Notes under the pieces: model-generated
What the model was told of the DNA's origin: nothing
What the model saw: only the letters and a program-made list of their open reading frames with translations
Database searches by the model: none
Source: Acetobacteraceae bacterium
Lineage (GTDB): Bacteria; Pseudomonadota; Alphaproteobacteria; Acetobacterales; Acetobacteraceae
Reading direction: 5' to 3'
Length of the DNA stretch: 64,000 bases
Assembly: GCA_030041375.1 (NCBI GenBank)
Contig: JASHOA010000033.1
Span: forward strand, 1 to 64,000
Part shown: in pieces, positions 1 through 64,000 of the stretch
How the letters are laid out: each line of letters starts with the position of its first letter
Position numbering within the stretch: position 1 is the stretch's first letter
Program-made: the position numbers and the translations under genes

Positions 1-74
1 ATGTCGCCGGTGAATGGACGCTGGTGACCCTCGCTTACAACTGCAGGCGGCTTCACCGCCTGCAGGTCGCCTAA
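1..74 (+). mobile_element. C-terminal tail of a transposase (cut by window start)
   Basis: The frame opening at base 3 reads GEWTLVTLAYNCRRLHRL and stops at TAA 72-74. The pattern W-x-L-V-x-L-A-Y-N-x-x-R-L-H is typical of the extreme C-terminus of IS5/IS1182-type DDE transposases, where it closes the RNase-H-like fold. Only about 23 residues are inside the window, so neither family nor integrity can be settled. A copy of dispersed element A begins 59 bases downstream. Seen: the reading frame and stop. Inferred: transposase identity. Confidence 0.5.
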
Positions 75-132
75 CCTCCCCCCTTCTTCGTTGACGTTCA
101 CAACGCCGCGCCAGCGCCAATCCGACACGCTG

Positions 133-240
133 CTAGAGCAGATCGCGATCAGACGGGATCGGCTGATCGCGTGAAGATGCTCGCCAAAACAAAGAGCGAG
201 AGCAGTTACCGTGAGCCATGGCGAACGGAAATGGCTCTAG
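133..240 (+). repeat. Dispersed element A, copy 1 (108 bp, CTAG-bounded)
   Basis: CTAGAGCA at 133 is matched by an inverted GGCTCTAG at 233-240. The left half holds the inverted pair CGCGATCAG ... CTGATCGCG. Full-length copies also lie at 43421-43528 and 62994-63101, and a truncated copy starts at 14378. It has no coding capacity beyond a short conserved shadow frame. Short length, terminal inverted repeats and a common CTAG border suggest a MITE or REP-like element. Confidence 0.85.
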
Positions 241-330
241 GCGGGCCGCGGCGGATCGAATCCTGCCGCCGCCGGCATGCGCCCGCGCCGGCTGCCGGGC
301 CTGATCCGCGAACCTGCTGCCGGCGCCGCC

Positions 331-1050
331 TCAGAAGGCGTTGCGGGCGGCGTCGTCCGGGAGCAGGGCCGCGAGGCGCGAGAGCGCCTTGACCACCACC
401 CTGCCGGGGCTGAGCGCGATCAGCCCCGCCTTCTCCCACTCGCGAAGCTTCTTGTTCACCGTCTCGCGTGCCGCCCCGGCGATTTCGCCGAGTTCGCTTT
501 GGGTGAGATCGACGTGCGCGCCTTCGCGGCCGCCGGAAAGGCTCAGCAGCACCGCGGCAAGCCTGGTTCCGCTGTCGTGGAACAGCATTGCCTCGAGCGC
601 GGCGGAGGTGGCGCGCAGTCGCTCGCAGAGGAGGCGGAGCAGCGCCAGGGCGAAGGCGGGGTCGCGGGCCACTTCATCGAGCACGGCGCGACGCTCCAGA
701 ACGAGGAGGCGGGAGCGCGTGACGGCGTGCACATCGGCCGAGCGGGGCCGGCCATCGATCAGGGCGATCTCGCCGACCACGTCACCCGCTCGGAGCCGGC
801 GCAGGATCTGTTCGCGCCCGTCCGGGCCGAAGATGCTGGCCCAGAGTTCGCCCGTGAGTACGATCAGGAGCGTGTCGCCTGGATCGCCCTGGCGGAACAA
901 TACCTCACCACTCGCCGCGCTACGTTCGTGGGCGAGGTACGCCAGCGTTTCGATATTGCCCAGTGAAAGTGAGGAAAGAAGAGGAACGGCGCGAAGCGCG
1001 CGCAGGCGCTGCGCGGCGGACGCAGCACTCGAATCGTCGGGGCGTTTCAC
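331..1050 (-). CDS. Crp/Fnr-family transcriptional regulator
   Basis: A cyclic-nucleotide-binding-like domain (about residues 22-135, with a phosphate-binding-cassette-like GEIALIDGRPRSA loop at 93-105) is followed by a Crp-type winged helix (181-212, LTQSELGEIAGAARETVNKK). There is no N-terminal cysteine cluster, so it is not an Fe-S Fnr; the ligand is unknown. The frame is open back to 1200, but the added N-terminus is Cys/Pro-rich and unlike the family. I chose GTG at 1050, giving 239 residues, the usual length. No clear Shine-Dalgarno precedes it. The gene stands alone. Family assignment is secure; start and effector are not. Confidence 0.85.
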   Translation of the reverse strand: MKRPDDSSAASAAQRLRALRAVPLLSSLSLGNIETLAYLAHERSAASGEVLFRQGDPGDTLLIVLTGELWASIFGPDGREQILRRLRAGDVVGEIALIDGRPRSADVHAVTRSRLLVLERRAVLDEVARDPAFALALLRLLCERLRATSAALEAMLFHDSGTRLAAVLLSLSGGREGAHVDLTQSELGEIAGAARETVNKKLREWEKAGLIALSPGRVVVKALSRLAALLPDDAARNAF

Positions 1051-1235
1051 GCGCCGATCTTGCCCGGGATCCGCGCCGGCGGGCAAGGTGCCAAAGCCGT
1101 CGGAAGAGCCGCAACAGCTCCGAAATGCAGGTTGCGGCGATGTGTTTTTCAGTGCATTGCCGGGGCAGGAGCAAGAGCCGCAGCCGGTCTCTGGCGGCAA
1201 GCCTCATCCAACGCCGCCTAGTGTCCTGCCCCCGC

Positions 1236-1260
1236 CGTTTGCTGCCGGCGGCAGCAAACG
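1236..1260. repeat. Perfect 11-bp hairpin upstream of the Crp/Fnr gene
   Basis: Arms CGTTTGCTGCC and GGCAGCAAACG are separated by GGC. No T-run follows on either strand, so this is not a standard terminator. It lies in the 468-base non-coding stretch 1051-1518, which also holds a 10-bp inverted repeat (1295-1304/1339-1348) and element B copy 1. I see no gene there. Confidence 0.6.
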
Positions 1261-1347
1261 AAAGGGGATGAGAGGCCACTGAAAATAAAGAGCAGTGTGC
1301 CGACCGCTAGAGTGCATCCTACGGTATCAAGCGTTGGAGTCGGCACA

Positions 1348-1454
1348 CGAGCCCGCGATCGCCCGCGGCGGAAACGTCGGAGGGCGTGAATCGCGGGCTC
1401 GAATAAAGCGCGAGACCCGTGTCAGGCTGCACAGTCGGCCCGACACCGGTCTGG
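1348..1454 (+). repeat. Dispersed element B, copy 1 (107 bp)
   Basis: Closely similar to 62886-62992 and, inverted, to 14442-14548. It contains the inverted pair AGCCCGCGAT/ATCGCGGGCT and a second pair around GTCGGGCTG/CAGCCCGAC, degenerate in this copy. The terminal CTAGs seen in other copies have decayed here to CGAG and CTGG, suggesting an older insertion. Confidence 0.8.
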
Positions 1455-1518
1455 AGACATCGGCCGGCGCCTGGCATCGATCGGTCCGGCTACGAACAGG
1501 GACGGATGGAGAGCGAAG

Positions 1519-1986
1519 ATGACGCGACTTTCCTGGCTGGCAACGCTGCTGGGCCTGGCGGGGCTGCTGCCTTTCATCGTCTGCGGGTTCGCAGCCGTGG
1601 GCCAGAGCACCACGTGGGGGCTGCCGGCGCTGGTCAGCTACGGCGCGGTGATGCTGGGTTTTCTCGGTGCGGTGCATTGGGGGCTGGCACTCGCACCGCA
1701 GCCGCAGGGAGCTGCCGCACCGCCCGAGGTCGAGCGGGCACGGTTGCTGCTCGGCGCCATTCCGGCGTTGGTCGGCTGGGTCGCCCTTCTCGTTCCACGC
1801 TGGGTCGGGCTCGTCGTGCTGATTGCCGGGTTCGTCGGCGTGCTCGTGGTCGAGGGTGCGGGGCACAAGCGATTGCTGGTGCCGCCCGGCTATATGTGGC
1901 TGCGCTGGATTCTCTCAATCGTGGTGATTGCGATCCTGATCACCGTGCTGGTGCTTCGCCTGATCGGCGCACGGCTTCTGTTCTGA
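1519..1986 (+). CDS. DUF3429 family membrane protein
   Basis: A 155-residue, almost wholly hydrophobic protein with about five membrane segments. The signature MLGFLGAVHWGLAL (about residues 50-63) is characteristic of DUF3429, a family of small inner-membrane proteins of unknown function. The gene begins with ATG after an A/G-rich leader (GGAGAGCGAAG). Its last 72 bases overlap the 3' end of the convergent cyclase/ATPase gene. No operon partner. Function unknown. Confidence 0.8.
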   Translation: MTRLSWLATLLGLAGLLPFIVCGFAAVGQSTTWGLPALVSYGAVMLGFLGAVHWGLALAPQPQGAAAPPEVERARLLLGAIPALVGWVALLVPRWVGLVVLIAGFVGVLVVEGAGHKRLLVPPGYMWLRWILSIVVIAILITVLVLRLIGARLLF

Positions 1987-4900
1987 ACGTTCGGCCCAGG
2001 CGCCGGCGCCGCGCGGCAGCCGGCCGAGGTCGGCGCGCGCCTTTCTCTCCCAGAGCGGCAGCCGGCTCACCTGCGCCGCCTCGACCGCCTCGCCGAGCGA
2101 AGCCGCCGAATCGGCGGCGGGCAGGACGCCGGCCCTGAGGCGCAACAATTCGGGGATGCACCAGTTCTCCTCACGCCTTCGCGCTTCGGCGAGCGCGGCC
2201 TCGAGCCCGGCCAGGCCTTCCGCCTGCCTGCCGGCTCGGGCCAGGGCGAGGGCGTGGAGGCCGCGATGCGCCGGCTCGTAGATGCCCGATTGCGCCTTCT
2301 GAAATCCACTGATGGCAACTTCGAAAAGTGCCAACGCTTCGGCCGGGCGGTCGCTTTCGGCGAGGGCCCAGCCCTTGAATGAGGCAGCGTAGGCGCCCCA
2401 GAGACCCATGTTGTTCTCGCCAGCGAGGAGCACCAGCCGATCGGCGAGCGCTGCCGTCTCTTCGACCTCGCCCAACATCCAGGCGGCCATGCAGGCGCCG
2501 TAAGCAAGGGCGTAGGCCTCGGAGTTGGTGTGGCGAATCTGCGCCGCTTCTTCGACCGCAAGGCGGCCGGCTTCGCGCGCGGCTTCGCTCTCGCCTTGCA
2601 GTGCCAGGACCGTGGCCAGAATCGCGCGTGCGGAGACGCGCGGGTTCTGGCCGAAGTGGAACGCCAGTCCGCCGTCACGGTCGGGGTGGAAACCGGCGAT
2701 CGTGCGCTCGAGATCCGCGCGCGCAGCGTCGAGATCGCCGAGCATGAAGTGGGTGAGACCGCGGATACGCCCGCCGACGAGGCCGATTCCGACCTCGCCG
2801 ATGCGCCCGGCGATATCGATCACCTGCCCGGCCGTGTCGAGAGCGCGGCGCACCCGGCCGAGCGAGATCTGCGCGGCCCAGAGGCCGTAGAGTGCCTGGG
2901 CGAGCCGGGCCCCGTCTTGGCGACGCTCGGCCAGCGCACGGGCGCGATCCCAGGCCGTTTCTGTTTCGGCTGCCGCATAACCCCGGGTTGCGATGAGCGG
3001 CACGCCGAGCTCGAGTTCGAGCAGCAGCTCGAGTTCCTCGCGCCGTTCCGTCTGTTCGGCTTCGCCGAGCGCGGCGAGGCCCGCCCTGAGATGGCCGATC
3101 GCCTCCTGGTGGGCGGACTGTCGCGCTGCCTGGCGGCCGGCCGCGAGCCAATGTTCGGCGGCGGCGAGCGACTGGCCGGCGGCCTGGTAATGCTGAGCCA
3201 GGACCTCCGGCTGCTGCTCGGCGATTTCCGGCGAAAGGTCCTGCAGGATTTCGGCGCAGCGCGCGTGCAACTGCCGCCGCCGCGCCTGCACGAGCGTGCT
3301 GTACGCCGCCTCCTGCACCAGCGCGTGCTTGAACACATAGCTGACGACGGCCCGCGAGCCATGCTGATGGATCAGCTCTTCCTGCAGGAGCCTGGCCACG
3401 CCCTCGTCGAGCGTTGCCTCGCCGATTGCGGCCATCGCCGCGACATGGGCGCGGCGGAACTCGCGACCGAGTACCGCGCCGAGTTGGGCGACTTCCTTCG
3501 CCGCCGCAAGGCCTTCCACCCGTGCCAGCAGGGAATCGCGAAGGGTGGCCGGAACGGCGAGTGCGTCGAGCGAACCCTTCAGCACGTAGCGGTCATCCTG
3601 CTCGACCAGGCTGCCGAGAGCCAGCACCGCCTTCGTCAGTTCTTCCACGAACAGCGGCACGCCGTCGGTGCGGGCGATGATCTGGTCCGTCACTTCGTCC
3701 GGCAGTTGCTTGCCGCCCGCGACATGGCTGATCAAGGTGCGCGTCTCGGCACGCGTGAGACGGCCGAGGCGGAGCGTGGTGGCGTGCGGCAGGCCGCCCC
3801 AGTGGTGCTGGAAGGTCGGCCGATAGGTGATGACGATCAGAACGGGTTCGTTCTGGATGGCGGCGATGGCGAGCGAGATCAGCTCCTGGGTGGTCGGATC
3901 CATCCAGTGCGCGTCCTCGACCAGGATCATCAGCGGGCGGTTTCGCGCCAGGCCCAGCATCTGTGCGATCAGCACTTCGAGCGTGCGATGCTTCACCTGC
4001 TCGGCGGAGAGCCCGGCGAGGGAGCTGCTGTGCGGGCCCGGGATCGCGAGCAAGGTGGCGATCAGGGAGAGCGCGGTCTCGATATCACCGCTGGCCTGGC
4101 GGAGGAGCAGAGCCAGCCTTTCCAACTGGCAGGCAGGCGGATCGTCCGGGTTTATTCCGGATGCAAACCTGAGTTGCCCGATCACCGGGTGGAGTGCGCT
4201 GTTCGTATGCATCGGCGAGCACTGATAGCGCACGACGACATGCGGCTCGCTGGCGGCACGCTCGCGCAGCTCGCGGATCAGGCGCGACTTGCCGAGCCCC
4301 GCTTCAGCGGAAAGCAGCACGACCTGCCCCTCGCCCTGGCCGGCGGCGGTCCAGCGGCCGGCGAGCAAGGCGCCCTCCGCCTCGCGGCCGACCAGCGGCG
4401 AGAGCGTGCGCGCCTCGGCCGCCTCGAAGCGCGTGGCGAGCACCCGTTCCCTGAGCACCCGCCAGGCCGGAACCGCCGCGCCGATACCCTTGAGAAAGTG
4501 CTGCCCGAGATTCTCGAGTTCGAACAAGCCGCGCAGCAGGGCGCGGGTTTCCTGGGAGATGGCGATCCCGTTCGGCGGCGCGACCTCCTGTAGCCGCGCG
4601 GCGAGGTTCAGCACCTCGCCCGCCGCCAGCGGTTCGCGCGCCGCCCCGTGTACCAAGGTCTTGCCGACGAAGGCATCGCCGCTGGCGATGGCGACCCGGA
4701 CCGAAAGCGGCGTACCGGCTGGCGTGGTGATGGCGCCGGTTGCCTCGATGATGGCGAATCCCGCTCTCACCGCCCGCTCCGCCGCATTCTCCTGGGCCCG
4801 CGGATAGCCGAAGAAAACCAGCATTCCATCGCCCATGAAACGATCGACGAAGCCTTCGAAACGCGCAACCGCGCCGGCCGCAGCATCCTGAAAGCGGTGA

Positions 4901-5259
4901 ATGAGCCGGCCCATATCCTCGGGATCGAGGTCGTGGGTGAGCGCGGTTGAGCCGACGATGTCGCAGAACAGCACGGTGAGCGGCCGGCGTTCCGCCTCCG
5001 TTTCAGAGGGAGGCTCGGCCGGCACAGCGGCGGGCGGGGCGGACGGGTCCGGCAGGCCGGCGGCGATCGCCGCCATCAACCGCCGCCGCGCCCCGAGCGA
5101 GAGCCCGAGGTCCCTGAGGTCGTTCTCGGAAAGCAGGCTCATCGTTGCGAGATCGATCTCCGCCTCGATGAAGGCCGCCAGATGCCGCTCCAGGCCGAGG
5201 CGGGAAAGCAACGCCGCAAGCTCGTCCATCGCAACCCGTCCCTCCCTCGGCGCTATCAT
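1915..5259 (-). CDS. SAM-domain/class III nucleotide cyclase/AAA ATPase/TPR regulator
   Basis: 1114 residues. A SAM-like helical domain (about 11-68) is followed by a class III cyclase homology domain (about 92-270) with both metal aspartates (D100 in VLFCDIVGST, D144 in FMGDGMLVFFG). A signalling ATPase comes next (Walker A AEAGLGKS at 318-325, Walker-B-like MILVEDAHWMD near 440), then a long alpha-helical TPR-like region. This architecture is common in alphaproteobacteria and actinobacteria; few members have a known signal or proven cyclase activity. Start is either ATG 5259 or the internal Met11, which begins the SAM domain. The C-terminal tail (residues after about 1090) is low-complexity and overlaps the DUF3429 gene, so the stop may be displaced relative to homologues. 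Confidence 0.88.
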   Translation of the reverse strand: MIAPREGRVAMDELAALLSRLGLERHLAAFIEAEIDLATMSLLSENDLRDLGLSLGARRRLMAAIAAGLPDPSAPPAAVPAEPPSETEAERRPLTVLFCDIVGSTALTHDLDPEDMGRLIHRFQDAAAGAVARFEGFVDRFMGDGMLVFFGYPRAQENAAERAVRAGFAIIEATGAITTPAGTPLSVRVAIASGDAFVGKTLVHGAAREPLAAGEVLNLAARLQEVAPPNGIAISQETRALLRGLFELENLGQHFLKGIGAAVPAWRVLRERVLATRFEAAEARTLSPLVGREAEGALLAGRWTAAGQGEGQVVLLSAEAGLGKSRLIRELRERAASEPHVVVRYQCSPMHTNSALHPVIGQLRFASGINPDDPPACQLERLALLLRQASGDIETALSLIATLLAIPGPHSSSLAGLSAEQVKHRTLEVLIAQMLGLARNRPLMILVEDAHWMDPTTQELISLAIAAIQNEPVLIVITYRPTFQHHWGGLPHATTLRLGRLTRAETRTLISHVAGGKQLPDEVTDQIIARTDGVPLFVEELTKAVLALGSLVEQDDRYVLKGSLDALAVPATLRDSLLARVEGLAAAKEVAQLGAVLGREFRRAHVAAMAAIGEATLDEGVARLLQEELIHQHGSRAVVSYVFKHALVQEAAYSTLVQARRRQLHARCAEILQDLSPEIAEQQPEVLAQHYQAAGQSLAAAEHWLAAGRQAARQSAHQEAIGHLRAGLAALGEAEQTERREELELLLELELGVPLIATRGYAAAETETAWDRARALAERRQDGARLAQALYGLWAAQISLGRVRRALDTAGQVIDIAGRIGEVGIGLVGGRIRGLTHFMLGDLDAARADLERTIAGFHPDRDGGLAFHFGQNPRVSARAILATVLALQGESEAAREAGRLAVEEAAQIRHTNSEAYALAYGACMAAWMLGEVEETAALADRLVLLAGENNMGLWGAYAASFKGWALAESDRPAEALALFEVAISGFQKAQSGIYEPAHRGLHALALARAGRQAEGLAGLEAALAEARRREENWCIPELLRLRAGVLPAADSAASLGEAVEAAQVSRLPLWERKARADLGRLPRGAGAWAERSEQKPCADQAKHQHGDQDRNHHD

Positions 5260-5315
5260 GGCACGACCCGGCAGCCGAGAAAATATGATGACGGAATCAC
5301 CCCCTTTCGCTGGCC

Positions 5316-6788
5316 TTGTCGACGGCGCATGATGCGACCCTGCGTACCGTGGGGTGGGTTCTGGAAAGCGGGGGGCCGATGCTGCGTTCGCTTCTGGAAA
5401 TGGTCGGGGCCGATCCGGAACTGGCCGGAAACGTTACGATCACCGGCGCCGATCCGGTCATCGACACGCCCTTCCGGCTGGGCGAGACGGCGGCCGCGGT
5501 GTTGGGCGCGCTCGGTGCGCTGATCGCCGAGACCTGGCGGCTTCGGAGCGGAGAAAGCCAGCAGGTCGGAATCGAGGTGCCGGCCGCGGTGCTGGCGCTG
5601 CAGAGCGTGATGCTGCAGAGGCAATGGGGCTATCCGATCGCGCTGACGGAGCCTCTCTACCCCACCGTTGCGATCTATCCGACGCGGGACGGCCGCTTCA
5701 TCATGCTCAATGGCGGCTATCCGCTGCTGCGCGACGGGTTGCTGGAATTGCTGCGCTCGGCGGACAGCGCGAGCGCGGTGGCGCGCGCCGTCGCGGAGTG
5801 GGATGCCGAGGAGCTGGAGAAGGCGATTGCCGATCGCGGCCTGTGCGGCGTCGTGGTGAGGAGCGCGGCGGAATGGCGCGCGCATCCGCAAGGTGCAGCC
5901 ATCGCCAGGCTGCCCGCGGTCGAGATCACGCGCATCGGCGATGCCCCGAAAGTTCCGTTTCCAGCCATTCAGTCCGCGCCGGATGCACGCCCGCTTTCCG
6001 GCATCCGGGTGCTCGATCTTACGCATGTCATTGCCGGGCCGACCTGCGCGAAAAGTCTGGCCGAGCAGGGAGCGACGGTGCTGCACATCTACTGTCCGTC
6101 GCGGCCGCAACTGCCGCCCTTCGACATGGATACCGGGCACGGCAAGCGCACGGCCTTTCTCGATCTGGCGGGCCCGACGGCGACACGCGATCGGGCCACT
6201 CTCTCGGGCCTGGTGCGGCAGGCCGATGTGTTCTCCCAGAGCTACCGGCCGCAGTCACTGGCGCGGCTTGGCTTTTCGCCGGAGGGGCTGGCCAGGCTCA
6301 GGCCAGGCATCGTCGTCGTTTCGACCGACTGCTACGGCTGGGCCGGGCCGTGGCGGTATCGACCCGGCTTCGAGCAGCTTGCGCAGTGCGCGAGCGGGAT
6401 GGCGGTGGGCCAGGGCAGTCCGGACAATCCTGTTCTGGTGCCGATGGTTTATCCGAACGACTACATCAGCGGGTTTCTCGCCGCGCTGGGAACCGTTGCG
6501 GCGCTGATGCGGCGTGCCCGGGAGGGAGGAAGCTGGCAGGTGCGGGTCTCGCTTTGCCGCACGGCGATGCTGATCCAGGATGAGGGCGAGGTCGATCCGA
6601 AACGACGGCCGCCGCCGCCGATCGCGGATGACGACCGCGCGCGATACATGGCGGAATGCGACAGCGCGATCGGGCGGCTCAGCTATCTCGGGCCGGTCGT
6701 CAGGATGTCCGCAACGCCGGGGCGGTGGGACCTGCCGCCGGCACCTCTCGGCGCGCACCCGCCGCGCTGGCCGGAGGCGGCGCCATGA
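5316..6788 (+). CDS. CaiB/BaiF family III CoA-transferase with unusual domain order
   Basis: 490 residues if TTG 5316 is the start; Met22 (ATG 5379) is an alternative. The canonical CaiB N-terminal motif (IRVLDLTHVIAGPTCAKSL) does not appear until about residue 230. It is followed by GHGKRTAFLDL and by NDYISGF, whose Asp aligns with the catalytic aspartate region. Residues about 40-215 resemble the middle/C-terminal part of a CaiB chain. The protein therefore looks permuted, or a fusion of a partial and a fuller copy. Family III enzymes move CoA between carboxylic acids through an enzyme aspartyl-CoA anhydride; the substrate here is unknown. It overlaps the patatin gene start by ATGA, so the two are translationally coupled. 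Confidence 0.85.
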   Translation: MSTAHDATLRTVGWVLESGGPMLRSLLEMVGADPELAGNVTITGADPVIDTPFRLGETAAAVLGALGALIAETWRLRSGESQQVGIEVPAAVLALQSVMLQRQWGYPIALTEPLYPTVAIYPTRDGRFIMLNGGYPLLRDGLLELLRSADSASAVARAVAEWDAEELEKAIADRGLCGVVVRSAAEWRAHPQGAAIARLPAVEITRIGDAPKVPFPAIQSAPDARPLSGIRVLDLTHVIAGPTCAKSLAEQGATVLHIYCPSRPQLPPFDMDTGHGKRTAFLDLAGPTATRDRATLSGLVRQADVFSQSYRPQSLARLGFSPEGLARLRPGIVVVSTDCYGWAGPWRYRPGFEQLAQCASGMAVGQGSPDNPVLVPMVYPNDYISGFLAALGTVAALMRRAREGGSWQVRVSLCRTAMLIQDEGEVDPKRRPPPPIADDDRARYMAECDSAIGRLSYLGPVVRMSATPGRWDLPPAPLGAHPPRWPEAAP

Positions 6789-7834
6789 ACGACCGCCCGA
6801 CGGTCGCGCCGGCGAAGCCGGTTGCACTCGTGCTGCAAGGCGGCGGGGCGCTCGGCGCCTATGAGTGGGGCGCCGTGAGCCGGCTCGTCGAAGCGGGCTA
6901 CCAGCCGGTCGCTGTCAGCGGCGTGTCGATCGGGGCGATCAACGCGGCTGCCATTGCCGGGGCGCGCGGCGGCGACATCAGGGAAAGCCTGAGCAAAATC
7001 TGGCAGGCGATCACGCTGCCGACGCTTCCGTTCGTTCCGGAGATCTTCCAGGAAACCCTCTCCGCCTTCGGCAACCGCAACTTCTATACGTTGCGCACCG
7101 ATTATCTCACGCTGGCGAGCTGGACCGCGTATTGCGATGTCAGCCCGATGCAGCGGACGCTCGCCGAAATCTGCGATTTCGCGCAGATCAGCGACCCCCG
7201 CCATATGCGTTTTGCCGTCACCGCGACCGATGTCGGCACCGGCTCATCCGTGCGCTTCCTCAACACCGAAGGGCCGATCCGCCCCGAACACGTGCTGGCG
7301 AGCGGGGCGCTGCCGCCCGGCTTCCCGATGGTCGAGATCGACGGGCCGTTCTACTGGGACGGCGGCCTGTTCGACAATACGCCCCTCAAGCCGATGATCG
7401 CGCTGCTCACCGAGGAGGAGATCGAGACGCTGCCGATCGTCGTGATCGACCTCTTTCCCGGATCGGGCGAGCACCAGCCGATCCCGACCAACCTGGTCGA
7501 GGTGAAGAACCGGATGATGGAGCTTTCTTTCGAGAATCGGTTCTGGGAGAGTTATGGCGTGAGCGGAAGCTATCCCGACTATGCGGCGATGCTGAAGGCG
7601 CTGGATGAAGCCGTTCCTGCCGATAGTCCGCTGCGCGCCAACCCCGAGTTCGCGGGCTTGCTGCGCCGGCGGTGCTTGAAGAATCTCCATGTCATCCCGA
7701 GCGAACACGTGGCGATGACGGGTGGGCTGGATTTTTCCGCCGCCGGTGTTGCGCGCCGGCAGCGGATGGGGTGGGAAGCGATGGACCGTCATCTCGCCGA
7801 GGACGGGTTTGCGCGCCGGGAGCGTGCCCAGTGA
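6785..7834 (+). CDS. Patatin-like phospholipase (DUF3734 type)
   Basis: 349 residues. It shows the oxyanion-hole glycine stretch QGGGALGAYEWGA (18-30), the nucleophile elbow GVSIG with Ser48, and the catalytic Asp in WDGGLFDNTP (about 191), i.e. a complete Ser-Asp dyad. The C-terminal part, rich in aromatic and acidic residues, matches the DUF3734 tail of bacterial patatins. Patatins hydrolyse acyl esters of phospholipids or other lipids. An upstream in-frame extension is open but non-conserved; ATG 6785 overlaps the preceding stop. Its stop overlaps the GTG of the next gene (GTGA), so caiB-patatin-M20 form one coupled transcription unit. Confidence 0.92.
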   Translation: MNDRPTVAPAKPVALVLQGGGALGAYEWGAVSRLVEAGYQPVAVSGVSIGAINAAAIAGARGGDIRESLSKIWQAITLPTLPFVPEIFQETLSAFGNRNFYTLRTDYLTLASWTAYCDVSPMQRTLAEICDFAQISDPRHMRFAVTATDVGTGSSVRFLNTEGPIRPEHVLASGALPPGFPMVEIDGPFYWDGGLFDNTPLKPMIALLTEEEIETLPIVVIDLFPGSGEHQPIPTNLVEVKNRMMELSFENRFWESYGVSGSYPDYAAMLKALDEAVPADSPLRANPEFAGLLRRRCLKNLHVIPSEHVAMTGGLDFSAAGVARRQRMGWEAMDRHLAEDGFARRERAQ

Positions 7835-9093
7835 ATGCCCGGGTGAGTGCCGCTTCGTCCGAGCCGACCGAGATCGATCGCGAACGGCTGCTGGCGGACC
7901 TTGCCGCGCTGTCGGCGATCGGCGCTTACAAGAGCGGGGTGCATCGGCCGACTTTCTCTGCCGAAGATATCAAGGCGCGCGCCTGGTTCGCGGAACGGCT
8001 GAGGGAAGCGGGTCTTGCGGTCGAGATCGACGGCATCGGCAATACCATCGGCCGCTGTTCTTCAGGGCGCGCGCTGCTGGCCGGCTCGCATCTCGAATCG
8101 CAACCTCATGCCGGCCGCCTCGACGGGCCGCTCGGCCTCCTCTACGGGCTGGCCGCGGTGCGCGCCTTGCGCGCGGCCGATCTCGAGCCCGCGCTCGATG
8201 TTGCGGCCTGGGCCGACGAGGAGGGCTGGTTCGGCCAATTTCTCGGCAGCCGCTCGTTTTGCGGCGAAGTGACGGAAGCGGAAATGGACGCGGCGCGGCA
8301 GCGCACCGATGGGACGCCACTGCGCGCCGCGCTGGCGGCGGCCGGGGTTGCCGGAAGACCGCGCGCGATCCTGCCGCCGGCGCGCTATCTCGGCTACGCC
8401 GAGGCGCATATCGAGCAGGGAGACCGGCTCGAATCGGAGGGCCTTCGGATTGGCATCGTCAGCGCGATCGTCGGGATGCGCAATGTCATCATCGCGGCCG
8501 AGGGCGTGCAGAATCATGCCGGCACGACGCGGATGGCGATCCGCAAGGATGCCGGGCTCGCGCTTTGCAAACTGTGCATTGCCATCGATCAGGCTTTTCC
8601 GGCGGTCGCCGGATCGCGGAGCGTCTGGACCACGGGGCGGATGCGTTTCGAGCCCGGCGAACCGAGTGTCATTCCGGGCCGCGCCGAGATGCACTTCCAG
8701 TTCCGCGATACCGATCCGGCCGTGCTCGAGCGGCTCTCAGGGCGGCTTCACGCGCTGATCGAAGAGACGAATCGGACGGGGCCGTGCCGGATCACCGCGC
8801 GGCTCCGGTCGGCGACCGAGCCTGCGGTCATGGATGCGGGGATGCAGGATGCCTTTGCCGCTGCAGCCGAAGCGCTCGCACCCGGCGGATGGACGCGGAT
8901 GCCGAGCGGCGCCGGGCACGATGCGCAGAATTTCGCGCGCCATATCCCGGCCGTGATGCTGTTCGTGCCGAGCATCGGCGGCATCAGCCATCACTGGGCG
9001 GAAGACACGAGCGAGGCCGATATCGTGCTCGGCGCGCAGGTTTTTGCCGAGGGCATCCGTCGCCTTCTCGTCGCGGCGGATCGCTCACGCTGA
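7831..9093 (+). CDS. M20 Zn-dependent amidohydrolase (allantoate/N-carbamoyl-amino-acid type)
   Basis: 420 residues from GTG 7831, which overlaps the patatin stop. Metal-binding M20 motifs are present: SHLESQPHAGRLDGPLG, DEEGWFGQFLGSRSF and EAHIEQGDRLE. The C-terminal SGAGHDAQNFA and the motif LFVPSIGGISH are typical of the hydantoinase/carbamoylase (Hyu/AllC) branch, which hydrolyses carbamoyl or ureido amides using two metals. The exact substrate (allantoate, N-carbamoyl amino acid, ureidoglycolate) cannot be told from sequence alone. No allantoin genes flank it. Confidence 0.88.
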   Translation: MNARVSAASSEPTEIDRERLLADLAALSAIGAYKSGVHRPTFSAEDIKARAWFAERLREAGLAVEIDGIGNTIGRCSSGRALLAGSHLESQPHAGRLDGPLGLLYGLAAVRALRAADLEPALDVAAWADEEGWFGQFLGSRSFCGEVTEAEMDAARQRTDGTPLRAALAAAGVAGRPRAILPPARYLGYAEAHIEQGDRLESEGLRIGIVSAIVGMRNVIIAAEGVQNHAGTTRMAIRKDAGLALCKLCIAIDQAFPAVAGSRSVWTTGRMRFEPGEPSVIPGRAEMHFQFRDTDPAVLERLSGRLHALIEETNRTGPCRITARLRSATEPAVMDAGMQDAFAAAAEALAPGGWTRMPSGAGHDAQNFARHIPAVMLFVPSIGGISHHWAEDTSEADIVLGAQVFAEGIRRLLVAADRSR

Positions 9094-9171
9094 AAAGCCG
9101 GAGGCGGGGCGAAGCCGGGCGCCGGCAGCGTCCTCGCTCCGGCTTGTCCTCCGCCACTCCTCCCGGCACCT

Positions 9172-10428
9172 ATGCCGCCGATGCCAGCCTGCTCCCCCTC
9201 CCCGCTCCCGCTGCCGCACCGGCTCTGGCGCCTGCTGCCGGCGGGACCCAGGCGCCGCGCGTTCGCCGGGCTGACCGCAGCCCTGGCGCCACGGCCGGAT
9301 TCCAGGCCGCCGCGTGCCGAGGGCGGGGTGATCGTGGCGGGCGCGTTTTCCCGTGCGACCGGCCTCGGCGAAGGGGCACGGCTGATGAGCGAGGCGCTCG
9401 GTGCACTCGGCGTCGGCTGCTGGCGGCTCGACGTATCCGGCGACATGTGGCCGGGAGCGGCGGCTGATTTCGCGGGGCCGGGGACCTTTTCGCTGGAGAC
9501 GGTGCCGGCAGGGGCGGCGCTGGTGCTGCACGTCAACCCGCCGATGCTGCCCTGGGTTCTGTTCCGCCAAGGTCGGCACTTGGTGCGCGGCCGGCGCGTG
9601 ATCGGCTACTGGGCGTGGGAGCTGGAGACTGTATCGCCGCCCTGGCATCGCGGCGGCGCGCTCGTGCACGAGGCGTGGGTGCCTTCGCGGTTCACGGCGA
9701 GCGCGGTGGAGAAATTCATGCCCGGCCGCGTCAGGGTGGTGCCGCACCCGCTCGCCATCGCCGAGCCGCGTCCATCGGCGCGCGATCGGCGCTCCTTCGG
9801 GCTGCCGGCTGATGCGGTGATCGTGCTCGTCTCGTTCAACCTGGCTTCGAGTTTCGTGCGCAAGAATCCGCTGGCGGCGATCGAAGCGTTCCGCATGGCC
9901 TTCGGCACGCGGAGCGACCGGCTCTTGGTGGTCAAGGTCGGAAATCCCGAGCTGGAGGCTTCGGATTTCGCCATTCTCGAAAGGGCTGTTGCGGGATCGC
10001 CCAATATCCGCCTGTTGACGGAAGTGCTTTCCGGCCCCGACAATCACGCGCTGACGAGAGAAGCGGATATCATCCTCAGCCTGCATCGGAGCGAAGGCTT
10101 CGGACTGGTGCCGGCCGAGGCGATGCTGCTCGGCAAACCGGTGGTCGCGACCGGCTGGTCGGGCAATCTCGAATTCATGGACGAAACGAATGCGGCCCTG
10201 GTCGGCTACCGGCTGGTGCCGGCACGCGATCCGCGCGGCGTGTTCGAGGCGCCTGGCGCAGTGTGGGCCGAGCCGGATATTCCCGCGGCGGCTTCTCTGC
10301 TGGCACGTCTTGCGGAGGATGCCGCCTATCGCGCCGAGCTCGGCGTCAGGGCGGAAAAGGCGGCGCGCGAGGCGCTCGGCACGGGGCCGCTCGAGGCAGC
10401 GCTGGCGGCGATCAGGCACGCCCCATGA
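9172..10428 (+). CDS. Glycosyltransferase family 4-like protein (first of two)
   Basis: 418 residues. A Rossmann-like donor domain in the C-terminal half carries SLHRSEGFGLVPAEAMLLGKPVV (about residues 302-324), the EGFGL...E signature of GT4 enzymes that bind a nucleotide sugar. The N-terminal half contains GAFSRATGLGEGAR, an acceptor-side glycine loop. There is no signal peptide or membrane segment, so it is probably cytoplasmic. It starts 78 bases after the M20 gene and its stop overlaps the start of the next glycosyltransferase. Sugar and acceptor unknown. Confidence 0.85.
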   Translation: MPPMPACSPSPLPLPHRLWRLLPAGPRRRAFAGLTAALAPRPDSRPPRAEGGVIVAGAFSRATGLGEGARLMSEALGALGVGCWRLDVSGDMWPGAAADFAGPGTFSLETVPAGAALVLHVNPPMLPWVLFRQGRHLVRGRRVIGYWAWELETVSPPWHRGGALVHEAWVPSRFTASAVEKFMPGRVRVVPHPLAIAEPRPSARDRRSFGLPADAVIVLVSFNLASSFVRKNPLAAIEAFRMAFGTRSDRLLVVKVGNPELEASDFAILERAVAGSPNIRLLTEVLSGPDNHALTREADIILSLHRSEGFGLVPAEAMLLGKPVVATGWSGNLEFMDETNAALVGYRLVPARDPRGVFEAPGAVWAEPDIPAAASLLARLAEDAAYRAELGVRAEKAAREALGTGPLEAALAAIRHAP

Positions 10429-11498
10429 GGGTGCTGGTCTGGCACTGGGGGCGGTTCGGCGCGGGGCCGAGATTTGCCTGCGAGCTGGCGGCAGGCTTCG
10501 CGCGGCTGCCGGGAACGACGGCCTCTCTCTCGCTTTCGGCGCAGGCCGAGCTTCTGCAAGGGGCGGCACTGCCGGTTCCGGTGATCCCGTTTTCCACATA
10601 TACGGGATGGCCGGGCCTGCTCGGCCGGCTCGCCGCCGCGCCGTGGCTGGTCCGCGGCCTGGCCCGGCGCCTCAGGGAACGGGAGCCCGGGCTTGCGGTC
10701 TCGGCGATGCCGGCGCTGCTCGATCCGCTGATGATCGGCGCGCTGGCCCGCCTCGGCGTGCCCTATGCGACGGTGATCCATGACGCGGAGAGTCATCCCG
10801 GCGACGAGCTGTTCCTGCAGATGCTGCTGCAGCGACGGCTGGTGCGCGGCGCCGCCCTGGTGGTGGCGCTTTCCCAGCATGTCGCGGCGAAGCTCATCGA
10901 GCAGGGGGTCGTTCGCGAAGAGCGGCTGCTGGTGGCCTCCCATCCCCCCTTTACGTTCGGCGCGGTGCCGGCGCGCGGGCCGCACGGCGGGCCATTCCGC
11001 CTGCTCTTTTTCGGGCGGCTCAGGCGCTACAAGGGGCTTGGCCTGTTGGCCGCGGCACTGCGGAAGCTGCCGGCGGGGCGGTTCGCGGTCAGGGTCGTCG
11101 GCAGTGGCCCGGCGAGCGCGGAACTGGCGGAGCTTGCTGCCCTCGGCGGGGTGAGCGTGGAAAATCGCTGGGTGCCGGAGGCGGAGGTGGCAGGGCTGTT
11201 CGCCTGGGCGGATGCGGTGGTGCTGCCGTACCGGGAGGCGAGCCAGAGCGGCGTGGCGGCGGCGGCGCTGGCGGCCGGGCGGCCGGTGGTGGCGACCAGC
11301 GTCGGGGGGCTGGCGGAGCAGCTTGCCGGCGAAAGCCTGGCCAGGCTCTCCGCCCCGGAAGCGGCGGCGCTCGCCGACTGCCTGGCGAGGCTCGCCGACG
11401 AACCGCTGCCACAGGCCGCGCTGGTCAGCGCCGCGGAAGCCTGGAGCGGGTTCGCCGCCGAAATCCTCGCCGCCTGGGACAAGGCGCGGCCGGCGTGA
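10425..11498 (+). CDS. Glycosyltransferase family 4 (second of two)
   Basis: 357 residues from ATG 10425, overlapping the previous stop as ATGA; the longer in-frame opening upstream is the shadow of that gene. MRVLVWHWGRFGAGPRFA at the N-terminus and LLFFGRLRRYKGLGLLAAAL mid-chain are typical GT4 features. ADAVVLPYREASQSGVAAAAL corresponds to the GT4 donor-site E...E region. It is probably a cytoplasmic retaining glycosyltransferase, working with its neighbours on a common glycan. Confidence 0.87.
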   Translation: MRVLVWHWGRFGAGPRFACELAAGFARLPGTTASLSLSAQAELLQGAALPVPVIPFSTYTGWPGLLGRLAAAPWLVRGLARRLREREPGLAVSAMPALLDPLMIGALARLGVPYATVIHDAESHPGDELFLQMLLQRRLVRGAALVVALSQHVAAKLIEQGVVREERLLVASHPPFTFGAVPARGPHGGPFRLLFFGRLRRYKGLGLLAAALRKLPAGRFAVRVVGSGPASAELAELAALGGVSVENRWVPEAEVAGLFAWADAVVLPYREASQSGVAAAALAAGRPVVATSVGGLAEQLAGESLARLSAPEAAALADCLARLADEPLPQAALVSAAEAWSGFAAEILAAWDKARPA

Positions 11499-12427
11499 CG
11501 GCGCCCCGGACCAATGTCCTTTGTGAAGGCTATGCCGGCCTCGTCTCGCAGGGCCTGGGGCTCGCCGAGGCCGCTTGCCTCGCCGCCGAGACCCACCTTC
11601 TCGCCCCCCGCGCGCCGTGGCGATGGATGGCGGCGCGGCTGTGGCCGGAGCCGCTTTCGGCGGTCGGTCTGGCGCCGCCGTTTCCGGAACTCGCGATCGG
11701 GGTGGGCGGGGTCGGGGCGGCGGTCGGGGCGGCGTTGCGGCAGCGCGGCGCCACGGTCGTGCAGGTCCAGCACCCACGCATGCCGGTCGGACGATTCGAC
11801 CTCGTTGTCGCCGGCATGCATGACGAGATTTCCGGCCCGAACGTGGTGGTGACACGCACGGCCCTGCACCGGGCGACGCCGGCGCGGATAGCGGACGCCG
11901 CCGCCGCCTGGGCGCCACGGTTTGCCCACTTGGCGCGGCCGCTGGTTGTCGTGCTGGTGGGCGGGACGAACGGGCGCTTCCGGCTCGACCGCCGGGTGGG
12001 GGCGCGGCTGGGCGCGATGCTGGCCGGGATGATGCGGGCGGATCGTGTCGGCATCGCGCTCACCCCATCGCGGCGAACGGGGGCCGCGGCAGTCGAGGCG
12101 CTGCGCGCGGCGCTGGAGCCGGCCGGCGGTTTTGTCTGGGACGGAAACGGGGAGAATCCCTATTTCGGGCTGCTCGGCCTTGCCGATGCCATCATCGTCA
12201 CGATCGATTCCGTCTCCATGATCTCGGAGGCGGTGGCCACGACGCGACCGGTCATGCTAGCCCCTCTGCCCGGCCGCTCGCGGCGCAACAGCCTGTTCGT
12301 TTCCGCGCTCGCGGCGGCGGGGCGGGTGAGGCCGTTTGCCGGGAGGATGGAAAGCTGGCCGGTGGCGCCGATCGACGACACCGCCGAGGCGGCAGCGGAA
12401 ATGTGCCGGAGGCTCGGCATTCGGTGA
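11495..12427 (+). CDS. ELM1 / DUF1022 family protein
   Basis: 310 residues from GTG 11495, overlapping the preceding TGA. The sequence matches the bacterial family related to mitochondrial fission protein ELM1: VQVQHPR (about residue 90), DLVVAGMHDE, VVVTRTALHR, VVLVGGTNGRFRLD and a late TIDSVSMISEA. The family has a GT-B-like fold, and in bacteria its genes often sit among glycan or lipid A genes; the biochemical activity is unproven. Its position behind two GT4 genes supports a role as a glycosyltransferase-like enzyme. Confidence 0.8.
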   Translation: MTAPRTNVLCEGYAGLVSQGLGLAEAACLAAETHLLAPRAPWRWMAARLWPEPLSAVGLAPPFPELAIGVGGVGAAVGAALRQRGATVVQVQHPRMPVGRFDLVVAGMHDEISGPNVVVTRTALHRATPARIADAAAAWAPRFAHLARPLVVVLVGGTNGRFRLDRRVGARLGAMLAGMMRADRVGIALTPSRRTGAAAVEALRAALEPAGGFVWDGNGENPYFGLLGLADAIIVTIDSVSMISEAVATTRPVMLAPLPGRSRRNSLFVSALAAAGRVRPFAGRMESWPVAPIDDTAEAAAEMCRRLGIR

Positions 12428-12439
12428 AGCGGAGGGACG

Positions 12440-14347
12440 ATGCTCGAGATTGAAACCTTCGATCAGCGGCGCGGCGGCAACGTGATCTACAAGGCGCTTG
12501 CGCATCCGCTCGCCGCGGAGGCGGTGGCGAAGCTCTATGCGCGGCTCGCCGCACACGCTCCCGTTGCGCTGTTCGACCCCGACGGCATCGCGCCGGCGTT
12601 GCTGGCACTCTATCCCGAAATCCCGCCGCTGGCCGGCATCTTCGTCCAGGACGTGCGCGCCATCGGCACCGTGCGCGCGGGACATTCCTGCCGGCCGCTG
12701 ACGGAACTGCCCGCATCGGCGGCGCGTGCGGTGCTGATCGCCGCCTTCGACACGCAACGGATGGAGCCCCGCGTTGCCGCAGAGGCGCCGCCGGGCGCCG
12801 CAATCGCCAGCCTCGATGCGGTGCGTCTGCCGGAGGCGATGCTCGGCAACAGGCGGCGGACGCTCGATCCGCTGAACTACGCGACCAACTACGCGTTTTT
12901 CCGTGATGCGGACGGTCTCGCGACCCGCCTGGTGACGGCCAATTACTGGGCCGGGTACGGGGCCCGCGAGGTCAGGCTGTGGCTCTGCCTGTTCGGAGAC
13001 GGTGGCGACGTGCTGGCAAGCTGGGAGGAAGCGGCGCCGGCGGGGCCGGGCGGCATCGTGATCGACAGCCGTGCGGTGCGGGCACGCTTCGGCTTGAGCC
13101 CGTTCAGGGGCCAGCTCTTCATGCACGTGATCGGGGCGGCCGGCCATGATGTCATCAAATACGCGCTCGATACGTTTTCCGTGAACGGCAGGGCCGCGCC
13201 CGTTCTTTCCTGCACGCACGATGCCAATGCCTGGCCGGCCGACCGGTACGCGGGGCTGCCGGCGCCGCGGCCGGACGAGACGGTGCTGCTCTGGGTGCAG
13301 AACAGCCACGCAGCGCCGATTCCCGCCGGCGGCATCACGCTCGACAGGATGGGGGCCGAAGCGCCCGTTGCCCTGACGGAACCGGTGGCAGGCTACGCGA
13401 CGCTCGCGCTCGACGTGGGGAAGTTGCTGCCGGATGTGCATTGGCCCGCGCAGATCGAAGTGCGCACCGGGCGGCACGTGGTGCGGCCGCGCTACGAGGT
13501 CGTTCGCGGCGGGCGCGCGCACATCGCCCATGTCAATGTGGAACGTTCCGATCTCCAGCCGGATCCGGGCATCCGCACGCTTTCGAACCTGCTGGGGCGC
13601 GGCTTTCTGTTGCCGTTTCCGGTACTGGCGCGGCGGGATTTCCGCACCCTCGTGCAGCCGAATCCGATGGCGGAGAGCCAAGAGACGTTGCCGCTCCGTA
13701 TCGAGGTGTTCGATGCGGCGGGAGCGTTGATCGCCGAGCGCTTCCTCGGTGCGCTGCCGCGCCGGCATGATCTGGCGGTGGATCTCGACACGGTGCTGCC
13801 CGACGGCGCCCTCCTCGACGAGGGCGGACATGCCGAGCTCGTCTATGACTTCCGCGAGGGAGGCGAGGCGGACGGCTGGATGCATGCGCTGATGCGCTAC
13901 GAGCACAGGGTATCGGGCCATGCCGCGGAGACCAGCTTCGGCTCGCATATCTTCAACACGTTGATGACCTGGAAGGACGAGCCGCAGTCGTACGGCGGGC
14001 CGCCGCCCGGGCTTTCGACGCGGCTGTTCCTGAAGCTCGGGGAGGGTGGGCGGAGAAGCTTTTCCGTCCTCGTCTACCCGGCCTCCGCGGTCTGGCGAGC
14101 ACGCTCGGAGACAGCGTTGCTGCTGCACGACGGGGACGGCAAGGTGATCGCCGAGGAAAGGATCGCGATCGCCTGCTCGGGCTCGGCGTTGATCTATCCG
14201 GACGCGGTTTTTCCCGCCGCCGCTCTCGCCGCTGCCGGCCCGGCCGGCTACGTGCTGGTGCGCGACACCACCTGCCGCCTGTTCGGCTACCATGGCTTGC
14301 AGGCCGATGGGGGTTTGTTCTCCCTCGACCACATGTTCGGGTTTTGA
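12440..14347 (+). CDS. Large conserved-looking protein of unknown function in glycan cluster
   Basis: 635 residues, not recognised. Composition is soluble alpha/beta, with no signal peptide and no clear membrane segment. The middle contains blocks that look beta-rich (about 150-330 and 430-600), e.g. LNYATNYAFFRDADGL, VVRPRYEVVRGGRAHIAHVNVERSDL and WMHALMRYEHRVSGHAAETSFGSHIFNT. The last block, with its His residues, could be an active or binding site. It follows the ELM1 gene by 12 bases with a GGAGGGACG ribosome site, so it belongs to the same transcript. No catalytic family can be assigned. Confidence 0.75.
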   Translation: MLEIETFDQRRGGNVIYKALAHPLAAEAVAKLYARLAAHAPVALFDPDGIAPALLALYPEIPPLAGIFVQDVRAIGTVRAGHSCRPLTELPASAARAVLIAAFDTQRMEPRVAAEAPPGAAIASLDAVRLPEAMLGNRRRTLDPLNYATNYAFFRDADGLATRLVTANYWAGYGAREVRLWLCLFGDGGDVLASWEEAAPAGPGGIVIDSRAVRARFGLSPFRGQLFMHVIGAAGHDVIKYALDTFSVNGRAAPVLSCTHDANAWPADRYAGLPAPRPDETVLLWVQNSHAAPIPAGGITLDRMGAEAPVALTEPVAGYATLALDVGKLLPDVHWPAQIEVRTGRHVVRPRYEVVRGGRAHIAHVNVERSDLQPDPGIRTLSNLLGRGFLLPFPVLARRDFRTLVQPNPMAESQETLPLRIEVFDAAGALIAERFLGALPRRHDLAVDLDTVLPDGALLDEGGHAELVYDFREGGEADGWMHALMRYEHRVSGHAAETSFGSHIFNTLMTWKDEPQSYGGPPPGLSTRLFLKLGEGGRRSFSVLVYPASAVWRARSETALLLHDGDGKVIAEERIAIACSGSALIYPDAVFPAAALAAAGPAGYVLVRDTTCRLFGYHGLQADGGLFSLDHMFGF

Positions 14348-14377
14348 TTTGCGACCGGAACGGGGAAGCCGGGCGCC

Positions 14378-14443
14378 TTAGAGCAGATCGCGATCAGACG
14401 GAATCGGCTGATCGCGTGAAGATGCTCGCCAAAACAAAGAGCT
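14378..14443 (+). repeat. Truncated element A, copy 2
   Basis: The first 66 or so bases of element A, including the CGCGATCAG/CTGATCGCG inverted pair, starting TTAGAGCA. It is cut at AAAGAGCT, exactly where element B copy 2 begins. The right half of A is missing. Confidence 0.8.
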
Positions 14444-14548
14444 AGACCCGTGTCGGGCTGACTGGGCAGCCCGACACCGGTCTCGCGCTTTATTCGAGCC
14501 CGCGATTCACGCCCTCCGACGTTTCCGCCTCGGGCGATCGCGGGCTAA
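14442..14548 (-). repeat. Dispersed element B, copy 2 (inverted)
   Basis: 107 bp, in the opposite orientation to copies 1, 3 and 4. It begins CTAGACCC and ends GATCGCGGGCTAA. It abuts the truncated element A, and its outer end forms the stop codon of the small membrane protein gene on the minus strand. Confidence 0.85.
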
Positions 14549-14658
14549 CGCAAGAAGATCAGCCAGACGAAAAGGAAGATCAGGGCCCAGATCAGGATTC
14601 CGAGCAAGGCCGAAACGAGGATGCCGCGGGCCGGGCCGAGGGCATCATCGGTTCCCAT
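14545..14658 (-). CDS. Small single-span membrane protein, tail ending in element B
   Basis: A 37-residue peptide: a short charged head (MGTDDALGPARG) and one strong hydrophobic span (about 13-36), ending FLR. An upstream in-frame ATG (14748) would add 30 Pro/Arg-rich residues that look non-coding. The TAG stop (14545-14547) lies inside the terminal CTAA of element B copy 2, so the native C-terminus may have been replaced by the insertion. Homologues of unknown function are common in proteobacteria. Coding status is plausible, not proven. Confidence 0.4.
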   Translation of the reverse strand: MGTDDALGPARGILVSALLGILIWALIFLFVWLIFLR

Positions 14659-14880
14659 CAACCAGCCACCGCTTTCACGGGGCACACGCCTGGGTACCGC
14701 AGTCTGCGGTGGCGCCGGACCTTTCTGGGCTTGCCCCGCTGGATACATTGCTCACGAACGCGTGATTGCGAACGTCACCCCGTTAGAAGTGCTTTATGGT
14801 CGAAAAATGGCACCTTCTGGTTGTAACATCAATCTCAATCTATCTCAAAAGGTGATGGTTGGCAAGCAAGGCCCGGCTGG

Positions 14881-14954
14881 TCGGAGCGGCGGGATTTGAA
14901 CCCACGACCCCCAGTCCCCCAGACTGATGCGCTACCAGGCTGCGCTACGCTCCG
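14881..14954 (-). tRNA. tRNA-Pro (anticodon GGG)
   Basis: On the minus strand the acceptor stem CGGAGCG pairs with CGCTCCG, followed by discriminator A. The D-arm reads AGCGCAGCCTGGTAGCGCA and the T-arm GGGTTCAAATCCC. The anticodon stem TCAGT/ACTGG (one T-G wobble pair) carries the loop CTGGGGG, giving anticodon GGG (Pro, CCC/CCU codons). It is 74 bases without CCA, and CCA is not encoded. The 222 bases between it and the small membrane protein gene show nothing else I can name. Confidence 0.95.
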
Positions 14955-15020
14955 GCCGGTGAGTCCGGTGAGTCATGTAGCAGCCGGGGCGAGGCCGGGC
15001 AACGCAGAGCGGCCGGGGCG

Positions 15021-15581
15021 TCAGAGCAGGGCGCGGATGGCCTCGAGCTCGTGCAGGGTCTCGAGCAGGAGCACGCGCAGGCGCTCCGCCTCCGGTTCCT
15101 GCTTCTGGCGGACGAGAACGCGTGCGGAAGGCATGGCGCTGGGGACGAGGCCGGGCATCGGCAGCTCGGGATTGCGGGCGCGCTCGGCTGCGGCGGCGGC
15201 CTGCTCGGCCGGCGATGGGGGCGGAATTTCCTCGGCCAGCCGCCCTCCCCCTTCGCGCAGCAGGCGCTGCACGCCCTTGATCGTGTAGCCCTGGGTATAG
15301 AGGAGATCCGAGATGCGGCGGAGCAGGGCGATGTCGTCGGGGCGATAGTAGCGCCGGCCGCCGCCCCGCTTCAAAGGCTTCACCTGCGTGAAGCGGGTTT
15401 CCCAGAAGCGCAGCACATGCTGGGGAATGTGCAGCTCGTCGGCGACTTCGCTGATGGTGCGGAAGGCATTGGGTGCCTTGCGCGCCTTGGCCGGGGCGGG
15501 GTCGGCTGCGGCGGCCGGCGCGGCCGGGACGGTGGCCGGGGCAGAAGCGGGCGGAGCGCTGCGCGATGGCGGCGCACTCAT
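15021..15581 (-). CDS. MerR-family transcriptional regulator downstream of ihfA
   Basis: 186 residues. After a 35-residue Ala/Pro-rich linker comes a MerR winged helix (about 40-110): [25 protein letters not shown], then [34 protein letters not shown]. The C-terminal 70 residues are Ala/Pro/Glu-rich and helical, without the metal-binding Cys of metal sensors. This is the alphaproteobacterial MerR gene found next to ihfA; its target and signal are unknown. Its ATG overlaps the ihfA stop by four bases. Confidence 0.9.
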
Positions 15582-15889
15582 TCGTCGTCGGCTCCCGTGG
15601 GCTCGAGCCCGTTCACCCGGGCGCGCAGGCTCTGGCTCGGGCGGAAGACGAGCACGCGTCGCGGCAGGATGGGGACTTCCACCCCGGTCTTCGGGTTGCG
15701 CCCGATCCGGCGCCCTTTCTGGCGCACAGAAAATGTTCCGAAGCCACTGATCTTCAGGGATTCTCCTTTCTCCAGGGAGGCCGCCATCCGGCTCAGGACG
15801 GCCTCCAGCAGGATGGCCGACTCGTTGCGCGAGAGGCCGACCTCGGCGTAGATCTTTTCGGCCAGATGGGCGCGGGTGATGGTTGCCAT
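15578..15889 (-). CDS. ihfA: Integration host factor subunit alpha
   Basis: 103 residues, the usual size. The HU/IHF fold is clear: an N-terminal helical dimerisation part, then [23 protein letters not shown] with the conserved FGTF and the DNA-intercalating beta-arm ([22 protein letters not shown], Pro at the tip). It binds and sharply bends DNA as a heterodimer with IhfB, which is not in this window. It sits between fabH and the merR gene, as in many alphaproteobacteria. Confidence 0.96.
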
Positions 15890-15965
15890 CGGCGGAGGCT
15901 AGGGCAAGCCGTCCGGCGGCGTCAAGAAATCACGAAAGCTCAAAGATTTGGCAGGCGAAAGCCCC

Positions 15966-16994
15966 TCATACCCTGAGCAGGGCTGAACCCCAGGTCAGGC
16001 CGCCGCCCAGCGCTTCCATCAGCACCAGATGGCCGGGGCGGATGCGTCCGTCGGCGAGCCCCTCGGCGAGGGCCAGCGGGATCGAGGCAGCAGAGGTATT
16101 GGCGTGGCGATCGACGGTAACGATCACGCGCTCCGGCGGCAACTGGAGGCGGCGGCCCATCGCGTTGATGATGCGAAGATTGGCCTGGTGAGGCACCAGC
16201 CAGTCCAGGTCGGCGTGGGTCAGGTTGTTGGCGGCCAGCGCCTCGTCCACGACCTCCGCCATGCGGGCGACGGCATGACGGAACACCTCGCGGCCGTTCA
16301 TGCGAAGCGTTCCCGGACGATCGCGCCGGCCGACCGCGCCGTCGACATAGAGAATATCGGCGTGTGCGCCGTCGGAATGCAGATGTGTGGACAATAGCCC
16401 GTGGTCGGCACCGGTGCCGCTGCCTTCGCCGGCAGTGAGAAGAATGGCGCCGGCGCCGTCACCGAACAGGACGCACGTCGTGCGATCCTGCCAATCGAGG
16501 ATGCGCGAATAGACCTCGGTGCCGATGACGAGGGCGCGGCGGATTTGGCCGGCACGGATAAAGGCATCAACCACGCCGAGCGCGTAGATGAAGCCTGTGC
16601 AGGCGGCCGAGACGTCGAAGCCAAAACCGCCCGGAATCCCGAGCGCGTGCTGGATGGAGACGGCCGTGGCGGGGAAGGCCTGGTCGGGCGTCGAGGTGGC
16701 GACGATCACCGCGTCGATCCCTTGCGGTGCCACGCCGGCGGCAGCCAGCGCGGAGCGGGCGGCGGCGGCGCCCATCGAGCAGGCGGTCTCGTCGGGGCCG
16801 GCGATGTGCCGCTGGCGGATGCCGGTTCGCTCGCGGATCCAGGCGTCGGATGTATCGACCGAGAGAGCAAGCTCTTCGTTGCCGAGCACGCGCCGGGGCA
16901 GGTAGCCGCCGGCCCCGGCGAGCAGGGAACGAATGACCGGCGCGGTCTGCACGGCGGGCGCGGCGAGCAGAAGCCCTCCGATATCGTTGATCAT
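15966..16994 (-). CDS. fabH: 3-oxoacyl-ACP synthase III (KAS III)
   Basis: 342 residues. It condenses acetyl-CoA (or another acyl-CoA) with malonyl-ACP to start fatty acid synthesis. The full catalytic triad is present: Cys132 in VSAACTGF, His269 in LVPHQAN and Asn299 in HANTSAAS. GDGAGAILL (178-186) is also typical. The N-terminus is about 20 residues longer than classic FabH (MINDIGG... before RSLLAGAGGYLP), with no better start inside. It follows plsX by 13 bases, the standard lipid-precursor gene order. Confidence 0.96.
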   Translation of the reverse strand: MINDIGGLLLAAPAVQTAPVIRSLLAGAGGYLPRRVLGNEELALSVDTSDAWIRERTGIRQRHIAGPDETACSMGAAAARSALAAAGVAPQGIDAVIVATSTPDQAFPATAVSIQHALGIPGGFGFDVSAACTGFIYALGVVDAFIRAGQIRRALVIGTEVYSRILDWQDRTTCVLFGDGAGAILLTAGEGSGTGADHGLLSTHLHSDGAHADILYVDGAVGRRDRPGTLRMNGREVFRHAVARMAEVVDEALAANNLTHADLDWLVPHQANLRIINAMGRRLQLPPERVIVTVDRHANTSAASIPLALAEGLADGRIRPGHLVLMEALGGGLTWGSALLRV

Positions 16995-17007
16995 GCCGGG
17001 CTACCCT

Positions 17008-18081
17008 TCAGATGGCCGGGGCCAGCGGCTGGCCGCCGTCCGCCGCCTTGCGCCCGCCTGGCGGCTCGATGGTGCCCATCCGCGCGAGGCCGGCAGAGAT
17101 GCCCTCGTTGAAGCCGTGTAGGAGCATGTCCATGGCGACATCGAGAGCGTGCGCAAAACCCTCAGCGTCGGTGCCGCCATGGGATTTGACGACGACGCCG
17201 TTCAGCCCGAGCATGACGGCGCCGTTGTAACGGCCGGGATCGAGCCATTCGCGCAATCGATCGAGCGCCGGCCGGGCGAGCAGGTAGCCGAGACGGGCGG
17301 AGAGACTCGATTCGAACACCTGGCGCAGCAGGCCGCGCACGAGCTTGAGTGCGCCCTCGCCCGTTTTCAGCGCGACATTGCCGGTGAAGCCGTCGGTGAC
17401 GATCACATCGGTGGTGCCGGCGGCGATGTCGTAACCCTCGACGAAGCCGTGGAACTGCTGGCCGAGCGGACTTTCCTTGAGGATCTCGGCCGCCTCCCGC
17501 AACTGCTCCCCGCCCTTCAACTCTTCGGAACCGACATTGAGGAGCCCGATCGTGGGTGCCGGAAGGCCGAGTACGGTGCGGGCAAAGACATCACCCATGA
17601 CCGCGAACTCGATCAGGTTGCGCACGTCGCAGGTCACGTTGGCGCCGAGGTCGAGCATGATCACGTCGCCCCGCTCGGAAGGGCCGATCGCGGCCATCGC
17701 CGGGCGGTCGATACCTGGCAGCGTCTTGATGACGATCTTGGAGAGCGCGAGCAGCGCACCGGTGTTGCCGGCGGAGATCACCCCGCCGGCCTCGCCGGAA
17801 GCAACCGCATCGATCGCCAGGCGCATCGAGGCGTTGCGCAGCCTGAGTGCCGCCGTGGGTTTCATGTCGTCGCTGATCACCTCGGAGGCGTGGCGCAGCA
17901 CGGCGCTGGCGGCGGCGCGGTGGTGGTGCGCGAGAAGCGGCTTCAGCCGAGCACTGTCGCCGACCAGGAGGAACCGCATCTCGGGGTGGCGCTCGGCGGC
18001 GATTTCGAGACCATCGACGATGGCCCCGGGCGCCCGATCGCCGCCCATGCCATCGACCGCGAGTGTCGGGGCGCCGGCCAC
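17008..18081 (-). CDS. plsX: Phosphate acyltransferase PlsX
   Basis: 357 residues from GTG 18081. PlsX converts acyl-ACP and phosphate to acyl-phosphate, the donor for PlsY in phospholipid synthesis. Diagnostic motifs are AVDGMGGDRAPGAIVDG at the N-terminus, GNTGALLA (about 105-112) and VTDGFTGNVALKTGEG (about 211-226). Peripheral membrane enzyme by family knowledge. It lies 27 bases downstream of rpmF and upstream of fabH in the same operon. Confidence 0.97.
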   Translation of the reverse strand: MAGAPTLAVDGMGGDRAPGAIVDGLEIAAERHPEMRFLLVGDSARLKPLLAHHHRAAASAVLRHASEVISDDMKPTAALRLRNASMRLAIDAVASGEAGGVISAGNTGALLALSKIVIKTLPGIDRPAMAAIGPSERGDVIMLDLGANVTCDVRNLIEFAVMGDVFARTVLGLPAPTIGLLNVGSEELKGGEQLREAAEILKESPLGQQFHGFVEGYDIAAGTTDVIVTDGFTGNVALKTGEGALKLVRGLLRQVFESSLSARLGYLLARPALDRLREWLDPGRYNGAVMLGLNGVVVKSHGGTDAEGFAHALDVAMDMLLHGFNEGISAGLARMGTIEPPGGRKAADGGQPLAPAI

Positions 18082-18108
18082 GGGTGTTGACCTCCGGGCT
18101 CAGCCGGG

Positions 18109-18315
18109 TCAGGCCCGGACGACGCCCTTCAGCCCCTTATCCGCAGCGGGTGCGACCTCGCGCCCATCGTAGTAGCCGCAATGGCTGCAGACGTGGTGCG
18201 GACGCTTCTGTTCGCCGCAGTTGGGGCATTCGGCGAAGGGCTCCGTGTGTAACGCCTCGTGGCTGCGCCGCATGCCGCGCCGTGAGGGCGAGGTCTTTCT
18301 CTTCGGAACCGCCAT
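18109..18315 (-). CDS. rpmF: 50S ribosomal protein L32
   Basis: 68 residues starting [22 protein letters not shown], the invariant L32 N-terminus. Two CxxC pairs (CPNC and CSHC) form the zinc-ribbon. An in-frame start three codons upstream exists, but ATG 18315 matches the family and has AAAGGA just upstream. First gene of the rpmF-plsX-fabH-ihfA-merR unit. The DUF177/YceD gene that often precedes rpmF is not visible. Confidence 0.97.
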
Positions 18316-18869
18316 CGCAACCAAGTCCTTTCCCGCTGTTGCCGCCCGGCGCGGCGCGAATCCAATAGTTTAGGCTGCGGCCGGGCGGCTGGCCACCACG
18401 CTCCGCGTGCGCATGCGCCTTCCGGGCCGACGCATTGGCGATCTCATTCCTCTGCCCCGCCGATGCCTGTCGCCGGCGGCAGAGGGCAGCGGAGGAATAG
18501 AGCAGGCGGCCTGCAATTTCATCGGCTTGGCCGTTTACCGCCTGGACCGGGGCATGGCCGCGCCTCTAGCAGAGCCAATGGATAGCTGCAAGGGATCCGC
18601 GGCGCTGCCGGTCCACCCGCGTTGCCCGAACGTCGCTTGGAGTCGCTCCTGGAAAACGTTGCCCCCGTCGTCATGATCGCGGGCGGGTGCCGGGAGCGAG
18701 CCCCGATCACGGACCGTGCTCCGGCAGGACCTGCCCCAAATGCTCTGCTCTCGCCAGTGGGCCGCCGCCTTCATCCGCCCGCCGCAACGTCTTCGGCAGG
18801 CGACCCTCGCCGAGTCCGCGGGGCCTGCTATGCTCGGCTCCACTCTTTCCCTTCCGAAAGGACCGAACG
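18316..18869. other. 554-base region without a supportable gene
   Basis: Divergent intergenic region between rpmF and the HdeD-like gene. Open frames on both strands here are Arg/Pro/Ser-rich and match nothing I recognise. It must carry the promoters of both flanking units, but I could not pick out convincing -35/-10 boxes by eye. Confidence 0.5.
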
Positions 18870-19430
18870 ATGTCTCTGAGCACCAACCAGCCCGAAAAGC
18901 ACTGGAGTGGCGTGCGGGGCAAATGGGGCCTTTTCGTCGCCCTCGGCATCGGCCTGATCGTGCTCGGCGTGATCGCCTGGATCGATGTCGTCTCCGTTAC
19001 GATCGCCGGCACCATCCTGATCGGCGCCCTGCTCCTCGTCGGCGGCGTGTTCCAGGTGATCCACGCCTTCATGACGCGCGAATGGGGCGGTTTCCTGTTC
19101 GGGCTCTTCTGCGGAGTGCTTTCTTTCATTGCCGGCATCCTGATCATGCGCGAACCGGTGCGGGGTGCGATCGTGCTGACCATCGTCATCGTCGCGTTCC
19201 TGGCCGTTGGCGGGATCACGCGGATCGTGCTGGCGATCAGGCATCGCGGCATGCCGCGCTGGGGACTCCTGCTCCTGAGCGGCATCGTGAGCCTGGTCGT
19301 CGCCTGGCTGCTCTACAGCCAGCTTCCCTGGTCCGGCCTCTGGGTGCTCGGCGTGCTGATCGCGGTCGAACTCATCGTCCAGGGTATCGCCTGGCTTTCC
19401 TTCGGCCTTGCGCTGCGCAAGGAAGCCTGA
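18870..19430 (+). CDS. HdeD-family (DUF308) membrane protein
   Basis: 186 residues from ATG 18870, preceded by GAAAGGA at good spacing; the longer upstream frame is not conserved-looking. Six hydrophobic segments are arranged as three internally similar hairpins, with the DUF308 repeat pattern (e.g. GLIVLGVIAWIDVVSVTIAGTILIGALLLVGGVFQVIHAF, abbreviated here). HdeD in enteric bacteria is linked to acid resistance at high cell density; most homologues are uncharacterised. Monocistronic. Confidence 0.85.
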   Translation: MSLSTNQPEKHWSGVRGKWGLFVALGIGLIVLGVIAWIDVVSVTIAGTILIGALLLVGGVFQVIHAFMTREWGGFLFGLFCGVLSFIAGILIMREPVRGAIVLTIVIVAFLAVGGITRIVLAIRHRGMPRWGLLLLSGIVSLVVAWLLYSQLPWSGLWVLGVLIAVELIVQGIAWLSFGLALRKEA

Positions 19431-19558
19431 CCGCTCCGCGCGCCCGTCTGCCGCCTCAGGCGGTGTGCAGCGCGGCGAGAGTCGGCGGTGGCGGAACGGC
19501 GGCCGGACCCCGCCACGCCGCGGCCCGCAGCACTGACCGGTGAACCACGCGCGTGCAC

Positions 19559-20830
19559 TCAAACCGCGGCGCGTCGGCGCCGGATTACCAGCAGCCCGGC
19601 GAGCGCTGAACCAAAGAGCAGGATCGAACTCGGCTCCGGAACGTCTTCCGTGAGCGGAGTCTGCGTGCCAGTGAACGAACCGTTAGCCGTGAAAGTAAGC
19701 CCAGTGAGGAACGCCGTGGTATCGCCGGGATCGAGCGTCAGCGAGGGGTCGATCCCCGTCACGTCGAAGCTGCTCACGCCGCCATCCGGAAAGTCGAAGG
19801 TGCTGCCTGGTGCCACCAGCGTGGTCAGCCAGGCGCCGGATTCGAGGTATGCGAGGTCGAAGGAATTCGCCTGGATATCCGGCAGTTGGACTGAGGCAAA
19901 GTTGGGATTGCCGGCGCCGCTCTGGTAGGCGTACCCGACGGCAATCTCCGGATCGATGAAATACTCGGTCCCGGCCGCCACCGTCATGTCGTACATGTAC
20001 GCGCCGGTCGTCGGGTTCACCATCGGCAGGTAGACGGGCTCGGTGTACGGAGATGTCGTCGGCGTAAGGTCGAAGTAGGAGTCGGACTGCGCAGCAATAT
20101 TCGGGTTATCCAGGGGCCCGTTCGGATCGCGCAGGACCTCGGCCTTCAGGACGACGGCGTAAGGGGTCCCCGGAGTCAGTGTGTAACCGCCTTGCAAAGT
20201 CGTTGGCAGGGTTAAGGAACCGGTTGTTCCCGAAACGCTCTCGCTCCACACGAGATCTGGGGTACCACCGTCAACCAATGCTGCCTTATCATACAGAAGG
20301 ACGTCGACGCCATCGATTCCGGCCGGATAGGTCCATGAGAATGTCGGGTTGAGGCCGGATCCGGAGACCGTAACGTTGGTGGCGAATGGTGCCGGCGTTA
20401 CGCCGACGAGCGAGGGCGTGGTGAGGGTGAGCGTGGTTGCCCCGTTCGTGAAATTGACCGTCCAGGGAACGGTCAGGTTGGCCTCGTCGGGGAATACCTG
20501 TTCGAATTGATTCGGAACGGTCGTCAATGGCAGGAATGGAATGACCTGCGGACCGATGGAAAGATTGGTCGGTTGGGCGGTTACCGTCGTTCCCGCGTCG
20601 CCGTTCGGCGTCACCGAATCAGCTCCGAGTATGATCTCCAAGCCAGGAGTAAACCCCAGATCATTCGTGGAATTGTCATTCAACCGTAATGATAGGCCAT
20701 CGCCGCAGTCGGCGGGCAAACCAGCCGGGGCGACACAGATCGCGGCCGCCTGGGCGGTCGCCGCTCCGAAGGTCATCGTGCCGGCGCTCAGCGCCGCCAG
20801 CGCTGCCAGTGCAACAAAGGGCTTCCTCAT
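19559..20830 (-). CDS. PEP-CTERM sorting-signal exported protein
   Basis: 423 residues from ATG 20830, chosen because GGAGG lies 10 bases upstream and a signal peptide (MRKPFVALAALAALSAG..., cleavage after AQA) follows at once. The body is a Thr/Ser/Pro/Asn-rich secreted polypeptide with no catalytic motif. The last 27 residues are a PEP-CTERM tripartite tail: VPEPSS, a hydrophobic span (ILLFGSALAGLLVI) and RRRR. This signal is recognised by exosortase (EpsH/XrtA), usually with exopolysaccharide loci. No exosortase is in the window. A LuxR-type regulator lies 204 bases upstream on the same strand. Confidence 0.88.
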   Translation of the reverse strand: MRKPFVALAALAALSAGTMTFGAATAQAAAICVAPAGLPADCGDGLSLRLNDNSTNDLGFTPGLEIILGADSVTPNGDAGTTVTAQPTNLSIGPQVIPFLPLTTVPNQFEQVFPDEANLTVPWTVNFTNGATTLTLTTPSLVGVTPAPFATNVTVSGSGLNPTFSWTYPAGIDGVDVLLYDKAALVDGGTPDLVWSESVSGTTGSLTLPTTLQGGYTLTPGTPYAVVLKAEVLRDPNGPLDNPNIAAQSDSYFDLTPTTSPYTEPVYLPMVNPTTGAYMYDMTVAAGTEYFIDPEIAVGYAYQSGAGNPNFASVQLPDIQANSFDLAYLESGAWLTTLVAPGSTFDFPDGGVSSFDVTGIDPSLTLDPGDTTAFLTGLTFTANGSFTGTQTPLTEDVPEPSSILLFGSALAGLLVIRRRRAAV

Positions 20831-21033
20831 GGTTTCAAAACCTCCGAGCCGGTTGCGGGCCGGCGGCAGACTGCCCTCCTGCACCGCCCGCAGGCACGAG
20901 TCTCGCAGCGGAAATCGAGCAGCCGCATCACCTGTTTGGGTGAGGCGGAGAGGAAATTCCGTTGCGTGGCTGGGCGGGCTGCATGGAGGGAGTAGCCAAC
21001 CTCCGCCGCTGACACTGCCTCCCTCTTCGGCGC

Positions 21034-22377
21034 TCAGATTTCCATCACGGCGACGCTGCCGAGGACGAGAGCAACGAGCTGCGCCTGTCGACTGCTGCCG
21101 GTCTTGGCGAAGATGTTCTTGAGATGCGTCTTCGCTGTATTGAGGCTGATGCCGAGCTGGGTGGCGAGACCCTCGACTCCCTTGCCTTGGGCAAGGCCGG
21201 TGGCGAGGCCGGCGGCCAATGTCGCCTCGGCGGCGGTGAGGCCGAACAAGCCTTGCAGGGCAAGACTTCTCGGGCTCTGGCTTTCGGGATCGCGCAGAAA
21301 GACGATCGCCGCCGGCAACGGCGCACCAAAGCCCTCGCGGGCCGGGCGGAACGGCGCCACCAGCACGGTGAGCGGCAGCCTCTCCCCGCGCTCGATCGAG
21401 AGCACCCCCCCGGAGCCCGAACCGCTGCCGCCGGCGGTCGCTGCCGAGGTGCGGATGAGAGCGCTGAGGCGAGCGGCAGCTTCATGGTCGCGCGCCGTGA
21501 GCCGCCCGCCGGCGGCCAGGACCGCATCGCCGGTTCTCAGAAGCTCTTCGGCGCGGCGGTTGGCGAAGAGCAGGCGGCCGTCCCCGCTTGCCACCAAAGT
21601 CGCGGTGCCGCTTCTCTCCAGCGCCTCGAGAGCCACGGCACGCGCGGTGGCCGGGCCGGCGAGCCGGTGCCGGATCTCGATCGCGCGCTTGAGATGCGGC
21701 AGAAACTGGCTGGCTCGTGCCTTGGCTTCATCGTCATAGCCGCCGCCGGCTCGCGGCCGATGGATCCCCAAGACGCCAAGCTGATCGTCGGAGATCCGGA
21801 AAACCGCACCGACGACATAGAAAATTCCGAGAGATCGGGCCCAGTCCTGGTAGATCTCGCTCTGTTCGAACTCCGCATCGGAAATGAGGTCTTTACTCGC
21901 AACGACACCCGACATCCCGAGCGCGGCAGCACGCGCAACCCATACATCGCGGGCGGCGTAGTAGCTTTCATAAGCCTGGAGATCGTGACCTTTGTAGTTG
22001 TCGGTCAGGGCCAGGCGCTCGACCCGACCTGCCTCCAGGTGGCGCACCTGAATTTGTGCGCTGGCGGAACCGAAGGTGTTTGCAATTTTCGGTGCGAGGC
22101 TTGGCCACAGTGTTTCGTCGAGCGCGGCGTCGTAAACCTCGCCGATCAGGTCGAGGATCCGGGGTTGCACCTCCGGGTACACACGGTTGGAAGTCCGCGC
22201 ACCGTCATCCGGTGGCTCCGACTCTGCTGTCAACCGTGTCCGCGACCCCGCTGGCAAATTTGCCCTGCTGGCGATTCCTGGACGGTCTGTTCTTCTCTCT
22301 TTGTTACCCTGCCAAATCGTGCCGCTGGCAGCACTAAAAATCTCCGTGATCCGGAAAAATGGTGCGCCCGGACGCAC
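21034..22377 (-). CDS. LuxR-type HTH transcriptional regulator
   Basis: Up to 447 residues. The C-terminal about 65 residues form a LuxR/GerE helix-turn-helix (LTAAEATLAAGLATG, then LATQLGISLNTAKTHLKNIFAKTGSSRQAQLVALVL). The centre (about 250-310) resembles a PAS-like sensor (TLVASGDGRLLFANRRAEELL). The first about 65 residues look non-conserved, and the GTG start at 22377 is doubtful; GTG at about 22182 is an alternative. Same architecture as many alphaproteobacterial orphan LuxR proteins without an autoinducer domain. Its position just upstream of the PEP-CTERM gene suggests that gene as a target, which is an inference. Confidence 0.82.
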   Translation of the reverse strand: MRPGAPFFRITEIFSAASGTIWQGNKERRTDRPGIASRANLPAGSRTRLTAESEPPDDGARTSNRVYPEVQPRILDLIGEVYDAALDETLWPSLAPKIANTFGSASAQIQVRHLEAGRVERLALTDNYKGHDLQAYESYYAARDVWVARAAALGMSGVVASKDLISDAEFEQSEIYQDWARSLGIFYVVGAVFRISDDQLGVLGIHRPRAGGGYDDEAKARASQFLPHLKRAIEIRHRLAGPATARAVALEALERSGTATLVASGDGRLLFANRRAEELLRTGDAVLAAGGRLTARDHEAAARLSALIRTSAATAGGSGSGSGGVLSIERGERLPLTVLVAPFRPAREGFGAPLPAAIVFLRDPESQSPRSLALQGLFGLTAAEATLAAGLATGLAQGKGVEGLATQLGISLNTAKTHLKNIFAKTGSSRQAQLVALVLGSVAVMEI

Positions 22378-22502
22378 AGGAATGCGTTCGCAGTTGCGGC
22401 AACCGCGCCGTAGCCATCCTGGCGTTCGCGAACGGCCGCAGCGGCGGATTTATTGCGACCCTCCGCAACCCCCGGTTGTAAGCAAAGCAGCCGGCGGATG
22501 CT

Positions 22503-23921
22503 CTACTCGCTCCACGTGCCCGGCGGCGTCGTTGCGGCAAGCGCCGCCGCCGCCCGCGCGGCCGCCGGACCCCATTGCCCGGGCGCAGGTTGGCGAATCA
22601 GCGACAGCGTCGGATACCAGGGGCTGTCACTCCGATCGCGAAGCCAGCGCCAGTCGGGCGCGTGCGGCAGCAGAACCAGCGCCGGCCTGGCCATCGCGCC
22701 GGCGAGGTGGGCGAGCGCGGTATCCACCGTCACCGTCCGCTCCAGGCACTCGAGAATCGCCATCGTGTCGTCGAAATCGGCAATTTCGGGCCCGAGATGG
22801 ATGAGCGGCGCGCGGCCGGAATATTCTCCGACCTGGCCGGCCGCCTCGCCTTTTTGCAGGGAAAGGAAACAGACTCCGTCGATCGCGGTGAGGGGCGCGA
22901 GGGCGGCGAGAGGAAGCGAGCGCTTGCGGTCGTTGCTGTGCTCCGGGCGCCCGGCCCAGACGAGGCCGATCCGGCGCCTGCCCGGAGGCGCCATTTGTGC
23001 AAGCCGCCGCTCCCAGTGCTCGATACGGGAGGGATTGGCACGAAGATAGGGAACGGAAGCGGGAATGGTTTCGAGGCGCGTTGCGGCCAGCCGCGGCAGG
23101 GAGGCGAGCGGAGACCAGGCGGCGAAGTCGGAAAAATCCTGCCAGCGCGGGCGAATTTCCGAGACCTTGGGGAACTGGGCGATGATCGGGCGCTTTTCCG
23201 GCCTCGCGGCAACTACGAGCCTGCCCGTGCGCGCGGCCGCCCAGGGAATGGTGCGGCTGAACTGAATGACATCGCCGATCCCCTGGTCGGCAATCAGCAA
23301 GAGCGTGCCGGCTCCGAGCGGCTCGCCGTTCCAGGCAGGGGTTTCCTCCGGCGGCATCTCGCTCTGAGCACCGGGCAGGCGAAGCCGCCATTCGTATTCG
23401 TCCAGACCGGCTGCGAAATCACCCGCCAGGAGCAGCGCCTCCGCCCGCCCGAGATGCGCCATCGCCATATTGGGAGCCAGCGAAATCGCCCTTTCCGCCG
23501 CCGCCAGCGCCTCGGCCGTCTCTCCGCGGTCGTAGTGGACGACGCCGAGATTGGCCTCTGCGAAGGGATCCCGTGGCGCCATCGCAACCGCGCGCAGTGC
23601 GGCTTCGAGTGCCGCGTCGTAGCGGCCGAGCGCGCGATAGACCTCGCAGATGTTGCGCGGATAGAGTGCGATCTCCGGCGCCAGCGTGATCGAGCGCTCC
23701 ATCAGCGCGGCTGCCTCCGCAATTTTTCCGCGGCGCCACGCGAGGATGCCGGAGAGGTGCAGCGCATGCGGATGTTGCGGTGACGCCTCGAGCTCCTGCT
23801 CGAGGAGGGCGGCCGCCGCGTCGAGTTTTCCGGCCTCGATTTCGGTATTGACACGGTCGAGAGTGCGCAGCGGGGGAAGCACCGCTCCTGCAGGCCGGGC
23901 AGTGGTGGAAACGCCACTCAT
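22503..23921 (-). CDS. TPR protein with GT9/GT41-like C-terminal domain
   Basis: 472 residues. The N-terminal half holds about five TPR units (e.g. ALHLSGILAWRRGKIAEAAALMERSITLAPE; AEANLGVVHYDRGETAEALAAAERAISLAPN). The C-terminal half (about 205-450) resembles glycosyltransferase family 9 heptosyltransferase folds: LLIADQGIGDVIQFSR, IGLVWAGRPEHSNDRKRSLPL, LQKGEA, and TVTVDTALAHLAGAMARPALVLLP. Such fusions are common in Rhodospirillales and Magnetospirillum; the acceptor is unknown (glycoprotein or polysaccharide). It is coupled by ATGA overlap to the SEC-C protein upstream. Confidence 0.85.
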   Translation of the reverse strand: MSGVSTTARPAGAVLPPLRTLDRVNTEIEAGKLDAAAALLEQELEASPQHPHALHLSGILAWRRGKIAEAAALMERSITLAPEIALYPRNICEVYRALGRYDAALEAALRAVAMAPRDPFAEANLGVVHYDRGETAEALAAAERAISLAPNMAMAHLGRAEALLLAGDFAAGLDEYEWRLRLPGAQSEMPPEETPAWNGEPLGAGTLLLIADQGIGDVIQFSRTIPWAAARTGRLVVAARPEKRPIIAQFPKVSEIRPRWQDFSDFAAWSPLASLPRLAATRLETIPASVPYLRANPSRIEHWERRLAQMAPPGRRRIGLVWAGRPEHSNDRKRSLPLAALAPLTAIDGVCFLSLQKGEAAGQVGEYSGRAPLIHLGPEIADFDDTMAILECLERTVTVDTALAHLAGAMARPALVLLPHAPDWRWLRDRSDSPWYPTLSLIRQPAPGQWGPAAARAAAALAATTPPGTWSE

Positions 23922-24187
23922 CTCCCGGCCGCCGCCGGGCGCGGCTCGGCCTTGCGCAGCCGAAAGAGGAGGGCGAGCGCCTGCTCCTGCCCCGGTGCGC
24001 GTTCCAGCACCTGGCAGCTGAGCGCGATCGCCGCGGCACTCTCGTTATCGGCGGCCGCATCGGCCTGCTCAACGAGCGTCTGCAACGGCGCATTGGCATC
24101 GCGCGGGCTGAGGCCGGCGAGATCGAGGGCACAGCAGCGCAGCCTCCGGAGCCCACTGCCGCACGGACAAAGAGAGCGATCGGTCAT
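23918..24187 (-). CDS. Small SEC-C-motif protein
   Basis: 89 residues. It opens with CPCGSGLRRLRCC (residues 7-19), a SEC-C-type zinc-binding knuckle like that at the end of SecA, then a TPR-like helical stretch (about 35-80). Its stop overlaps the start of the TPR/GT9-like protein, so the pair could be a split form of one SEC-C-TPR protein or two coupled subunits. Function unknown. It is divergent from the VOC gene across 160 bases. Confidence 0.7.
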   Translation of the reverse strand: MTDRSLCPCGSGLRRLRCCALDLAGLSPRDANAPLQTLVEQADAAADNESAAAIALSCQVLERAPGQEQALALLFRLRKAEPRPAAAGR

Positions 24188-24308
24188 GGCCGCTTGGAGA
24201 TTCGCTCATTCCGCCTGCATCCGCAACGGCTGGAGTGCCGGCGATCCCGCATCAGCCGCAACCGGCGGGGACGTATTGTTGCGCGTCGTCATTGACAGAG
24301 ACCCGTCG

Positions 24309-24322
24309 CGTTGATATCAACG
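24309..24322. promoter_or_regulatory. Perfect 14-bp palindrome before the VOC gene (likely operator)
   Basis: CGTTGATATCAACG ends 25 bases before the ATG of the VOC gene, just ahead of its ribosome site. A perfect palindrome at this position is typical of a repressor operator. No cognate regulator gene is adjacent. Confidence 0.45.
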
Positions 24323-24347
24323 TTCATGATCGGAAGGAGGAACGAGG

Positions 24348-25112
24348 ATGGCCTCGCGTTTCGTCTGGTATGAACTGATGACCACCGATCCTGCGGCGGC
24401 GGCCGGCTTCTATGGCCGCGTGATGGGCTGGAGTGCGAAGGATTCCGGCCTTGCCGACCGCTCCTACACGATCCTGTCCGCGGCCGATGTTCCGGTGGGC
24501 GGGCTGATGGCGATTCCTCCGCACGCTGCGCAAGGCGGCGCAGGACCTGGCTGGATGGGCTATATCGGGGTCGATAATGTCGATACAGTCGCTTCGCGAC
24601 TGACGAAAGCCGGTGGGACGATCCATCGCGCGGCGGAAGATATTCCGGGAGTGGGACGTTTCGCTGTTGTTGCGGATCCGCAAGGCGCTCCCTTCGCGCT
24701 CTTCACGGGCGGCCCGGGAGAAGAGGCGCCGCAGCCGGCAGCCGGAACGCCCGGCCGCACCGGCTGGCACGAGCTGCACAGCACGGACTGGCAGACTGCG
24801 TTCGCCTTCTATTCGGGCCTGTTCGGTTGGACGAAGGCGGAAGCGCATGATATGGGCGCGATGGGCGTTTATCAGATTTTCGCCATCGACGGCGTCGGTG
24901 CGGGCGGAATGTTCAATCACCAGGATCTCGCAGGGCACCCGTTCTGGCTTTTCTACTTCACCGTGGCGGACATCCAGGAAGCCGCCGGCCGCGTGACGGG
25001 CAACGGCGGGCGGATCCTCAACGGCCCGATGGAGGTTCCGGGCGGGAGCATGATCGTGCATTGCGCGGATCCGCAAGGCGCGATGTTGGCGCTGGTTGCT
25101 CCGGGGCGCTGA
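24348..25112 (+). CDS. Two-domain VOC (glyoxalase-fold) protein
   Basis: 254 residues with a tandem repeat of the vicinal-oxygen-chelate fold. Domain 1 (about 4-122) starts FVWYELMTTDPAAAAGFYGRVMGW; domain 2 (about 137-253) starts GWHELHSTDWQTAFAFYSGLFGW. VOC members include dioxygenases, isomerases and resistance proteins. No active-site set specific enough to name a reaction can be seen. Strong GGAAGGAGG ribosome site at 24332-24340. Cytoplasmic. Its start lies just after a palindromic operator. Confidence 0.87.
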   Translation: MASRFVWYELMTTDPAAAAGFYGRVMGWSAKDSGLADRSYTILSAADVPVGGLMAIPPHAAQGGAGPGWMGYIGVDNVDTVASRLTKAGGTIHRAAEDIPGVGRFAVVADPQGAPFALFTGGPGEEAPQPAAGTPGRTGWHELHSTDWQTAFAFYSGLFGWTKAEAHDMGAMGVYQIFAIDGVGAGGMFNHQDLAGHPFWLFYFTVADIQEAAGRVTGNGGRILNGPMEVPGGSMIVHCADPQGAMLALVAPGR

Positions 25113-25194
25113 CTGCCGGGCCAACAAGGCGCAGGTGTCTTGCCGGTGCGCGACTTGGTGGTAGCCTTCGCGGGAGCAACACGTGAGGGTTCCG

Positions 25195-25650
25195 ATGAGT
25201 GCACGCCTCGACGCCAGGCGGATCGCCCCTGAGGGCTACCGCGCCCTGCGCAGTCTCCAGGCCTACGTCAATCAGAGCGGCCTGGAGCCGGCGCTGCTCG
25301 AGCTGGTCAAGATTCGTGCCTCGCAGATCAACGGCTGCGCCTTTTGCCTCGCCATGCACTATCGCGACGCCCGCGCCCTCGGCGAGCGCCCGGAGCGTCT
25401 CGACCTTCTGCCGGCCTGGGAAGAGGCGCCGGTCTATACCGCCCGCGAACGGGCCGCGCTGGCCTGGACGGAGGCGGTGACCCGCATTCCCGACCACCCC
25501 GTACACGATTTGGTTTATGCCGCCGCGAGGCAGGAATTCAGCGAAAAGGAGCTCGTGGATCTCACCTACGCGGTGGTTGCGATCAATAGCTGGAACCGGA
25601 TCAACGTTGCTTTCCGCACGCCGCCGGACCTTCCTCAGCGCAACGCCTGA
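25195..25650 (+). CDS. Carboxymuconolactone decarboxylase / AhpD-like protein
   Basis: 151 residues from ATG 25195 with GAGGGTT upstream (GTG 25183 is possible). The AhpD-type signature is visible: ELVKIRASQINGCAFCLAMHYRDA, with the redox CxxC (CAFC) and a His three residues later. Proteins of this family act as peroxiredoxin-linked thiol oxidoreductases or gamma-carboxymuconolactone decarboxylases; the CxxC-H form points to the thiol-redox branch. It lies between the VOC gene and the TDT transporter, all on one strand. Confidence 0.9.
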   Translation: MSARLDARRIAPEGYRALRSLQAYVNQSGLEPALLELVKIRASQINGCAFCLAMHYRDARALGERPERLDLLPAWEEAPVYTARERAALAWTEAVTRIPDHPVHDLVYAAARQEFSEKELVDLTYAVVAINSWNRINVAFRTPPDLPQRNA

Positions 25651-25695
25651 TCGACAGCGGGCCGCGCCACGGGCCTGCGATGCCACGGGCCTTGG

Positions 25696-26742
25696 ATGAA
25701 GGATCTGCCGCCCGCCTATTTCGCGCTCGTCATGGCGACCGGGATCATTTCGATCGCGGCCCAGGACTTCGGTCTTCCGGCGCTGGCGCTTGCCCTCTTC
25801 GCCTTCAACATTCTCGCCTTTGTCGTGCTCGTGGTGCTGACCGCAGGCCGGATGCTCCGCTATCCGCGGCTCTTCTTCACCGACCTGACAGACCATCGCC
25901 TCGGACCCGGATTTTTCACCACTGTCGCTGCCTGCTCGATTCTCGGCACCCAGGTCCTGCTGATGGCGCACAGCCTCGCCGGCGCGATCGCGCTGCTCAC
26001 GCTCGGCATCCTGCTCTGGATCGGTCTCACCTACACGATCTTCACCGCCTTCACGGTCAAGCGCCACAAGCCACATCTCGAGGAAGGGCTCACCGGGGCC
26101 TGGCTGATCGCCGTCGTCGCCACACAATCGATCGCGGTGCTGAGCGCGCTCATCGCGCGGGACTGGCCGCAACCCTATCGGCTCGAGCTGAACTTCTTTG
26201 CCCTCTCGATGTGGCTATGGGGCGGCATGTTCTATATCTGGATCATCTCCCTGATCTTCTACCGCTACAATTTCTTCGCCTTCTCGCCAGACGATCTGAC
26301 GCCGCCCTACTGGATCAACATGGGCGCAATGGCGATCTCCACGCTGGCCGGAGCGCGCCTGATCGAAAACGTGTCGGACGCGCCTTTCCTTGCCTCTCTG
26401 CTGCCGTTCCTCAAAGGATTCACCGTGTTCTACTGGGCCACCGGGACCTGGTGGATCCCGATGCTGCTGGTACTCGGCGTCTGGCGGCACATCATCGAAC
26501 GGTTTCCGCTGCGCTACGACCCGCTCTATTGGGGAGGGGTGTTCCCGCTCGGCATGTACACCGTGGCGACCCGGGAGATGGCCGGGGCGCTCGCGCTCTC
26601 CTTCCTCGCACCGCTGCTGGTGGCGGCGTTCGCGGCAGCACTGGCGGCCTGGAGCCTGACCTTCCTCGGGCTCGTCCTGGAGCTGTGGCAGCGGGCGAGG
26701 CGGGCCTGCCCCGGGACCCGGAACCAGGGTATTAAAGATTGA
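25696..26742 (+). CDS. TDT-family (TehA/SLAC1-like) membrane transporter
   Basis: 348 residues with about ten hydrophobic spans covering almost the whole chain. It has the family start LPPAYFALVMATGIISIAA and internal GPGFFTTVAACSILGTQ, FFALSMWLWGGMFY and YWATGTWWIPMLLVLGVWRH. The tellurite-resistance/dicarboxylate transporter family comprises anion channels and carriers for dicarboxylates, sulfite or chloride. The substrate is not readable from sequence. It begins 45 bases after the CMD gene and ends 114 bases before the heme-copper operon. Confidence 0.88.
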   Translation: MKDLPPAYFALVMATGIISIAAQDFGLPALALALFAFNILAFVVLVVLTAGRMLRYPRLFFTDLTDHRLGPGFFTTVAACSILGTQVLLMAHSLAGAIALLTLGILLWIGLTYTIFTAFTVKRHKPHLEEGLTGAWLIAVVATQSIAVLSALIARDWPQPYRLELNFFALSMWLWGGMFYIWIISLIFYRYNFFAFSPDDLTPPYWINMGAMAISTLAGARLIENVSDAPFLASLLPFLKGFTVFYWATGTWWIPMLLVLGVWRHIIERFPLRYDPLYWGGVFPLGMYTVATREMAGALALSFLAPLLVAAFAAALAAWSLTFLGLVLELWQRARRACPGTRNQGIKD

Positions 26743-26856
26743 TCGATGATGCCTCTTTTTTCGCTTGATTCGCGAAGCGCCCCGTTGGTAGCGTTTCAAG
26801 AACAACTCTTCGTTGCTCGTATGTAATCGGCTGCGGGAGCGCCGCTCGGGGGGCGC

Positions 26857-27396
26857 ATGGTCGTCCAGAACGTCGTTTGGGCGGTCTCCATCATACTGAT
26901 GGCGGCCGTGGTGGGGGTCTTCGTCTGGGTTGCTGACGGCGCTTCCAGGCATGTCGTGGATCACGCGCCGCTGACGGCTGCGGCGTACCGCCTCAGGCCA
27001 TGGCTGTTCCTGATTCTCGCCCTGGCCATGGTTGGCGCCAACTGGCGAACCCTGATCGAACTGCCCTATCGGGCTGTCGCCAGCGCCAGGGTGCTCGCTG
27101 CTCCGGTGCAGCGCGTCCAGGTAGTCGGCGAGCAGTGGGACTGGCGGATCACCCCGAACCAAGTGAAGGCGGGCACTCCCGTCGCCTTCCATGTCACGAG
27201 CAGAGACGTCAACCACGGCTTCGCGATCTATGATCCGTCGCTCAGGATCGTGGCCGAGACCCAGGCGATGCCCGGGTTCGACAACGTGCTGCGCTACACC
27301 TTCGAACAACCCGGCATCTACCAGGTGATGTGTCTCGAGTATTGCGGGCTGCTGCACCACGTGATGCGAGCAACGATCACCGTCGTCCCGCGCTGA
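26857..27396 (+). CDS. CuA subunit II of a heme-copper reductase (sNOR/ba3-like)
   Basis: 179 residues: two membrane spans (about 5-27 and 47-65), then a periplasmic cupredoxin domain. All CuA ligands are present: His120, Cys159, Glu161 (backbone), Cys163, His167 and Met170. Length and compactness match the subunit II of B-family heme-copper enzymes rather than aa3 oxidase. By position (II, I, SenC, membrane protein) it corresponds to NorS of the norSY-senC-orf1 cluster known from ammonia oxidisers. It accepts electrons from a c-type cytochrome or cupredoxin and passes them to subunit I. The intergenic leader has no FNR-type box. Confidence 0.85.
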   Translation: MVVQNVVWAVSIILMAAVVGVFVWVADGASRHVVDHAPLTAAAYRLRPWLFLILALAMVGANWRTLIELPYRAVASARVLAAPVQRVQVVGEQWDWRITPNQVKAGTPVAFHVTSRDVNHGFAIYDPSLRIVAETQAMPGFDNVLRYTFEQPGIYQVMCLEYCGLLHHVMRATITVVPR

Positions 27397-27414
27397 ACCC
27401 ATGGAGGAGCGGAG

Positions 27415-28929
27415 ATGAGCGCCAACGCCGGCCGCGCCGATAGAGCAGGAGTCCGGGATGGCGAGACGGCAGCCCGTGCCGTCGAACTCGCCTACATCGC
27501 CGTGGTCGCGATCGTGCTCTTGCTGATGATGCTGTTCGGCCTGACGATGCGCGCCGCCCAGGCGCAATATCTCGATGTCCAGCCGCGGCTCTTTTATGTA
27601 CTGCTGACCATGCACGGCGCCGGCATGGTGGGCATCGCCGGAGTCGCGGGCGCGGTCGTGATGTGGCATTTCGTCCGCCGCCACGTGCCGGTCAACACCA
27701 CGGTATTCCTGGCCAACCTCGTGCTGTTCCTGATCGGGGCAGTGCTGATCCTGGGCTCCGGCTTCATTGGCGGCTTCGCCGGGGCGTGGACGTTTCTCTA
27801 TCCGCTGCCGGCGCATTCGAATGGCATCTGGTCGGCGAATGCGGCGGCGGCGTACATGCTCGGCCTCCTGGTGATCGGGGTCGGATTCCTGTTGCTGCAT
27901 CTCGATGTGCTGCACGGCATCTGGCGCACCTACGGCAGCCTCGCGAACGGGCTCGGCCTGAAGCAGGCGATCGGCCTCAAGCCGGAAAAGACGGGGCCGC
28001 CGCCCGCCGTCCCGGCCGCGACCATGGCCTCGATCGTCAACGTCCTCGGCATCGTCATCGGCGCCGTGGTGCTGATCCTGTCATTGGTCAATCTTTACGT
28101 GCCGTCCTTTACGATGAGCGCACTGGTGGCAAAGAATCTCATCTATTTCTTCGGGCACGTGTTCATCAACGCCACCATCTACATGGCAGTGATCGCCGTT
28201 TACGAGATCCTGCCGCTCTATGCGCATCACCCCTGGAAAACGAACCGGATCTTCTATCTTGCCTGGGTGGCATCGACGGTGATGGTGCTGATCGTCTATC
28301 CGCATCACCTCCTGATGGATTTCGCCATGCCACCGTGGGCGCTCGTGGTCGGCCAGATCATCTCCTATCTGAGCGGCCTGCCGGTGCTGCTGGTGACCGC
28401 CTTCGGCGCCCTCACGGTGGTGCACCGCTCCGGACTCCGATGGGACACGCCATCCGGCCTCTGTTTCCTCGGCGTGCTCGGCTGGGCGGCGGGAGTGATC
28501 CCGGCCATTGCCGACGGCACGATTGTCGTCAACAGCGTCATGCACAACACGCAATGGGTGCCGGGGCATTTTCATACCTACCTGTTGCTCGGCACGGTTG
28601 CGATGTTTCTCGGCTACATGACCTGGACCGCCAAGGAGGTGCCGCACGAGACGATCGGCACGGAACCGGCCGCCTTCTGGCTCTACGTAGGCGGCGGCAT
28701 CATCTTCGTGGTTGCCTTCCTGGCAGCCGGCAGCGCCAGCGTGCCGCGCCGCTATGCCGTGCACCTGGCGCCGTGGCTCACCTATGATCGGATCGGTTCG
28801 CTCGGTGCATTGCTGGTGGTGCTGGGGGTCGGCATCATGGTCGTGCAGTTCCTGGTGCGCGTGCCGGCGCTGGCTCGTCTCCCGATGACGGCGGTGGCGC
28901 AACCTCTGCCGGAGGCCGCCGCGGAATGA
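27415..28929 (+). CDS. Heme-copper reductase subunit I lacking the active-site Tyr (sNOR-like)
   Basis: 504 residues with about 12-13 spans. Metal ligands are in place: His67 (low-spin heme), His248 and His297/His298 (CuB), His385 (high-spin heme) and His387 (low-spin heme) in HNTQWVPGHFH. In ba3 and aa3 oxidases the CuB His is followed at +4 by the Tyr cross-linked to it; here position 252 is Asn (FGHVFIN). Loss of that Tyr is a known feature of heme-copper NO reductases and argues against O2 reduction, though a Tyr from another helix (e.g. Tyr295) cannot be excluded. Coupled to the SenC gene by ATGA. Predicted product N2O from NO (inferred). Confidence 0.85.
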   Translation: MSANAGRADRAGVRDGETAARAVELAYIAVVAIVLLLMMLFGLTMRAAQAQYLDVQPRLFYVLLTMHGAGMVGIAGVAGAVVMWHFVRRHVPVNTTVFLANLVLFLIGAVLILGSGFIGGFAGAWTFLYPLPAHSNGIWSANAAAAYMLGLLVIGVGFLLLHLDVLHGIWRTYGSLANGLGLKQAIGLKPEKTGPPPAVPAATMASIVNVLGIVIGAVVLILSLVNLYVPSFTMSALVAKNLIYFFGHVFINATIYMAVIAVYEILPLYAHHPWKTNRIFYLAWVASTVMVLIVYPHHLLMDFAMPPWALVVGQIISYLSGLPVLLVTAFGALTVVHRSGLRWDTPSGLCFLGVLGWAAGVIPAIADGTIVVNSVMHNTQWVPGHFHTYLLLGTVAMFLGYMTWTAKEVPHETIGTEPAAFWLYVGGGIIFVVAFLAAGSASVPRRYAVHLAPWLTYDRIGSLGALLVVLGVGIMVVQFLVRVPALARLPMTAVAQPLPEAAAE

Positions 28930-29537
28930 CGCGCGGCTTTCTGCCGTTGCTCGGCTTTGTTATTGCGACCGGGCTTGCAACCCTCGGCTTTGCGACCTCG
29001 GGCTTCCGGGTTGTCACCACCGAGGGTGCACGGCGACTCGCGGTCGAGCATCACCCGCGGGCGGTTCCCGACGCCGTTCTCGTCGATCAGGACGGCAGGC
29101 GATTCACATTCGCCGCCTATCGCGGCAAGGCGCTGCTGGTCGAGTTCATCTATACCAACTGCCCGACGATCTGCGGCATCCTGGGTGACGATTTCGGCCG
29201 TGTCCTCGCCACTCTGAGGCAGGACCGAGGCACCTCGGGAGTGGATCTGCTGAGCATCAGCTTCGATCCTGCGCGTGACGGGCCGCGCGCGCTACGATCC
29301 TACGCCGCGCGGTTTGGAGCCAACGCGCCAGGCTGGCGGGTCGCGGTGCCGGCCACCCGGGAGGGTCTCAGGGCGCTGTTGAAGAGCTTCGGTGTGGTCG
29401 TCATACCTGACCGGTTCGGAGGATTCACCCACAATGCCGCCATCTACCTGCTGGATGGGCAGGGGCGTCTGGTGCGGATTCTCGATGCCGGCCCGCCGGC
29501 AACTCTGCTGGCAGAGGCGGCTCACGCGGTGTCCTGA
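28926..29537 (+). CDS. SCO1/SenC copper chaperone
   Basis: 203 residues with one N-terminal span (about 5-25) anchoring a thioredoxin-like periplasmic domain. The copper-binding set is complete: Cys79 and Cys83 (CPTIC) and His169 (FTHNAAIY). SCO/SenC proteins insert copper into the CuA site or reduce its cysteines. Overlaps the subunit I stop, so is produced together with it; this fits the intact CuA site of the subunit II. Confidence 0.94.
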   Translation: MTRGFLPLLGFVIATGLATLGFATSGFRVVTTEGARRLAVEHHPRAVPDAVLVDQDGRRFTFAAYRGKALLVEFIYTNCPTICGILGDDFGRVLATLRQDRGTSGVDLLSISFDPARDGPRALRSYAARFGANAPGWRVAVPATREGLRALLKSFGVVVIPDRFGGFTHNAAIYLLDGQGRLVRILDAGPPATLLAEAAHAVS

Positions 29538-30166
29538 TGCTGCGCCTCGCCGCCGCAGCGATCCTCTGGTTCGGGCTTTGGCTCCCGCCGTTGAGAAGCG
29601 GGCTCGAATCGGACATGGCGCTGCACATGACGGTGCAGATCCCGCTGCTCGCCGTGGTCGGCATCCTGATCGCTCCGGAAGTGCGCCGGTTCGAGCCGCG
29701 ATGGCTTGCAGAAGCCGATTGGCTCGGGATTCCCGGCATCGTGCTGGTACTGTTCTCGACCTCCTGTTGGATGCTGCCAGTGGCGCTCGATTCGGCGCTC
29801 GGTGACTGGCGCATGGAAGTTGCCAAGTTCGTAAGCCTGCCGCTTTTGGTCGGGATGCCGCTGGGATTGAGCTGGCAGCGGATGCCGCCGCTCGGCCGCC
29901 TGTTCGTGATCGCGAACATCATTTCCAAGGTAGGGGCGCTCGGTGGCCTCTACCTCGCCGCGCCGATCCGGCTCTGCGCCTATTATCGGCTGGACCAGCA
30001 GGCCGAGGCGGGCTCAGCACTGCTCGCCGTTGCCACCGCCGCCATCGTCGGAGCATTCCTCGCCAGCTTTTTCGGCTGGTCCTGGCGGCGACCATTCCGG
30101 GACGCCTGGAAGGGGCATCGGGCGGTCGCGACAGCAACGGATGCCAGCCCGTCCTTGCCGACCTGA
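29537..30166 (+). CDS. Membrane protein of the heme-copper operon (orf1/CtaG-like)
   Basis: 209 residues with about five spans. The segment ESDMALHMTVQIPLLAVVG recalls the histidine-bearing helix of CtaG-type cytochrome oxidase assembly factors. It starts at the base where the SenC stop ends (TGATG overlap). In Nitrosomonas-type norSY-senC-orf1 clusters the fourth gene is likewise a membrane protein, so it is probably an assembly factor for the reductase. Not strongly enough related to any named family for me to assign a symbol. Confidence 0.75.
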   Translation: MLRLAAAAILWFGLWLPPLRSGLESDMALHMTVQIPLLAVVGILIAPEVRRFEPRWLAEADWLGIPGIVLVLFSTSCWMLPVALDSALGDWRMEVAKFVSLPLLVGMPLGLSWQRMPPLGRLFVIANIISKVGALGGLYLAAPIRLCAYYRLDQQAEAGSALLAVATAAIVGAFLASFFGWSWRRPFRDAWKGHRAVATATDASPSLPT

Positions 30167-30254
30167 CGCGGCCAATTCATTGGCCGGCCGGTCCGCGGTC
30201 GCGTAAAACGCGTCTTGCGGCGCACCGCCGCCGAACAGCCTTGCGAGCACGCCA

Positions 30255-31856
30255 ATGACCCTGGCCCTGCCTTTCACCCGGCGATTCCTGCCGCTTACGC
30301 TTTCTGTTGTCGTCGTCGTCCTCACGCTCCCCTTTGCCGCCCGCCACCCTCTGCTTCTCGTGCTCCTCCTGCTCGCCCTCGCACTGACCGCGCTCGGCAT
30401 CTACGATCTCGTCCAGCCCTTCCATTCGCTGCTGCGCAATTACCCGATCGCCGGGCGCCTTCGCTTCCTGCTCGAGGAAGTACGGCCGGAGATCCGGCAG
30501 TATTTTCTCGAAAGCGATATCGACGGCATGCCCTTCAACCGCACCGAACGCTCGGTCGTCTATCAGCGGGCCAAGGGACAGCTCGACAAGCGCCCCTTCG
30601 GTACTGAACTCGATGTCAACACGCGCGCCTTCGAGTGGCTGAATCATTCAATCAACCCCTGCGATCCGACGGAGGACGATCTGCGCCTCGTCATCGGCGG
30701 AGGTTCCGCCAAGCCGTACGACGCTTCGATCTACAACATTTCGGCGATGAGTTTCGGCGCGCTCAGCGCGAACGCGATCCGCGCCCTCAATCGTGGCGCT
30801 GCGATCGGGCGCTTCTCGCATGACACCGGCGAGGGCGGCTTCAGCGTGCACCACCGCCAGGGCGGCGACATCGTGTGGGAGATCGGGAGCGGCTATTTCG
30901 GCTGCCGCAACCCGGACGGGACATTCAATGCCGAGCGCTTCGCCGCGCAAGCGCAGGAACCGCAGGTCAGGATGGTCGAGGTCAAGCTGTCGCAGGGAGC
31001 GAAGCCAGGACATGGCGGCGTGCTGCCCGCCGCCAAGATCTCCGCCGAGATCTCTGCGGCGCGGGGCGTTCCGATGGGCCAGGACTGCGTCTCACCCGCC
31101 CGTCACAGCGCCTTCTCGAGCCCGATCGGCCTTCTGCAATTCGTGGCCCGGCTGGCCGAGCTTTCCGGCGGCAAGCCGGCAGGCTTCAAGCTTTGCATCG
31201 GCCATCCTTGGGAATTTCTCGGCATCTGCAAGGCGATGCTCGAAACCGGCATCGTTCCCGATTTCATCGTCATCGACGGGAAAGAGGGCGGCACCGGCGC
31301 CGCGCCGCTCGAATTCACCGATCATATCGGCATGCCGATGCGCGACGGGTTGATGTTTGCGCACAACGCGCTGGTTGGCATCGGGCTGCGCGATCGCGTG
31401 CGGCTGGCCGCCTCCGGCAAGATCATCTCCGCGTTCGATATCGCGCGGGCGATGGCGCTCGGCGCCGATTGGTGCAATGCCGCACGTGGTTTCATGTTCG
31501 CGCTCGGCTGCATCCAGTCGCAGCATTGCCACACGGACCGCTGCCCGACGGGCGTGGCAACCCAGAATCCCGCCCGCAGCCGTGCACTCGACGTTCCTCT
31601 GAAAAGCGAGCGCGTGGCACGCTTCCATGCGACCACCACCCGGGCCCTGGCCGAGGTGATCGCGGCTGCCGGCCTCAGCCATCCGTGCGAGCTTCGGCCG
31701 CACCATTTTTCGCGCCGCATCAGCGAGACCGAGTACGCGCGCTTCGACCAGATCTACCGCTTCCTGGCCCCCGGAGAGCTGCTCTCCGGCACCGACGATC
31801 CGCGCTATCGCGACACCTGGCCGATGGCGCGGCCGGACAGTTTCGTTCCTGCCTGA
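30255..31856 (+). CDS. FMN-binding glutamate synthase-like protein
   Basis: 533 residues. Two N-terminal membrane spans (about 10-25 and 28-48) precede a glutamate-synthase FMN barrel: YNISAMSFGALSANAI, FSHDTGEGGFS, EVKLSQGAKPGHGG, DGKEGGTGAAP, and a cysteine set near the C-terminal third (GCIQSQHCHTDRCPTGVAT) that fits the [3Fe-4S] site. It has no amidotransferase domain, so it is not classic GltB. The physiological reaction of this membrane-anchored family is not established. It follows the heme-copper operon by 88 bases on the same strand. Confidence 0.88.
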   Translation: MTLALPFTRRFLPLTLSVVVVVLTLPFAARHPLLLVLLLLALALTALGIYDLVQPFHSLLRNYPIAGRLRFLLEEVRPEIRQYFLESDIDGMPFNRTERSVVYQRAKGQLDKRPFGTELDVNTRAFEWLNHSINPCDPTEDDLRLVIGGGSAKPYDASIYNISAMSFGALSANAIRALNRGAAIGRFSHDTGEGGFSVHHRQGGDIVWEIGSGYFGCRNPDGTFNAERFAAQAQEPQVRMVEVKLSQGAKPGHGGVLPAAKISAEISAARGVPMGQDCVSPARHSAFSSPIGLLQFVARLAELSGGKPAGFKLCIGHPWEFLGICKAMLETGIVPDFIVIDGKEGGTGAAPLEFTDHIGMPMRDGLMFAHNALVGIGLRDRVRLAASGKIISAFDIARAMALGADWCNAARGFMFALGCIQSQHCHTDRCPTGVATQNPARSRALDVPLKSERVARFHATTTRALAEVIAAAGLSHPCELRPHHFSRRISETEYARFDQIYRFLAPGELLSGTDDPRYRDTWPMARPDSFVPA

Positions 31857-31899
31857 TCCACGCCACATCCGCGGATGGCGCCGGGCGGGCTCGGGTCGG

Positions 31900-34347
31900 T
31901 CAGCTCCGCAGGCGTGTGCCCGCCGGATCATGGAACGCACGAAGCGACGGCGAGGCGGGAACGCGATCTCCGGCAATTTCGATCTCGAAACTCCCCGAAA
32001 GGATGTCGCGCTCTTCGAGCGCCGCCCCGCCGTTGCCGACATATCCCATGCCGAGGGGCTGGCGGACGCTATGGCCGAATGCTCCCGATGTGATGCGCCC
32101 GACGAGCGCGCCGTCGCGCCAGATCGGCTCGTTGCCATAGAGTAGATGAGCGTCGCTCTGCAATGCGAAACACGCCAGGCGACGCGTGATCCCGGCTTCC
32201 TTCTGGCGGAGCAACGCATCGCGGCCGATAAAGTCCCGGTTGCGGCCCCAGGCGACCGCGAAACCGAGACCTGCTTCCAAAGGCGTGTCTTCCTCGGTGA
32301 TATCGTGGCCCCACTCGCGATAGAATTTTTCCATGCGCAGCGAATCCATCGCATGATAGCCCGCGTGCCTCAGACCGAGTGACTCCCCTTCGGCAACGAT
32401 CGCGTCATAGACGGCAGGAGCGAATTCGGTCGGGATATAAAGCTCCCAGCCAACCTCGCCGACATAGCTGATGCGGCTGGCCCGCACCCGGGCGTAGGCA
32501 ATGTCGATGATTCGCGACGCTCCGAACGGGAATGCCGGCGCGGACAGATCCTCGGCCGACAGGCGTTGCAGCAGGGCTCGGGCATCTGGCCCCATGACGC
32601 CGAGCACGGCGTAGGCGGAGGTGAGATCGACGGCGACCGCTCGCGCCTCAGCGGGAATGTGGCGCTTGAGCCATGCCAGCACCCGTGTCTGCGTGGCGCA
32701 GGAACTGACAACCAGGAAGCGCGTCTCGGATTCCCTGGTCACGGTCACGTCCGCCTCGATGCCGCCACGGCTGTTCAGCCATTGGGTGTAGACGATGCGC
32801 CCCGCCGCCACGGCGATGTCGTTCGCCGAGATGCGGCTCAACACCGCCTCTGCGTCCGGACCTTCGACGACGAATTTGGCGAAGGAGGACTGGTCGAACA
32901 GCGCGACCGCCTCGCGCGCCGCCTTGTGCTCCTCGGCAGCGAGATCGAACCAGTTCTGCCGTCCGTAGGAATAGCGATAGGCCGGGACGGTCCCGGCCGG
33001 GGCGAACCAGTTCGGCCGCTCGAAGCCTGCGCGCTCGCCGAAACAGGCCCCGCGCGCGGCCAGCCGATCGTGCAAGGTCGATCTGCGCACCCCGCGCGCC
33101 GTCTCCGGCTGGCGGAATGGCCAGTGCATGGCATAGAGGAGACCGAGCGACTCCGTTGTGCGATCGAAGAGATAGCGGCGGTTGCGCTGAAACGGGTGGA
33201 AGCGCCTGATGTCCACGTCCCAGAGGTCCATCGGCGGATGCCCGTCCAGGATCCAATCCGCCAGTACCTTGCCGGCGCCGCCCGCGGATTGGATGCCGAT
33301 CGAATTGAACCCCGCGGCGACGAACAGATTGCGCACCTCGGGCGTCTCGCCAAGGATGTAACGATCATCCGGGGTGAAGCTTTCGGGCCCGTTGAAAAAG
33401 AGCTTGATGCCGGCCTTTCCCAGGAGCGGCACGCGCCGCGTCGCCTTCTCCAGGTACGGTGCAATGTGGTCGATGTCCTCCGGCAACTGGCCAAAGCAGA
33501 AGCTTTCGGGAATGCCCCCCGCGGCCCATGGTTTTCCTTCCGGTTCGAACCAGCCGACAAGGAGCTTGCCGGCGTCCTCCTTGAAATAAGCGCAGTGGTC
33601 GGGATCGCGCAGAGACGGCAGATGGGGCGGCAACCCGTCGATCGGTTCCGTGACGATATAGAAATGCTCGGCCGCATGCAGCGGAATGGTGACATCGGTC
33701 CAGCCGCCGATGTCGCGCGCCCACATGCCGGCGCAGTTCACGACGTGAGTGGCGCGGATCTCGCCTTGCCCGGTGACGACGCGATCGACCTCGCCGTTCT
33801 CGGTGCGGATCCCGGTGGCGCGCACATTCTCGAAGATGCGTGCGCCGCCGGCCCTCGCCGCTTTCGCCAATGCCTGGGCCGTGTCGATGGGATTCGTCTG
33901 GCCGTCCTTGGGAAGAAAGACCCCGCCGACGAGGTCATGCGCATCCATCAGCGGCCAAAGCCTGGCGGCCTCGGGCGCAGTCAGCACCTCGACCTCGAGG
34001 CCGAAGCATCGCGCCATGGATGCTCCCCGCCTCAACTCCTCGAAGCGCTCGGCGTTGGTGGCGAGCGCCAGCGAGCCTCTCTGGTGAAACCCGGTCGCCT
34101 GCCCCGTCTCCGCCTCGAGCGCAGCGTAAAGTCCGGCCGTATATTGTGCGAGTCTCGTCAGGTTGTGAGTTGCGCGCAACTGCCCGACCAGCCCCGCGGC
34201 GTGCCAGGTCGTGCCGCAGGTCAACTGCCTCCGTTCCAGGAGCACGACGTCCCGGCAGCCTCGCTTGGTCAGATGATAGGCGACGCTGCAGCCGACGATG
34301 CCGCCGCCGATGATGACGACATCGGCGCGGGCTGGCAGTTCCGGCAT
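31900..34347 (-). CDS. FAD-dependent dimethylglycine/sarcosine dehydrogenase-like (DAO-GcvT) protein
   Basis: 815 residues. An N-terminal DAO-type FAD domain (ADVVIIGGGIVGCSVAYHLT at about 8-27; TCGTTWHAAGLVGQLRA, with the His that binds FAD covalently in dimethylglycine dehydrogenases) runs to about 385. A linker domain and a GcvT aminomethyltransferase domain with its C-terminal barrel (about 440-800; WGHDITEEDTPLEAGLGFAV) follow. The family oxidises N-methyl amines such as dimethylglycine or sarcosine and passes the one-carbon unit to tetrahydrofolate. The ACC deaminase gene lies 38 bases upstream, in the same orientation. Confidence 0.9.
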   Translation of the reverse strand: MPELPARADVVIIGGGIVGCSVAYHLTKRGCRDVVLLERRQLTCGTTWHAAGLVGQLRATHNLTRLAQYTAGLYAALEAETGQATGFHQRGSLALATNAERFEELRRGASMARCFGLEVEVLTAPEAARLWPLMDAHDLVGGVFLPKDGQTNPIDTAQALAKAARAGGARIFENVRATGIRTENGEVDRVVTGQGEIRATHVVNCAGMWARDIGGWTDVTIPLHAAEHFYIVTEPIDGLPPHLPSLRDPDHCAYFKEDAGKLLVGWFEPEGKPWAAGGIPESFCFGQLPEDIDHIAPYLEKATRRVPLLGKAGIKLFFNGPESFTPDDRYILGETPEVRNLFVAAGFNSIGIQSAGGAGKVLADWILDGHPPMDLWDVDIRRFHPFQRNRRYLFDRTTESLGLLYAMHWPFRQPETARGVRRSTLHDRLAARGACFGERAGFERPNWFAPAGTVPAYRYSYGRQNWFDLAAEEHKAAREAVALFDQSSFAKFVVEGPDAEAVLSRISANDIAVAAGRIVYTQWLNSRGGIEADVTVTRESETRFLVVSSCATQTRVLAWLKRHIPAEARAVAVDLTSAYAVLGVMGPDARALLQRLSAEDLSAPAFPFGASRIIDIAYARVRASRISYVGEVGWELYIPTEFAPAVYDAIVAEGESLGLRHAGYHAMDSLRMEKFYREWGHDITEEDTPLEAGLGFAVAWGRNRDFIGRDALLRQKEAGITRRLACFALQSDAHLLYGNEPIWRDGALVGRITSGAFGHSVRQPLGMGYVGNGGAALEERDILSGSFEIEIAGDRVPASPSLRAFHDPAGTRLRS

Positions 34348-34385
34348 GCCTCACTCTCCTCCGTTGCTTGGGCCTGAAGGGCCGG

Positions 34386-35399
34386 TCAAACAAACGCCTT
34401 GTGATAGGCGCTCAGCACCGGCGCGCCGCCGAGATGCACGTACAGCACCCGTGCTCCTTTGGGAATCTCGCCGCTCCGCGCCATGGCGATCAATCCGGCC
34501 AGCGATTTTCCCTCGTAGACGGGATCGGTCAGCATCGCTTCCAACCGGGCAGCCATGCGGATGGCGGCGATCGTCGCCTCATCCGGCAAGCCGTAATCCG
34601 GGCCCGCAAAACGCGGGTCGACGATGATCTCCTCGTCCCTTATCTCACGGTTGAGGCCGACCAGCGCTGCCGTCGCGCGGGCAATCTTGCTGACCGCCGC
34701 GCGCGTCATGGCGGCGTTCGCCGCGGTGTCGATACCGATCAGTCGCCGCCGTTTTTGCTGCGCGCCGAAGCCGACGACCATGCCGGCCTGGGTCGAGCCC
34801 GTACAGGTTGCCGTCACCACCGTATCGAAGAAGATCCCGTGCTCCCTTTCCTGCGTCACCACCTCGTCGGCAAACTGCGCATAGCCGAGCCCGCCGAGCG
34901 GATGGTCCGAGGCGCCGGCGGGAATCGCATAAGGCTTGCCTCCCTCGCGCCGGACCTCCTCCAGCGCATGCTCGAATGTCTCCTTGATCGCGGTCGAATA
35001 GCCGGCGCCTTCCAGCACCGTCTCCGCTCCCATCAGGCGTGAGAGCAGGATGTTCCCGACCTTGTCGTACACGGGGTCGTCCCAGCGGGTCCATTCCTCC
35101 TGCACCAGCCGGCAGCGCATGCCAAGGACGGCGGCAACCGCCGCCACCTGGCGGGTGTGATTGGACTGGACGTTGCCGATGGAAACGAGCGTGTCGCAGC
35201 CCTTGGCGACTGCATCGGCCGCGAGCCACTCGAGCTTTCGCACCTTGTTGCCACCGAAGGCAAGGCCCGAAGAAATGTCGTCGCGTTTGGCCCACACCTC
35301 CACGCCGAGCGCCTGCGACAGGCGGGGCAGCGGATGGATCGGCGAGGGCCAGAAGCCGAGCCTGCGACGGGGGAACTCTTTGTCGAGATCAAGGGACAT
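34386..35399 (-). CDS. acdS: 1-aminocyclopropane-1-carboxylate deaminase
   Basis: 337 residues, matching AcdS in length. PLP-binding Lys52 sits in GGNKVRKLEW; TGSTQAGMVVGF holds the cofactor phosphate. The two residues that separate true ACC deaminase from D-cysteine desulfhydrase are in the deaminase state: Glu296 (VYEGKS) and Leu323 (VHLGGAP), equivalent to Glu295 and Leu322 of the Pseudomonas enzyme. It cleaves the plant ethylene precursor ACC to 2-oxobutyrate and ammonia. Probably cotranscribed with the FAD/GcvT gene. Typical of plant- or fungus-associated bacteria. Confidence 0.88.
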   Translation of the reverse strand: MSLDLDKEFPRRRLGFWPSPIHPLPRLSQALGVEVWAKRDDISSGLAFGGNKVRKLEWLAADAVAKGCDTLVSIGNVQSNHTRQVAAVAAVLGMRCRLVQEEWTRWDDPVYDKVGNILLSRLMGAETVLEGAGYSTAIKETFEHALEEVRREGGKPYAIPAGASDHPLGGLGYAQFADEVVTQEREHGIFFDTVVTATCTGSTQAGMVVGFGAQQKRRRLIGIDTAANAAMTRAAVSKIARATAALVGLNREIRDEEIIVDPRFAGPDYGLPDEATIAAIRMAARLEAMLTDPVYEGKSLAGLIAMARSGEIPKGARVLYVHLGGAPVLSAYHKAFV

Positions 35400-35430
35400 G
35401 AAGCGCTCCTCTCCATCCGGGCCGCGATCG

Positions 35431-35564
35431 GTAGTACCAACTTTCGCTCACGAGTGACTCACTCACATAACCTCGAAACACCTTACCCTCTCCCTCTGGG
35501 AGAGGGTGGCGCGGAGCGCCGGGTGAGGGAGCCTGTGTTACCCATGTGTGATTCCGGGTACTAG
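35431..35564 (+). repeat. Dispersed element C, copy 1
   Basis: 134 bp with two strong hairpins: CCCTCTCCC-TCT-GGGAGAGGG, and GGCGC...GCGCC in the following block ending GGGTGAGGG. It starts GTAGTACCAACT and ends GGGTACTAG. A second copy is at 62754-62889. The hairpin core belongs to a widespread proteobacterial intergenic repeat class. It lies between the divergent acdS and DUF1989 genes. Confidence 0.85.
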
Positions 35565-35633
35565 ATTACCGGGGGATGATTGCGGGAGAGTTCCTCGATA
35601 TCATGCCCTGGCACGCGGAGGGAGGAGATAAAG

Positions 35634-36497
35634 ATGGAGCATCGAGGCCGCATGCCTGAGCCGCCGGACGCGGCAGAGCGGCGCCGAGCACCCACCGTCG
35701 TGGTCTATTCGGTCGATCGATTGCCGCCCTTCGATGCCGCGTTCTACGAGCGTGCACGCTCCGGGATGACGAAAATCTCCGAGCTGACTGTGCCGCCACG
35801 CGAAGGCAAGGCGTTCAGCGTGCCGGCCGGGCATTTCTTCCGCATTGTCAGCATCGAGGGTCCGCAGGTCGGCGATCTCAATCTCTGGAACGCCGCCGAT
35901 CTTTCCGAGCGCTTTTTCAGTGGCAAGACCCGCGCCATGCACGCGACCCACCTCAGCACCGGGGATCGTCTCTGGAGTACTTTGCCGAGCTTTCGCCCCA
36001 TGGCCACGATTACCCACGACACGCTCGACTGGTATGGGTGGGACGAGGACGGGGGCGGCGTGCACGACGTGATCGGGACCCGCTGCGACCCCTACACCAA
36101 CCTGCTGCTGAAGGACGTCGAATACCATCATTGCTGTCATTCCAACCTCACCCGCGCGCTGGCCACAGAGCGCAACATGCCGCTCACAGAGGCCGAGCAA
36201 CATATCCACGACGTGATGAACGTCTTCATGTGCACGGGCTTCACGCGCGATACGCACCAGTACTTCATGAAGGCGAGCCCGGTGCGGCCTGGCGATTTCA
36301 TCGAGTTCTTTGCCGAGATCGATCTCCTCTCGGCACTCTCCGCCTGCCCGGGCGGCGATTGCAGCGGCAGCCACTCGGACGATCGGGCGAAGTGCTTTCC
36401 CTTGAAAGTGGAGATTTTCCGCCCGCAGGAAGGCCGGCTGGCAGGCTGGCGCTCACCACCTCCCAGCGGATATTCGCGAACCCACGGAACTCGGTGA
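35634..36497 (+). CDS. DUF1989 / urea carboxylase-associated family protein
   Basis: 287 residues from ATG 35634, which has a GGAGG ribosome site (about 35619-35624); a longer frame begins upstream but lacks one. Family motifs seen: GHFFRIVSIEGPQVGDLNLWNA, RPMATITHDTLDWYG, NVFMCTGFTRDTHQYFMKASPVRPGDFIEFFAEIDLL and ACPGGDCSG, with several Cys/His residues that may bind a metal. Relatives are encoded next to urea carboxylase and were later tied to guanidine metabolism, but no carboxylase is nearby here. It is surrounded by amine-catabolic genes. Confidence 0.82.
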   Translation: MEHRGRMPEPPDAAERRRAPTVVVYSVDRLPPFDAAFYERARSGMTKISELTVPPREGKAFSVPAGHFFRIVSIEGPQVGDLNLWNAADLSERFFSGKTRAMHATHLSTGDRLWSTLPSFRPMATITHDTLDWYGWDEDGGGVHDVIGTRCDPYTNLLLKDVEYHHCCHSNLTRALATERNMPLTEAEQHIHDVMNVFMCTGFTRDTHQYFMKASPVRPGDFIEFFAEIDLLSALSACPGGDCSGSHSDDRAKCFPLKVEIFRPQEGRLAGWRSPPPSGYSRTHGTR

Positions 36498-36507
36498 GGC
36501 GGGCCGC

Positions 36508-37752
36508 TCAGCGCTCCGACGGGCGGACGGCAGCATCGGTTCCGCCTTTCAGGTAGCGCGCCTCCGCTGCGAGCAGGATCAAGGTCGCGAGCGAGGCCGA
36601 GGCGAACGCGTAGAAATAGGGCGCCGAGCGGCTGAACGAAAACAGAATGCCCATGACGAGATTGGACAGGAACTGTCCGATGCTTCTCGAGACGGTGAGG
36701 AATCCCATTCCGCGCGAAAGCCTTGTCGAACCGACGAGCGAGGAGATGAGCGTCGGCTCGAGTGTCTCCACCCCGCCCATGCCGAGCCCGAGCAAGGCGA
36801 TGAACAGATAGAAGGCGATCGCGTGCATGTGCAGCAATTCGCTGAGTCCGATCAGCCCCGAGCCGAGAGCGGATGGGAGGTATCCGAGCAGCCATAATGA
36901 ACGGAGTGGCGAGGCCTGCGAGGTACCGATCGCATAGCCGCTTGCCGCCGAGACGCCGAGATAGACGACATAGGTCAAAACGCCGAGCGCGTATCCGTAG
37001 GTCGTGGCGTGACGGCCTGCCGCGGTCAGGATCGGAAAGCCGAGATTGTAGAAGCTGAAGCCGTAGAAGGTCGCCGATGCCAGCAGCATGACCAGGAGCA
37101 CGCGTTGATCCGCGAGCGGGCGCGGCTGTGCCGAGCCCGCTGCCTTGAGCGGGGTTGTCTCTTCGTAGAGCGTCGTGCGCTGCACGCAGAAAAGCAGCCC
37201 GGTCGAGACGATGAGCGAAGGAACGGCCCAGAGCATGACGATTTCGATCCTGACCCCGAGCGAGATCAGGAGCAGCGCCACGAGTGCCGATATCATTCCC
37301 CCGGCGATATCGAGCGCATGCAGGAAGCCGAACGCCATGCCACGCTCCGGAGGCCTCGTGACCTGCACCAGAAGCGCCTGCCTGACGGGGGTCCGGAAGT
37401 AGCGCGCCCACCAGCCGAGCACGAACAGCAGTCCGGAAAGCCACAACGCATGGGCCAGTCCGGAGAGCGCCATCAGCGGTATGAACGTATTACCGGCAAT
37501 GGCGATGGTTTTGCGGTTCACCCGGTCCCCGATGAGACCGCCGACGTACCCCACCCCCGCCCCGCCACCGAAAGCGATGGCAGTGATGATGCCGTACCAG
37601 TAGACCGCCGCGTGCAGGCGGAACACGATATAAAGCGGGAAGAGAGCGGTCACTCCCTGATAGCCGAGATCCGCAAAAAACGCCGAGAAGCACAGGAGAA
37701 GCGCATCCGGCGTCAGGCGGCCGGAAGGGACGAGCCGGCTCCATGGGTTCAT
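36508..37752 (-). CDS. Major facilitator superfamily transporter
   Basis: 414 residues from ATG 37752, which has a GGGAG site upstream; GTG 37773 is the longer alternative. Twelve hydrophobic spans in two six-helix halves, with an MFS loop-2/3-like GYVGGLIGDRVNRKTIAI and a central cytoplasmic loop (about 190-215). The gene converges on the DUF1989 gene 10 bases away and precedes no recognisable efflux partner. Substrate not predictable. Confidence 0.87.
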   Translation of the reverse strand: MNPWSRLVPSGRLTPDALLLCFSAFFADLGYQGVTALFPLYIVFRLHAAVYWYGIITAIAFGGGAGVGYVGGLIGDRVNRKTIAIAGNTFIPLMALSGLAHALWLSGLLFVLGWWARYFRTPVRQALLVQVTRPPERGMAFGFLHALDIAGGMISALVALLLISLGVRIEIVMLWAVPSLIVSTGLLFCVQRTTLYEETTPLKAAGSAQPRPLADQRVLLVMLLASATFYGFSFYNLGFPILTAAGRHATTYGYALGVLTYVVYLGVSAASGYAIGTSQASPLRSLWLLGYLPSALGSGLIGLSELLHMHAIAFYLFIALLGLGMGGVETLEPTLISSLVGSTRLSRGMGFLTVSRSIGQFLSNLVMGILFSFSRSAPYFYAFASASLATLILLAAEARYLKGGTDAAVRPSER

Positions 37753-37804
37753 CTTTGTCCGCTCCCGCGACACATGGGGATCAGATTCGCCCGCTGCGGA
37801 TGCA

Positions 37805-39322
37805 CTAGCTCAGCGGCGGCAATGTGGCGATCTTCGCGCACCATTCTCTTGGTCCGTCGCGGTGCACGGAATTTCCCAGGGAATCGACTGCCACCGTCAC
37901 CGGCATGTCCTTGACTTCGAATTCGTGGATCGCCTCCATGCCGAGATCGGAGAATGCCACGACGCGCGCGTTCGTGATCGCCTTTGCAACGAGATAGGCC
38001 GCGCCGCCAACCGCAATGAGATAGACCGCACGATTGTCCCTGATCGCTTCGATCGCCTCCGGGCCGCGCTCGGCCTTGCCGATCATGCCGATCACGCCCG
38101 CCTGCTCCAGCATCAGGCGAGTGAACTTGTCCATCCGCTTCGCGGTCGTCGGCCCGGCCGGGCCGACGATTTCGCCGGGTGCCGTCGGCACCGGACCCAC
38201 GTAGTACAGAAAGCGGTTGGTGAAATCGACCGGCAACTTCTCCCCGCGCGCCAGCATCTCCGCAAGGCGCTGGTGGGCGGCGTCCCGCCCGGTCAACATC
38301 CGGCCGTTCAGCAGCAGCATCTCTCCTGCCCGCCAACCGGCAAGCTCTCTCCGCGTCATTCCGTCGAGGAAGACCCGACGAGTGACGGAGGACGCACCGG
38401 GAAAAATCTCCGGCCAGTCGGACAGATCCGGCACCGGTAAATGTGCGGGTCCCCGCCCGTCCAGCACGAATCCCACATGGCGGGTTGCCGCGCAGTTCGG
38501 CACGATCGCCACCGGCAAGAGCGCGGCGTGCGTCGGGTAGTCGCGAATCTTCACATCCAGCACAGTGGTCAGCCCACCCAACCCCTGGGCGCCGATGCCG
38601 AGCGCATTCACCTTCTCGTAAAGTTCGAGCCGCAACTCCTCGAGCCTGTTCCGCGCTCCCCGGGCCGCCAGCGCCTGGATATCGACGGGCTCGGTCAGCG
38701 CCTCTTCCGCCAGTTCCATCGCCTTCGCCGGCGTTCCGCCGATGCCGATGCCGAGAATTCCCGGCGGGCACCAACCCGCACCCATCCCCGGCACCGTTCG
38801 TAACACCCAGTCCGGAATTGAATCGGAAGGGTTCAGCATCGCGTAGCGCACCTTCGCTTCGCCCCCGCCTCCTCTTGCCAGCACATAGACGCCGAGTTTA
38901 TCGCCCGGCACCACCCGCGCATGAATGACGGCCGGCGCATTGTCCCCGGTGTTCCGCCGCGCACCGGCCGGCTCGCTGACCATCGAGGCCCGGAGAGGAT
39001 TCTTTTCCGCCTGCCAGGCGCGGCGCACGGCTTCGTTCACCATCTCCTCGGGCCCCATCGTTGCCGCGGCCCAGCGCACATCCATGCCGATTTCCAGAAA
39101 TACCGTCACCATTCCGGTATCCTGGCAGATCGGTCGATGCCCGAGTGCGGTCATCCGTGCATTGCGCAAAATCTGCCCGATCGCATCCTTCGCCGCCGGC
39201 GATTCTTCCCGCTCCCACGCCTTCGCCATGGCGCGAATGAAATCGGGAGGATGATAGTACGAGATATATTGCAGGGCGTCGGCAACGCTCGCGATGAAGT
39301 CTTCCTGGCGTATGGAACTCAT
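37805..39322 (-). CDS. Class I fumarate hydratase
   Basis: 505 residues: a fused two-domain iron-sulfur hydro-lyase (fumarase/L(+)-tartrate dehydratase alpha and beta types in one chain). Cluster cysteines appear in ICQDTGM (about 62-68), PNCAATRHVGF and the GWCPPGILGIGIGGT region. The C-terminal domain carries VGPAGPTTAKRMDKFT. It interconverts fumarate and malate through an oxygen-labile [4Fe-4S] cluster. Tartrate dehydratase activity cannot be excluded. It lies 52 bases after the MFS start, in the same orientation as poxB. Confidence 0.9.
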   Translation of the reverse strand: MSSIRQEDFIASVADALQYISYYHPPDFIRAMAKAWEREESPAAKDAIGQILRNARMTALGHRPICQDTGMVTVFLEIGMDVRWAAATMGPEEMVNEAVRRAWQAEKNPLRASMVSEPAGARRNTGDNAPAVIHARVVPGDKLGVYVLARGGGGEAKVRYAMLNPSDSIPDWVLRTVPGMGAGWCPPGILGIGIGGTPAKAMELAEEALTEPVDIQALAARGARNRLEELRLELYEKVNALGIGAQGLGGLTTVLDVKIRDYPTHAALLPVAIVPNCAATRHVGFVLDGRGPAHLPVPDLSDWPEIFPGASSVTRRVFLDGMTRRELAGWRAGEMLLLNGRMLTGRDAAHQRLAEMLARGEKLPVDFTNRFLYYVGPVPTAPGEIVGPAGPTTAKRMDKFTRLMLEQAGVIGMIGKAERGPEAIEAIRDNRAVYLIAVGGAAYLVAKAITNARVVAFSDLGMEAIHEFEVKDMPVTVAVDSLGNSVHRDGPREWCAKIATLPPLS

Positions 39323-39332
39323 CGCGCGCCTT

Positions 39333-41060
39333 TCAGAGCCTGAGATTGGTCCGTGCCAGTTCCAGAACTTCGTCCCCGCGCCCGCTGATGATGGCCTTCA
39401 GCATGAAGAGAGAAAATCCCTTCGCCTGTTCGAGCGCGATCTTGGGCGGCAGCGCCAGCTCCTGCTTGGCGGTGAGCACGTCGACGAGCGCCGGTCCGTC
39501 ATGTGCGAACGCCTTTTCGAGCGCGGGCTCAACCTCTTCCGGCCGCTCCGCCCTCAGCCCCAATACACCCACGGCATTCGCCATCGCGGCGAAATCGGGA
39601 TTCTTCAGATCCGTCGCCATGTCGAGATATCCCGCCACCTTCATCTCCATCGCCACGAATCCGAGCGAGCCATTGTCGAAGACCATGACCTTCACCGGCA
39701 GCCCGAGCTGCACCAGCGAGAGGAAATCCCCCATCAGCATGGAAAACCCGCCGTCGCCGCAGAGCGCGACGACCTGGCGCTTCGGCATCGCCGCCTGGGC
39801 ACCGATCGCCTGCGCCATCGCGCTCGCCATCGAGCCGTGATTGAAAGAGCCGAGCAGCCGGCGCCTGCCGTTCATCGCCAGATAGCGCGCGGCCCAAACG
39901 GTCGGCGTGCCGACGTCCGCGGTGAAGATCGCGTCCTCCGACGCACGCTCGCTGATCAGCCGGGCGAGATACTGCGGATGGATGCGCCTGTCTCCCGGCT
40001 TCGGCAGTGCCAGCTCGTCGAGGTCCGCCCGCGCCCCGGCATAGTGCCTGCGCGCCGCTTCCAGGAAACGCCGATCCTTGCCGCCGGCGAGCCTCGGCAT
40101 CAGCGCCCTGACCGTTGCCCGCACATCCCCGAGAAGCGCGAGATCGCAATGCACGCGCCTCCCCAGAGCCTCCGCGCGAAGATCGATCTGCGCCACCTTC
40201 GCTTCGCCGGGATAAAAATGACGGTACGGAAAATCCGTGCCCAGCATCAGGAGGGTCTCGCAGTTGGTCATCGCGTGGTAGCCGGAGCTGAAGCCGATCA
40301 GTCCGGTCATCCCGACATCGAACGGATTGTCCCACTCCACATGCTCCTTGCCGCGCAGCGCGTGCACCACGGGCGCCCCGAGCGCGTCGGCGAGCGCCAC
40401 CACCTCGTCATGCGCGCCTGCGCACCCCGCGCCACACAACATGGTGGTCGTTGTCGAGCTGTTGAGCAGGCCAGCCAGCCGATCCAGCTCGCGCTCCTCC
40501 GGCACGATTTGCGCCGCTGCCAGCACCGTCCAGCCCGGCCGTGCGCCTGCGGGTGCGGGTTCCAGCGCGACGTCGCCCGGCAGCACGATCACCGAGACGC
40601 CGCGCCTGAGGATCGCGCGCGTCATCGCCGTGCGCAGCACGCCGGGCATCTGCGCGGGGTTCGCAACCAGCTCGACGTAATGGCTGCACTCGCGAAAAAC
40701 CTCCTGCGGATGCGTTTCCTGGAAGTAGGAGCGCCCGATTTCGGACGAAGGGATGTGCGCGGCGATCGCCAGCACGGGCACCTGGCTTCGCTGGCAGTCG
40801 TAGAGGCCGTTGATCAGGTGGAGGTTGCCCGGCCCGCAGCTTCCCGCACACACCGCGAGCCGGCCGGTCACGGCGGCCTCGGCGCCGGCGGCGAAGGCCG
40901 CCACCTCCTCATGGCGGACGGGCATCCATTCGATCCGGCCGAGCCGACGGAGGCTGTCGTTCAGCCCGTTCAGGCTGTCTCCGGTGACGCCCCAGATCCG
41001 CCTGACCCCCGCACTCGCCAGCGCCGCGGCCAGGAAGTCGGCAACCGTCGCCCCTGCCAT
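39333..41060 (-). CDS. poxB: Pyruvate dehydrogenase (quinone), PoxB type
   Basis: 575 residues with the three-domain thiamine diphosphate fold. Glu51 in [12 protein letters not shown] activates the cofactor; the metal/ThDP motif [12 protein letters not shown]...N lies near 425-455. The C-terminal tail (about 540-575: [27 protein letters not shown]) resembles the PoxB membrane-binding segment that docks the enzyme to quinones. It oxidises pyruvate to acetate and CO2, feeding electrons into the respiratory chain. Ten bases downstream lies the fumarase gene. Confidence 0.9.
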
Positions 41061-41136
41061 CGCACGCCCCGCCGGATTGCTGTTGCAGCGCGCACGATGG
41101 CAGACATCTCCTTGTGTTCCAAGCGCGCGGCAACCC

Positions 41137-42342
41137 TCAGGGGTGGGCGGCAGTGCCGCCGCGGTTCCAGCCGCGGGCGCCCTCGCCGAGGATTTCCCGG
41201 CCCACCGCCGTCACCGCCACCGTGTCCTCCAGCTTGATGAAGCCGCGCCTCGGATGCGAGAGCGTGGTTTCGACCGAGAGCACCATTCCCGGCTCGAGGG
41301 GCCGCTCCGCGTCCTTCGCCGGATAGGACATCAGCCCGCCGGTCGGCAGGCGTGGCGCCTCATGGCTGATGATGCCCATGCCGTGCGCCATGAAGTGCAT
41401 GTGGTTGTGTTCCGGCAACGAGGCGAGCGCGCGCGATGCGGCGGCGAAGAGCTCTCCGCCCGGCCGGCCCGGCTCGATCATCCGGAACACCTTCTGCTGC
41501 ACGTCCTCCACCTTGCCGAGGAGTTCTTCGAGTTCGCCGTCCGGCTCGCCGAGCACCGCCATGCGCGCCAGGTCGCCGATATAGCCCTGGTAGTTGCCGC
41601 CGGAATCGAGCGAAAGGGGCTCGCCCATCTCCCATTTCTGTTCCGAGGGCGCGCGGTTGAGGCTCGAGCCCGCGGTGATCAGGCAATACTCGAAATCGAG
41701 CCCGCGGCTTGCCTCCTCGCGTTTCAGATCCTCGGCGATCTCGCGCTTGGTCGAACCGGGTCCGTGCCGCGCGATGACCGCCAGCATCGAGGCAATGATC
41801 CGCTCCGAAGCCTCGCGCAGCCTGGCCAGCTCCTCCGGTCCCTTGATCGCGCGCAGCCGCTCCAGCACCACCAGGGCCTCGCCGATCCGTGCCTGCGGCA
41901 GGCCGGCACGGAGCGCCTCCGCCGCATCCATCGGCAGGAAGGACCGCTCGACCCCGATCCTTCCGCCGGCAAGACCGAGTTTCCGCAGCTCTTCGATGGC
42001 AAGCTCCATCGCATCGACGCTGCCGGAGGAAGCGGCGCGCATCTCCGGCACCCAGAAGCTTCCGACCTCGATCTGGTAGCGCTCCAGATGATGCCCGATA
42101 TAGGCGGCCTTTTCAGGCGCGCCCTTGGGATAGACGAGCACCGGCAGATAGCGGCTGATGCCGAGCGCATCCATGAAGCTGAAAAACTGCGCACGGTGCC
42201 CGCCGAGGAGGTACTGCACATTGTGCTTGGACGTCACCAGCAGAACGTCGAGCCCCGCCTCCTCCATCAGCCGGTCGAGTTTTTCGCCACTGAATGGCAT
42301 TTCGGTCCGAACACTCCGCTTCATTGCCACATCGTCCGGCAT
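41137..42342 (-). CDS. M24 family metallopeptidase (Xaa-Pro peptidase-like)
   Basis: 401 residues from ATG 42342, which has AGGGAGA eight bases upstream; the upstream GTG (42360) would place that ribosome site inside the gene. N-terminal creatinase/prolidase domain (about 10-160) and C-terminal pita-bread domain. Metal ligands are seen in [19 protein letters not shown] (two Asp), [13 protein letters not shown] (His), VLSVETTL (Glu) and KLEDTVAV (Glu). Such enzymes cleave Xaa-Pro bonds or hydrolyse creatine/ectoine-type amides; a catabolic amidohydrolase role is also possible. Confidence 0.88.
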
Positions 42343-42441
42343 GGCACGATCTCCCTTCACCTGTGGACGCCGTTATCCGACCACCCGCGCCCGCCGGCAA
42401 TCCCCGCGGCCCACCGGGCAGCCGCCGCGCCGCGCGCCCGG

Positions 42442-43398
42442 TCAGTGGCCACCGAATGCGCCCAGGAGCTGCTCCCAGGCATTGAGCGAGCGGGCCGCCT
42501 GTTCTGCACTGTTCTTTGCAGATTCGATGAGGCGGCCGAGATAACCGTGGCCGGGTGGCATTCCGACCTGGCGGAGGAATGTCTCGAGCTCGCCCGGCTC
42601 GATGAAGCCGTCTCCGTCATAATCGATGTTGGACATCACGATCTGGGCAAAAATCGGCCCGACGACAGCGGCTCCAAGTTCGGCACCCGTGACCTGCTCC
42701 AGGGTGAACTCCGCGTGCGACATGCTGGTTCCCGGAACCGTCTTGCCGAGCAGGATACCGAGCTTCGATGCCCTGCGGAAGAAGCTAACGAGTTCGGCCG
42801 AAGAGACCTTGCCGTCATGATTGAGATCCAGGACCGAGACGACGGCATCCGCGCAGGCGTGCGCATCCGTGTTGCAGGCGTTCTGAACTGTCGAAATCGA
42901 GTCGAGGATGCCTGTGAGATCCGAAAGATAGTCCGATACGAGCGGCCATGGCTTTCCTGCAATCTCCGGATTGTCGCACCTGATCTCGGAGATTTTGGGC
43001 ACATTCACCGCGCCGGGAGGGGAGACGAACGAGCCCACGATCCGCGATCCCGAGGGGGTCAGCTTGAATGTCGCCGGAACGAACGCGCGTTTGACCGGGT
43101 CTTCCCAATAGGACGAAACGATCATCGATCCGTCCGGTTCGATCTGAAGCACCGAAAATAATGACGAATCCGCCTCTATCGTCTCCGAATCCGCCTGCTC
43201 TTCGATCCCGATGGACCAGCCGTCGCCACGGAAGAAATAGGAGGTGACGTCGCTGCAGGATTCCCCGACATACCACGCACCCTGAAGGGCGGCAGGAACG
43301 GAGAGGCCCGGCGGCGCATCGGCAGCGATCCCCGGGCCGATACGACAGACACCAATCAGGGCGGCCAAAGCCGCAGAGAACGTTATCCGGCGCACCAT
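42442..43398 (-). CDS. Secreted EF-hand protein of unknown function
   Basis: 318 residues. A signal peptide (1-26, cleaved after GIAA) is followed by a beta-rich N-terminal part (about 30-125: ALQGAWYVGESCSDVTSYFFRGDGW). Two canonical EF-hand calcium loops come next: DLNHDGKVSSAE (191-202) and DYDGDGFIEPGE (259-270). Exported and probably calcium-binding in the periplasm or outside. An element A copy lies 22 bases upstream of its start codon. I do not recognise a named family. Confidence 0.75.
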   Translation of the reverse strand: MVRRITFSAALAALIGVCRIGPGIAADAPPGLSVPAALQGAWYVGESCSDVTSYFFRGDGWSIGIEEQADSETIEADSSLFSVLQIEPDGSMIVSSYWEDPVKRAFVPATFKLTPSGSRIVGSFVSPPGAVNVPKISEIRCDNPEIAGKPWPLVSDYLSDLTGILDSISTVQNACNTDAHACADAVVSVLDLNHDGKVSSAELVSFFRRASKLGILLGKTVPGTSMSHAEFTLEQVTGAELGAAVVGPIFAQIVMSNIDYDGDGFIEPGELETFLRQVGMPPGHGYLGRLIESAKNSAEQAARSLNAWEQLLGAFGGH

Positions 43399-43420
43399 TC
43401 CTTCCTCCCGGGACCGTGCA

Positions 43421-43528
43421 CTAGAGCAGATCGCGATCAGACGGAATTGGCTGATCGCGTGAAGATGCTCGCCAAAACAAAGAGCTGGAGCAGTTACCGT
43501 GAGCCATGGCGAACGGAAAGTGCTCTAG
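43421..43528 (+). repeat. Dispersed element A, copy 3 (108 bp)
   Basis: Complete copy, CTAGAGCA ... TGCTCTAG, with perfect 8-bp terminal inverted repeats and the CGCGATCAG/CTGATCGCG internal pair. It lies 23 bases upstream of the EF-hand gene start and about 80 bases beyond the end of the Ni/Co permease gene, so it sits between two co-directional genes. Confidence 0.9.
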
Positions 43529-43611
43529 CCCGCCGGCATTCCGGATCGCACAAGGCCGCATCCGAACGACCTCGTGATGATCGGAGCACCGTGCCAGGCC
43601 ATGAGAGAGAA

Positions 43612-44670
43612 TCACCCGGTTTCGACGTCCAGCCTGTCGTAGCCGCGAAGCCGGTAGATGGCAGCGGAGATGATCCAGCTTGCAATGAAGATGCCGATGA
43701 TCAGATAGCCGATCATCCCGAAATGGTCGTTCAGCGTGCCGATGCCCTGCCAGAAGAGACCTTTCAGGCCAAGCCGGTCCTGGAGCAGGCCGAGCGCCTC
43801 GATCCCACCCACGGCCACAGCGACCACGACACACACGAACGTAATGGTCAGGTTGTAGTAGAGCTTGCGGATGGGTCTGCGGAAGGCCCAGCCATAAGCC
43901 CCCAGCATCAGGACGCCGTCGCTGGTATCGACCAGCGACATGCCGGCGGTGAACAGCGTCGGGAAGACCAGGATCGACCAGATCGGCATGCCCTGCGCCG
44001 CCCCCGCTGCGGATATGCCAAGCAAGGCGACCTCGGTCGCCGTGTCGAAGCCAAGGCCGAACAAAAAGCCGAGCGGGAACATGTGCCAGCTTTGCCGGAT
44101 CATGCGGAACAGCGGCCGGAACAGGCGCGCGAGCAGCCCACGTCCGGCCAGCAGAATGCTGAGATCCTCCTCCTGATACGGCGCGCCGGCCTTCACCCGG
44201 CGGAAGGTACGGTAGATGGTCGTCAGAATCACGATGTTCATCGCCGCGATCGCCAGCAGGAACAGCGCCGAGACGGACGTGCCGATGACGCCCCCGACAT
44301 TCTGAAATGCATGAAAGCGATCCTGGAACGCCGTGGCCGCGACGGCGATCGCAACTGCCGCAAGCACGACGATCGTGGAGTGGCCGAGCGAGAAGAAGAA
44401 GCCGACGGCGGCCGGCCGCTTGCCTTCCTGCACCAGCTTGCGGGTGACGTTGTCGATGGCGGCGATGTGGTCGGCATCGACGGCGTGACGCAGGCCGAAG
44501 CTGTAGGCGAGGAGGCAGGTGCCGAGCAGCACCGGACTGTGTCGGAACTCTGCCAGCGCCCACAGCCAGGCAGCGACATTGGCGGCGATCAGCACGGCAT
44601 AGATGCCGGCAATCTTGTTGCGCAGGTTGGCGGATCCGTCGTTGAAGACGCTGGAGAACGCTTGCCGCAT
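43612..44670 (-). CDS. Nickel/cobalt permease, NiCoT (HoxN/NixA) family
   Basis: 352 residues from ATG 44670 (GTG 44679 also possible). About eight spans. The four NiCoT signatures are present: RHAVDADHI with HX4DH (His65, Asp70, His71, counted from the GTG), GFFFSLGHSTIV, FLFGLGFDTATEVALLG and LFTAGMSLVDTSDG. High-affinity uptake of Ni2+ or Co2+ across the inner membrane. No urease, hydrogenase or cobalamin gene and no B12 riboswitch are adjacent, so the metal preference is open. Confidence 0.93.
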   Translation of the reverse strand: MRQAFSSVFNDGSANLRNKIAGIYAVLIAANVAAWLWALAEFRHSPVLLGTCLLAYSFGLRHAVDADHIAAIDNVTRKLVQEGKRPAAVGFFFSLGHSTIVVLAAVAIAVAATAFQDRFHAFQNVGGVIGTSVSALFLLAIAAMNIVILTTIYRTFRRVKAGAPYQEEDLSILLAGRGLLARLFRPLFRMIRQSWHMFPLGFLFGLGFDTATEVALLGISAAGAAQGMPIWSILVFPTLFTAGMSLVDTSDGVLMLGAYGWAFRRPIRKLYYNLTITFVCVVVAVAVGGIEALGLLQDRLGLKGLFWQGIGTLNDHFGMIGYLIIGIFIASWIISAAIYRLRGYDRLDVETG

Positions 44671-44800
44671 GGTCACCACCCCGACACCAATCGTGCATCA
44701 TCCTATTCAGGTTGAAGACCGTACGTCCACTGGCAGCGCGCGGGCCAAACGCGGAACGATAGCGGGGCGGAATGCACACCGCCTTTCCGCCCTGCGATCC

Positions 44801-44910
44801 GGAGCGTATTCAGCTTGACTGAACACGCTCTCTCTTGTCTGACCGAGCGGATTCACGCGCTTGCCTCTCCCCCTTGGGAATCGCGGAGCGATTCCAGTCA
44901 AGCACGCTCC
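44801..44910. repeat. Intergenic palindromic element with terminal inverted repeats
   Basis: The left end GGAGCGTATTCAGCTTGACTGAACACGCTC is itself a hairpin (arms of about 12 bp, one mismatch, loop CTTGA). The right end TTCCAGTCAAGCACGCTCC is an imperfect inverted match to the left end. The element fills most of the 243-base gap between the NiCoT and Fe-ADH genes and ends three bases before the Fe-ADH stop. Single copy in this window; probably another short mobile or REP-like element. Confidence 0.55.
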
Positions 44911-44913
44911 GCT

Positions 44914-46074
44914 CTAAACCCTCCCGGCCAGCGCGCGGTCGAAGATCTCGAGCGCCCTCACGCGCGTCAGTTCCAGCGGATTGCCGCCAGCGGTCGGATC
45001 GACGAGTGCCATCTCCGCGATTTTTTCCCGCCTCTCGCCCGAAATGCCGAGCCCGGCCAGCGTGTGCGGCACCTTCAGCCGCTGCCTCAGCTTGAGCACG
45101 GCCTCGAGGAAAGCATCGAACGAGGCGCCGAGGCCAAGGTACGCCGCGAGCCTCGAAATCTTCTCTTCGATGGCCGGGCGGTTCATCACCAGCACATAGG
45201 GCATGAAGACGGCATTCGTCATCCCGTGATGCGTGTCATAGAGCGCGCCGACCGGATGCGAAAGCGCATGGATCGCACCGAGCCCCTTCTGGAACGCGGT
45301 CGCGCCCATGGCTGCCGCTGCCAGCATCTCTGCGCGTCCTTCCAGGTCGGCGCCATCGGCAACGACTCGTGGCAGATAAGCGAAGCAAAGCCGCATGCCC
45401 TCGACCGCGATTCCCTCCGCCATCGGGTGGTACGAAGGCGAGCAATAGGCTTCGAGGCAATGCGCCAGCGCATCCATTCCGGTTCCGGCCGTCACTTTGG
45501 GCGGCATCCCGGCCGAGAGTTCCGGGTCGAGAATCGCCACTTTCGGCATCATCCCGGGATGGAAGATCACCTTCTTGGTATGCGTGGCCTCATCCGTGAT
45601 CACCCCAGCGCGCCCAACCTCCGAGCCGGTGCCGGCGGTGGTGGGGATCGCCACGACCGGAGCGATGGCCGAGGCATCGGCGCGCTTCCAGCGATCGCCG
45701 ATATCCTCGAACTCCCAGACCGGCAGCCGCTGGCCGGCCATGAAGGCAATGACCTTGCCGCTATCGAGCGCCGAACCGCCGCCGAATGCCACGACGCCAT
45801 CGTGGCGGCCGGCGCGGAACGCCCTGCTGCCGGCCTCGATCCCGGAGGCGACGGGATTCGGCCGCACTTCGGAAAAGAGGGAAAACGGAACGTTCGCGGC
45901 TGCCAGCAACTCCTGGAGATTCTGCGTGATCGACAATCGCGCCAGCCCGGCATCGGTCACCACGAGCGGGCGGGCGATGCGGAACTCCCGAAGTGTGTCC
46001 GGCAGCTCCTGCAAGCGGCCTCGGCCAAGCCGCACGGTCGTCGGATAGTTCCAGTCGCCAACCAGGTTGCTCAT
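44914..46074 (-). CDS. Iron-containing (group III) alcohol dehydrogenase
   Basis: 386 residues. N-terminal nucleotide domain with VVAFGGGSALDSGKVIA (about 94-110) and PTTAGTGSEVGRAGVI. The C-terminal helical domain has the Fe ligands in ILDPEL (Asp), GMDALAHCLEAY (His), IHALSHPVGALYDTHHGMTNAVFMP (two His). NAD(P)-dependent oxidation of alcohols or reduction of aldehydes; substrate unknown. Follows the glutamine-synthetase-like gene by 13 bases on the same strand, so the two probably act in one pathway (e.g. amino-alcohol or amine degradation). Confidence 0.9.
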   Translation of the reverse strand: MSNLVGDWNYPTTVRLGRGRLQELPDTLREFRIARPLVVTDAGLARLSITQNLQELLAAANVPFSLFSEVRPNPVASGIEAGSRAFRAGRHDGVVAFGGGSALDSGKVIAFMAGQRLPVWEFEDIGDRWKRADASAIAPVVAIPTTAGTGSEVGRAGVITDEATHTKKVIFHPGMMPKVAILDPELSAGMPPKVTAGTGMDALAHCLEAYCSPSYHPMAEGIAVEGMRLCFAYLPRVVADGADLEGRAEMLAAAAMGATAFQKGLGAIHALSHPVGALYDTHHGMTNAVFMPYVLVMNRPAIEEKISRLAAYLGLGASFDAFLEAVLKLRQRLKVPHTLAGLGISGERREKIAEMALVDPTAGGNPLELTRVRALEIFDRALAGRV

Positions 46075-46087
46075 TTCCGCCCGCCCC

Positions 46088-47455
46088 TCACGCCCGCTCG
46101 AAACCGCGCCGCAATTCCCAGTCCGTCACCCGCCGGTCGTATTCGAGTTGCTCCCACTCGGCGGTGTGCGCGTAGTGCTCGATCACTTCTTCCCCGAAGG
46201 CCTCGCGCAGCATCGTTGAACTTCGCATCGCCGCAATCGCCGCGCGCAGCGTCTTCGGCACCTCCGGCACCTCCGCTGCCCGGTACGCGTCGCCGGAAAA
46301 GGCCGGCCCGAGAGTGAGGCCTTGTTCGATGCCCGTGATTCCCGCGGCGAGCAGGGCGGCCAGGGCGAGATAGGGGTTGAGATCGGCGCCGCCGATCCGG
46401 CACTCCACCCGCACCGATTTCGTGCCGGCTCCGCAGATGCGGAATCCCGCGGTGCGGTTGTCATGCGCCCAGACCAGCCTGGTCGGCGCGAACGTTCCCG
46501 CCTGGAATCTCTTGTAGGAATTGACGTAGGGCGCGAGGAACCAGGTGATCCCGGCGGCGTGCGCCATCAGCCCTGCCAGAAACTGCTGCATCAGCCTCGA
46601 CATCCCGTGCCCGGAGGCGGGATCGTAGAACAGCGCCCGACCATCCGGCTCGGCAAGAGAAAGATGGATGTGGCTCGAGCTTCCGGCGAGGGAAAAATCC
46701 CACTTCGCCATGAAGGTCACCGCCTTGCCTTGCGCGTGCGCGATTTCCTTGATCGCATTCTTCAGGATCACGTGCCGATCCGCCATCGCCAGCGCCTCGG
46801 CGTAGCGGATATTGATCTCCTCCTGCCCGGGTCCCCACTCGCCCTTCGAGTTCTCGACCGGAATGCCCGACGCCTCGAGGTGCTTGCGGACCGCGCGCAT
46901 CAGTCCTTCTTCCTTGGTGGTCTGGAAGATGTGGTAGTCCTCGATGTAGTAGCCGGCGGTTGCGAGCCCGCGATAATCCTTCTCGTGGATGCTGCGGAAC
47001 GTTTCGTCGAAGACGTAGAATTCCAGCTCCGAGGCGGCGTTCGCACGATAACCGAGGGCCGCGAGGCGCGCGAGCTGGCGTTGCAGCATATTGCGCGGGG
47101 CGTGCGGGATCGGCGCCTGATGGTGATGATCGACCAGATCGCAGAGCACGAGCGCGGTTGCTTCGAGCCAGCTCGCCCGGCGAAGCGTGGAAAGATCCGG
47201 ACGCAGCACGAAATCCCCGTAGCCGCGATCCCAGCTTGCCGCCCGATAGCCCGGGACCGGCTCCATATCGATATCATCGGCGAGGAGATAGTCGCAGGCG
47301 TGGGTCTCCTGGTGCCCTGAGTCGAGGAAATACCCGGCCTGGAACCTTTTCCCGAGCAGCCTTCCCTGCATGTCAGGGAAGCAGGCGAGCACGGTGTCGA
47401 TCGTGCCTTCGCCGACGGCGCTTTTCAGGCCCTCGAAGGTCAAAGTACCGGCCAT
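46088..47455 (-). CDS. Glutamine synthetase family protein (gamma-glutamylamide synthetase-like)
   Basis: 455 residues from ATG 47455, with AAAGGGG upstream; a long upstream in-frame extension is Arg-rich and not part of the family. GS core motifs: ASELEFYVFDE (metal Glu), GQEEINIRYAEAL, KWDFSLAGSSSHIHLSL (His), and an Arg-rich active-site loop around AHDNRTAGFRICGAGTKSVRVECRIGGADLNPYLALAA. It is distinct from GlnA I and fits the PuuA/GlnA-III branch, which ligates glutamate to amines such as putrescine or ethanolamine with ATP. Neighbouring Fe-ADH supports amine catabolism. Confidence 0.88.
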   Translation of the reverse strand: MAGTLTFEGLKSAVGEGTIDTVLACFPDMQGRLLGKRFQAGYFLDSGHQETHACDYLLADDIDMEPVPGYRAASWDRGYGDFVLRPDLSTLRRASWLEATALVLCDLVDHHHQAPIPHAPRNMLQRQLARLAALGYRANAASELEFYVFDETFRSIHEKDYRGLATAGYYIEDYHIFQTTKEEGLMRAVRKHLEASGIPVENSKGEWGPGQEEINIRYAEALAMADRHVILKNAIKEIAHAQGKAVTFMAKWDFSLAGSSSHIHLSLAEPDGRALFYDPASGHGMSRLMQQFLAGLMAHAAGITWFLAPYVNSYKRFQAGTFAPTRLVWAHDNRTAGFRICGAGTKSVRVECRIGGADLNPYLALAALLAAGITGIEQGLTLGPAFSGDAYRAAEVPEVPKTLRAAIAAMRSSTMLREAFGEEVIEHYAHTAEWEQLEYDRRVTDWELRRGFERA

Positions 47456-47809
47456 GCGTGCCCCTTTCAGACGTGCGAGATGACGCAAGCGGCATCGTTG
47501 CAGCGCCGTCGGCGGGGCTGCAAGCGCGGCCCGGCGCTGCATCGGCATGCTCGATCGGTTCCGCACCGCGCTTGACCGGACCGGGCCAGCCAATCTAGCT
47601 TTGCTGCATGTTCCGCCTGCCCCTCCCCGCACGACGCCGACGCCCGCTCTCCGGCGGCGGTCCCGATGCGGTTGGCGGGGATCGGCGCAGCGGAATACGC
47701 GCCCGCGCGCGACCCTCCGGCTAGCGCCTCTCTTCCCCCGACCCATCGCCCGCCCCGCCGGCCCCAGGCCCGCGGGGTTTTTCATTTTCCCCGACGACCG
47801 CACCCGGAC
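47456..47809. other. 354-base gap between the GS-like and GNAT genes
   Basis: No supportable gene. Divergent, so it should hold both promoters. Near its right end is the GC-rich hairpin listed separately at about 47754-47784; nothing else stands out. Confidence 0.5.
47754..47784 (+). terminator. Hairpin plus T-run upstream of the GNAT gene
   Basis: A GC-rich hairpin (arms CCCCGC/GCGGGG) is followed by TTTTT and further T-rich bases, in + orientation, 25 bases before the GNAT start. There is no + gene upstream to end here, so it may act as a leader attenuator, or be chance in GC-rich DNA. Confidence 0.3.
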
Positions 47810-48274
47810 ATGCCGCACGCACCTCTCGATCTCGTCACGCTGAAGGATCGGCCGGACCTTTTGCCGATTGTCCGCTCATGGCTCGGCAACCGCCGCTCGA
47901 GCCCGGCCTGCCCGGAGCACTGCTTTGTCCTGCTCGCCGGCGGCGTCCCGGCCGGCACGGCGAGCCTTGCCGAGAGCAGTCTGGAAACTCGCCCGGATCT
48001 CACGCCCTGGCTTGCCAATCTGTTCGTGCCGCCCGCATTCCGCGGCCGCGGCTACTCCGCCCGCCTTGTGGCCGCGGTGGAAGCCGCCGCGCGCGCCGCG
48101 CGCGTGCCGACGCTCTGGCTGGTCACCCGCTCCGCCGAGAGCCTCTATGCGCGGCTCGGCTGGCGGGTGGTCGGGCTGGCCGAGTTTCATGGCGATCCGG
48201 CGACGCTGATGCGCCGCGATCTCGGCCCGGTTCAGAATCCGAAGCCGTACAGGGCGGAATCAGCCGCAACGTAA
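47810..48274 (+). CDS. GNAT family N-acetyltransferase
   Basis: 154 residues from ATG 47810. The acetyl-CoA site is the block LANLFVPPAFRGRGYSARLVAAVEAAARA (about 60-88), with the R/Q-x-x-G-x-G/A pattern (RGRGYS). A short beta strand and ARLGWRVVG at the end complete the fold. Its last 43 bases overlap the 3' end of the convergent propeller gene. Acceptor substrate unknown. Confidence 0.85.
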   Translation: MPHAPLDLVTLKDRPDLLPIVRSWLGNRRSSPACPEHCFVLLAGGVPAGTASLAESSLETRPDLTPWLANLFVPPAFRGRGYSARLVAAVEAAARAARVPTLWLVTRSAESLYARLGWRVVGLAEFHGDPATLMRRDLGPVQNPKPYRAESAAT

Positions 48275-49680
48275 ATCCGTCCGCCGCCCACGACGGGAGT
48301 CTGGAAGCGCCGCACAAGGTGCATCGGCTGGCTGGTGAACAAAAGCCTCCCGTCGGTGCCATTGAACGCGCGCAACCGCTCGTCGCCCTCCGCACCCACC
48401 GCCCAAACGACAGGGTTCGCCCCGTCTTCGGTGGTGGTCACGATCGGTGCCCCGAGCCCATGCTCCTCCGCGCACCAGGCAACGGAAATCTTCGGACCCG
48501 GAGCGATCTTCAGCGCGACCAGATCACCCTGCTCACCCGCCGGACAATCCGCACCCTCTCCCTCGAACACCACGAACTCATCGCCGCCGCTCGTGAAATT
48601 CGCCGGTGACGTGCGGATCGGCACATTCGAGACGTGCGCTTCCGCGACCTCACCGCCGATGCCGCCGAGATTCGCACGCTTCATCAGGTAGGCATTGCCG
48701 TCCTTGCCGAGCGCCAGCACGCTGCTGCTGCCGATGAGCATCGGATTGGTGGCGCCGAGATCGAGGTCCTCATCGTCGAGCTGTTTCCAGTTGGATGGCG
48801 CGAAATAGTCCTGACGCCGGCCCGAGAATTGCCCGTCGAGCCCGAGCCGGATCACGGCCTCGCCGCCGGCCCAGCGGTCCGCATTCATCGTGTTGCCGGT
48901 GGCGACGAAGAAGGATTGCCCGTCCGAGACCATGCCGCCAGGCGCCCAGATCCCGCCGCCCGGCGCCGCCGTCGAGAAGCCGGAGAGCTGAGCCGGATTG
49001 GCCTCCTCGATCCCGACCACCCAGCCGTGATAATAGCGGCAATCGCCGAAATGCCCGGCGTAAGCGACGAACACGCGGCCTCGGGCCACTGAGAGCGCAC
49101 TGCGCTGGCCCTGATTCGCAGCGACGAAGAGCTTGTTCTGACCGGCCAGCGCAAGCCCCACGCTGACCGGCCAGCCAGGTCTGATGTGCCCGTCGCCGAG
49201 GCCGAGCGCGAACACCAATTGCTGCGGCAAGCCGCCGTGACCCAGCACCATCGCGGCGGTGTAGATCACGCCGCCATCGATCACCGGCGTTCCCGTGATC
49301 CCCATCGGGTCGATATCCCCGCAGGGCAGGGAAGAGGACGGCACCGGGGTGCCCAGCACGGTTTGCCAGATCGTCTCGCCATTCGCGGCATCCAGCGCCT
49401 CGACCTTGTTCTGCTCCGTCGCAACGATCAACGCCGCACGCCGGCCCGATGCCTGGACATAGAGCGGCGCCGCATAGACCGGCCCGACCAGGCCGACACT
49501 AAGGGCAGGTGCGGGCGGCATTGCGCTCACCTTCGCCGCCGTGAGCCCGGGCACGACGGAGCGTCCGCTCCTCGCCGCGTCGGCGTGATACTGCACGACT
49601 GCCTGCGCGCGCCCGGCACCCGCCCCGGCAAGAACCAGCGCCAGCACCGCGCAAAGCCGCCATGGAACGCGTCCCATCAT
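48232..49680 (-). CDS. Secreted PQQ-like beta-propeller protein
   Basis: 482 residues from ATG 49680, where AGGGGGA precedes and a signal peptide (WRLCAVLALVLAGAGAGRAQA) follows; the longer upstream frame runs antiparallel into the metE-like gene. Repeated blades of the PQQ/YVTN type (ATEQNKVEALDAANGETIWQTVLG; GTPVIDGGVIYTAAMVLG; FVATGNTMN; VWAVGAEGDERLRAFNGTDGRLLFTS). No catalytic Ca-Asp set of quinoprotein alcohol dehydrogenases is evident, so it is more likely a binding or scaffold protein than a dehydrogenase. Periplasmic or extracellular. Confidence 0.8.
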   Translation of the reverse strand: MMGRVPWRLCAVLALVLAGAGAGRAQAVVQYHADAARSGRSVVPGLTAAKVSAMPPAPALSVGLVGPVYAAPLYVQASGRRAALIVATEQNKVEALDAANGETIWQTVLGTPVPSSSLPCGDIDPMGITGTPVIDGGVIYTAAMVLGHGGLPQQLVFALGLGDGHIRPGWPVSVGLALAGQNKLFVAANQGQRSALSVARGRVFVAYAGHFGDCRYYHGWVVGIEEANPAQLSGFSTAAPGGGIWAPGGMVSDGQSFFVATGNTMNADRWAGGEAVIRLGLDGQFSGRRQDYFAPSNWKQLDDEDLDLGATNPMLIGSSSVLALGKDGNAYLMKRANLGGIGGEVAEAHVSNVPIRTSPANFTSGGDEFVVFEGEGADCPAGEQGDLVALKIAPGPKISVAWCAEEHGLGAPIVTTTEDGANPVVWAVGAEGDERLRAFNGTDGRLLFTSQPMHLVRRFQTPVVGGGRIYVAADSALYGFGF

Positions 49681-49752
49681 TCGCGGATCCCCCTGCCCTC
49701 GCCTGATCGGCGCTATCCTGCCACAAGGCAACCCTCTCGGGAGGAGAACACG

Positions 49753-50772
49753 ATGCTGGAATGCACCATCGCCGGCAGCCTGCCCAAGCCATCCTGGCTC
49801 GCCGAGCCGGACCGCCTCTGGGCGCCATGGCGCCTTGCCGGCGATGATCTCGCGGCCGGCAAGCGCGACGCGACGCTGCTCGCGCTGAAGGAACAGGAAG
49901 ACGCCGGGATCGACATCGTGACGGACGGCGAGCAGTCCCGCCAGCATTTCGTACACGGCTTCCTGGAAAATATCCGCGGCATCGACTTCGGCCATCGCGT
50001 CGAGATGGGCATCCGTGCCGATCGCTACAAAGCGCTCTGCCCGACCGTCACCGGGCCGCTGTCACTGGCCGGCCGTGTGCACGAGACGGAAGCCCGGCTG
50101 GCCCGGGCGCATACCAGGCGGCGGCTCAAATTCACCCTTCCGGGCCCGATGACCATCGCCGACACCATCGCCGATGCGCACTACAATGACCGGCCGACGC
50201 TTGCCATGGCGCTGGCCGATCTCTTGAACCAGGAGGCGCGCGCCCTGGAGGCGGACGGCATCGACGTCATCCAGTTCGACGAGCCTGCCTTCAATGTCTA
50301 TCTCGAGGAGGTCGGGACCTGGGGAATTGCCGCCCTCGAGCGGGCGGCGGCCGGCCTCGCCTGCCAGACCTGCGTGCATATCTGTTACGGATACGGAATT
50401 TCTGCCAACATTGCGTGGAAGCGGACCCTCGGAGCCGAATGGCGGCAGTACGAAACGATTTTCCCGGTGCTCGCACGAAGCCGGATCGGCCAGGTCTCGC
50501 TCGAGTGCCGCAACTCGCATGTGCCGATAGAGCTTCTCAGCCTGCTGGCCGGCAAGGACGTGCTGGTCGGGGTGATCGACGTGGCCAACGAGGCGGTCGA
50601 GACCCCCGAGGAGGTCGCTTCCCTGATCGCCGAGGTGGCCAGGTACGTGCCCATCCCGCGTCTCTTCCCCTGCACCAACTGTGGCATGGCGCCGCTGCCC
50701 CGGGCGCTCGCCAGCGCCAAGCTGGCGGCGCTGGGTGCGGGCTCGGCACTGGCGCGTCAGCGCCTGGCCTGA
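49753..50772 (+). CDS. Short cobalamin-independent methionine synthase (MetE C-domain only)
   Basis: 339 residues from ATG 49753 with a GGAGGAGA ribosome site. It equals only the catalytic C-terminal barrel of MetE. Zinc ligands are all present: His209 and Cys211 (VHICYG), Glu251 (LECRNSH) and Cys310 (CTNCGM). The homocysteine site motif is GQVSLECRNS. The missing N-terminal barrel normally helps bind methyltetrahydrofolate polyglutamate, so this protein may use another methyl donor, as described for archaeal and core-MetE proteins. Donor unknown. Confidence 0.85.
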   Translation: MLECTIAGSLPKPSWLAEPDRLWAPWRLAGDDLAAGKRDATLLALKEQEDAGIDIVTDGEQSRQHFVHGFLENIRGIDFGHRVEMGIRADRYKALCPTVTGPLSLAGRVHETEARLARAHTRRRLKFTLPGPMTIADTIADAHYNDRPTLAMALADLLNQEARALEADGIDVIQFDEPAFNVYLEEVGTWGIAALERAAAGLACQTCVHICYGYGISANIAWKRTLGAEWRQYETIFPVLARSRIGQVSLECRNSHVPIELLSLLAGKDVLVGVIDVANEAVETPEEVASLIAEVARYVPIPRLFPCTNCGMAPLPRALASAKLAALGAGSALARQRLA

Positions 50773-50859
50773 CGTCGTTGCTTGTACGGACCGGCGCGGC
50801 GTCGCCCCGAGGGCGGAGCGCGGTCTCGCCCTGGCCTGCCCGTTTGCAGTGAGAATTTT

Positions 50860-50871
50860 CTAATGTATTAG
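50860..50871. promoter_or_regulatory. Palindrome CTAATGTATTAG upstream of siroheme/sulfite-reductase operon
   Basis: A perfect inverted repeat CTAAT-GT-ATTAG in an unusually AT-rich patch, 77 bases before the ATG of the siroheme gene. It fits an operator for a CysB-like, Rrf2 or other dimeric regulator. Forty bases further on is a 7-bp hairpin (CGTGCCT/AGGCACG, 50901-50920) followed by seven A. Confidence 0.45.
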
Positions 50872-50947
50872 CCACTCTGGCGAGTTTATCGCTTTCTCGG
50901 CGTGCCTATTGCCAGGCACGAAAAAAATCCTTTCCTATTCCGGCACC

Positions 50948-51448
50948 ATGGTGCCGATCGCTCTCAACCCTTCGCGCCTCCGTCTCGCCGTCGCCGGCAA
51001 CGGCGCTCTGGCCAGGCGGCGCGTCGCCTTGCTGCGTGCCGCGGGTGCCGAGCCGCTGACCCTCCCGGCCGAGGCGCCGGAACTTCCCCCGCTCGATGTT
51101 CTCTGGATCGCCGATCTCCCGCCAGGCGCCGCCGCAGAACTCGCCGCCGTCGCGCGCGCCCGGGGCATTCTCGTCAATGTCGAGGATCAGCCGGCGCTTT
51201 CCGACTTCCACAATACGGCCGAGCTTCGCCGCGGCGATCTCTTGATCACCGTGTCCACGAACGGGCAGAGCCCCGGCATGGCCGGGGCCATACGCGACCG
51301 CATTGGCGCCATGTTCGGCCCCGAATGGGCCGAGCGCGTAGCGGAACTCGGGGCGCGGCGCCAGGCATGGCGCGCGGAGGGCCACACGCTCCGTGAGCTT
51401 GCCCTGCTCAGCGCCGATGCACTCGCGCAGTCGGGCTGGCTTCCATGA
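50948..51448 (+). CDS. Precorrin-2 dehydrogenase/ferrochelatase (CysG N-domain)
   Basis: 166 residues from ATG 50948; a TTG-initiated longer form is possible but less likely. The N-terminal NAD-binding site is VAGNGALARRRVALL, followed by FHNTAELRRGDLLITVSTNGQSPGMAGAIRDRI, both typical of the Met8/CysG-B family. It oxidises precorrin-2 to sirohydrochlorin and inserts iron to give siroheme, the prosthetic group of CysI downstream. Coupled by ATGA to the methyltransferase gene, so the two halves of CysG are separate here. Confidence 0.9.
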   Translation: MVPIALNPSRLRLAVAGNGALARRRVALLRAAGAEPLTLPAEAPELPPLDVLWIADLPPGAAAELAAVARARGILVNVEDQPALSDFHNTAELRRGDLLITVSTNGQSPGMAGAIRDRIGAMFGPEWAERVAELGARRQAWRAEGHTLRELALLSADALAQSGWLP

Positions 51449-52293
51449 GCGCCGTCCCGCCTCTGCTCGAGCGCGCCGCGGCACGCCTGCTCGCCGCCGA
51501 TTTCGCTCCGGGCTCGGTCTGGCTCGTCGGCGCCGGGCCCGGCGATCCCGGCCTTCTCACGCTGCATGCCGCGCATGCGCTGGCCAGCGCCGACGTCGTT
51601 CTGCACGATGCCCTGGTCCCGCCCGCCATCCTGGCGCTGGCGGCCACACCTCGCCTCGAGCCGGTCGGCAAACGGGCGGGTTGCAAAGGGGCGAACCAGC
51701 TTCGCATCAACCAGCGCCTGGTCGCGCTTGCGCGCCAGGATCTCAGGGTCGTGCGCCTCAAAGGGGGCGATCCGTTGATCTTCGGGCGTGGCGGAGAAGA
51801 GGCACTGGCCCTGCTCTCAGCCGGGATCCCGTTTCGGATCATCCCCGGGATCAGCGCCGGAATCGGCGGGACGGCCGCTTTCGGCATACCGCTGACCCAT
51901 CGTGGCATCGCCCGCAGCGTGGCTTTCGCAACCGGGCACGACTCCCATGGCAGACTGCCGGCGGGGCTCGATCTTGCCGCGCTTTCCCGCGGCGCGGAGG
52001 TGCTCGTGTTATACATGGCGCTCCGCCAGGCGGCCGCGATTGCGGCCGCCCTGATCGAAGCCGGCCGCCCGCCGGAGGAGCCCGTGGCAATCCTGGCCGA
52101 CGCCACCACCCCGCGCCAGCGCGCGGTGCTCGCCACGCTGGCCACTGCCGGGACTATTGCCGCCACCCTCCCCCGTGCCGCACCGAGCCTGATCGTGGTC
52201 GGGCCGGTAGTCGCGTTTCACGACCTCTTCGCCCCGCTTCTTGCCGCGACACCGATGACGGCCCTGCCCTACTCCGTCGCCCTCAGAGCCTAG
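51445..52293 (+). CDS. cobA: Uroporphyrinogen-III C-methyltransferase (SUMT)
   Basis: 282 residues. SAM-dependent methylation of uroporphyrinogen III at C2 and C7 gives precorrin-2. Motifs: VWLVGAGPGDPGLLTL (25-40), DVVLHDALV, VRLKGGDPLIFGRGGEEA and a late VYMALRQA-like VLYMALRQAA. Supplies substrate to the preceding precorrin-2 dehydrogenase. Sits between it and cysJ, so the operon makes both siroheme and the enzyme that needs it. The name cysG (C-domain) would be equally apt. Confidence 0.93.
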   Translation: MSAVPPLLERAAARLLAADFAPGSVWLVGAGPGDPGLLTLHAAHALASADVVLHDALVPPAILALAATPRLEPVGKRAGCKGANQLRINQRLVALARQDLRVVRLKGGDPLIFGRGGEEALALLSAGIPFRIIPGISAGIGGTAAFGIPLTHRGIARSVAFATGHDSHGRLPAGLDLAALSRGAEVLVLYMALRQAAAIAAALIEAGRPPEEPVAILADATTPRQRAVLATLATAGTIAATLPRAAPSLIVVGPVVAFHDLFAPLLAATPMTALPYSVALRA

Positions 52294-52307
52294 GAACCTC
52301 CGTCCCG

Positions 52308-54044
52308 ATGACGCCACCGCCGAATGTCCTGCGCGCCTCGCCCTTCGCCGAGGATCAGCTTCAACTGATCGAACGCCTGCTCCGCGAAGCCAGCCCCGAG
52401 CAGGTGCAATGGCTGAGCGGCTATCTCGCCGGTTTCCAGGCGGCCTCGCGGGCCAAGGAGCCCGCCGCATCCGCGGCCGTGGCTGCTCGGCCCCGCGTGC
52501 CGCTCACCATCCTCTACGCCAGCGAATCAGGGAATGGGGAGGCGCTGGCGCGCGCCGCCCGCAAGGAGGCGCAACGCTCCGGTTTCGCGCCGACCCTGCT
52601 CGACATGGCGGACACTGCGCCCGAGAGGCTGCCGCCCGGCGATCTCGTCGTCATCGCCTCGACCTGGGGTGAGGGTGACCCGCCGCAGCGCGCCGAACCG
52701 TTCATGGCGGCTCTCCTCGCCCCCGGTGCGCCGCGCCAGGAGGGCCGGCGGTTTGCCGTGCTCGCGCTCGGAGATCGTGCCTACGCCAATTTCTGCGCGA
52801 CGGGACGGATGCTCGATTCTCGCCTGGCAGAGTTGGGCGCCGAGCGGATCGCGCCTCTCGAAGAGTGCGACCTTGACTATGCGGCTGCCGCCCGCGCCTG
52901 GACCACCGCGACCCTTGCCGCCTTCGCGCCCAGGGAGAGTGCGACGGAGGCCGCCGTCATCCGTGTCGATTTCAGCCGCGCCGCCGCCGAGCCGGACGAA
53001 TCACCGCCCCGGTTCGAGGCCGAACTGACCGAGCGCCAGCTCCTCAGTTCCAGCCGCTCGAGCTCGGAGGTCTGGCATCTCGAGCTGACCCATGAGACGC
53101 GCGATCTCGCCTGGGAGCCCGGCGACTCTGTCGCCTTCGCCCCGCGCAACGATCCCGCGCTCGTTTCCGCCGTGCTCGAGGCGGCCGGTCTTGTCGGCGA
53201 GGATCCGCTTCGCCCCGCGCTGGCGGATCGTTACGACATCACCACGCTGACCGCGCCGCAGCTTTCCGCGTACGCCGCCCTGACCGCAACACCCCCGCTT
53301 CCGCCATCCTTCCTCGAAGGCCGCCAGCTCATCGACCTCCTCGAAGCGGCACCGGCCAGGCTCACCCCCGGAGAGCTTACCGGCCTGCTCCGCCCGCTGC
53401 CGCCCCGCCTCTATTCCGTCGCCTCGGCGCCGGAGGCCGGTGCCATTCATCTTCTCGTCTCGGCGGTTCGCTGGCAGAGCCATGGCCACGCGCGGAACGG
53501 CGTTGCCTCGGTCGATCTCGTCGCGCGGCGGAACGCAGGCGAGCGGCTTCTTTTCACGCTCCGCCCCAATCCGCATTTCCGCCTTCCCGCCGACCCCGGC
53601 TGCCCGATCATCATGATCGGCCCAGGCACGGGCCTGGCACCCTTCCGCGCCTTCCTGCAGAGGCGCGAGGCGGCGGGCGCGGGCGGCAAGAACTGGCTTT
53701 TCTTCGGTGCCCGCAACTTCACTCACGATTTCCTCTATCAGCTCGAGATTCAGGACTGGCTTTCCTCCGGCGTGCTGACCCGCGCCAGCCTTGCCTTCTC
53801 GCGCGACCAGCCGGAGAAGATCTACGTCCAGCACCGGATGTGGGAAGCGCGGGAGGAACTCTGGCGCTGGCTCGAGGACGGCGCGGTTCTCTATGTCTGC
53901 GGCGATGCGAAGGCGATGGCGCGCGACGTGCATGCGACGCTGCTCAGCATCATCTCCGACGCCACCCGATGCGATGCCGAGGGCGCCGCCGTCTGGCTCC
54001 GCTCCGCCATCGCGGACGGCCGCTACAAGCGCGACGTCTATTGA
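52308..54044 (+). CDS. cysJ: Sulfite reductase [NADPH] flavoprotein alpha component
   Basis: 578 residues from ATG 52308, 14 bases after the SUMT gene. An N-terminal flavodoxin domain (about 62-205; ILYASESGNGEALARAARKEA binds FMN phosphate) leads to the FAD domain (PRLYSVASAPEAG, about 370) and the NADPH domain (IMIGPGTGLAPFRAFLQRR; VCGDAKAMARDV). It ends KRDVY, the aromatic C-terminus usual for CysJ. It passes electrons from NADPH to CysI for assimilatory reduction of sulfite to sulfide in the cytoplasm. Confidence 0.94.
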   Translation: MTPPPNVLRASPFAEDQLQLIERLLREASPEQVQWLSGYLAGFQAASRAKEPAASAAVAARPRVPLTILYASESGNGEALARAARKEAQRSGFAPTLLDMADTAPERLPPGDLVVIASTWGEGDPPQRAEPFMAALLAPGAPRQEGRRFAVLALGDRAYANFCATGRMLDSRLAELGAERIAPLEECDLDYAAAARAWTTATLAAFAPRESATEAAVIRVDFSRAAAEPDESPPRFEAELTERQLLSSSRSSSEVWHLELTHETRDLAWEPGDSVAFAPRNDPALVSAVLEAAGLVGEDPLRPALADRYDITTLTAPQLSAYAALTATPPLPPSFLEGRQLIDLLEAAPARLTPGELTGLLRPLPPRLYSVASAPEAGAIHLLVSAVRWQSHGHARNGVASVDLVARRNAGERLLFTLRPNPHFRLPADPGCPIIMIGPGTGLAPFRAFLQRREAAGAGGKNWLFFGARNFTHDFLYQLEIQDWLSSGVLTRASLAFSRDQPEKIYVQHRMWEAREELWRWLEDGAVLYVCGDAKAMARDVHATLLSIISDATRCDAEGAAVWLRSAIADGRYKRDVY

Positions 54045-54055
54045 GGAAGCCATCC

Positions 54056-55759
54056 ATGCCTCCACTTTCCCGCAACGAAACCATCAAGGGCGAAAGCCGG
54101 TTCCTGCGCGGCACGATTTCCAGAGGGCTGGAGAATGTCGTCACCGGCGCGCTCGCCGAGGACGATACGCAGCTCACCAAGTTCCACGGCATCTACCAGC
54201 AGGACGATCGCGATCTCCGCCCCGAGCGCGCCCGGAAGCGCATGGAGAAGGCCTACATCTTCATGGCGCGGCTGCGCGTTCCGGGCGGTGCGCTCACGCC
54301 TCGGCAATGGCTCGCCATGACGGATTTGGCGAGGACCCGGGCGAACGGCACGCTGCGCCTGACCACCCGCCAGACCATCCAGCTGCACGGCATCATCAAG
54401 AGCAATCTGCGCCCGACGATCCAGGGCATCCATGCCGTGCTGCTCGACACCATGGCCGCCTGCGGCGACGACAACCGGAACGTGATCGCAACCCCCTTCC
54501 CGACCAGCCCGGTGCATGCCGAGGTGCTCGCCACCGCGCGCGCGATCAGCGCCCATCTCCGCCCGAGATCCCATGCCTGGCACGAGATTTTCATCGACGG
54601 GACCCCCCTCACCCCGCCGGAGCAGGAAGAGGAGCCGATCCTCGGGCGCACCTACCTGCCGCGCAAGTTCAAGATCGCGATCGCCATTCCGCCGTTGAAC
54701 GATGTCGACGTCTTTGCGCACGAACTCGGCCTGATCGCGATCGCCGGGGAAGGCCGCATCGCGGCCTACAATGTCGTCGTCGGTGGCGGCATGGGCATGA
54801 CACACGGCGAGCCCGACACCTTCCCGCGCACCGGCGACCTGATCGGCTCGATCACCCCCGGGCAGGTTCTGGCGCTCGCCGAACAGGTCGTCACCGTGCA
54901 GCGCGACTGGGGAGACCGCTCGGATCGCAAGCACGCGCGCCTGAAATACACGATCGAGCGCTACGGCCTCGATCCATTCAAGGCGGAACTCGAGCGCCGG
55001 CTCGGTTTCTCCCTTGCTCCCGCCCGTCCCTACCACTTCACCCGCTCCGGTGACCCGACCGGCTGGCTCGTGGGGCAAGACGGAAACGCGCATTACTGCC
55101 TCTTCGTCGAGAACGGCCGCATTTCCGATCGGCCCGGCCGCGCGCTTCTCTCGGGCCTCGCCGAGATCGCTTCTTTCCACGAGGGCCGCTTCTTCATCAC
55201 GCCGAACCAGAATCTCCTGATTGCGGATGTTTCTCCTTCGCAGCGCCCGCGCCTTGAAGCCACCCTTTCCGCGCACGGGTTCGATCACGGCCCCTCCGTG
55301 CTCCGTCGCAACGCCATGGCCTGCGTAGCACTTCCAACCTGCGGCCTCGCACTCGCCGAAAGCGAACGCTATCTGCCAACGCTGCTTGACGCGCTCGAGG
55401 AAATCGCGGCCTCGGCTGGCCTTGCCAAGGACGAAATCACCATCCGCATGACCGGGTGCCCGAATGGCTGTGCGCGCCCGTATCTCGCGGAAATCGGGCT
55501 GGTCGGCGTCAGGCCCGGCATCTACAATCTTTATCTCGGCGGCGCCTTCGACGGCACCCGCCTCTCGAAGCTCTATCGCCGCGAATTGTCGCACGACGGC
55601 ATTCTCGGAGCACTTCGCCCGCTGTTCGCCACCTATTCGGCCGATCGGCGTCCCGGTGAGCGGTTTTCCGATTTCGTCATCCGCACCTTCGTCGTCCGCC
55701 CCACCACCGCCGGCAACCGCTTCCACGAGGACCTTTCCCCCGATCTCGCCGCCGCCTGA
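54056..55759 (+). CDS. cysI: Sulfite reductase [NADPH] hemoprotein beta component
   Basis: 567 residues from ATG 54056, 11 bases after cysJ. Siroheme/[4Fe-4S] cysteines appear as two clusters: CVALPTCGLALAESERYLP (C-x5-C) and MTGCPNGCARPY (C-x3-C, about 467-471). Substrate-binding positive residues occur in LRLTTRQTIQLHGI. With CysJ it reduces sulfite by six electrons. The operon lacks cysH/cysDNC, which must lie elsewhere or be supplied by sulfite uptake. Confidence 0.95.
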   Translation: MPPLSRNETIKGESRFLRGTISRGLENVVTGALAEDDTQLTKFHGIYQQDDRDLRPERARKRMEKAYIFMARLRVPGGALTPRQWLAMTDLARTRANGTLRLTTRQTIQLHGIIKSNLRPTIQGIHAVLLDTMAACGDDNRNVIATPFPTSPVHAEVLATARAISAHLRPRSHAWHEIFIDGTPLTPPEQEEEPILGRTYLPRKFKIAIAIPPLNDVDVFAHELGLIAIAGEGRIAAYNVVVGGGMGMTHGEPDTFPRTGDLIGSITPGQVLALAEQVVTVQRDWGDRSDRKHARLKYTIERYGLDPFKAELERRLGFSLAPARPYHFTRSGDPTGWLVGQDGNAHYCLFVENGRISDRPGRALLSGLAEIASFHEGRFFITPNQNLLIADVSPSQRPRLEATLSAHGFDHGPSVLRRNAMACVALPTCGLALAESERYLPTLLDALEEIAASAGLAKDEITIRMTGCPNGCARPYLAEIGLVGVRPGIYNLYLGGAFDGTRLSKLYRRELSHDGILGALRPLFATYSADRRPGERFSDFVIRTFVVRPTTAGNRFHEDLSPDLAAA

Positions 55760-56033
55760 CCATGCCCGGGTTGCCGCGCCGTCCTCGACCGCGGGGCAAG
55801 TTCCCGGCGCGGCGCGAAGGGGCGGTGCCGTCCTTCGGCTGCGATCGATCATCGTCCGGCAACATCTTGAATGATTTCGCAGTTCGGTGCTGCCTGGAAC
55901 CCTGCTGACAGGATGCAATGGCCCTCGCCGGCATTGCCGGGCCCAACGGCTCCAAGGTCCGGCCCTCCCAAAAAAAACCATCTTTCCTTTCGGAGATGCT
56001 ATGGTTGCGTGCCCGCAGGCGGGAGGGACGATC

Positions 56034-56885
56034 ATGGCCATCCGAAGCCGCAGCCCGTTCGAATGGGTGTGGGATGAACTGAAGGTCGCCGGCAACGCAG
56101 TCGGCGCCTCCGCGAACGAGGGCAGCGTGTCCGATGCCGTGCCGGTGGTGCGGCGGATCGGGTTCAAAGATCTCGGTGATGCACTGGCCCGGGGCTGGGA
56201 AGATTTCCAGGCCGCGCGGAGTGATGTCGCCTTTCTTTGCTGCGTCTATCCGGTGGCCGGGTTGGTGCTGGCGCGGATTGCCTTCGGCGAGAACGCGCTG
56301 CCACTGATATTTCCGCTGATCGCCGGCTTCGCTCTGGTCGGTCCGATCTTCGGGGTCGGCCTCAACGAAATGAGCCGCCAGCGCGAGATGGGCCGGCGCG
56401 TCAGTTGGGTCGATGCATTCGGCATCGTCCGCTCGCACGCGTTCGGGCGGATCGTGCTGTTCGGTCTCCTGCTGGTCGCGATCTTCCTGATCTGGCTCGT
56501 CGTTGCGGGACTGCTCTACGATGTCACTCTCGGTCCGCAACCGCCGACCTCGGTCGGCGCTTTCATCCACGAAGTGTTCGGAACCAATCCGGGCTGGGTG
56601 ATGATCATCGCCGGGATCGGCATCGGATTCTTGTTCGCCGTCTTCGTGCTGGCGATCAGCGTCGTTACCTTCCCGCTGCTGCTCGACCGCGACGTGAGGC
56701 TGGAGACCGCGATTGCGACCTCGATGCAGGCCCTGGCGGTTAACCCGGTTGCGATCCTGGCCTGGGGGGTCATCATCGCCGCCAGCCTCGTGATCGGCTC
56801 GATCCCGCTCTTGATCGGCCTCGTCATCGTCTTCCCGGTGCTGGGGCATGCGACCTGGCACCTCTATCGGCGGGTCGTCAGATGA
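56034..56885 (+). CDS. DUF2189 membrane protein
   Basis: 283 residues from ATG 56034, with GGGAGGG nine bases upstream; longer frames upstream are unsupported. A soluble N-terminal 75 residues contain RRIGFKDLGDALARGWEDFQAARSD, the family signature. Six or so membrane spans follow (residues about 80-280). DUF2189 proteins are inner-membrane proteins of unknown function; some are annotated as cytochrome c oxidase subunit I-like without metal ligands. None are seen here. It stands between cysI (274 bases upstream) and the phasin. Confidence 0.82.
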   Translation: MAIRSRSPFEWVWDELKVAGNAVGASANEGSVSDAVPVVRRIGFKDLGDALARGWEDFQAARSDVAFLCCVYPVAGLVLARIAFGENALPLIFPLIAGFALVGPIFGVGLNEMSRQREMGRRVSWVDAFGIVRSHAFGRIVLFGLLLVAIFLIWLVVAGLLYDVTLGPQPPTSVGAFIHEVFGTNPGWVMIIAGIGIGFLFAVFVLAISVVTFPLLLDRDVRLETAIATSMQALAVNPVAILAWGVIIAASLVIGSIPLLIGLVIVFPVLGHATWHLYRRVVR

Positions 56886-57021
56886 TCGACGCAGATCCGC
56901 GAGTTCCCCCGGCGAGCGGCAGGCAGTTGCGCGCGCCTGCCGCCAACCTGTAGCAGGCAGAACTCACCCGGGCCCGGAATTTCTGTCGCCCCGGGGCGCC
57001 CTGCACTCATCGCGGCGCGGC

Positions 57022-57035
57022 TTGATCCGGATCAA
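57022..57035. promoter_or_regulatory. FNR/FixK box upstream of phasin gene
   Basis: TTGATCCGGATCAA, a perfect TTGAT-N4-ATCAA palindrome. Its centre is about 101 bases before the phasin ATG; a class II activator 41.5 bases upstream of transcription would start the mRNA at about 57070, leaving a 60-base leader. Known: this is the consensus of FNR/Anr/FixK-type regulators. Confidence 0.75.
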
Positions 57036-57129
57036 TGCCTCGAGGGCGCCCGTTGCGATCATGGCTGGCAGTAGCAGCCAGATGTCGCGGCCCGGCAGGC
57101 CGGGGCGGCACCGGAAGGAGGATCAAGCG

Positions 57130-57642
57130 ATGCCAGACGAGCCGAAACCCATTGCAAAACCCGCAGCGGATCCGAAAGAGCGCACCCCCGGCGAGAGCGC
57201 CAGCGAGGCGTTCTTCATGCTGAACGGGCTCGCGCAAGCCATGGCCGAAATCGGGCGGTCCAACATTTTTGATTTCGCCGCGCTCACGGCCACGTACCGC
57301 CGCAATTCGGAGGCGGTCTCAGCGGCCAGCCGTGCCAGCCTGCAGGGCGCCCAGTCGATGGTGCGGTGCGAAATCGATATGACCCAGCAAATGATGGCCG
57401 ATCTCAACGAGGTGACGCGCCTCTTGATGTCTGCCGAAACGCCGTTGGCGCGCGCAGCGCATTGCGCGGACTTGCTGCGGCAAATGTCCGAGCGAGCGGT
57501 CGCGAACGAACGCAGGATGTGCGACCTGATCAGGGACAGCCAGCGCGAGGTGTTCGACCTCCTCAACCGGCGCGCGCTCGATACAATGGCCGAGATCAAA
57601 GACGCGCTTGAGAAGGGCGAGCAGCGCTTCGTGCACGGTTGA
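57130..57642 (+). CDS. Phasin family protein
   Basis: 170 residues from ATG 57130, preceded by GGAAGGAGGATC. After a Pro/Lys-rich head (1-22), the chain is a long amphipathic helix (about 28-165) with heptad-like spacing, including FDFAALTATYRRNSEAVSAASRASLQGAQSM, as in phasins that coat polyhydroxyalkanoate granules. No PHA synthase is in the window. An FNR/FixK box precedes it, suggesting low-oxygen induction. It converges on the Zn-ADH gene 30 bases away. Confidence 0.82.
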   Translation: MPDEPKPIAKPAADPKERTPGESASEAFFMLNGLAQAMAEIGRSNIFDFAALTATYRRNSEAVSAASRASLQGAQSMVRCEIDMTQQMMADLNEVTRLLMSAETPLARAAHCADLLRQMSERAVANERRMCDLIRDSQREVFDLLNRRALDTMAEIKDALEKGEQRFVHG

Positions 57643-57672
57643 CGCCTTCACTTTGCAGCCGGGGCGAGGGCG

Positions 57673-58659
57673 TCAATGCGGAACCAGCACGGCCGCACCG
57701 GTCAGTTTGCCCTCGCGCACCGCCGCCAGCGCCGCATTCGCCTCGGCGAGCGCAAAGACGTGCGTTTCGGTCTCGATCGGAACCGTCGGCGCGAGGGCAA
57801 GGAACTCCTCGGCGTCGCGGCGGGTAAGATTGGCAACCGAGCGGATCATGCGTTCCTTCCAGAGCCACGCATAAGGAAAGGCAGGGATGTCGCTCATGTG
57901 AATGCCCCCGCACACCACGACGCCGCCAGGCCGGATGGCGCGAAGTGCGGCCGGCACCAGCGCGCCGACCGGGGCGAATATGATGGCCGCGTCCAGCGCC
58001 TGCGGAGGACTCTCCTCCGATGCTCCGGCCCAGGCGGCGCCGAGCCGCCGGGCAAAACTCTGCGCCGCCGTATCGCCGCCGCGGGTGAAGGCGTACACCG
58101 CGCGCCCCTCGTGGCGCGCCACCTGTGCGACGATGTGTGCCGCCGCCCCGAAACCGTAGATGCCGAGCCGCCGCGCATCGCCCGCCATGCGGAGTGACCG
58201 GTAGCCGATCAGGCCGGCGCAGAGGAGCGGCGCCGCCGCGACATCGCTGTAGAAGCCAGGGATGGGGAAGCAGAAACGCTCGTCGGCGAGGGTGTACTCG
58301 GCATAGCCGCCGTCGATCTGATAGCCGGTGAACCGCGCCCGCTCGCACAAATTCTCCTGCCCGGCCCGGCAATAGGCACAGGTCCCGCAGGTCCAGCCGA
58401 GCCAGGGCACGCCCACCCGCTCACCAGGATGAAACCGGCTCGCCTCGGATCCGCTCGAGACGACATGGCCGACGATCTCATGACCGGGGATCAGCGGCTG
58501 GCGCGGCTCCGAAAGCTCACCATCGACCACATGCAGGTCTGTCCGGCAGACTCCGCAGGCCGCGACACGGATCAACACTTCACGCGGTCCCGGTTGCGGA
58601 ATCGCGAGATCCGCCGGATCGAGCGCCGTTCGCGCTTTCCGCAACAGCATGGCACGCAT
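57673..58659 (-). CDS. Zinc-dependent alcohol dehydrogenase (MDR family)
   Basis: 328 residues. The catalytic zinc ligands are Cys38-region (GVCRTDLHVVDGE), His-Glu in GHEIVGHV, and the structural zinc set in CGTCAYCRAGQENLC (four Cys). The NAD-binding loop is GIYGFGAAAHIVAQVA. This subgroup (AdhA/AdhP-like) interconverts alcohols and aldehydes; in alphaproteobacteria it is often part of low-oxygen regulons. It lies 158 bases downstream of the receiver gene, same strand. No FNR box is visible in that gap. Confidence 0.9.
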   Translation of the reverse strand: MRAMLLRKARTALDPADLAIPQPGPREVLIRVAACGVCRTDLHVVDGELSEPRQPLIPGHEIVGHVVSSGSEASRFHPGERVGVPWLGWTCGTCAYCRAGQENLCERARFTGYQIDGGYAEYTLADERFCFPIPGFYSDVAAAPLLCAGLIGYRSLRMAGDARRLGIYGFGAAAHIVAQVARHEGRAVYAFTRGGDTAAQSFARRLGAAWAGASEESPPQALDAAIIFAPVGALVPAALRAIRPGGVVVCGGIHMSDIPAFPYAWLWKERMIRSVANLTRRDAEEFLALAPTVPIETETHVFALAEANAALAAVREGKLTGAAVLVPH

Positions 58660-58817
58660 TGGCTGCTCCTCCGTTCCGCTTCACGAAATGGCGCAAACCG
58701 GGTGTGAAACCCCGAGATCGCACACCGACTGCGGCGGATGACGCACCCGGCGGGCGGCATGAGCACCTGCATGCCTCGGCGCGGGCGTTCGGCGATCATG
58801 GCCACGGGCCTGATCGT

Positions 58818-59186
58818 TCATTCGGTGGGAGCCCTGACGAAGCTCAGCAGATCCTCTTCGTGCGGCGGTTTGTAGAGCACCTTTTTGACCCCGAGCTGCG
58901 TTGCGCGGGCGACCAGGGCGGCAGACGGCGTGCCGGTCATGAGAAGCACAGGAAGACTCACCCGCTCCCTGCGCAGCCAGGCGACGAGTTCAAGGCCGGT
59001 CATATCCGGCATGTGGTGATCGAGAATCAGGCACGACGGCGCGGCCATCTGATCAGCGAGGAACGCCGACGCAGAGCCATAGGTGGCAACGCGGTGTCCG
59101 GCCAGTTCCAGCAGGAGCCTCAGCGAATCGAGCACGGCCGGGTCGTCATCGATGACCGCCACCACGTCAAAGGGACTCTTCGCCAT
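58818..59186 (-). CDS. Single-domain response regulator (receiver only)
   Basis: 122 residues forming one intact receiver: acidic pocket VIDDD (12-15), phospho-acceptor Asp56 in LILDHHMP, Thr84 (LMTG) and Lys106 (YKPP). No output domain. It follows the FixL-like kinase by 101 bases on the same strand, so it is probably its partner or phosphate sink. A near-consensus FNR/FixK site lies about 95 bases upstream of its ATG. Similar receiver-only proteins in FixLJ systems include FixT-like or stress-response SDRRs, but the class is not decided by sequence. Confidence 0.88.
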   Translation of the reverse strand: MAKSPFDVVAVIDDDPAVLDSLRLLLELAGHRVATYGSASAFLADQMAAPSCLILDHHMPDMTGLELVAWLRRERVSLPVLLMTGTPSAALVARATQLGVKKVLYKPPHEEDLLSFVRAPTE

Positions 59187-59275
59187 ACGCCTCCATATCC
59201 AGGGCCTGTCCCACCCGTCCGGCAGATCATGGCCAGTCTAACCGGATCTACGATGCATCGATGCCGGGCAGCGCC

Positions 59276-59289
59276 GATTGACCCAAATC
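59276..59289 (-). promoter_or_regulatory. Near-consensus FNR/FixK site before the receiver gene
   Basis: On the minus strand it reads CTGATTTGGGTCAA, one mismatch from TTGA-N6-TCAA. Its centre is about 97 bases before the receiver ATG (59186), close to the other sites' spacing. It overlaps the last codons/stop of the kinase gene. Confidence 0.45.
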
Positions 59290-60886
59290 AGTCGATGCCG
59301 GGTTGTTGAGTGCGCCGGTCTCCTGCCGGCTTGTCGGTCCCCTCGGGACTGGGAAGGGTGAGGTGGAAGACGGTGCCACCGCCCGCCGCGTCCTCGGCGC
59401 GGAGTTCGCCCCCGTGTGCCTCGACGATCGTGCGGGAGACGGAAAGACCAACTCCGAGCCCATTGGGCTTGGTGGTGACGAACGGCTCGAACAGCCGGGC
59501 GCGGACCGATTCCGGCAGGCCAGGTCCGCTGTCGGTGACGCTGATCTCAACCATGTCACCGACACGTCTGGTGGCGATCGAGAGCTCGCGCCGCGGTGAG
59601 GCAGCCATGGCTTCCGCGGCGTTCCGTATCAGGTTGACGAGCACCTGGTGGATCTGGATTCGATCGATGACGGCTTCCGTCGCATCTTCGGCGACGCGTA
59701 TTCCGAGCTTCAGTTCCGGGCCGATGCCGACCAGGGCCAGCGCGCTTGCTTCCTCGATGACCTTCGAAAGACTTTCGGTCTTTCTTTCCGTTTCCTCCTT
59801 CCGCACGAGCTCGCGCAGGCGCTGTACGATTTGCCGGGCGCGCTCGGCCTGCTCCGAGATCCGCTCGATTGCCGCCTGCGCGCCCTGCACGTCGCCGGCG
59901 GCGAGCAGCCTGCGAACCGCGTTGCGGTAGATCGCCATTGCAGCCAGCGGCTGCGTCACCTCATGCGCCAGAGCTGAAGCCATCTGACCGAGCTCACTCA
60001 GGCGCGAGACATGAACCAGCTCGGACTGCAGTTCAGCGAGGCGATTTTCGCGATCCTGCCGTTCGGTCAGATCCCGAACGAAGCCGGCGAAGAGATGCGC
60101 TCCCGGCACCTTCACTTCTCCAACCGCCAGTTCGATCGGGAAGGTACTGCCATCCTTGCGCTGGCCAATGATGACACGGCGCGTTCCGATGATACGGCGT
60201 TCGCCGGTGGCGAGATAACGTTCGAGGTAGCTATCGTGAGCCTCGCGATAGGGAGAAGGCATCAGCATGCTGACGTTTCGACCCAGGACCTCCTCCAGGC
60301 TGAAGCCGAACAGGCGCACGGCGGTCGCACTGAAGGACCGGATGAGCCCGCGCTCGTCGATGACCACCAGGGCATCCGGCGCCGTCTCCAGGATCGAGGT
60401 GAGCAGCGCTTCGCGGCGCTCCAGCTCCTGCCGGGCACGATGCGCGGCACTCTGGTCGCGGGCGATCTTCGAGATGCCGACGATGTTGCCTGGGCGATCT
60501 CGGATCGGCGAGACGCTGAGCCACACCGGGATCAGCCGGCCGTCCTTGCATCTTCGCTCGGTCTCGAACTGGACAATCCGTTGGCCGCGGCGAATCCGGT
60601 CGAGAATCGCCGTCTCCTCCATGAGGCGATCAGGAGGGATGATGAGGGTGATCGGATGGCCGATGATTTCGCTTGCCGCGTAGCCGAACATCGACTCCGC
60701 CGCCTTGTTCCAGGACGTCACAATGCCGTTCAGATCCTTGCCGACGATCGCGTCATCGGAGGACTCGACGATCGCCGCCAACTGCATGCGCGCTTCATCG
60801 GACGACATTTCGGCACGGATATCGGTTTGATGATCGGGCAAAGGAGAGCAACCTTCAGGTTCGATCGAGCCGAACGTACCGGGCAC
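59288..60886 (-). CDS. FixL-like PAS-PAS sensor histidine kinase
   Basis: 532 residues from GTG 60886; ATG 60808 (Met27) is equally plausible and neither has a clear ribosome site. PAS1 (about 31-145), PAS2 (about 160-275), then HisKA with phospho-acceptor His308 ([12 protein letters not shown]) and HATPase with N-box ([10 protein letters not shown]) and TDSGPGL. The stretch [25 protein letters not shown] is almost the FixL text. FixL's heme-ligating His (DPHIIG) is Arg231 here (ERRIIG), so this PAS should not bind heme in the FixL way. No membrane segments: soluble kinase. Signal unknown. Confidence 0.93.
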
Positions 60887-61046
60887 CTGGTTTCAAGGAT
60901 AGCAAGGCGCCACCACCTCGTCACGCGGGCGGCCGGCGCTGGGCATGTCGTGAATCTTGCCCATGTGCCGGCTGTCAGCTTGGGTGATCCTCGATCCGCG
61001 CCGTCCTTCTATTCAGTGCGCAGGATGGCGGGGTGAGTGAGTACGC

Positions 61047-61349
61047 CTAAAAGTTGACGACCTTCGCATCGGGTTCGCTGGCAGCGGCGTGAAACGCGTT
61101 CATCCCGCAGAGCTTAACCCGCTGATCGAGGCTCTCAGCGGCCAGTCCACGCGCCTCGACGCAGGGCCGACAGGCCCAGAGTGTCACCCGCGGATCGGCA
61201 GCGATTTCCTCGTAACGGTTCGGCGGACCGACCGGAACGATCCTTGCGCCTGCGCCCTTCACGGCAACAAGGACGGCGTCATGGAACAGCATGAAGGTGA
61301 CCCGATCGCCGCGCTGCAGCGCGGAAGCGGCGAACAGGAACGGCAGCAT
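61047..61349 (-). pseudogene. DsrE/DsrF-family gene, 5' end cut by element B
   Basis: 100 residues from ATG 61349. In-frame codons before that ATG read G-P-T-D-P-T-R-A, which is the DsrE family's first-loop motif, and directly before them is TAG, formed by the CTAG edge of element B copy 3. The first beta strand of the fold is therefore missing. The remainder (LPFLFAASALQRGDRVTFMLFHDAVLV ... ACRPCVEARG ... CGMNAFH) is otherwise normal and may still be translated. DsrE proteins take part in sulfur transfer or are stress proteins of unknown role. Confidence 0.7.
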
Positions 61350-61373
61350 GGCTCGTGTCGGATCCGTCGGCCC

Positions 61374-61455
61374 CTAGCCCGCGATCGCCCGAGGCGGAAT
61401 CGTCGGAGGGCGTGAATCGCTGGCTCGAATAAACCGCACGACCCGTGTGAGCCGC
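61374..61455 (+). repeat. Element B, copy 3 (partial)
   Basis: Left end CTAGCCCGCGATCG intact; similarity to the other B copies fades after about 61450, before the right terminal CTAG. It is inserted in the 5' part of the dsrE-like gene, and lies between that gene and the FNR-type site at 61472. Confidence 0.8.
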
Positions 61456-61471
61456 CGGGAATCGGCCGACA

Positions 61472-61485
61472 TTGACTCTCATCAA
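61472..61485. promoter_or_regulatory. FNR/FixK box upstream of host-attachment gene
   Basis: TTGACTCTCATCAA (TTGA-N6-TCAA). Its centre is about 74 bases before ATG 61553. A class II start would fall near 61520, giving a 33-base leader to ATG 61553 and ruling against the in-frame ATG at 61523. Confidence 0.65.
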
Positions 61486-61552
61486 TGAGGACTCGGCACG
61501 GCTTGGTTAAACTATTTATTGAATGAATGTACCGCAAACGAAAGCATCAAGG

Positions 61553-62026
61553 ATGGCAAAGCACCGGGAATTACTCATCGCCATAGCCGATGGCGAGCAC
61601 GTCCGCTTCGTGCGACCAGGCGAGAACGGCGCACCGCACGAGGAAGCGGCGCTGCATTCGCCCACGGCTCACATCCGCTCAACCGAGCTTCGCTCCGACC
61701 ATCCGGGGGCTGCCTTTCACAGTGATTCCTCGGCACATCATGCGCTGGCCCCGCACAGCGACCCGAAGATCCTTGAAAAAGCCAATTTCGCAGAAATCGT
61801 GGCCGCCAGGCTCAATACGGGAGCAGCGCAAGGAGCGTTCGATAACCTCGTTCTGGTCGCAACGCCGCGCAGTCTGAACGCGATCCGCCAGCATCTCGAT
61901 GCCGCAACGGCTGCGCACATTGTCGGCACACTCGCGAAGGATCTGGTCAAGATCCCGGATGCCGAACTTTGGCCGCATCTTCGGCGGTGGCTGCGGCCAA
62001 CGCGCCGAAGGACAAAGCGAGGGTAG
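61553..62026 (+). CDS. Host attachment (AtsE/baeRF12-type) family protein
   Basis: 157 residues from ATG 61553 (AAGG just upstream, and the preceding FNR box leaves too short a leader for ATG 61523). Family features: HRELLIAIADGEHVRFVRPG at the start, FAEIVAARLNTGAAQGAFDNLVLVATPRSLNAIRQHL in the centre, and LAKDLVKIPDAELWPHL at the end, as in the proteobacterial host-attachment proteins related to archaeo-eukaryotic release-factor eRF1 folds. Biochemical role uncertain. Alone on its transcript before hsp20. Confidence 0.82.
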   Translation: MAKHRELLIAIADGEHVRFVRPGENGAPHEEAALHSPTAHIRSTELRSDHPGAAFHSDSSAHHALAPHSDPKILEKANFAEIVAARLNTGAAQGAFDNLVLVATPRSLNAIRQHLDAATAAHIVGTLAKDLVKIPDAELWPHLRRWLRPTRRRTKRG

Positions 62027-62051
62027 CCGGCAAGTCCAATCCGGCAGGCAT

Positions 62052-62065
62052 TTGACCTGCCTCAA
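62052..62065. promoter_or_regulatory. FNR/FixK box upstream of hsp20
   Basis: TTGACCTGCCTCAA (TTGA-N6-TCAA). Centre about 86 bases before the hsp20 ATG, giving a predicted 44-base leader with a class II arrangement. Confidence 0.65.
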
Positions 62066-62143
62066 TGATCGACGCACTGCGCATGTGGCATTCGAGGCAG
62101 GTGTTCACGTACCGTCAATCAGCCAGCGAAGGAGAAACATTCC

Positions 62144-62638
62144 ATGGCAACGACACCCGTTCCGGTGAAGCGCTCTGCGTCCGCACCTGCCAGCGTGCCC
62201 GACGTCTGGCGCTCTCTTCGCACCGAAATGGACCGGTTGTTCGACCGGTTCAGCACGGGCTTCGGCATGATGCCGTTCCCCTCTTTTGCATTCGAGCCTT
62301 CATTCATCTCCGCTCCCGCCGTAGACATCACGGAAGACGCCTCGTCCTACAAGCTGTCTGCCGAGCTGCCGGGCTTGACGGAGAAGGACATCCAGGTCTC
62401 GCTCTCCGATGACAGGCTCACCGTCAAGGGCGAGAAGCGGCGGGAAAAGGAAGAGGAAGACAAGGGTTATCATCTGACCGAGCGCACGTACGGCGAGTTC
62501 CGGCGTTCGTTCATCCTGCCGGACGGGGTGAACAGCGACGACATTACTGCGGAATTTGCCAATGGCGTCCTCACCTTGACGCTTCCCAAGATCCAGGCCG
62601 CGATGCCAAAGAAGATCGAGGTCAAAGCAGCAGCCTGA
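62144..62638 (+). CDS. Hsp20/alpha-crystallin small heat-shock protein
   Basis: 164 residues with GCGAAGGAG ahead of the ATG. N-terminal arm (1-55; DVWRSLRTEMDRLFDRF), alpha-crystallin domain (about 58-150; VDITEDASSYKLSAELPGLTEKDIQV, then FRRSFILPDGVNSDDITAEFANGVLTLTLPK with the A-x-x-x-n-G-v-L signature) and a short C-terminal tail. ATP-independent holdase chaperone. An FNR/FixK box rather than a heat-shock signal is what can be seen upstream; no ROSE-type hairpin was recognised. Confidence 0.95.
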   Translation: MATTPVPVKRSASAPASVPDVWRSLRTEMDRLFDRFSTGFGMMPFPSFAFEPSFISAPAVDITEDASSYKLSAELPGLTEKDIQVSLSDDRLTVKGEKRREKEEEDKGYHLTERTYGEFRRSFILPDGVNSDDITAEFANGVLTLTLPKIQAAMPKKIEVKAAA

Positions 62639-62753
62639 GGAAACGGCCCGTTCACAGGGCCGGCGAACGGTCTGTCGACACCGAGAGCGACGTGCCGGGC
62701 CATGCTCGAATCCGGCGCGTCTGCCGGCCGAATGCCATCGGCGGAAACGGAAA

Positions 62754-62889
62754 CTAGTACCAACTCTCGCTCATAAGTGACTCACTCACATGACCTCGAA
62801 ATACCTTGCCCTCTCCCTCTGGGAGAGGGCGGCGCGAAGCGCCGGGTGAGGGTGCCCGTGTATCACCCAAGTATGATTCCGGATACTAG
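62754..62889 (+). repeat. Dispersed element C, copy 2
   Basis: 136 bp, closely similar to 35431-35564. CTAGTACCAACT to GGATACTAG. Contains the CCCTCTCCC/GGGAGAGGG and GGCGC/GCGCC hairpins. Its last CTAG (62886-62889) is also the first CTAG of element B copy 4. Confidence 0.88.
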
Positions 62890-62992
62890 CCCGCGATCGC
62901 CCGCGGCCGAATCGTCGGAGGGCGTGAATCGCGGGCTCGCATAAACCGCGAGACCCCTGTCGGGCTGCACAGTCAGCCCGACAGGGGTCTAG
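62886..62992 (+). repeat. Dispersed element B, copy 4 (107 bp)
   Basis: Complete: CTAGCCCGCGATCG ... GGGGTCTAG, with inverted pairs AGCCCGCGAT/ATCGCGGGCT and GTCGGGCTG/CAGCCCGAC both intact. Shares its left CTAG with element C copy 2 and is followed after one base by the CTAG of element A copy 4. Confidence 0.9.
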
Positions 62993-62993
62993 G

Positions 62994-63101
62994 CTAGAGC
63001 AGTTCGCGATCAGACGGAATCGGCTGATCACGTGAAGATGCTTGCCAAAACAAAAAGCTGGAGCAGTTACCGTGAGCCATGGCGAACGGAAATTGCTCTA
63101 G
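62994..63101 (+). repeat. Dispersed element A, copy 4 (108 bp)
   Basis: Complete, CTAGAGCA ... TTGCTCTAG, same length as copies 1 and 3, with a few substitutions (e.g. in the CTGATCGCG arm). It closes a stack of three different elements that fills most of the 486-base gap between hsp20 and chaB. Confidence 0.9.
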
Positions 63102-63124
63102 GTTCCCGGGTCGCGCAGGCCGTG

Positions 63125-63349
63125 TCACGCGGCAGTACTTTCCCGCCGAATCCAAATCCCGCCCATTTTGCGATACTGCCGCTTCACCGCTGCCCAGGCG
63201 ATCCGATGAAGCACAGCCTCGTCGAATGCCGCCGTGCCCACGCGCTGGTGCCAGGCGTTGTTGAAGGCCGCCCGATAGATGTCCTGCGCATGCATCGGCA
63301 ACGCGTGTTGAACCGGGAGCGGCAAATCTTCGTTCCGGTCGTACGGCAT
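63125..63349 (-). CDS. ChaB family protein
   Basis: 74 residues from ATG 63349, preceded by GGAGGAAATC. The chain closely follows ChaB: MPYDRNEDLPLPVQHALP, HAQDIYRAAFNNAW and IAWAAVKRQYRK. ChaB was named as a regulator of the ChaA cation antiporter, but no chaA is adjacent and the role is unsettled. The longer frame running back to 63766 overlaps the fixJ-like gene and is not the gene. An FNR/FixK box 57 bases upstream gives a predicted 22-base leader. Confidence 0.9.
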   Translation of the reverse strand: MPYDRNEDLPLPVQHALPMHAQDIYRAAFNNAWHQRVGTAAFDEAVLHRIAWAAVKRQYRKMGGIWIRRESTAA

Positions 63350-63406
63350 GGGCTTGATTTCCTCCGTCAAGTCCCGCCACGAGATGTCAGAAGGGCACGA
63401 ACGGCA

Positions 63407-63420
63407 TTGACCCAGGTCAA
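63407..63420. promoter_or_regulatory. FNR/FixK box upstream of chaB
   Basis: TTGACCCAGGTCAA, a TTGA-N6-TCAA palindrome symmetric at all but its central bases. Centre about 64 bases before the chaB ATG, the best class II placement of the set. Confidence 0.7.
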
Positions 63421-63458
63421 GAGGGCCGCATCCGGATGCACCAGGTCTGGCCCCGCAA

Positions 63459-64000
63459 TCAGCCGCTGCTCTTCCCGTCTTTGCCGTCAGCCGCCAGGAC
63501 CAGGCGAACCAGATCGGGCAGGCTCCGGGCGTGTAGCTTCTCGAACACGCGGGCCCGATGCACTTCGATCGTACGGGGGCTGGCGCGAAGCGTTTTGGCA
63601 ATCGCCTTGGTGGCGAGGCCGCTGACGAGAAGCCGGAGTACCTCGTGTTCGCGTGGCGTGAGTGAGGCAAGTCGCCCGGTCGCCTCTGTGGCAACGGAGA
63701 GGCTCTGGCGAATCTGCCTGCTTTGTTCGAGCGCGCGGCGCACGGCACCGAGAAGCTGTTCGTCATCGAAAGGTTTTTCCAGAAAGTCGATCGCCCCGGC
63801 TTTCATGGCGCGGACGGCGATCGGAACGTCTGCCTGGCCGGTCATGACGACGACGGGCAGGCTGATGCCGCATTCATGCAGTCGCCGTTGCAGCTCGAGA
63901 CCGTCTATTCCCGGCATGCGGACATCGGTGAGGACGCAGCCTCCGGTGTCGGGTGCCGCGGCCAGCAGCGCCGCGCCGCTGGCATGGGTGCGAACCGTGA
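63459..64000 (-). CDS. FixJ-type response regulator (cut by window end)
   Basis: At least 180 residues visible; the start lies beyond base 64000. Receiver remnant with the phospho-acceptor region CVLTDVRMPGIDGLELQRRL, then VVMTGQADVPIAVRAMKAGAIDFLEKPFDD. The C-terminal LuxR/FixJ helix-turn-helix is LTPREHEVLRLLVSGLATKAIAKTLRASPRTIEVHRARVFEKL. Classic FixJ architecture: phosphorylated by FixL and activating fixK-type promoters. It is the most likely partner of the FixL-like kinase at 59.3-60.9 kb and could sit above the FNR/FixK sites of this region. Confidence 0.92.
   Translation of the reverse strand, partial: TVRTHASGAALLAAAPDTGGCVLTDVRMPGIDGLELQRRLHECGISLPVVVMTGQADVPIAVRAMKAGAIDFLEKPFDDEQLLGAVRRALEQSRQIRQSLSVATEATGRLASLTPREHEVLRLLVSGLATKAIAKTLRASPRTIEVHRARVFEKLHARSLPDLVRLVLAADGKDGKSSG

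Follow-up and report, generated by a model that had tools for sequence, protein, structure and literature searches.

NO is toxic and N2O is a greenhouse gas. Among the heme-copper NO reductases, the sNOR type has already been named and is little studied. Its gene order, norSY-senC-orf1, was described in Nitrosomonas (PMC4940428), and Silicibacter has been listed among its carriers (PMC8756737). According to Table A4 of the latter paper the active-site residue is Asn in sNOR and CuANOR, Gln in eNOR, and Glu in cNOR and qNOR. Cytochrome c oxidases of all types conserve a Tyr that is described as essential (PMC8079940), and the NO reductase purified from Bacillus azotoformans has Asn (PMC3475470). 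The same source assigns 12 helices in subunit I (SI) and two N-terminal helices in subunit II (SII) to qCuANOR type II, and 13 helices in SI and one transmembrane (TM) helix in SII to type I. For the 12-helix proteobacterial sNOR, the literature surveyed contains no biochemical demonstration of NO reduction.

The DNA analysed here, referred to as the window, is a stretch of 64,000 nucleotides from an Acetobacteraceae bacterium (GCA_030041375.1, JASHOA010000033.1:1-64000). All four genes that the initial annotation had described as coupled at 26857-30166 on the plus strand are present as open reading frames, and an additional candidate site was located upstream:

26733..26755, strand not assigned: candidate NsrR-type operator, weak, AAGATTGATCGATGATGCCTCTT; it lies upstream of norS and shares bases with the end of the transporter gene before it
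26857-27396, plus strand: norS, 179 aa, CuA-containing subunit II (Pfam COX2)
27415-28929, plus strand: norY, 504 aa, heme-copper subunit I (Pfam COX1)
28926-29537, plus strand: senC, 203 aa, SCO-type copper chaperone (Pfam SCO1-SenC)
29537-30166, plus strand: orf1, 209 aa, integral membrane protein with no Pfam match

The gap between norS and norY is 18 bp, norY and senC overlap by 4 bp, and senC and orf1 by 1 bp, an arrangement indicating translational coupling. Scanning 84,980 species genomes yielded 469 relatives; the best 80 were kept and, together with others, gave 91 loci for comparison. The reading of gene 1 as a CuA subunit II and of gene 3 as SenC is borne out by the Pfam matches and by the metal ligands. 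NorS, which has two N-terminal TM helices by hydropathy, carries the CuA ligands H120, C159, E161, C163, H167, and M170, and SenC carries a CxxxC copper site (C79, C83) with H169; both sets are 99-100% conserved in the 91 rows (best 80 of 469 plus others). Compared with a near relative, an Acetobacteraceae MAG (L062) whose NorY is 96% identical to that of the window, all four genes differ mostly at third codon positions and contain zero stops. This bias, together with the conservation of all four genes in about 90 loci, indicates that the four reading frames are real genes. In NCBIfam the matches of norS and norY are all far under the cut-off and senC and orf1 have no match, so that the enzyme is named by no curated model there.

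NorY keeps the six canonical heme and CuB histidines (His67, His248, His297, His298, His385, and His387) in the alignment. Four residues after the first CuB histidine, at the position of the cross-linked Tyr of O2 reductases, it has Asn252. In the alignment, all examined rows of A- and B-type oxidases have Tyr at this position and every readable clade member has Asn, the relatives having been retrieved with patterns that left the Asn residue out. The initial annotation had pointed to the complete CuA ligand set and the SenC chaperone as the features that set the operon apart from cNOR; they do so, and fail to separate it from O2 oxidases. Judged from the sequences, the deciding feature for sNOR is instead the Asn at the Tyr position. 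Candidate classes rejected on this basis were eNOR, for which Gln would be expected at the Tyr position and whose Gln-type rows group apart; cNOR and qNOR, for which an active-site Glu and entry through heme c or quinol would be expected in place of Asn252 and a CuA subunit; and the ba3 or B-family O2 reductases, for which a His-cross-linked Tyr would be expected.

The best sequence relatives of NorY in the PDB are Thermus ba3 oxidases, in keeping with its earlier description as B-family-like. Its AF2 model (pLDDT 85.3, pTM 0.89) has 12 long helices and the heme-copper fold, with a TM-score of 0.76 to ba3 (1ehk). For sNOR, the absence of a proton channel is predicted. Of the ba3 residues that we take to line the proton channel, Tyr237, Tyr244, and Ser309 are N, V, and V in NorY, and Tyr248 is kept (alignment). 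Clade members all have K240 and nearly all have E264, and these two residues could provide an alternative proton path.

A maximum-likelihood tree of subunit I with 66 rows, a check that the initial annotation had proposed, placed NorY outside the ba3, aa3, and cbb3 oxidases and inside a single Asn clade with Nitrosomonas, Nitrosospira, Nitrosovibrio, and Ruegeria (support 100/100), the deeper joins being unsure because of long branches. Nitrosomonas was represented by N. halophila and Nitrosomonas sp. Nm33, alongside Nitrosospira, and N. europaea was left out. The rows outside the clade were Tyr A-type, Tyr B-type, Gln-type, and cbb3, with the Gln-type (eNOR-like) rows forming a separate group, also at 100/100. 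The branch nearest to the NorY of the window consists of Xanthobacteraceae and Beijerinckiaceae MAGs at about 70% identity. Of the 91 loci (best 80 of 469 plus others), 85/87/88 retain the order norS-norY-senC-orf1, Nitrosomonas among them, in agreement with PMC4940428 and with the initial annotation; the loci without the full order reflect, at least partly, contig ends or limits of stop-to-stop reading frames. Beyond the four genes, the search for conserved neighbors found flanks common essentially only to the window and L062, and isolated matches in single other loci. Strong matches occur in 2 of the 150 genomes of an order sample, namely the window genome and another family member (G126). 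Their proteins fall on different sNOR branches, which suggests that the two genomes acquired sNOR separately.

The fourth gene had been called CtaG-like, and this identity finds no backing. CtaG (PF09678) was rejected as the window protein has no Pfam match at E<=5, and an hhalign comparison with the true CtaG of Thermomicrobium gave a probability of 0.2%. A search of the PDB for folds similar to the AF2 model of orf1 (pLDDT 89) returned no match. Weak DUF1404 matches (Pfam, E<=5) were seen in three relatives only. The gene is present in 88 of the 91 loci (best 80 of 469 plus others) as a conserved multi-helix membrane protein, and it may encode an assembly factor or an accessory subunit.

On these grounds (Asn252 and the six histidines, the clade, the CuA ligands, and the operon order) we consider it very probable that the operon encodes sNOR, a CuA-type heme-copper NO reductase, as had been proposed, and we infer that NO reduction is the reaction catalysed by NorSY. 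It is not the first alphaproteobacterial case, since Silicibacter is already listed (PMC8756737) and Ruegeria (Silicibacter) pomeroyi DSS-3 has the same operon on its megaplasmid (SPO_RS20760-20745). The two share gene order and residues. The R. pomeroyi operon is 52-53% identical to that of the window, falls on a different sNOR branch, and has as neighbors a cbb3 operon and, in divergent orientation, an Rrf2/NsrR-like regulator, neither of which lies alongside the window operon. It is annotated as cytochrome oxidase, the label that the initial annotation had expected from pipelines; the NO-to-N2O capacity of genomes counted as non-denitrifiers may be overlooked as a result. The surrounding megaplasmid region (L060:1-11766) combines sNOR with the cbb3 oxidase, ccmE, hemA, a truncated hemoglobin, the NsrR-like gene, and a formate/nitrite transporter, and looks suited to conditions of low O2 and NO.

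The sNOR of Nitrosomonas and Nitrosospira has its four genes in the order seen in the window, Asn in the active site, and all CuA ligands, and it belongs to the same clade (100/100). Its NorY is about 52-55% identical, the Nitrosomonadaceae loci examined lack both the NsrR-like neighbor and the box, and the window host, unlike Nitrosomonas and Nitrosospira, is not a known ammonia oxidiser and is a putative nitrate reducer without nirK. The qCuANOR type II of B. azotoformans and Geobacillus (PMC3475470), likened to the window operon by description only, has a 12-helix SI with Asn, a two-helix CuA SII, and linked genes for SenC and a 4-5 helix protein, and its hosts are Bacillota; the window proteins agree with it in both helix counts (12 in SI from the AF2 model, two in SII by hydropathy). 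Thermus ba3 oxidase shares the fold (TM 0.76), the six His ligands, and a CuA subunit, and differs from the window enzyme in having Tyr for Asn, about 20% identity, and one helix more by the description in PMC3475470. The cNOR (NorBC) and qNOR enzymes belong to the same superfamily and carry out the reaction proposed here, with a Glu/FeB site and heme c or quinol entry as opposed to the Asn/CuB-type site and CuA of the window.

In the assembly of the host, which is 4.5 Mb long and 99.99% complete, the COX1 family has two members, the norY of the window and a true aa3 subunit I; a bd oxidase is present as well. The statement that no denitrification genes are nearby stands for the locus, and a genome-wide search found neither nirK, nirS, nor another heme-copper NO reductase (cNOR, qNOR). 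It is true only locally, as narG is present elsewhere: a respiratory nitrate reductase operon (MFS transporter, narG, narH, narJ) lies on another contig (L152, G000:C28:84000-103000, at 5104-12339), and its NarG scores 2122 bits against a cut-off of 1084. The search for Hmp in the host genome gave only a sub-cut-off reductase-domain match, a ferredoxin-type oxidoreductase without a globin. The search for NnrS gave no match, but its control was silent too. Genome G126 likewise contains narG, and a true nirK was not found in it. Of ten sNOR genomes tested, only about half contain narG, so the link to nitrate is not general. The role of the operon in the host genome is most likely the removal of NO.

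An NsrR-like Rrf2 gene, encoding a protein with three invariant Cys, adjoins the operon in 38 of the 91 loci (best 80 of 469 plus others), mostly in divergent orientation immediately upstream or else immediately after orf1. In HMM searches these regulators score near both NsrR and RirA, with no clear separation and with the tabulated members under both cut-offs. Upstream regions were scored against an extended form (22 positions, threshold >=16) of the published NsrR consensus gATGyAT-N5-ATrCATc (PMC1274295). Operators of this type were present in 34 of 85 upstream regions; dinucleotide shuffling predicts 0.5, and a control region inside norY gave 0. They occurred in 28 of 35 loci with an NsrR-like neighbor and in 6 of 50 without, a contrast that is overstated because the loci are related sequences; when only the published core was scored and each 70%-identity group was represented by a single locus, the figures were 11/16 vs. 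3/15 (p = 0.011). This association of gene and operator is new here, and it supports NO as the putative signal, against the published idea of a high-affinity oxidase. In Nitrosococcus oceani NsrR (Noc2967) lies beside senC (Noc2969), and the accessible part of the source discusses no link between the two.

The candidate operator of the window (26733-26755) matches 15 of the 22 extended positions, a score reached by 0.2% of dinucleotide shuffles, and 11 of the 14 positions of the published core; the equivalent site in L062 scores 16/22. No NsrR or Rrf2 gene was found within the window. With a weak site and no such gene, NO control of the operon in this genome would be a guess. FNR/NnrR boxes (TTG-N8-CAA) were absent upstream of the window operon and only scattered in other loci. 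About 20 mostly betaproteobacterial loci (e.g. L124:5566-6978) carry a conserved PAS/sigma-54 activator divergently upstream of the sNOR operon. Its best models are NifA and NorR, under cut-off, and these loci are mostly without an NsrR box. The gene preceding norS in the window (25696-26742, same strand) encodes a TDT/SLAC1-type anion transporter and stops about 115 bp short of norS; this neighborhood is common only to the window and L062.

In the mechanism we propose, NO would arise from nitrite produced by the nitrate reductase, or from acid chemistry, and would switch the operon on, a step that is presumptive for the window genome. A periplasmic one-electron donor, possibly cytochrome c or a cupredoxin, would reduce CuA of NorS; the electrons would then reach the low-spin heme of NorY, whose axial ligands are H67 and H387, and finally the high-spin heme/CuB site (H385; H248, H297, H298). 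There 2 NO + 2 e- + 2 H+ would yield N2O + H2O. With the cross-linked Tyr replaced by Asn252, the site would be without the redox-active residue used by O2 reductases, and SenC would supply copper to CuA, CuB, or both.

The published alternative is a high-affinity B-type terminal oxidase, for which O2 would be the physiological substrate and NO reduction a side reaction. Its authors argued that the heme-copper site implies O2 reduction and proposed such an oxidase for N. europaea, where limiting O2 raises transcripts of the sNOR genes 2.7- to 10.8-fold (PMC6967387), and the sequence and fold of NorY are indeed nearest to ba3-type and other oxidases. The Tyr conserved in all cytochrome c oxidase types (PMC8079940) is nevertheless Asn throughout the clade, and a purified enzyme with Asn at this position acts as an NO reductase (PMC3475470). 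In many lineages the operon is found together with NO-sensor-like genes and operators, and aa3 and bd oxidases are already encoded in the host genome. We regard the oxidase as unlikely; the invariance of Asn and the NsrR association point to NO over O2 as the probable substrate.

Assignment to bNOR (qCuANOR type I, B. azotoformans type) instead of sNOR would account for the Asn and for the like neighbors (SenC and a multi-helix protein), and the two names are used together in PMC3475470. Type I, compared by description only, differs from the window proteins in SI (13 helices against 12) and in SII (one TM helix against two), which makes this assignment highly improbable. We also give very little credence to a relict that binds NO without real turnover, or to a reductase of another small oxidant. 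The proteobacterial clade does lack biochemical support for its function in the literature surveyed, and its occurrence is patchy (2 strong matches in 150 genomes of the order sample). Against this, all redox centers and the copper chaperone are intact, and the third-position-biased change indicates selection on all four genes.

What is added here to the sNOR assignment is the residue test, the breadth of operon and tree comparisons, the NsrR association, and a host whose only heme-copper NO reductase found is sNOR. A broader reading, which may prove right or wrong with about equal chance, is that sNOR widely serves in detoxification as a reductase induced by NO under the control of NsrR, and that it is the sole NO reductase of some alphaproteobacterial nitrate reducers without NirK or NirS. 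If so, such alphaproteobacteria would be unrecognised sources of N2O, missed by nirK, nirS, and norB surveys, and the argument over oxidase or reductase would be settled for NO. In carriers with no other NO reductase, such as the window genome, the question of NO versus O2 would be directly testable by a single deletion.

Other combinations of heme-copper genes were seen among the compared loci. On a plasmid of Thermomicrobium roseum (L061:4336-8130), an Asn-type SI/SII pair at about 36% identity is accompanied by a formate/nitrite transporter and a true Caa3_CtaG in place of SenC and orf1, and its SI is without the otherwise near-invariant Glu264. A Ramlibacter MAG (L091:2014-3750) and a Burkholderiaceae MAG (L119:1611-3350) each carry a Gln-type (eNOR-like) SI within about 5 kb of the sNOR operon on the opposite strand, placing two different putative NO reductases next to each other. 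Finally, CcoN-like subunits lie beside sNOR operons at L110:5469-7106 and L134:3054-4715; they score well under the ccoN cut-off and share an unusual HNxLGLxxTP motif in helix VI.

Follow-up and report, generated by a model that had tools for sequence, protein, structure and literature searches.

The window (the whole stretch of 64,000 nucleotides analysed here, from an Acetobacteraceae bacterium) contains the remnant of a member of the DsrE/DsrF-like family from which the nine first codons are gone, and this remnant is very probably a pseudogene of recent origin, produced by a miniature repeat element, here termed element B. According to this explanation, a recent ancestor would have carried a normal 117-residue DsrE-family gene, and the left half of element B would have taken the place of the gene's 5' end (the nine first codons with the start, the ribosome-binding site and some 60 bp of DNA before it), either in one step or by insertion followed by deletion of the flank. 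This would have left a pseudogene truncated at its 5' end, with a TAG in frame where gene and element meet (Table 1). We infer that the insertion of the element caused the loss, that this happened recently and that the remnant yields no useful protein. Gene breakage by a repeat element is an ordinary, known kind of event; the dsrE case provides a clean before-and-after example, in which a small repeat removes a gene start while a sister genome retains the intact state, and it reveals an abundant repeat family in an Acetobacteraceae genome.

Table 1. Features in and around the truncated dsrE-like gene (positions in the window).
Feature	Position	Strand	Evidence or remark
PAS-PAS histidine kinase (FixL-like), conserved neighbour	59288..60886	-	Pfam, G001 comparison
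5'-truncated DsrE-family gene	61047..61373	-	Codons 10-117 + TAA stop, starts GPTDPTRA; PF02635, G001 identity, orthologue alignment
Longest remaining ATG-started ORF, 100 aa	61047..61349	-	ORF list; without ribosome-binding site
In-frame TAG at junction	61374..61376	-	Plus-strand CTA; G001 has TGG (Trp9), the two remote orthologues Tyr9
Element B, left half	61375..61437	+	Core pattern, consensus, G001 comparison; copy edge 61374/61375
FNR/FixK-type box TTGACTCTCATCAA	61472..61485	.	Conserved in G001
-10-like TAAACT	61508..61513	+	32 bp from box centre, Host_attach side
Host_attach (PF10116) gene, divergent neighbour	61523..62026	+	ORF list, Pfam
Full-length element B copy	62886..62992	+	Absent in G001

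The remnant and its intact orthologues

The 108 codons 3' of the TAG match PF02635 (Pfam; 35.7 bits against a cut-off of 22.7, 1.1e-8), and since this match begins only at position 10 of the 116 profile positions, the N-terminus is missing in the window gene. On the minus strand the frame 5' of ATG 61349 translates as ...IAG*GPTDPTRAM, just as an earlier reading of the sequence alone (the sequence-only reading) had described it, with GPTDPTRA meeting a TAG. The ORF from ATG 61349 is without strand 1 and the conserved first loop, and falls short of a complete PF02635 domain.

An intact, element-free gene of 117 aa is found at the orthologous locus of G001 (Acetobacteraceae MAG JOPF016, same genus), flanked as in the window by a FixL-like kinase and Host_attach. 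The G001 protein begins MHFVVSTSWGPTDPTRAMLPF, and GGGAGG located 5 bases 5' of its ATG constitutes a good ribosome-binding site. The window frame is 94% identical to this orthologue. Two remote orthologues, from a Burkholderiales MAG and from Bradyrhizobium sp. AS23.2, have a similar beginning and are each exactly 117 aa long; an ancestral short gene was ruled out, as all three orthologues have 117 aa. No orthologue was matched in the remaining three genomes of this genus, two of which are incomplete. The profile match and the intact G001 gene both agree with the proposal of the sequence-only reading that a dsrE-like gene is cut by its copy 3 of element B. That reading had asked for an intact relative, and G001 supplies one at the same locus; it had also named two observations that would speak against a cut gene, namely an equally short gene in relatives devoid of the element, and an N-terminus encoded in another frame. 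The G001 gene is long and element-free, and no N-terminus was found in the other frames of the window or, by comparison with G001, beyond the element B copy.

A search of the window genome for this protein gave the window gene as the sole match and no second intact copy. Another, uninterrupted DsrE-family gene is present elsewhere (L162, G000:C28:30183-30521), too distant to be found by this search.

Both C77 and C80 are invariant in the four orthologues, and C77 ends a predicted strand (72-77). C77 or C80 may be the equivalent of the DsrE cysteine Cys78 (PMC3397948). The intact protein is probably a small DsrE/YchN-like protein, which perhaps handles sulfur via the conserved C77-x-x-C80.

Element B, the junction and the origin of the stop

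A full element B extends over about 107 bp from CTAG to CTAG, is non-coding and contains two different hairpin modules; its ends, GCCCGCGATCG and GACCCGTGTCGG, are inverted only weakly. The 47-nt core pattern gave four matches in the window versus none in 100 shuffles, and a core pattern was encountered at 258 places in the 4.5-Mb genome versus none for a reversed control. About one sixth of 72 copies sampled as loci are without the right half, and several of these break after AATAAASCGC like the dsrE copy, a break position that is partly selected for since the pattern used to collect the sample ends at AATAAASCGC. Several orthologous sites in G001 are element-free, among them that of a mosaic at 62754-63101. 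The element B family is abundant and apparently recently active in this genome. The search of the draft genome for a transposase with matching ends was negative, the fetched flanks of five DDE_3 matches being without such ends; nor did element B match anything in the plasmid collection, and literature searches returned no description of the repeat.

CTAG-edged elements were also seen in other arrangements. In the window mosaic three different ones stand in a row, none of which is present at this site in G001, and at another site (L014 versus L069/L070) the CTAG-edged elements differ between the two genomes. Tandem arrays, whose units share the edge bases, consist either of 63-bp half units (L118, about 1208-1460) or of full 103-bp units (G000, C32 about 5941-6182 and C70 about 5908-6046).

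At the dsrE locus, where G001 has about 88 bp (L003 1826-1913), the window has 61-63 bp (61375 to 61435-61437) in their place. Gone with the 88 bp are the ribosome-binding site and the start, along with codons 1-9 and some 60 bp further upstream. The element copy agrees with the element B consensus at 62 of 63 positions, indicating that it is young. At the right junction the bases 61436-61437 (GC) are common to both sides, and homology to G001 resumes at 61436. The plain insertion envisaged by the sequence-only reading has to be modified, as only half an element is present and the native DNA is gone too; moreover, the end given there, 61455, runs into native DNA, the element copy stopping at about 61435-61437. 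A simple insertion splitting the gene was rejected, as the 5' part is absent beyond the element. Deletion from a full element via the 6-bp match GACCCG gave a poor fit to the junction, with native-like bases before it and element-like bases after it; a break after AATAAACCGC with the 2-bp overlap GC fits better. Other half copies also break at the point seen in the dsrE copy.

The edge bases bear on how the stop arose. Duplication of a target TA would account for two empty sites, namely L010 (CTAA becoming CTAG...CTAA) and L013 (one CTAG becoming two). At four of the six readable empty sites (dsrE 61374-61377, mosaic 62754-62757, L007 and L028; L008 and L022 were not cleanly readable and were left out of the six) G001 has CA versus TA here, a result with a probability of 5e-4 under plain divergence at 8% per site. 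CTAG occurs 21 times in the window versus about 197 expected from base composition, while CCAG occurs 407 times. Many of the 21 CTAGs are edges of repeat elements. Because CTAG is rare and CCAG common, new CTAG sites may constitute a large share of the targets, and two orders of events remain for the dsrE stop. The stop was earlier attributed to the CTAG edge of the element; the TAG does lie at this edge, but insertion and a prior change of TGG to TAG both fit.

The reversed order is quite credible, if somewhat short of an even chance. Here the TGG of Trp9 would first have become TAG (CCAG to CTAG on the plus strand), killing the gene and creating a CTAG target preferred by the element, which would then have inserted at the TA, the flank being deleted afterwards. 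It would agree with the fit of L010 and L013 to TA duplication, with the large share of targets that fresh CTAG sites may make up, and with the behaviour of IS630-type elements, whose target TA is duplicated on insertion (PMC2170065); the same paper cites Tenzen and Ohtsubo 1991, whose title names a preference for CTAG. On the other hand, CA in G001 at four of six sites would also be expected if the element brings its own T. That element B inserts at CCAG-like sites with no need for a pre-existing TA, bringing the T itself, appears unlikely; if it does, each insertion would make new CTAG edges and, in the right frame and orientation, a TAG stop.

The remaining frame and the neighbouring FNR/FixK-type box

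The best explanation, a young pseudogene, competes with the view that translation from ATG 61349 yields a 100-residue product which serves as a functional, shortened DsrE protein. What is left of the frame is open, with a dN/dS versus G001 of 0.21, like that of neighbouring genes. With the remote orthologues used to polarise the changes, 2-3 replacements (L36F, E102A and perhaps residue 30) fall on the window branch versus 4-5 in G001. These values speak for a useful protein, but E102A alters a residue common to the other three orthologues, a ribosome-binding site sought 5' of ATG 61349 is absent, and the product would be devoid of strand 1 and the conserved first loop. The sequences show no decay apart from the truncation, and the changes are so few that a recent loss and a kept gene would look alike.

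The folding of the truncated protein, proposed earlier as a check, was assessed by AlphaFold2 prediction, giving a pLDDT of 87.1 for the intact form versus 68.7 for the truncated one (four sequences in both predictions, with only one of five models scoring well in each). The intact model has a strand at 2-7, the GPTDPTRA loop and a helix at 14-29; the strand falls in the missing codons, in line with the earlier claim that the first beta strand is lost. In the truncated model the first helix comes out as a strand, and the 100-aa form is predicted to fold poorly. A 100-residue product, which the sequence-only reading had allowed for, is possible in principle, but with neither a ribosome-binding site nor a good predicted fold, a useful short protein is highly improbable. 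A false join across a dispersed repeat is more improbable still, for although the genomes are drafts and the element is highly repeated, the repeat spans only about 62 bp of a 74-kb contig, and the native DNA to its left and right is unique and keeps the G001 order.

The FNR/FixK-type box upstream, from which dsrE had been thought to be cut off, turned out to have a -10-like sequence on its Host_attach side only; none was seen on the dsrE side in the window genome or in G001, and the box was rejected as a dsrE promoter for this reason. The distance of 32 bp from the box centre to the -10 is the spacing of a class II FNR-type promoter. By its sequence context the box most likely serves Host_attach and did not drive dsrE. 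For Host_attach itself, ATG 61553 is the likelier start, because ATG 61523 is not kept in G001. The window has four such TTGA-N6-TCAA boxes (57022, 61472, 62052 and 63407) where about 0.15 are expected from composition, one of them about 90 bp upstream of an Hsp20 gene, and together they look like a low-oxygen regulon cluster. The G001 Hsp20 gene (L003 2622-3215) appears frameshifted relative to the intact window gene, which could be a sequencing error.

Comparison with known systems

By its PF02635 match above cut-off, the window frame groups with the DsrE/DsrF-like family (DsrE, TusD, YchN). The predicted fold of the intact orthologue matches the DsrEFH, TusBCD, YchN and MTH1491 structures, those of the DsrE family best; by sequence, the G001 protein matched no solved structure at E values up to 1. 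The gene scores below the TusB, TusD and SaoD/DsrE equivalog cut-offs (for TusD at most 17.3 bits versus 89.25), and, in contrast to DsrEFH and TusBCD, it is adjoined by no dsrEFH or tusBCD partner genes, its neighbours being the kinase and Host_attach.

RUP of Streptococcus pneumoniae is a non-coding element of about 107 bp, present in about a hundred or more copies, which has TA ends and inserts into TA (PMC2229807). Element B is like RUP and other TA-flanked MITEs in its length, its non-coding nature, its many copies, its TA ends and, at two empty sites, apparent insertion into TA, but differs from RUP in being G+C-rich, with weakly inverted ends, two separate hairpin modules and frequent half copies, and in that no matching transposase was found and the target is CA in G001 at four of six sites. 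In comparison with an IS630/Tc1-mariner-type MITE, two empty sites fit the TA duplication and four have CA in G001, while none of the five DDE_3 matches has shared ends in the flanks fetched from the draft genome. GTAG-tagged REP elements carry the GTAG tag at one end and measure 20-40 bp (PMC3733652). Element B is not one of these, having CTAG-like edges and a unit of about 107 bp or a half unit of 63 bp. Presumably it resembles the RIME of rhizobia, the likeness to RIME and CIR being one of description and not of sequence. CIR of Caulobacter and Brucella has TA ends and no terminal inverted repeat (PMC2229807), and it is with such alphaproteobacterial mosaic palindromic elements (RIME, CIR) that element B shares the combination of palindromic modules in mosaics.
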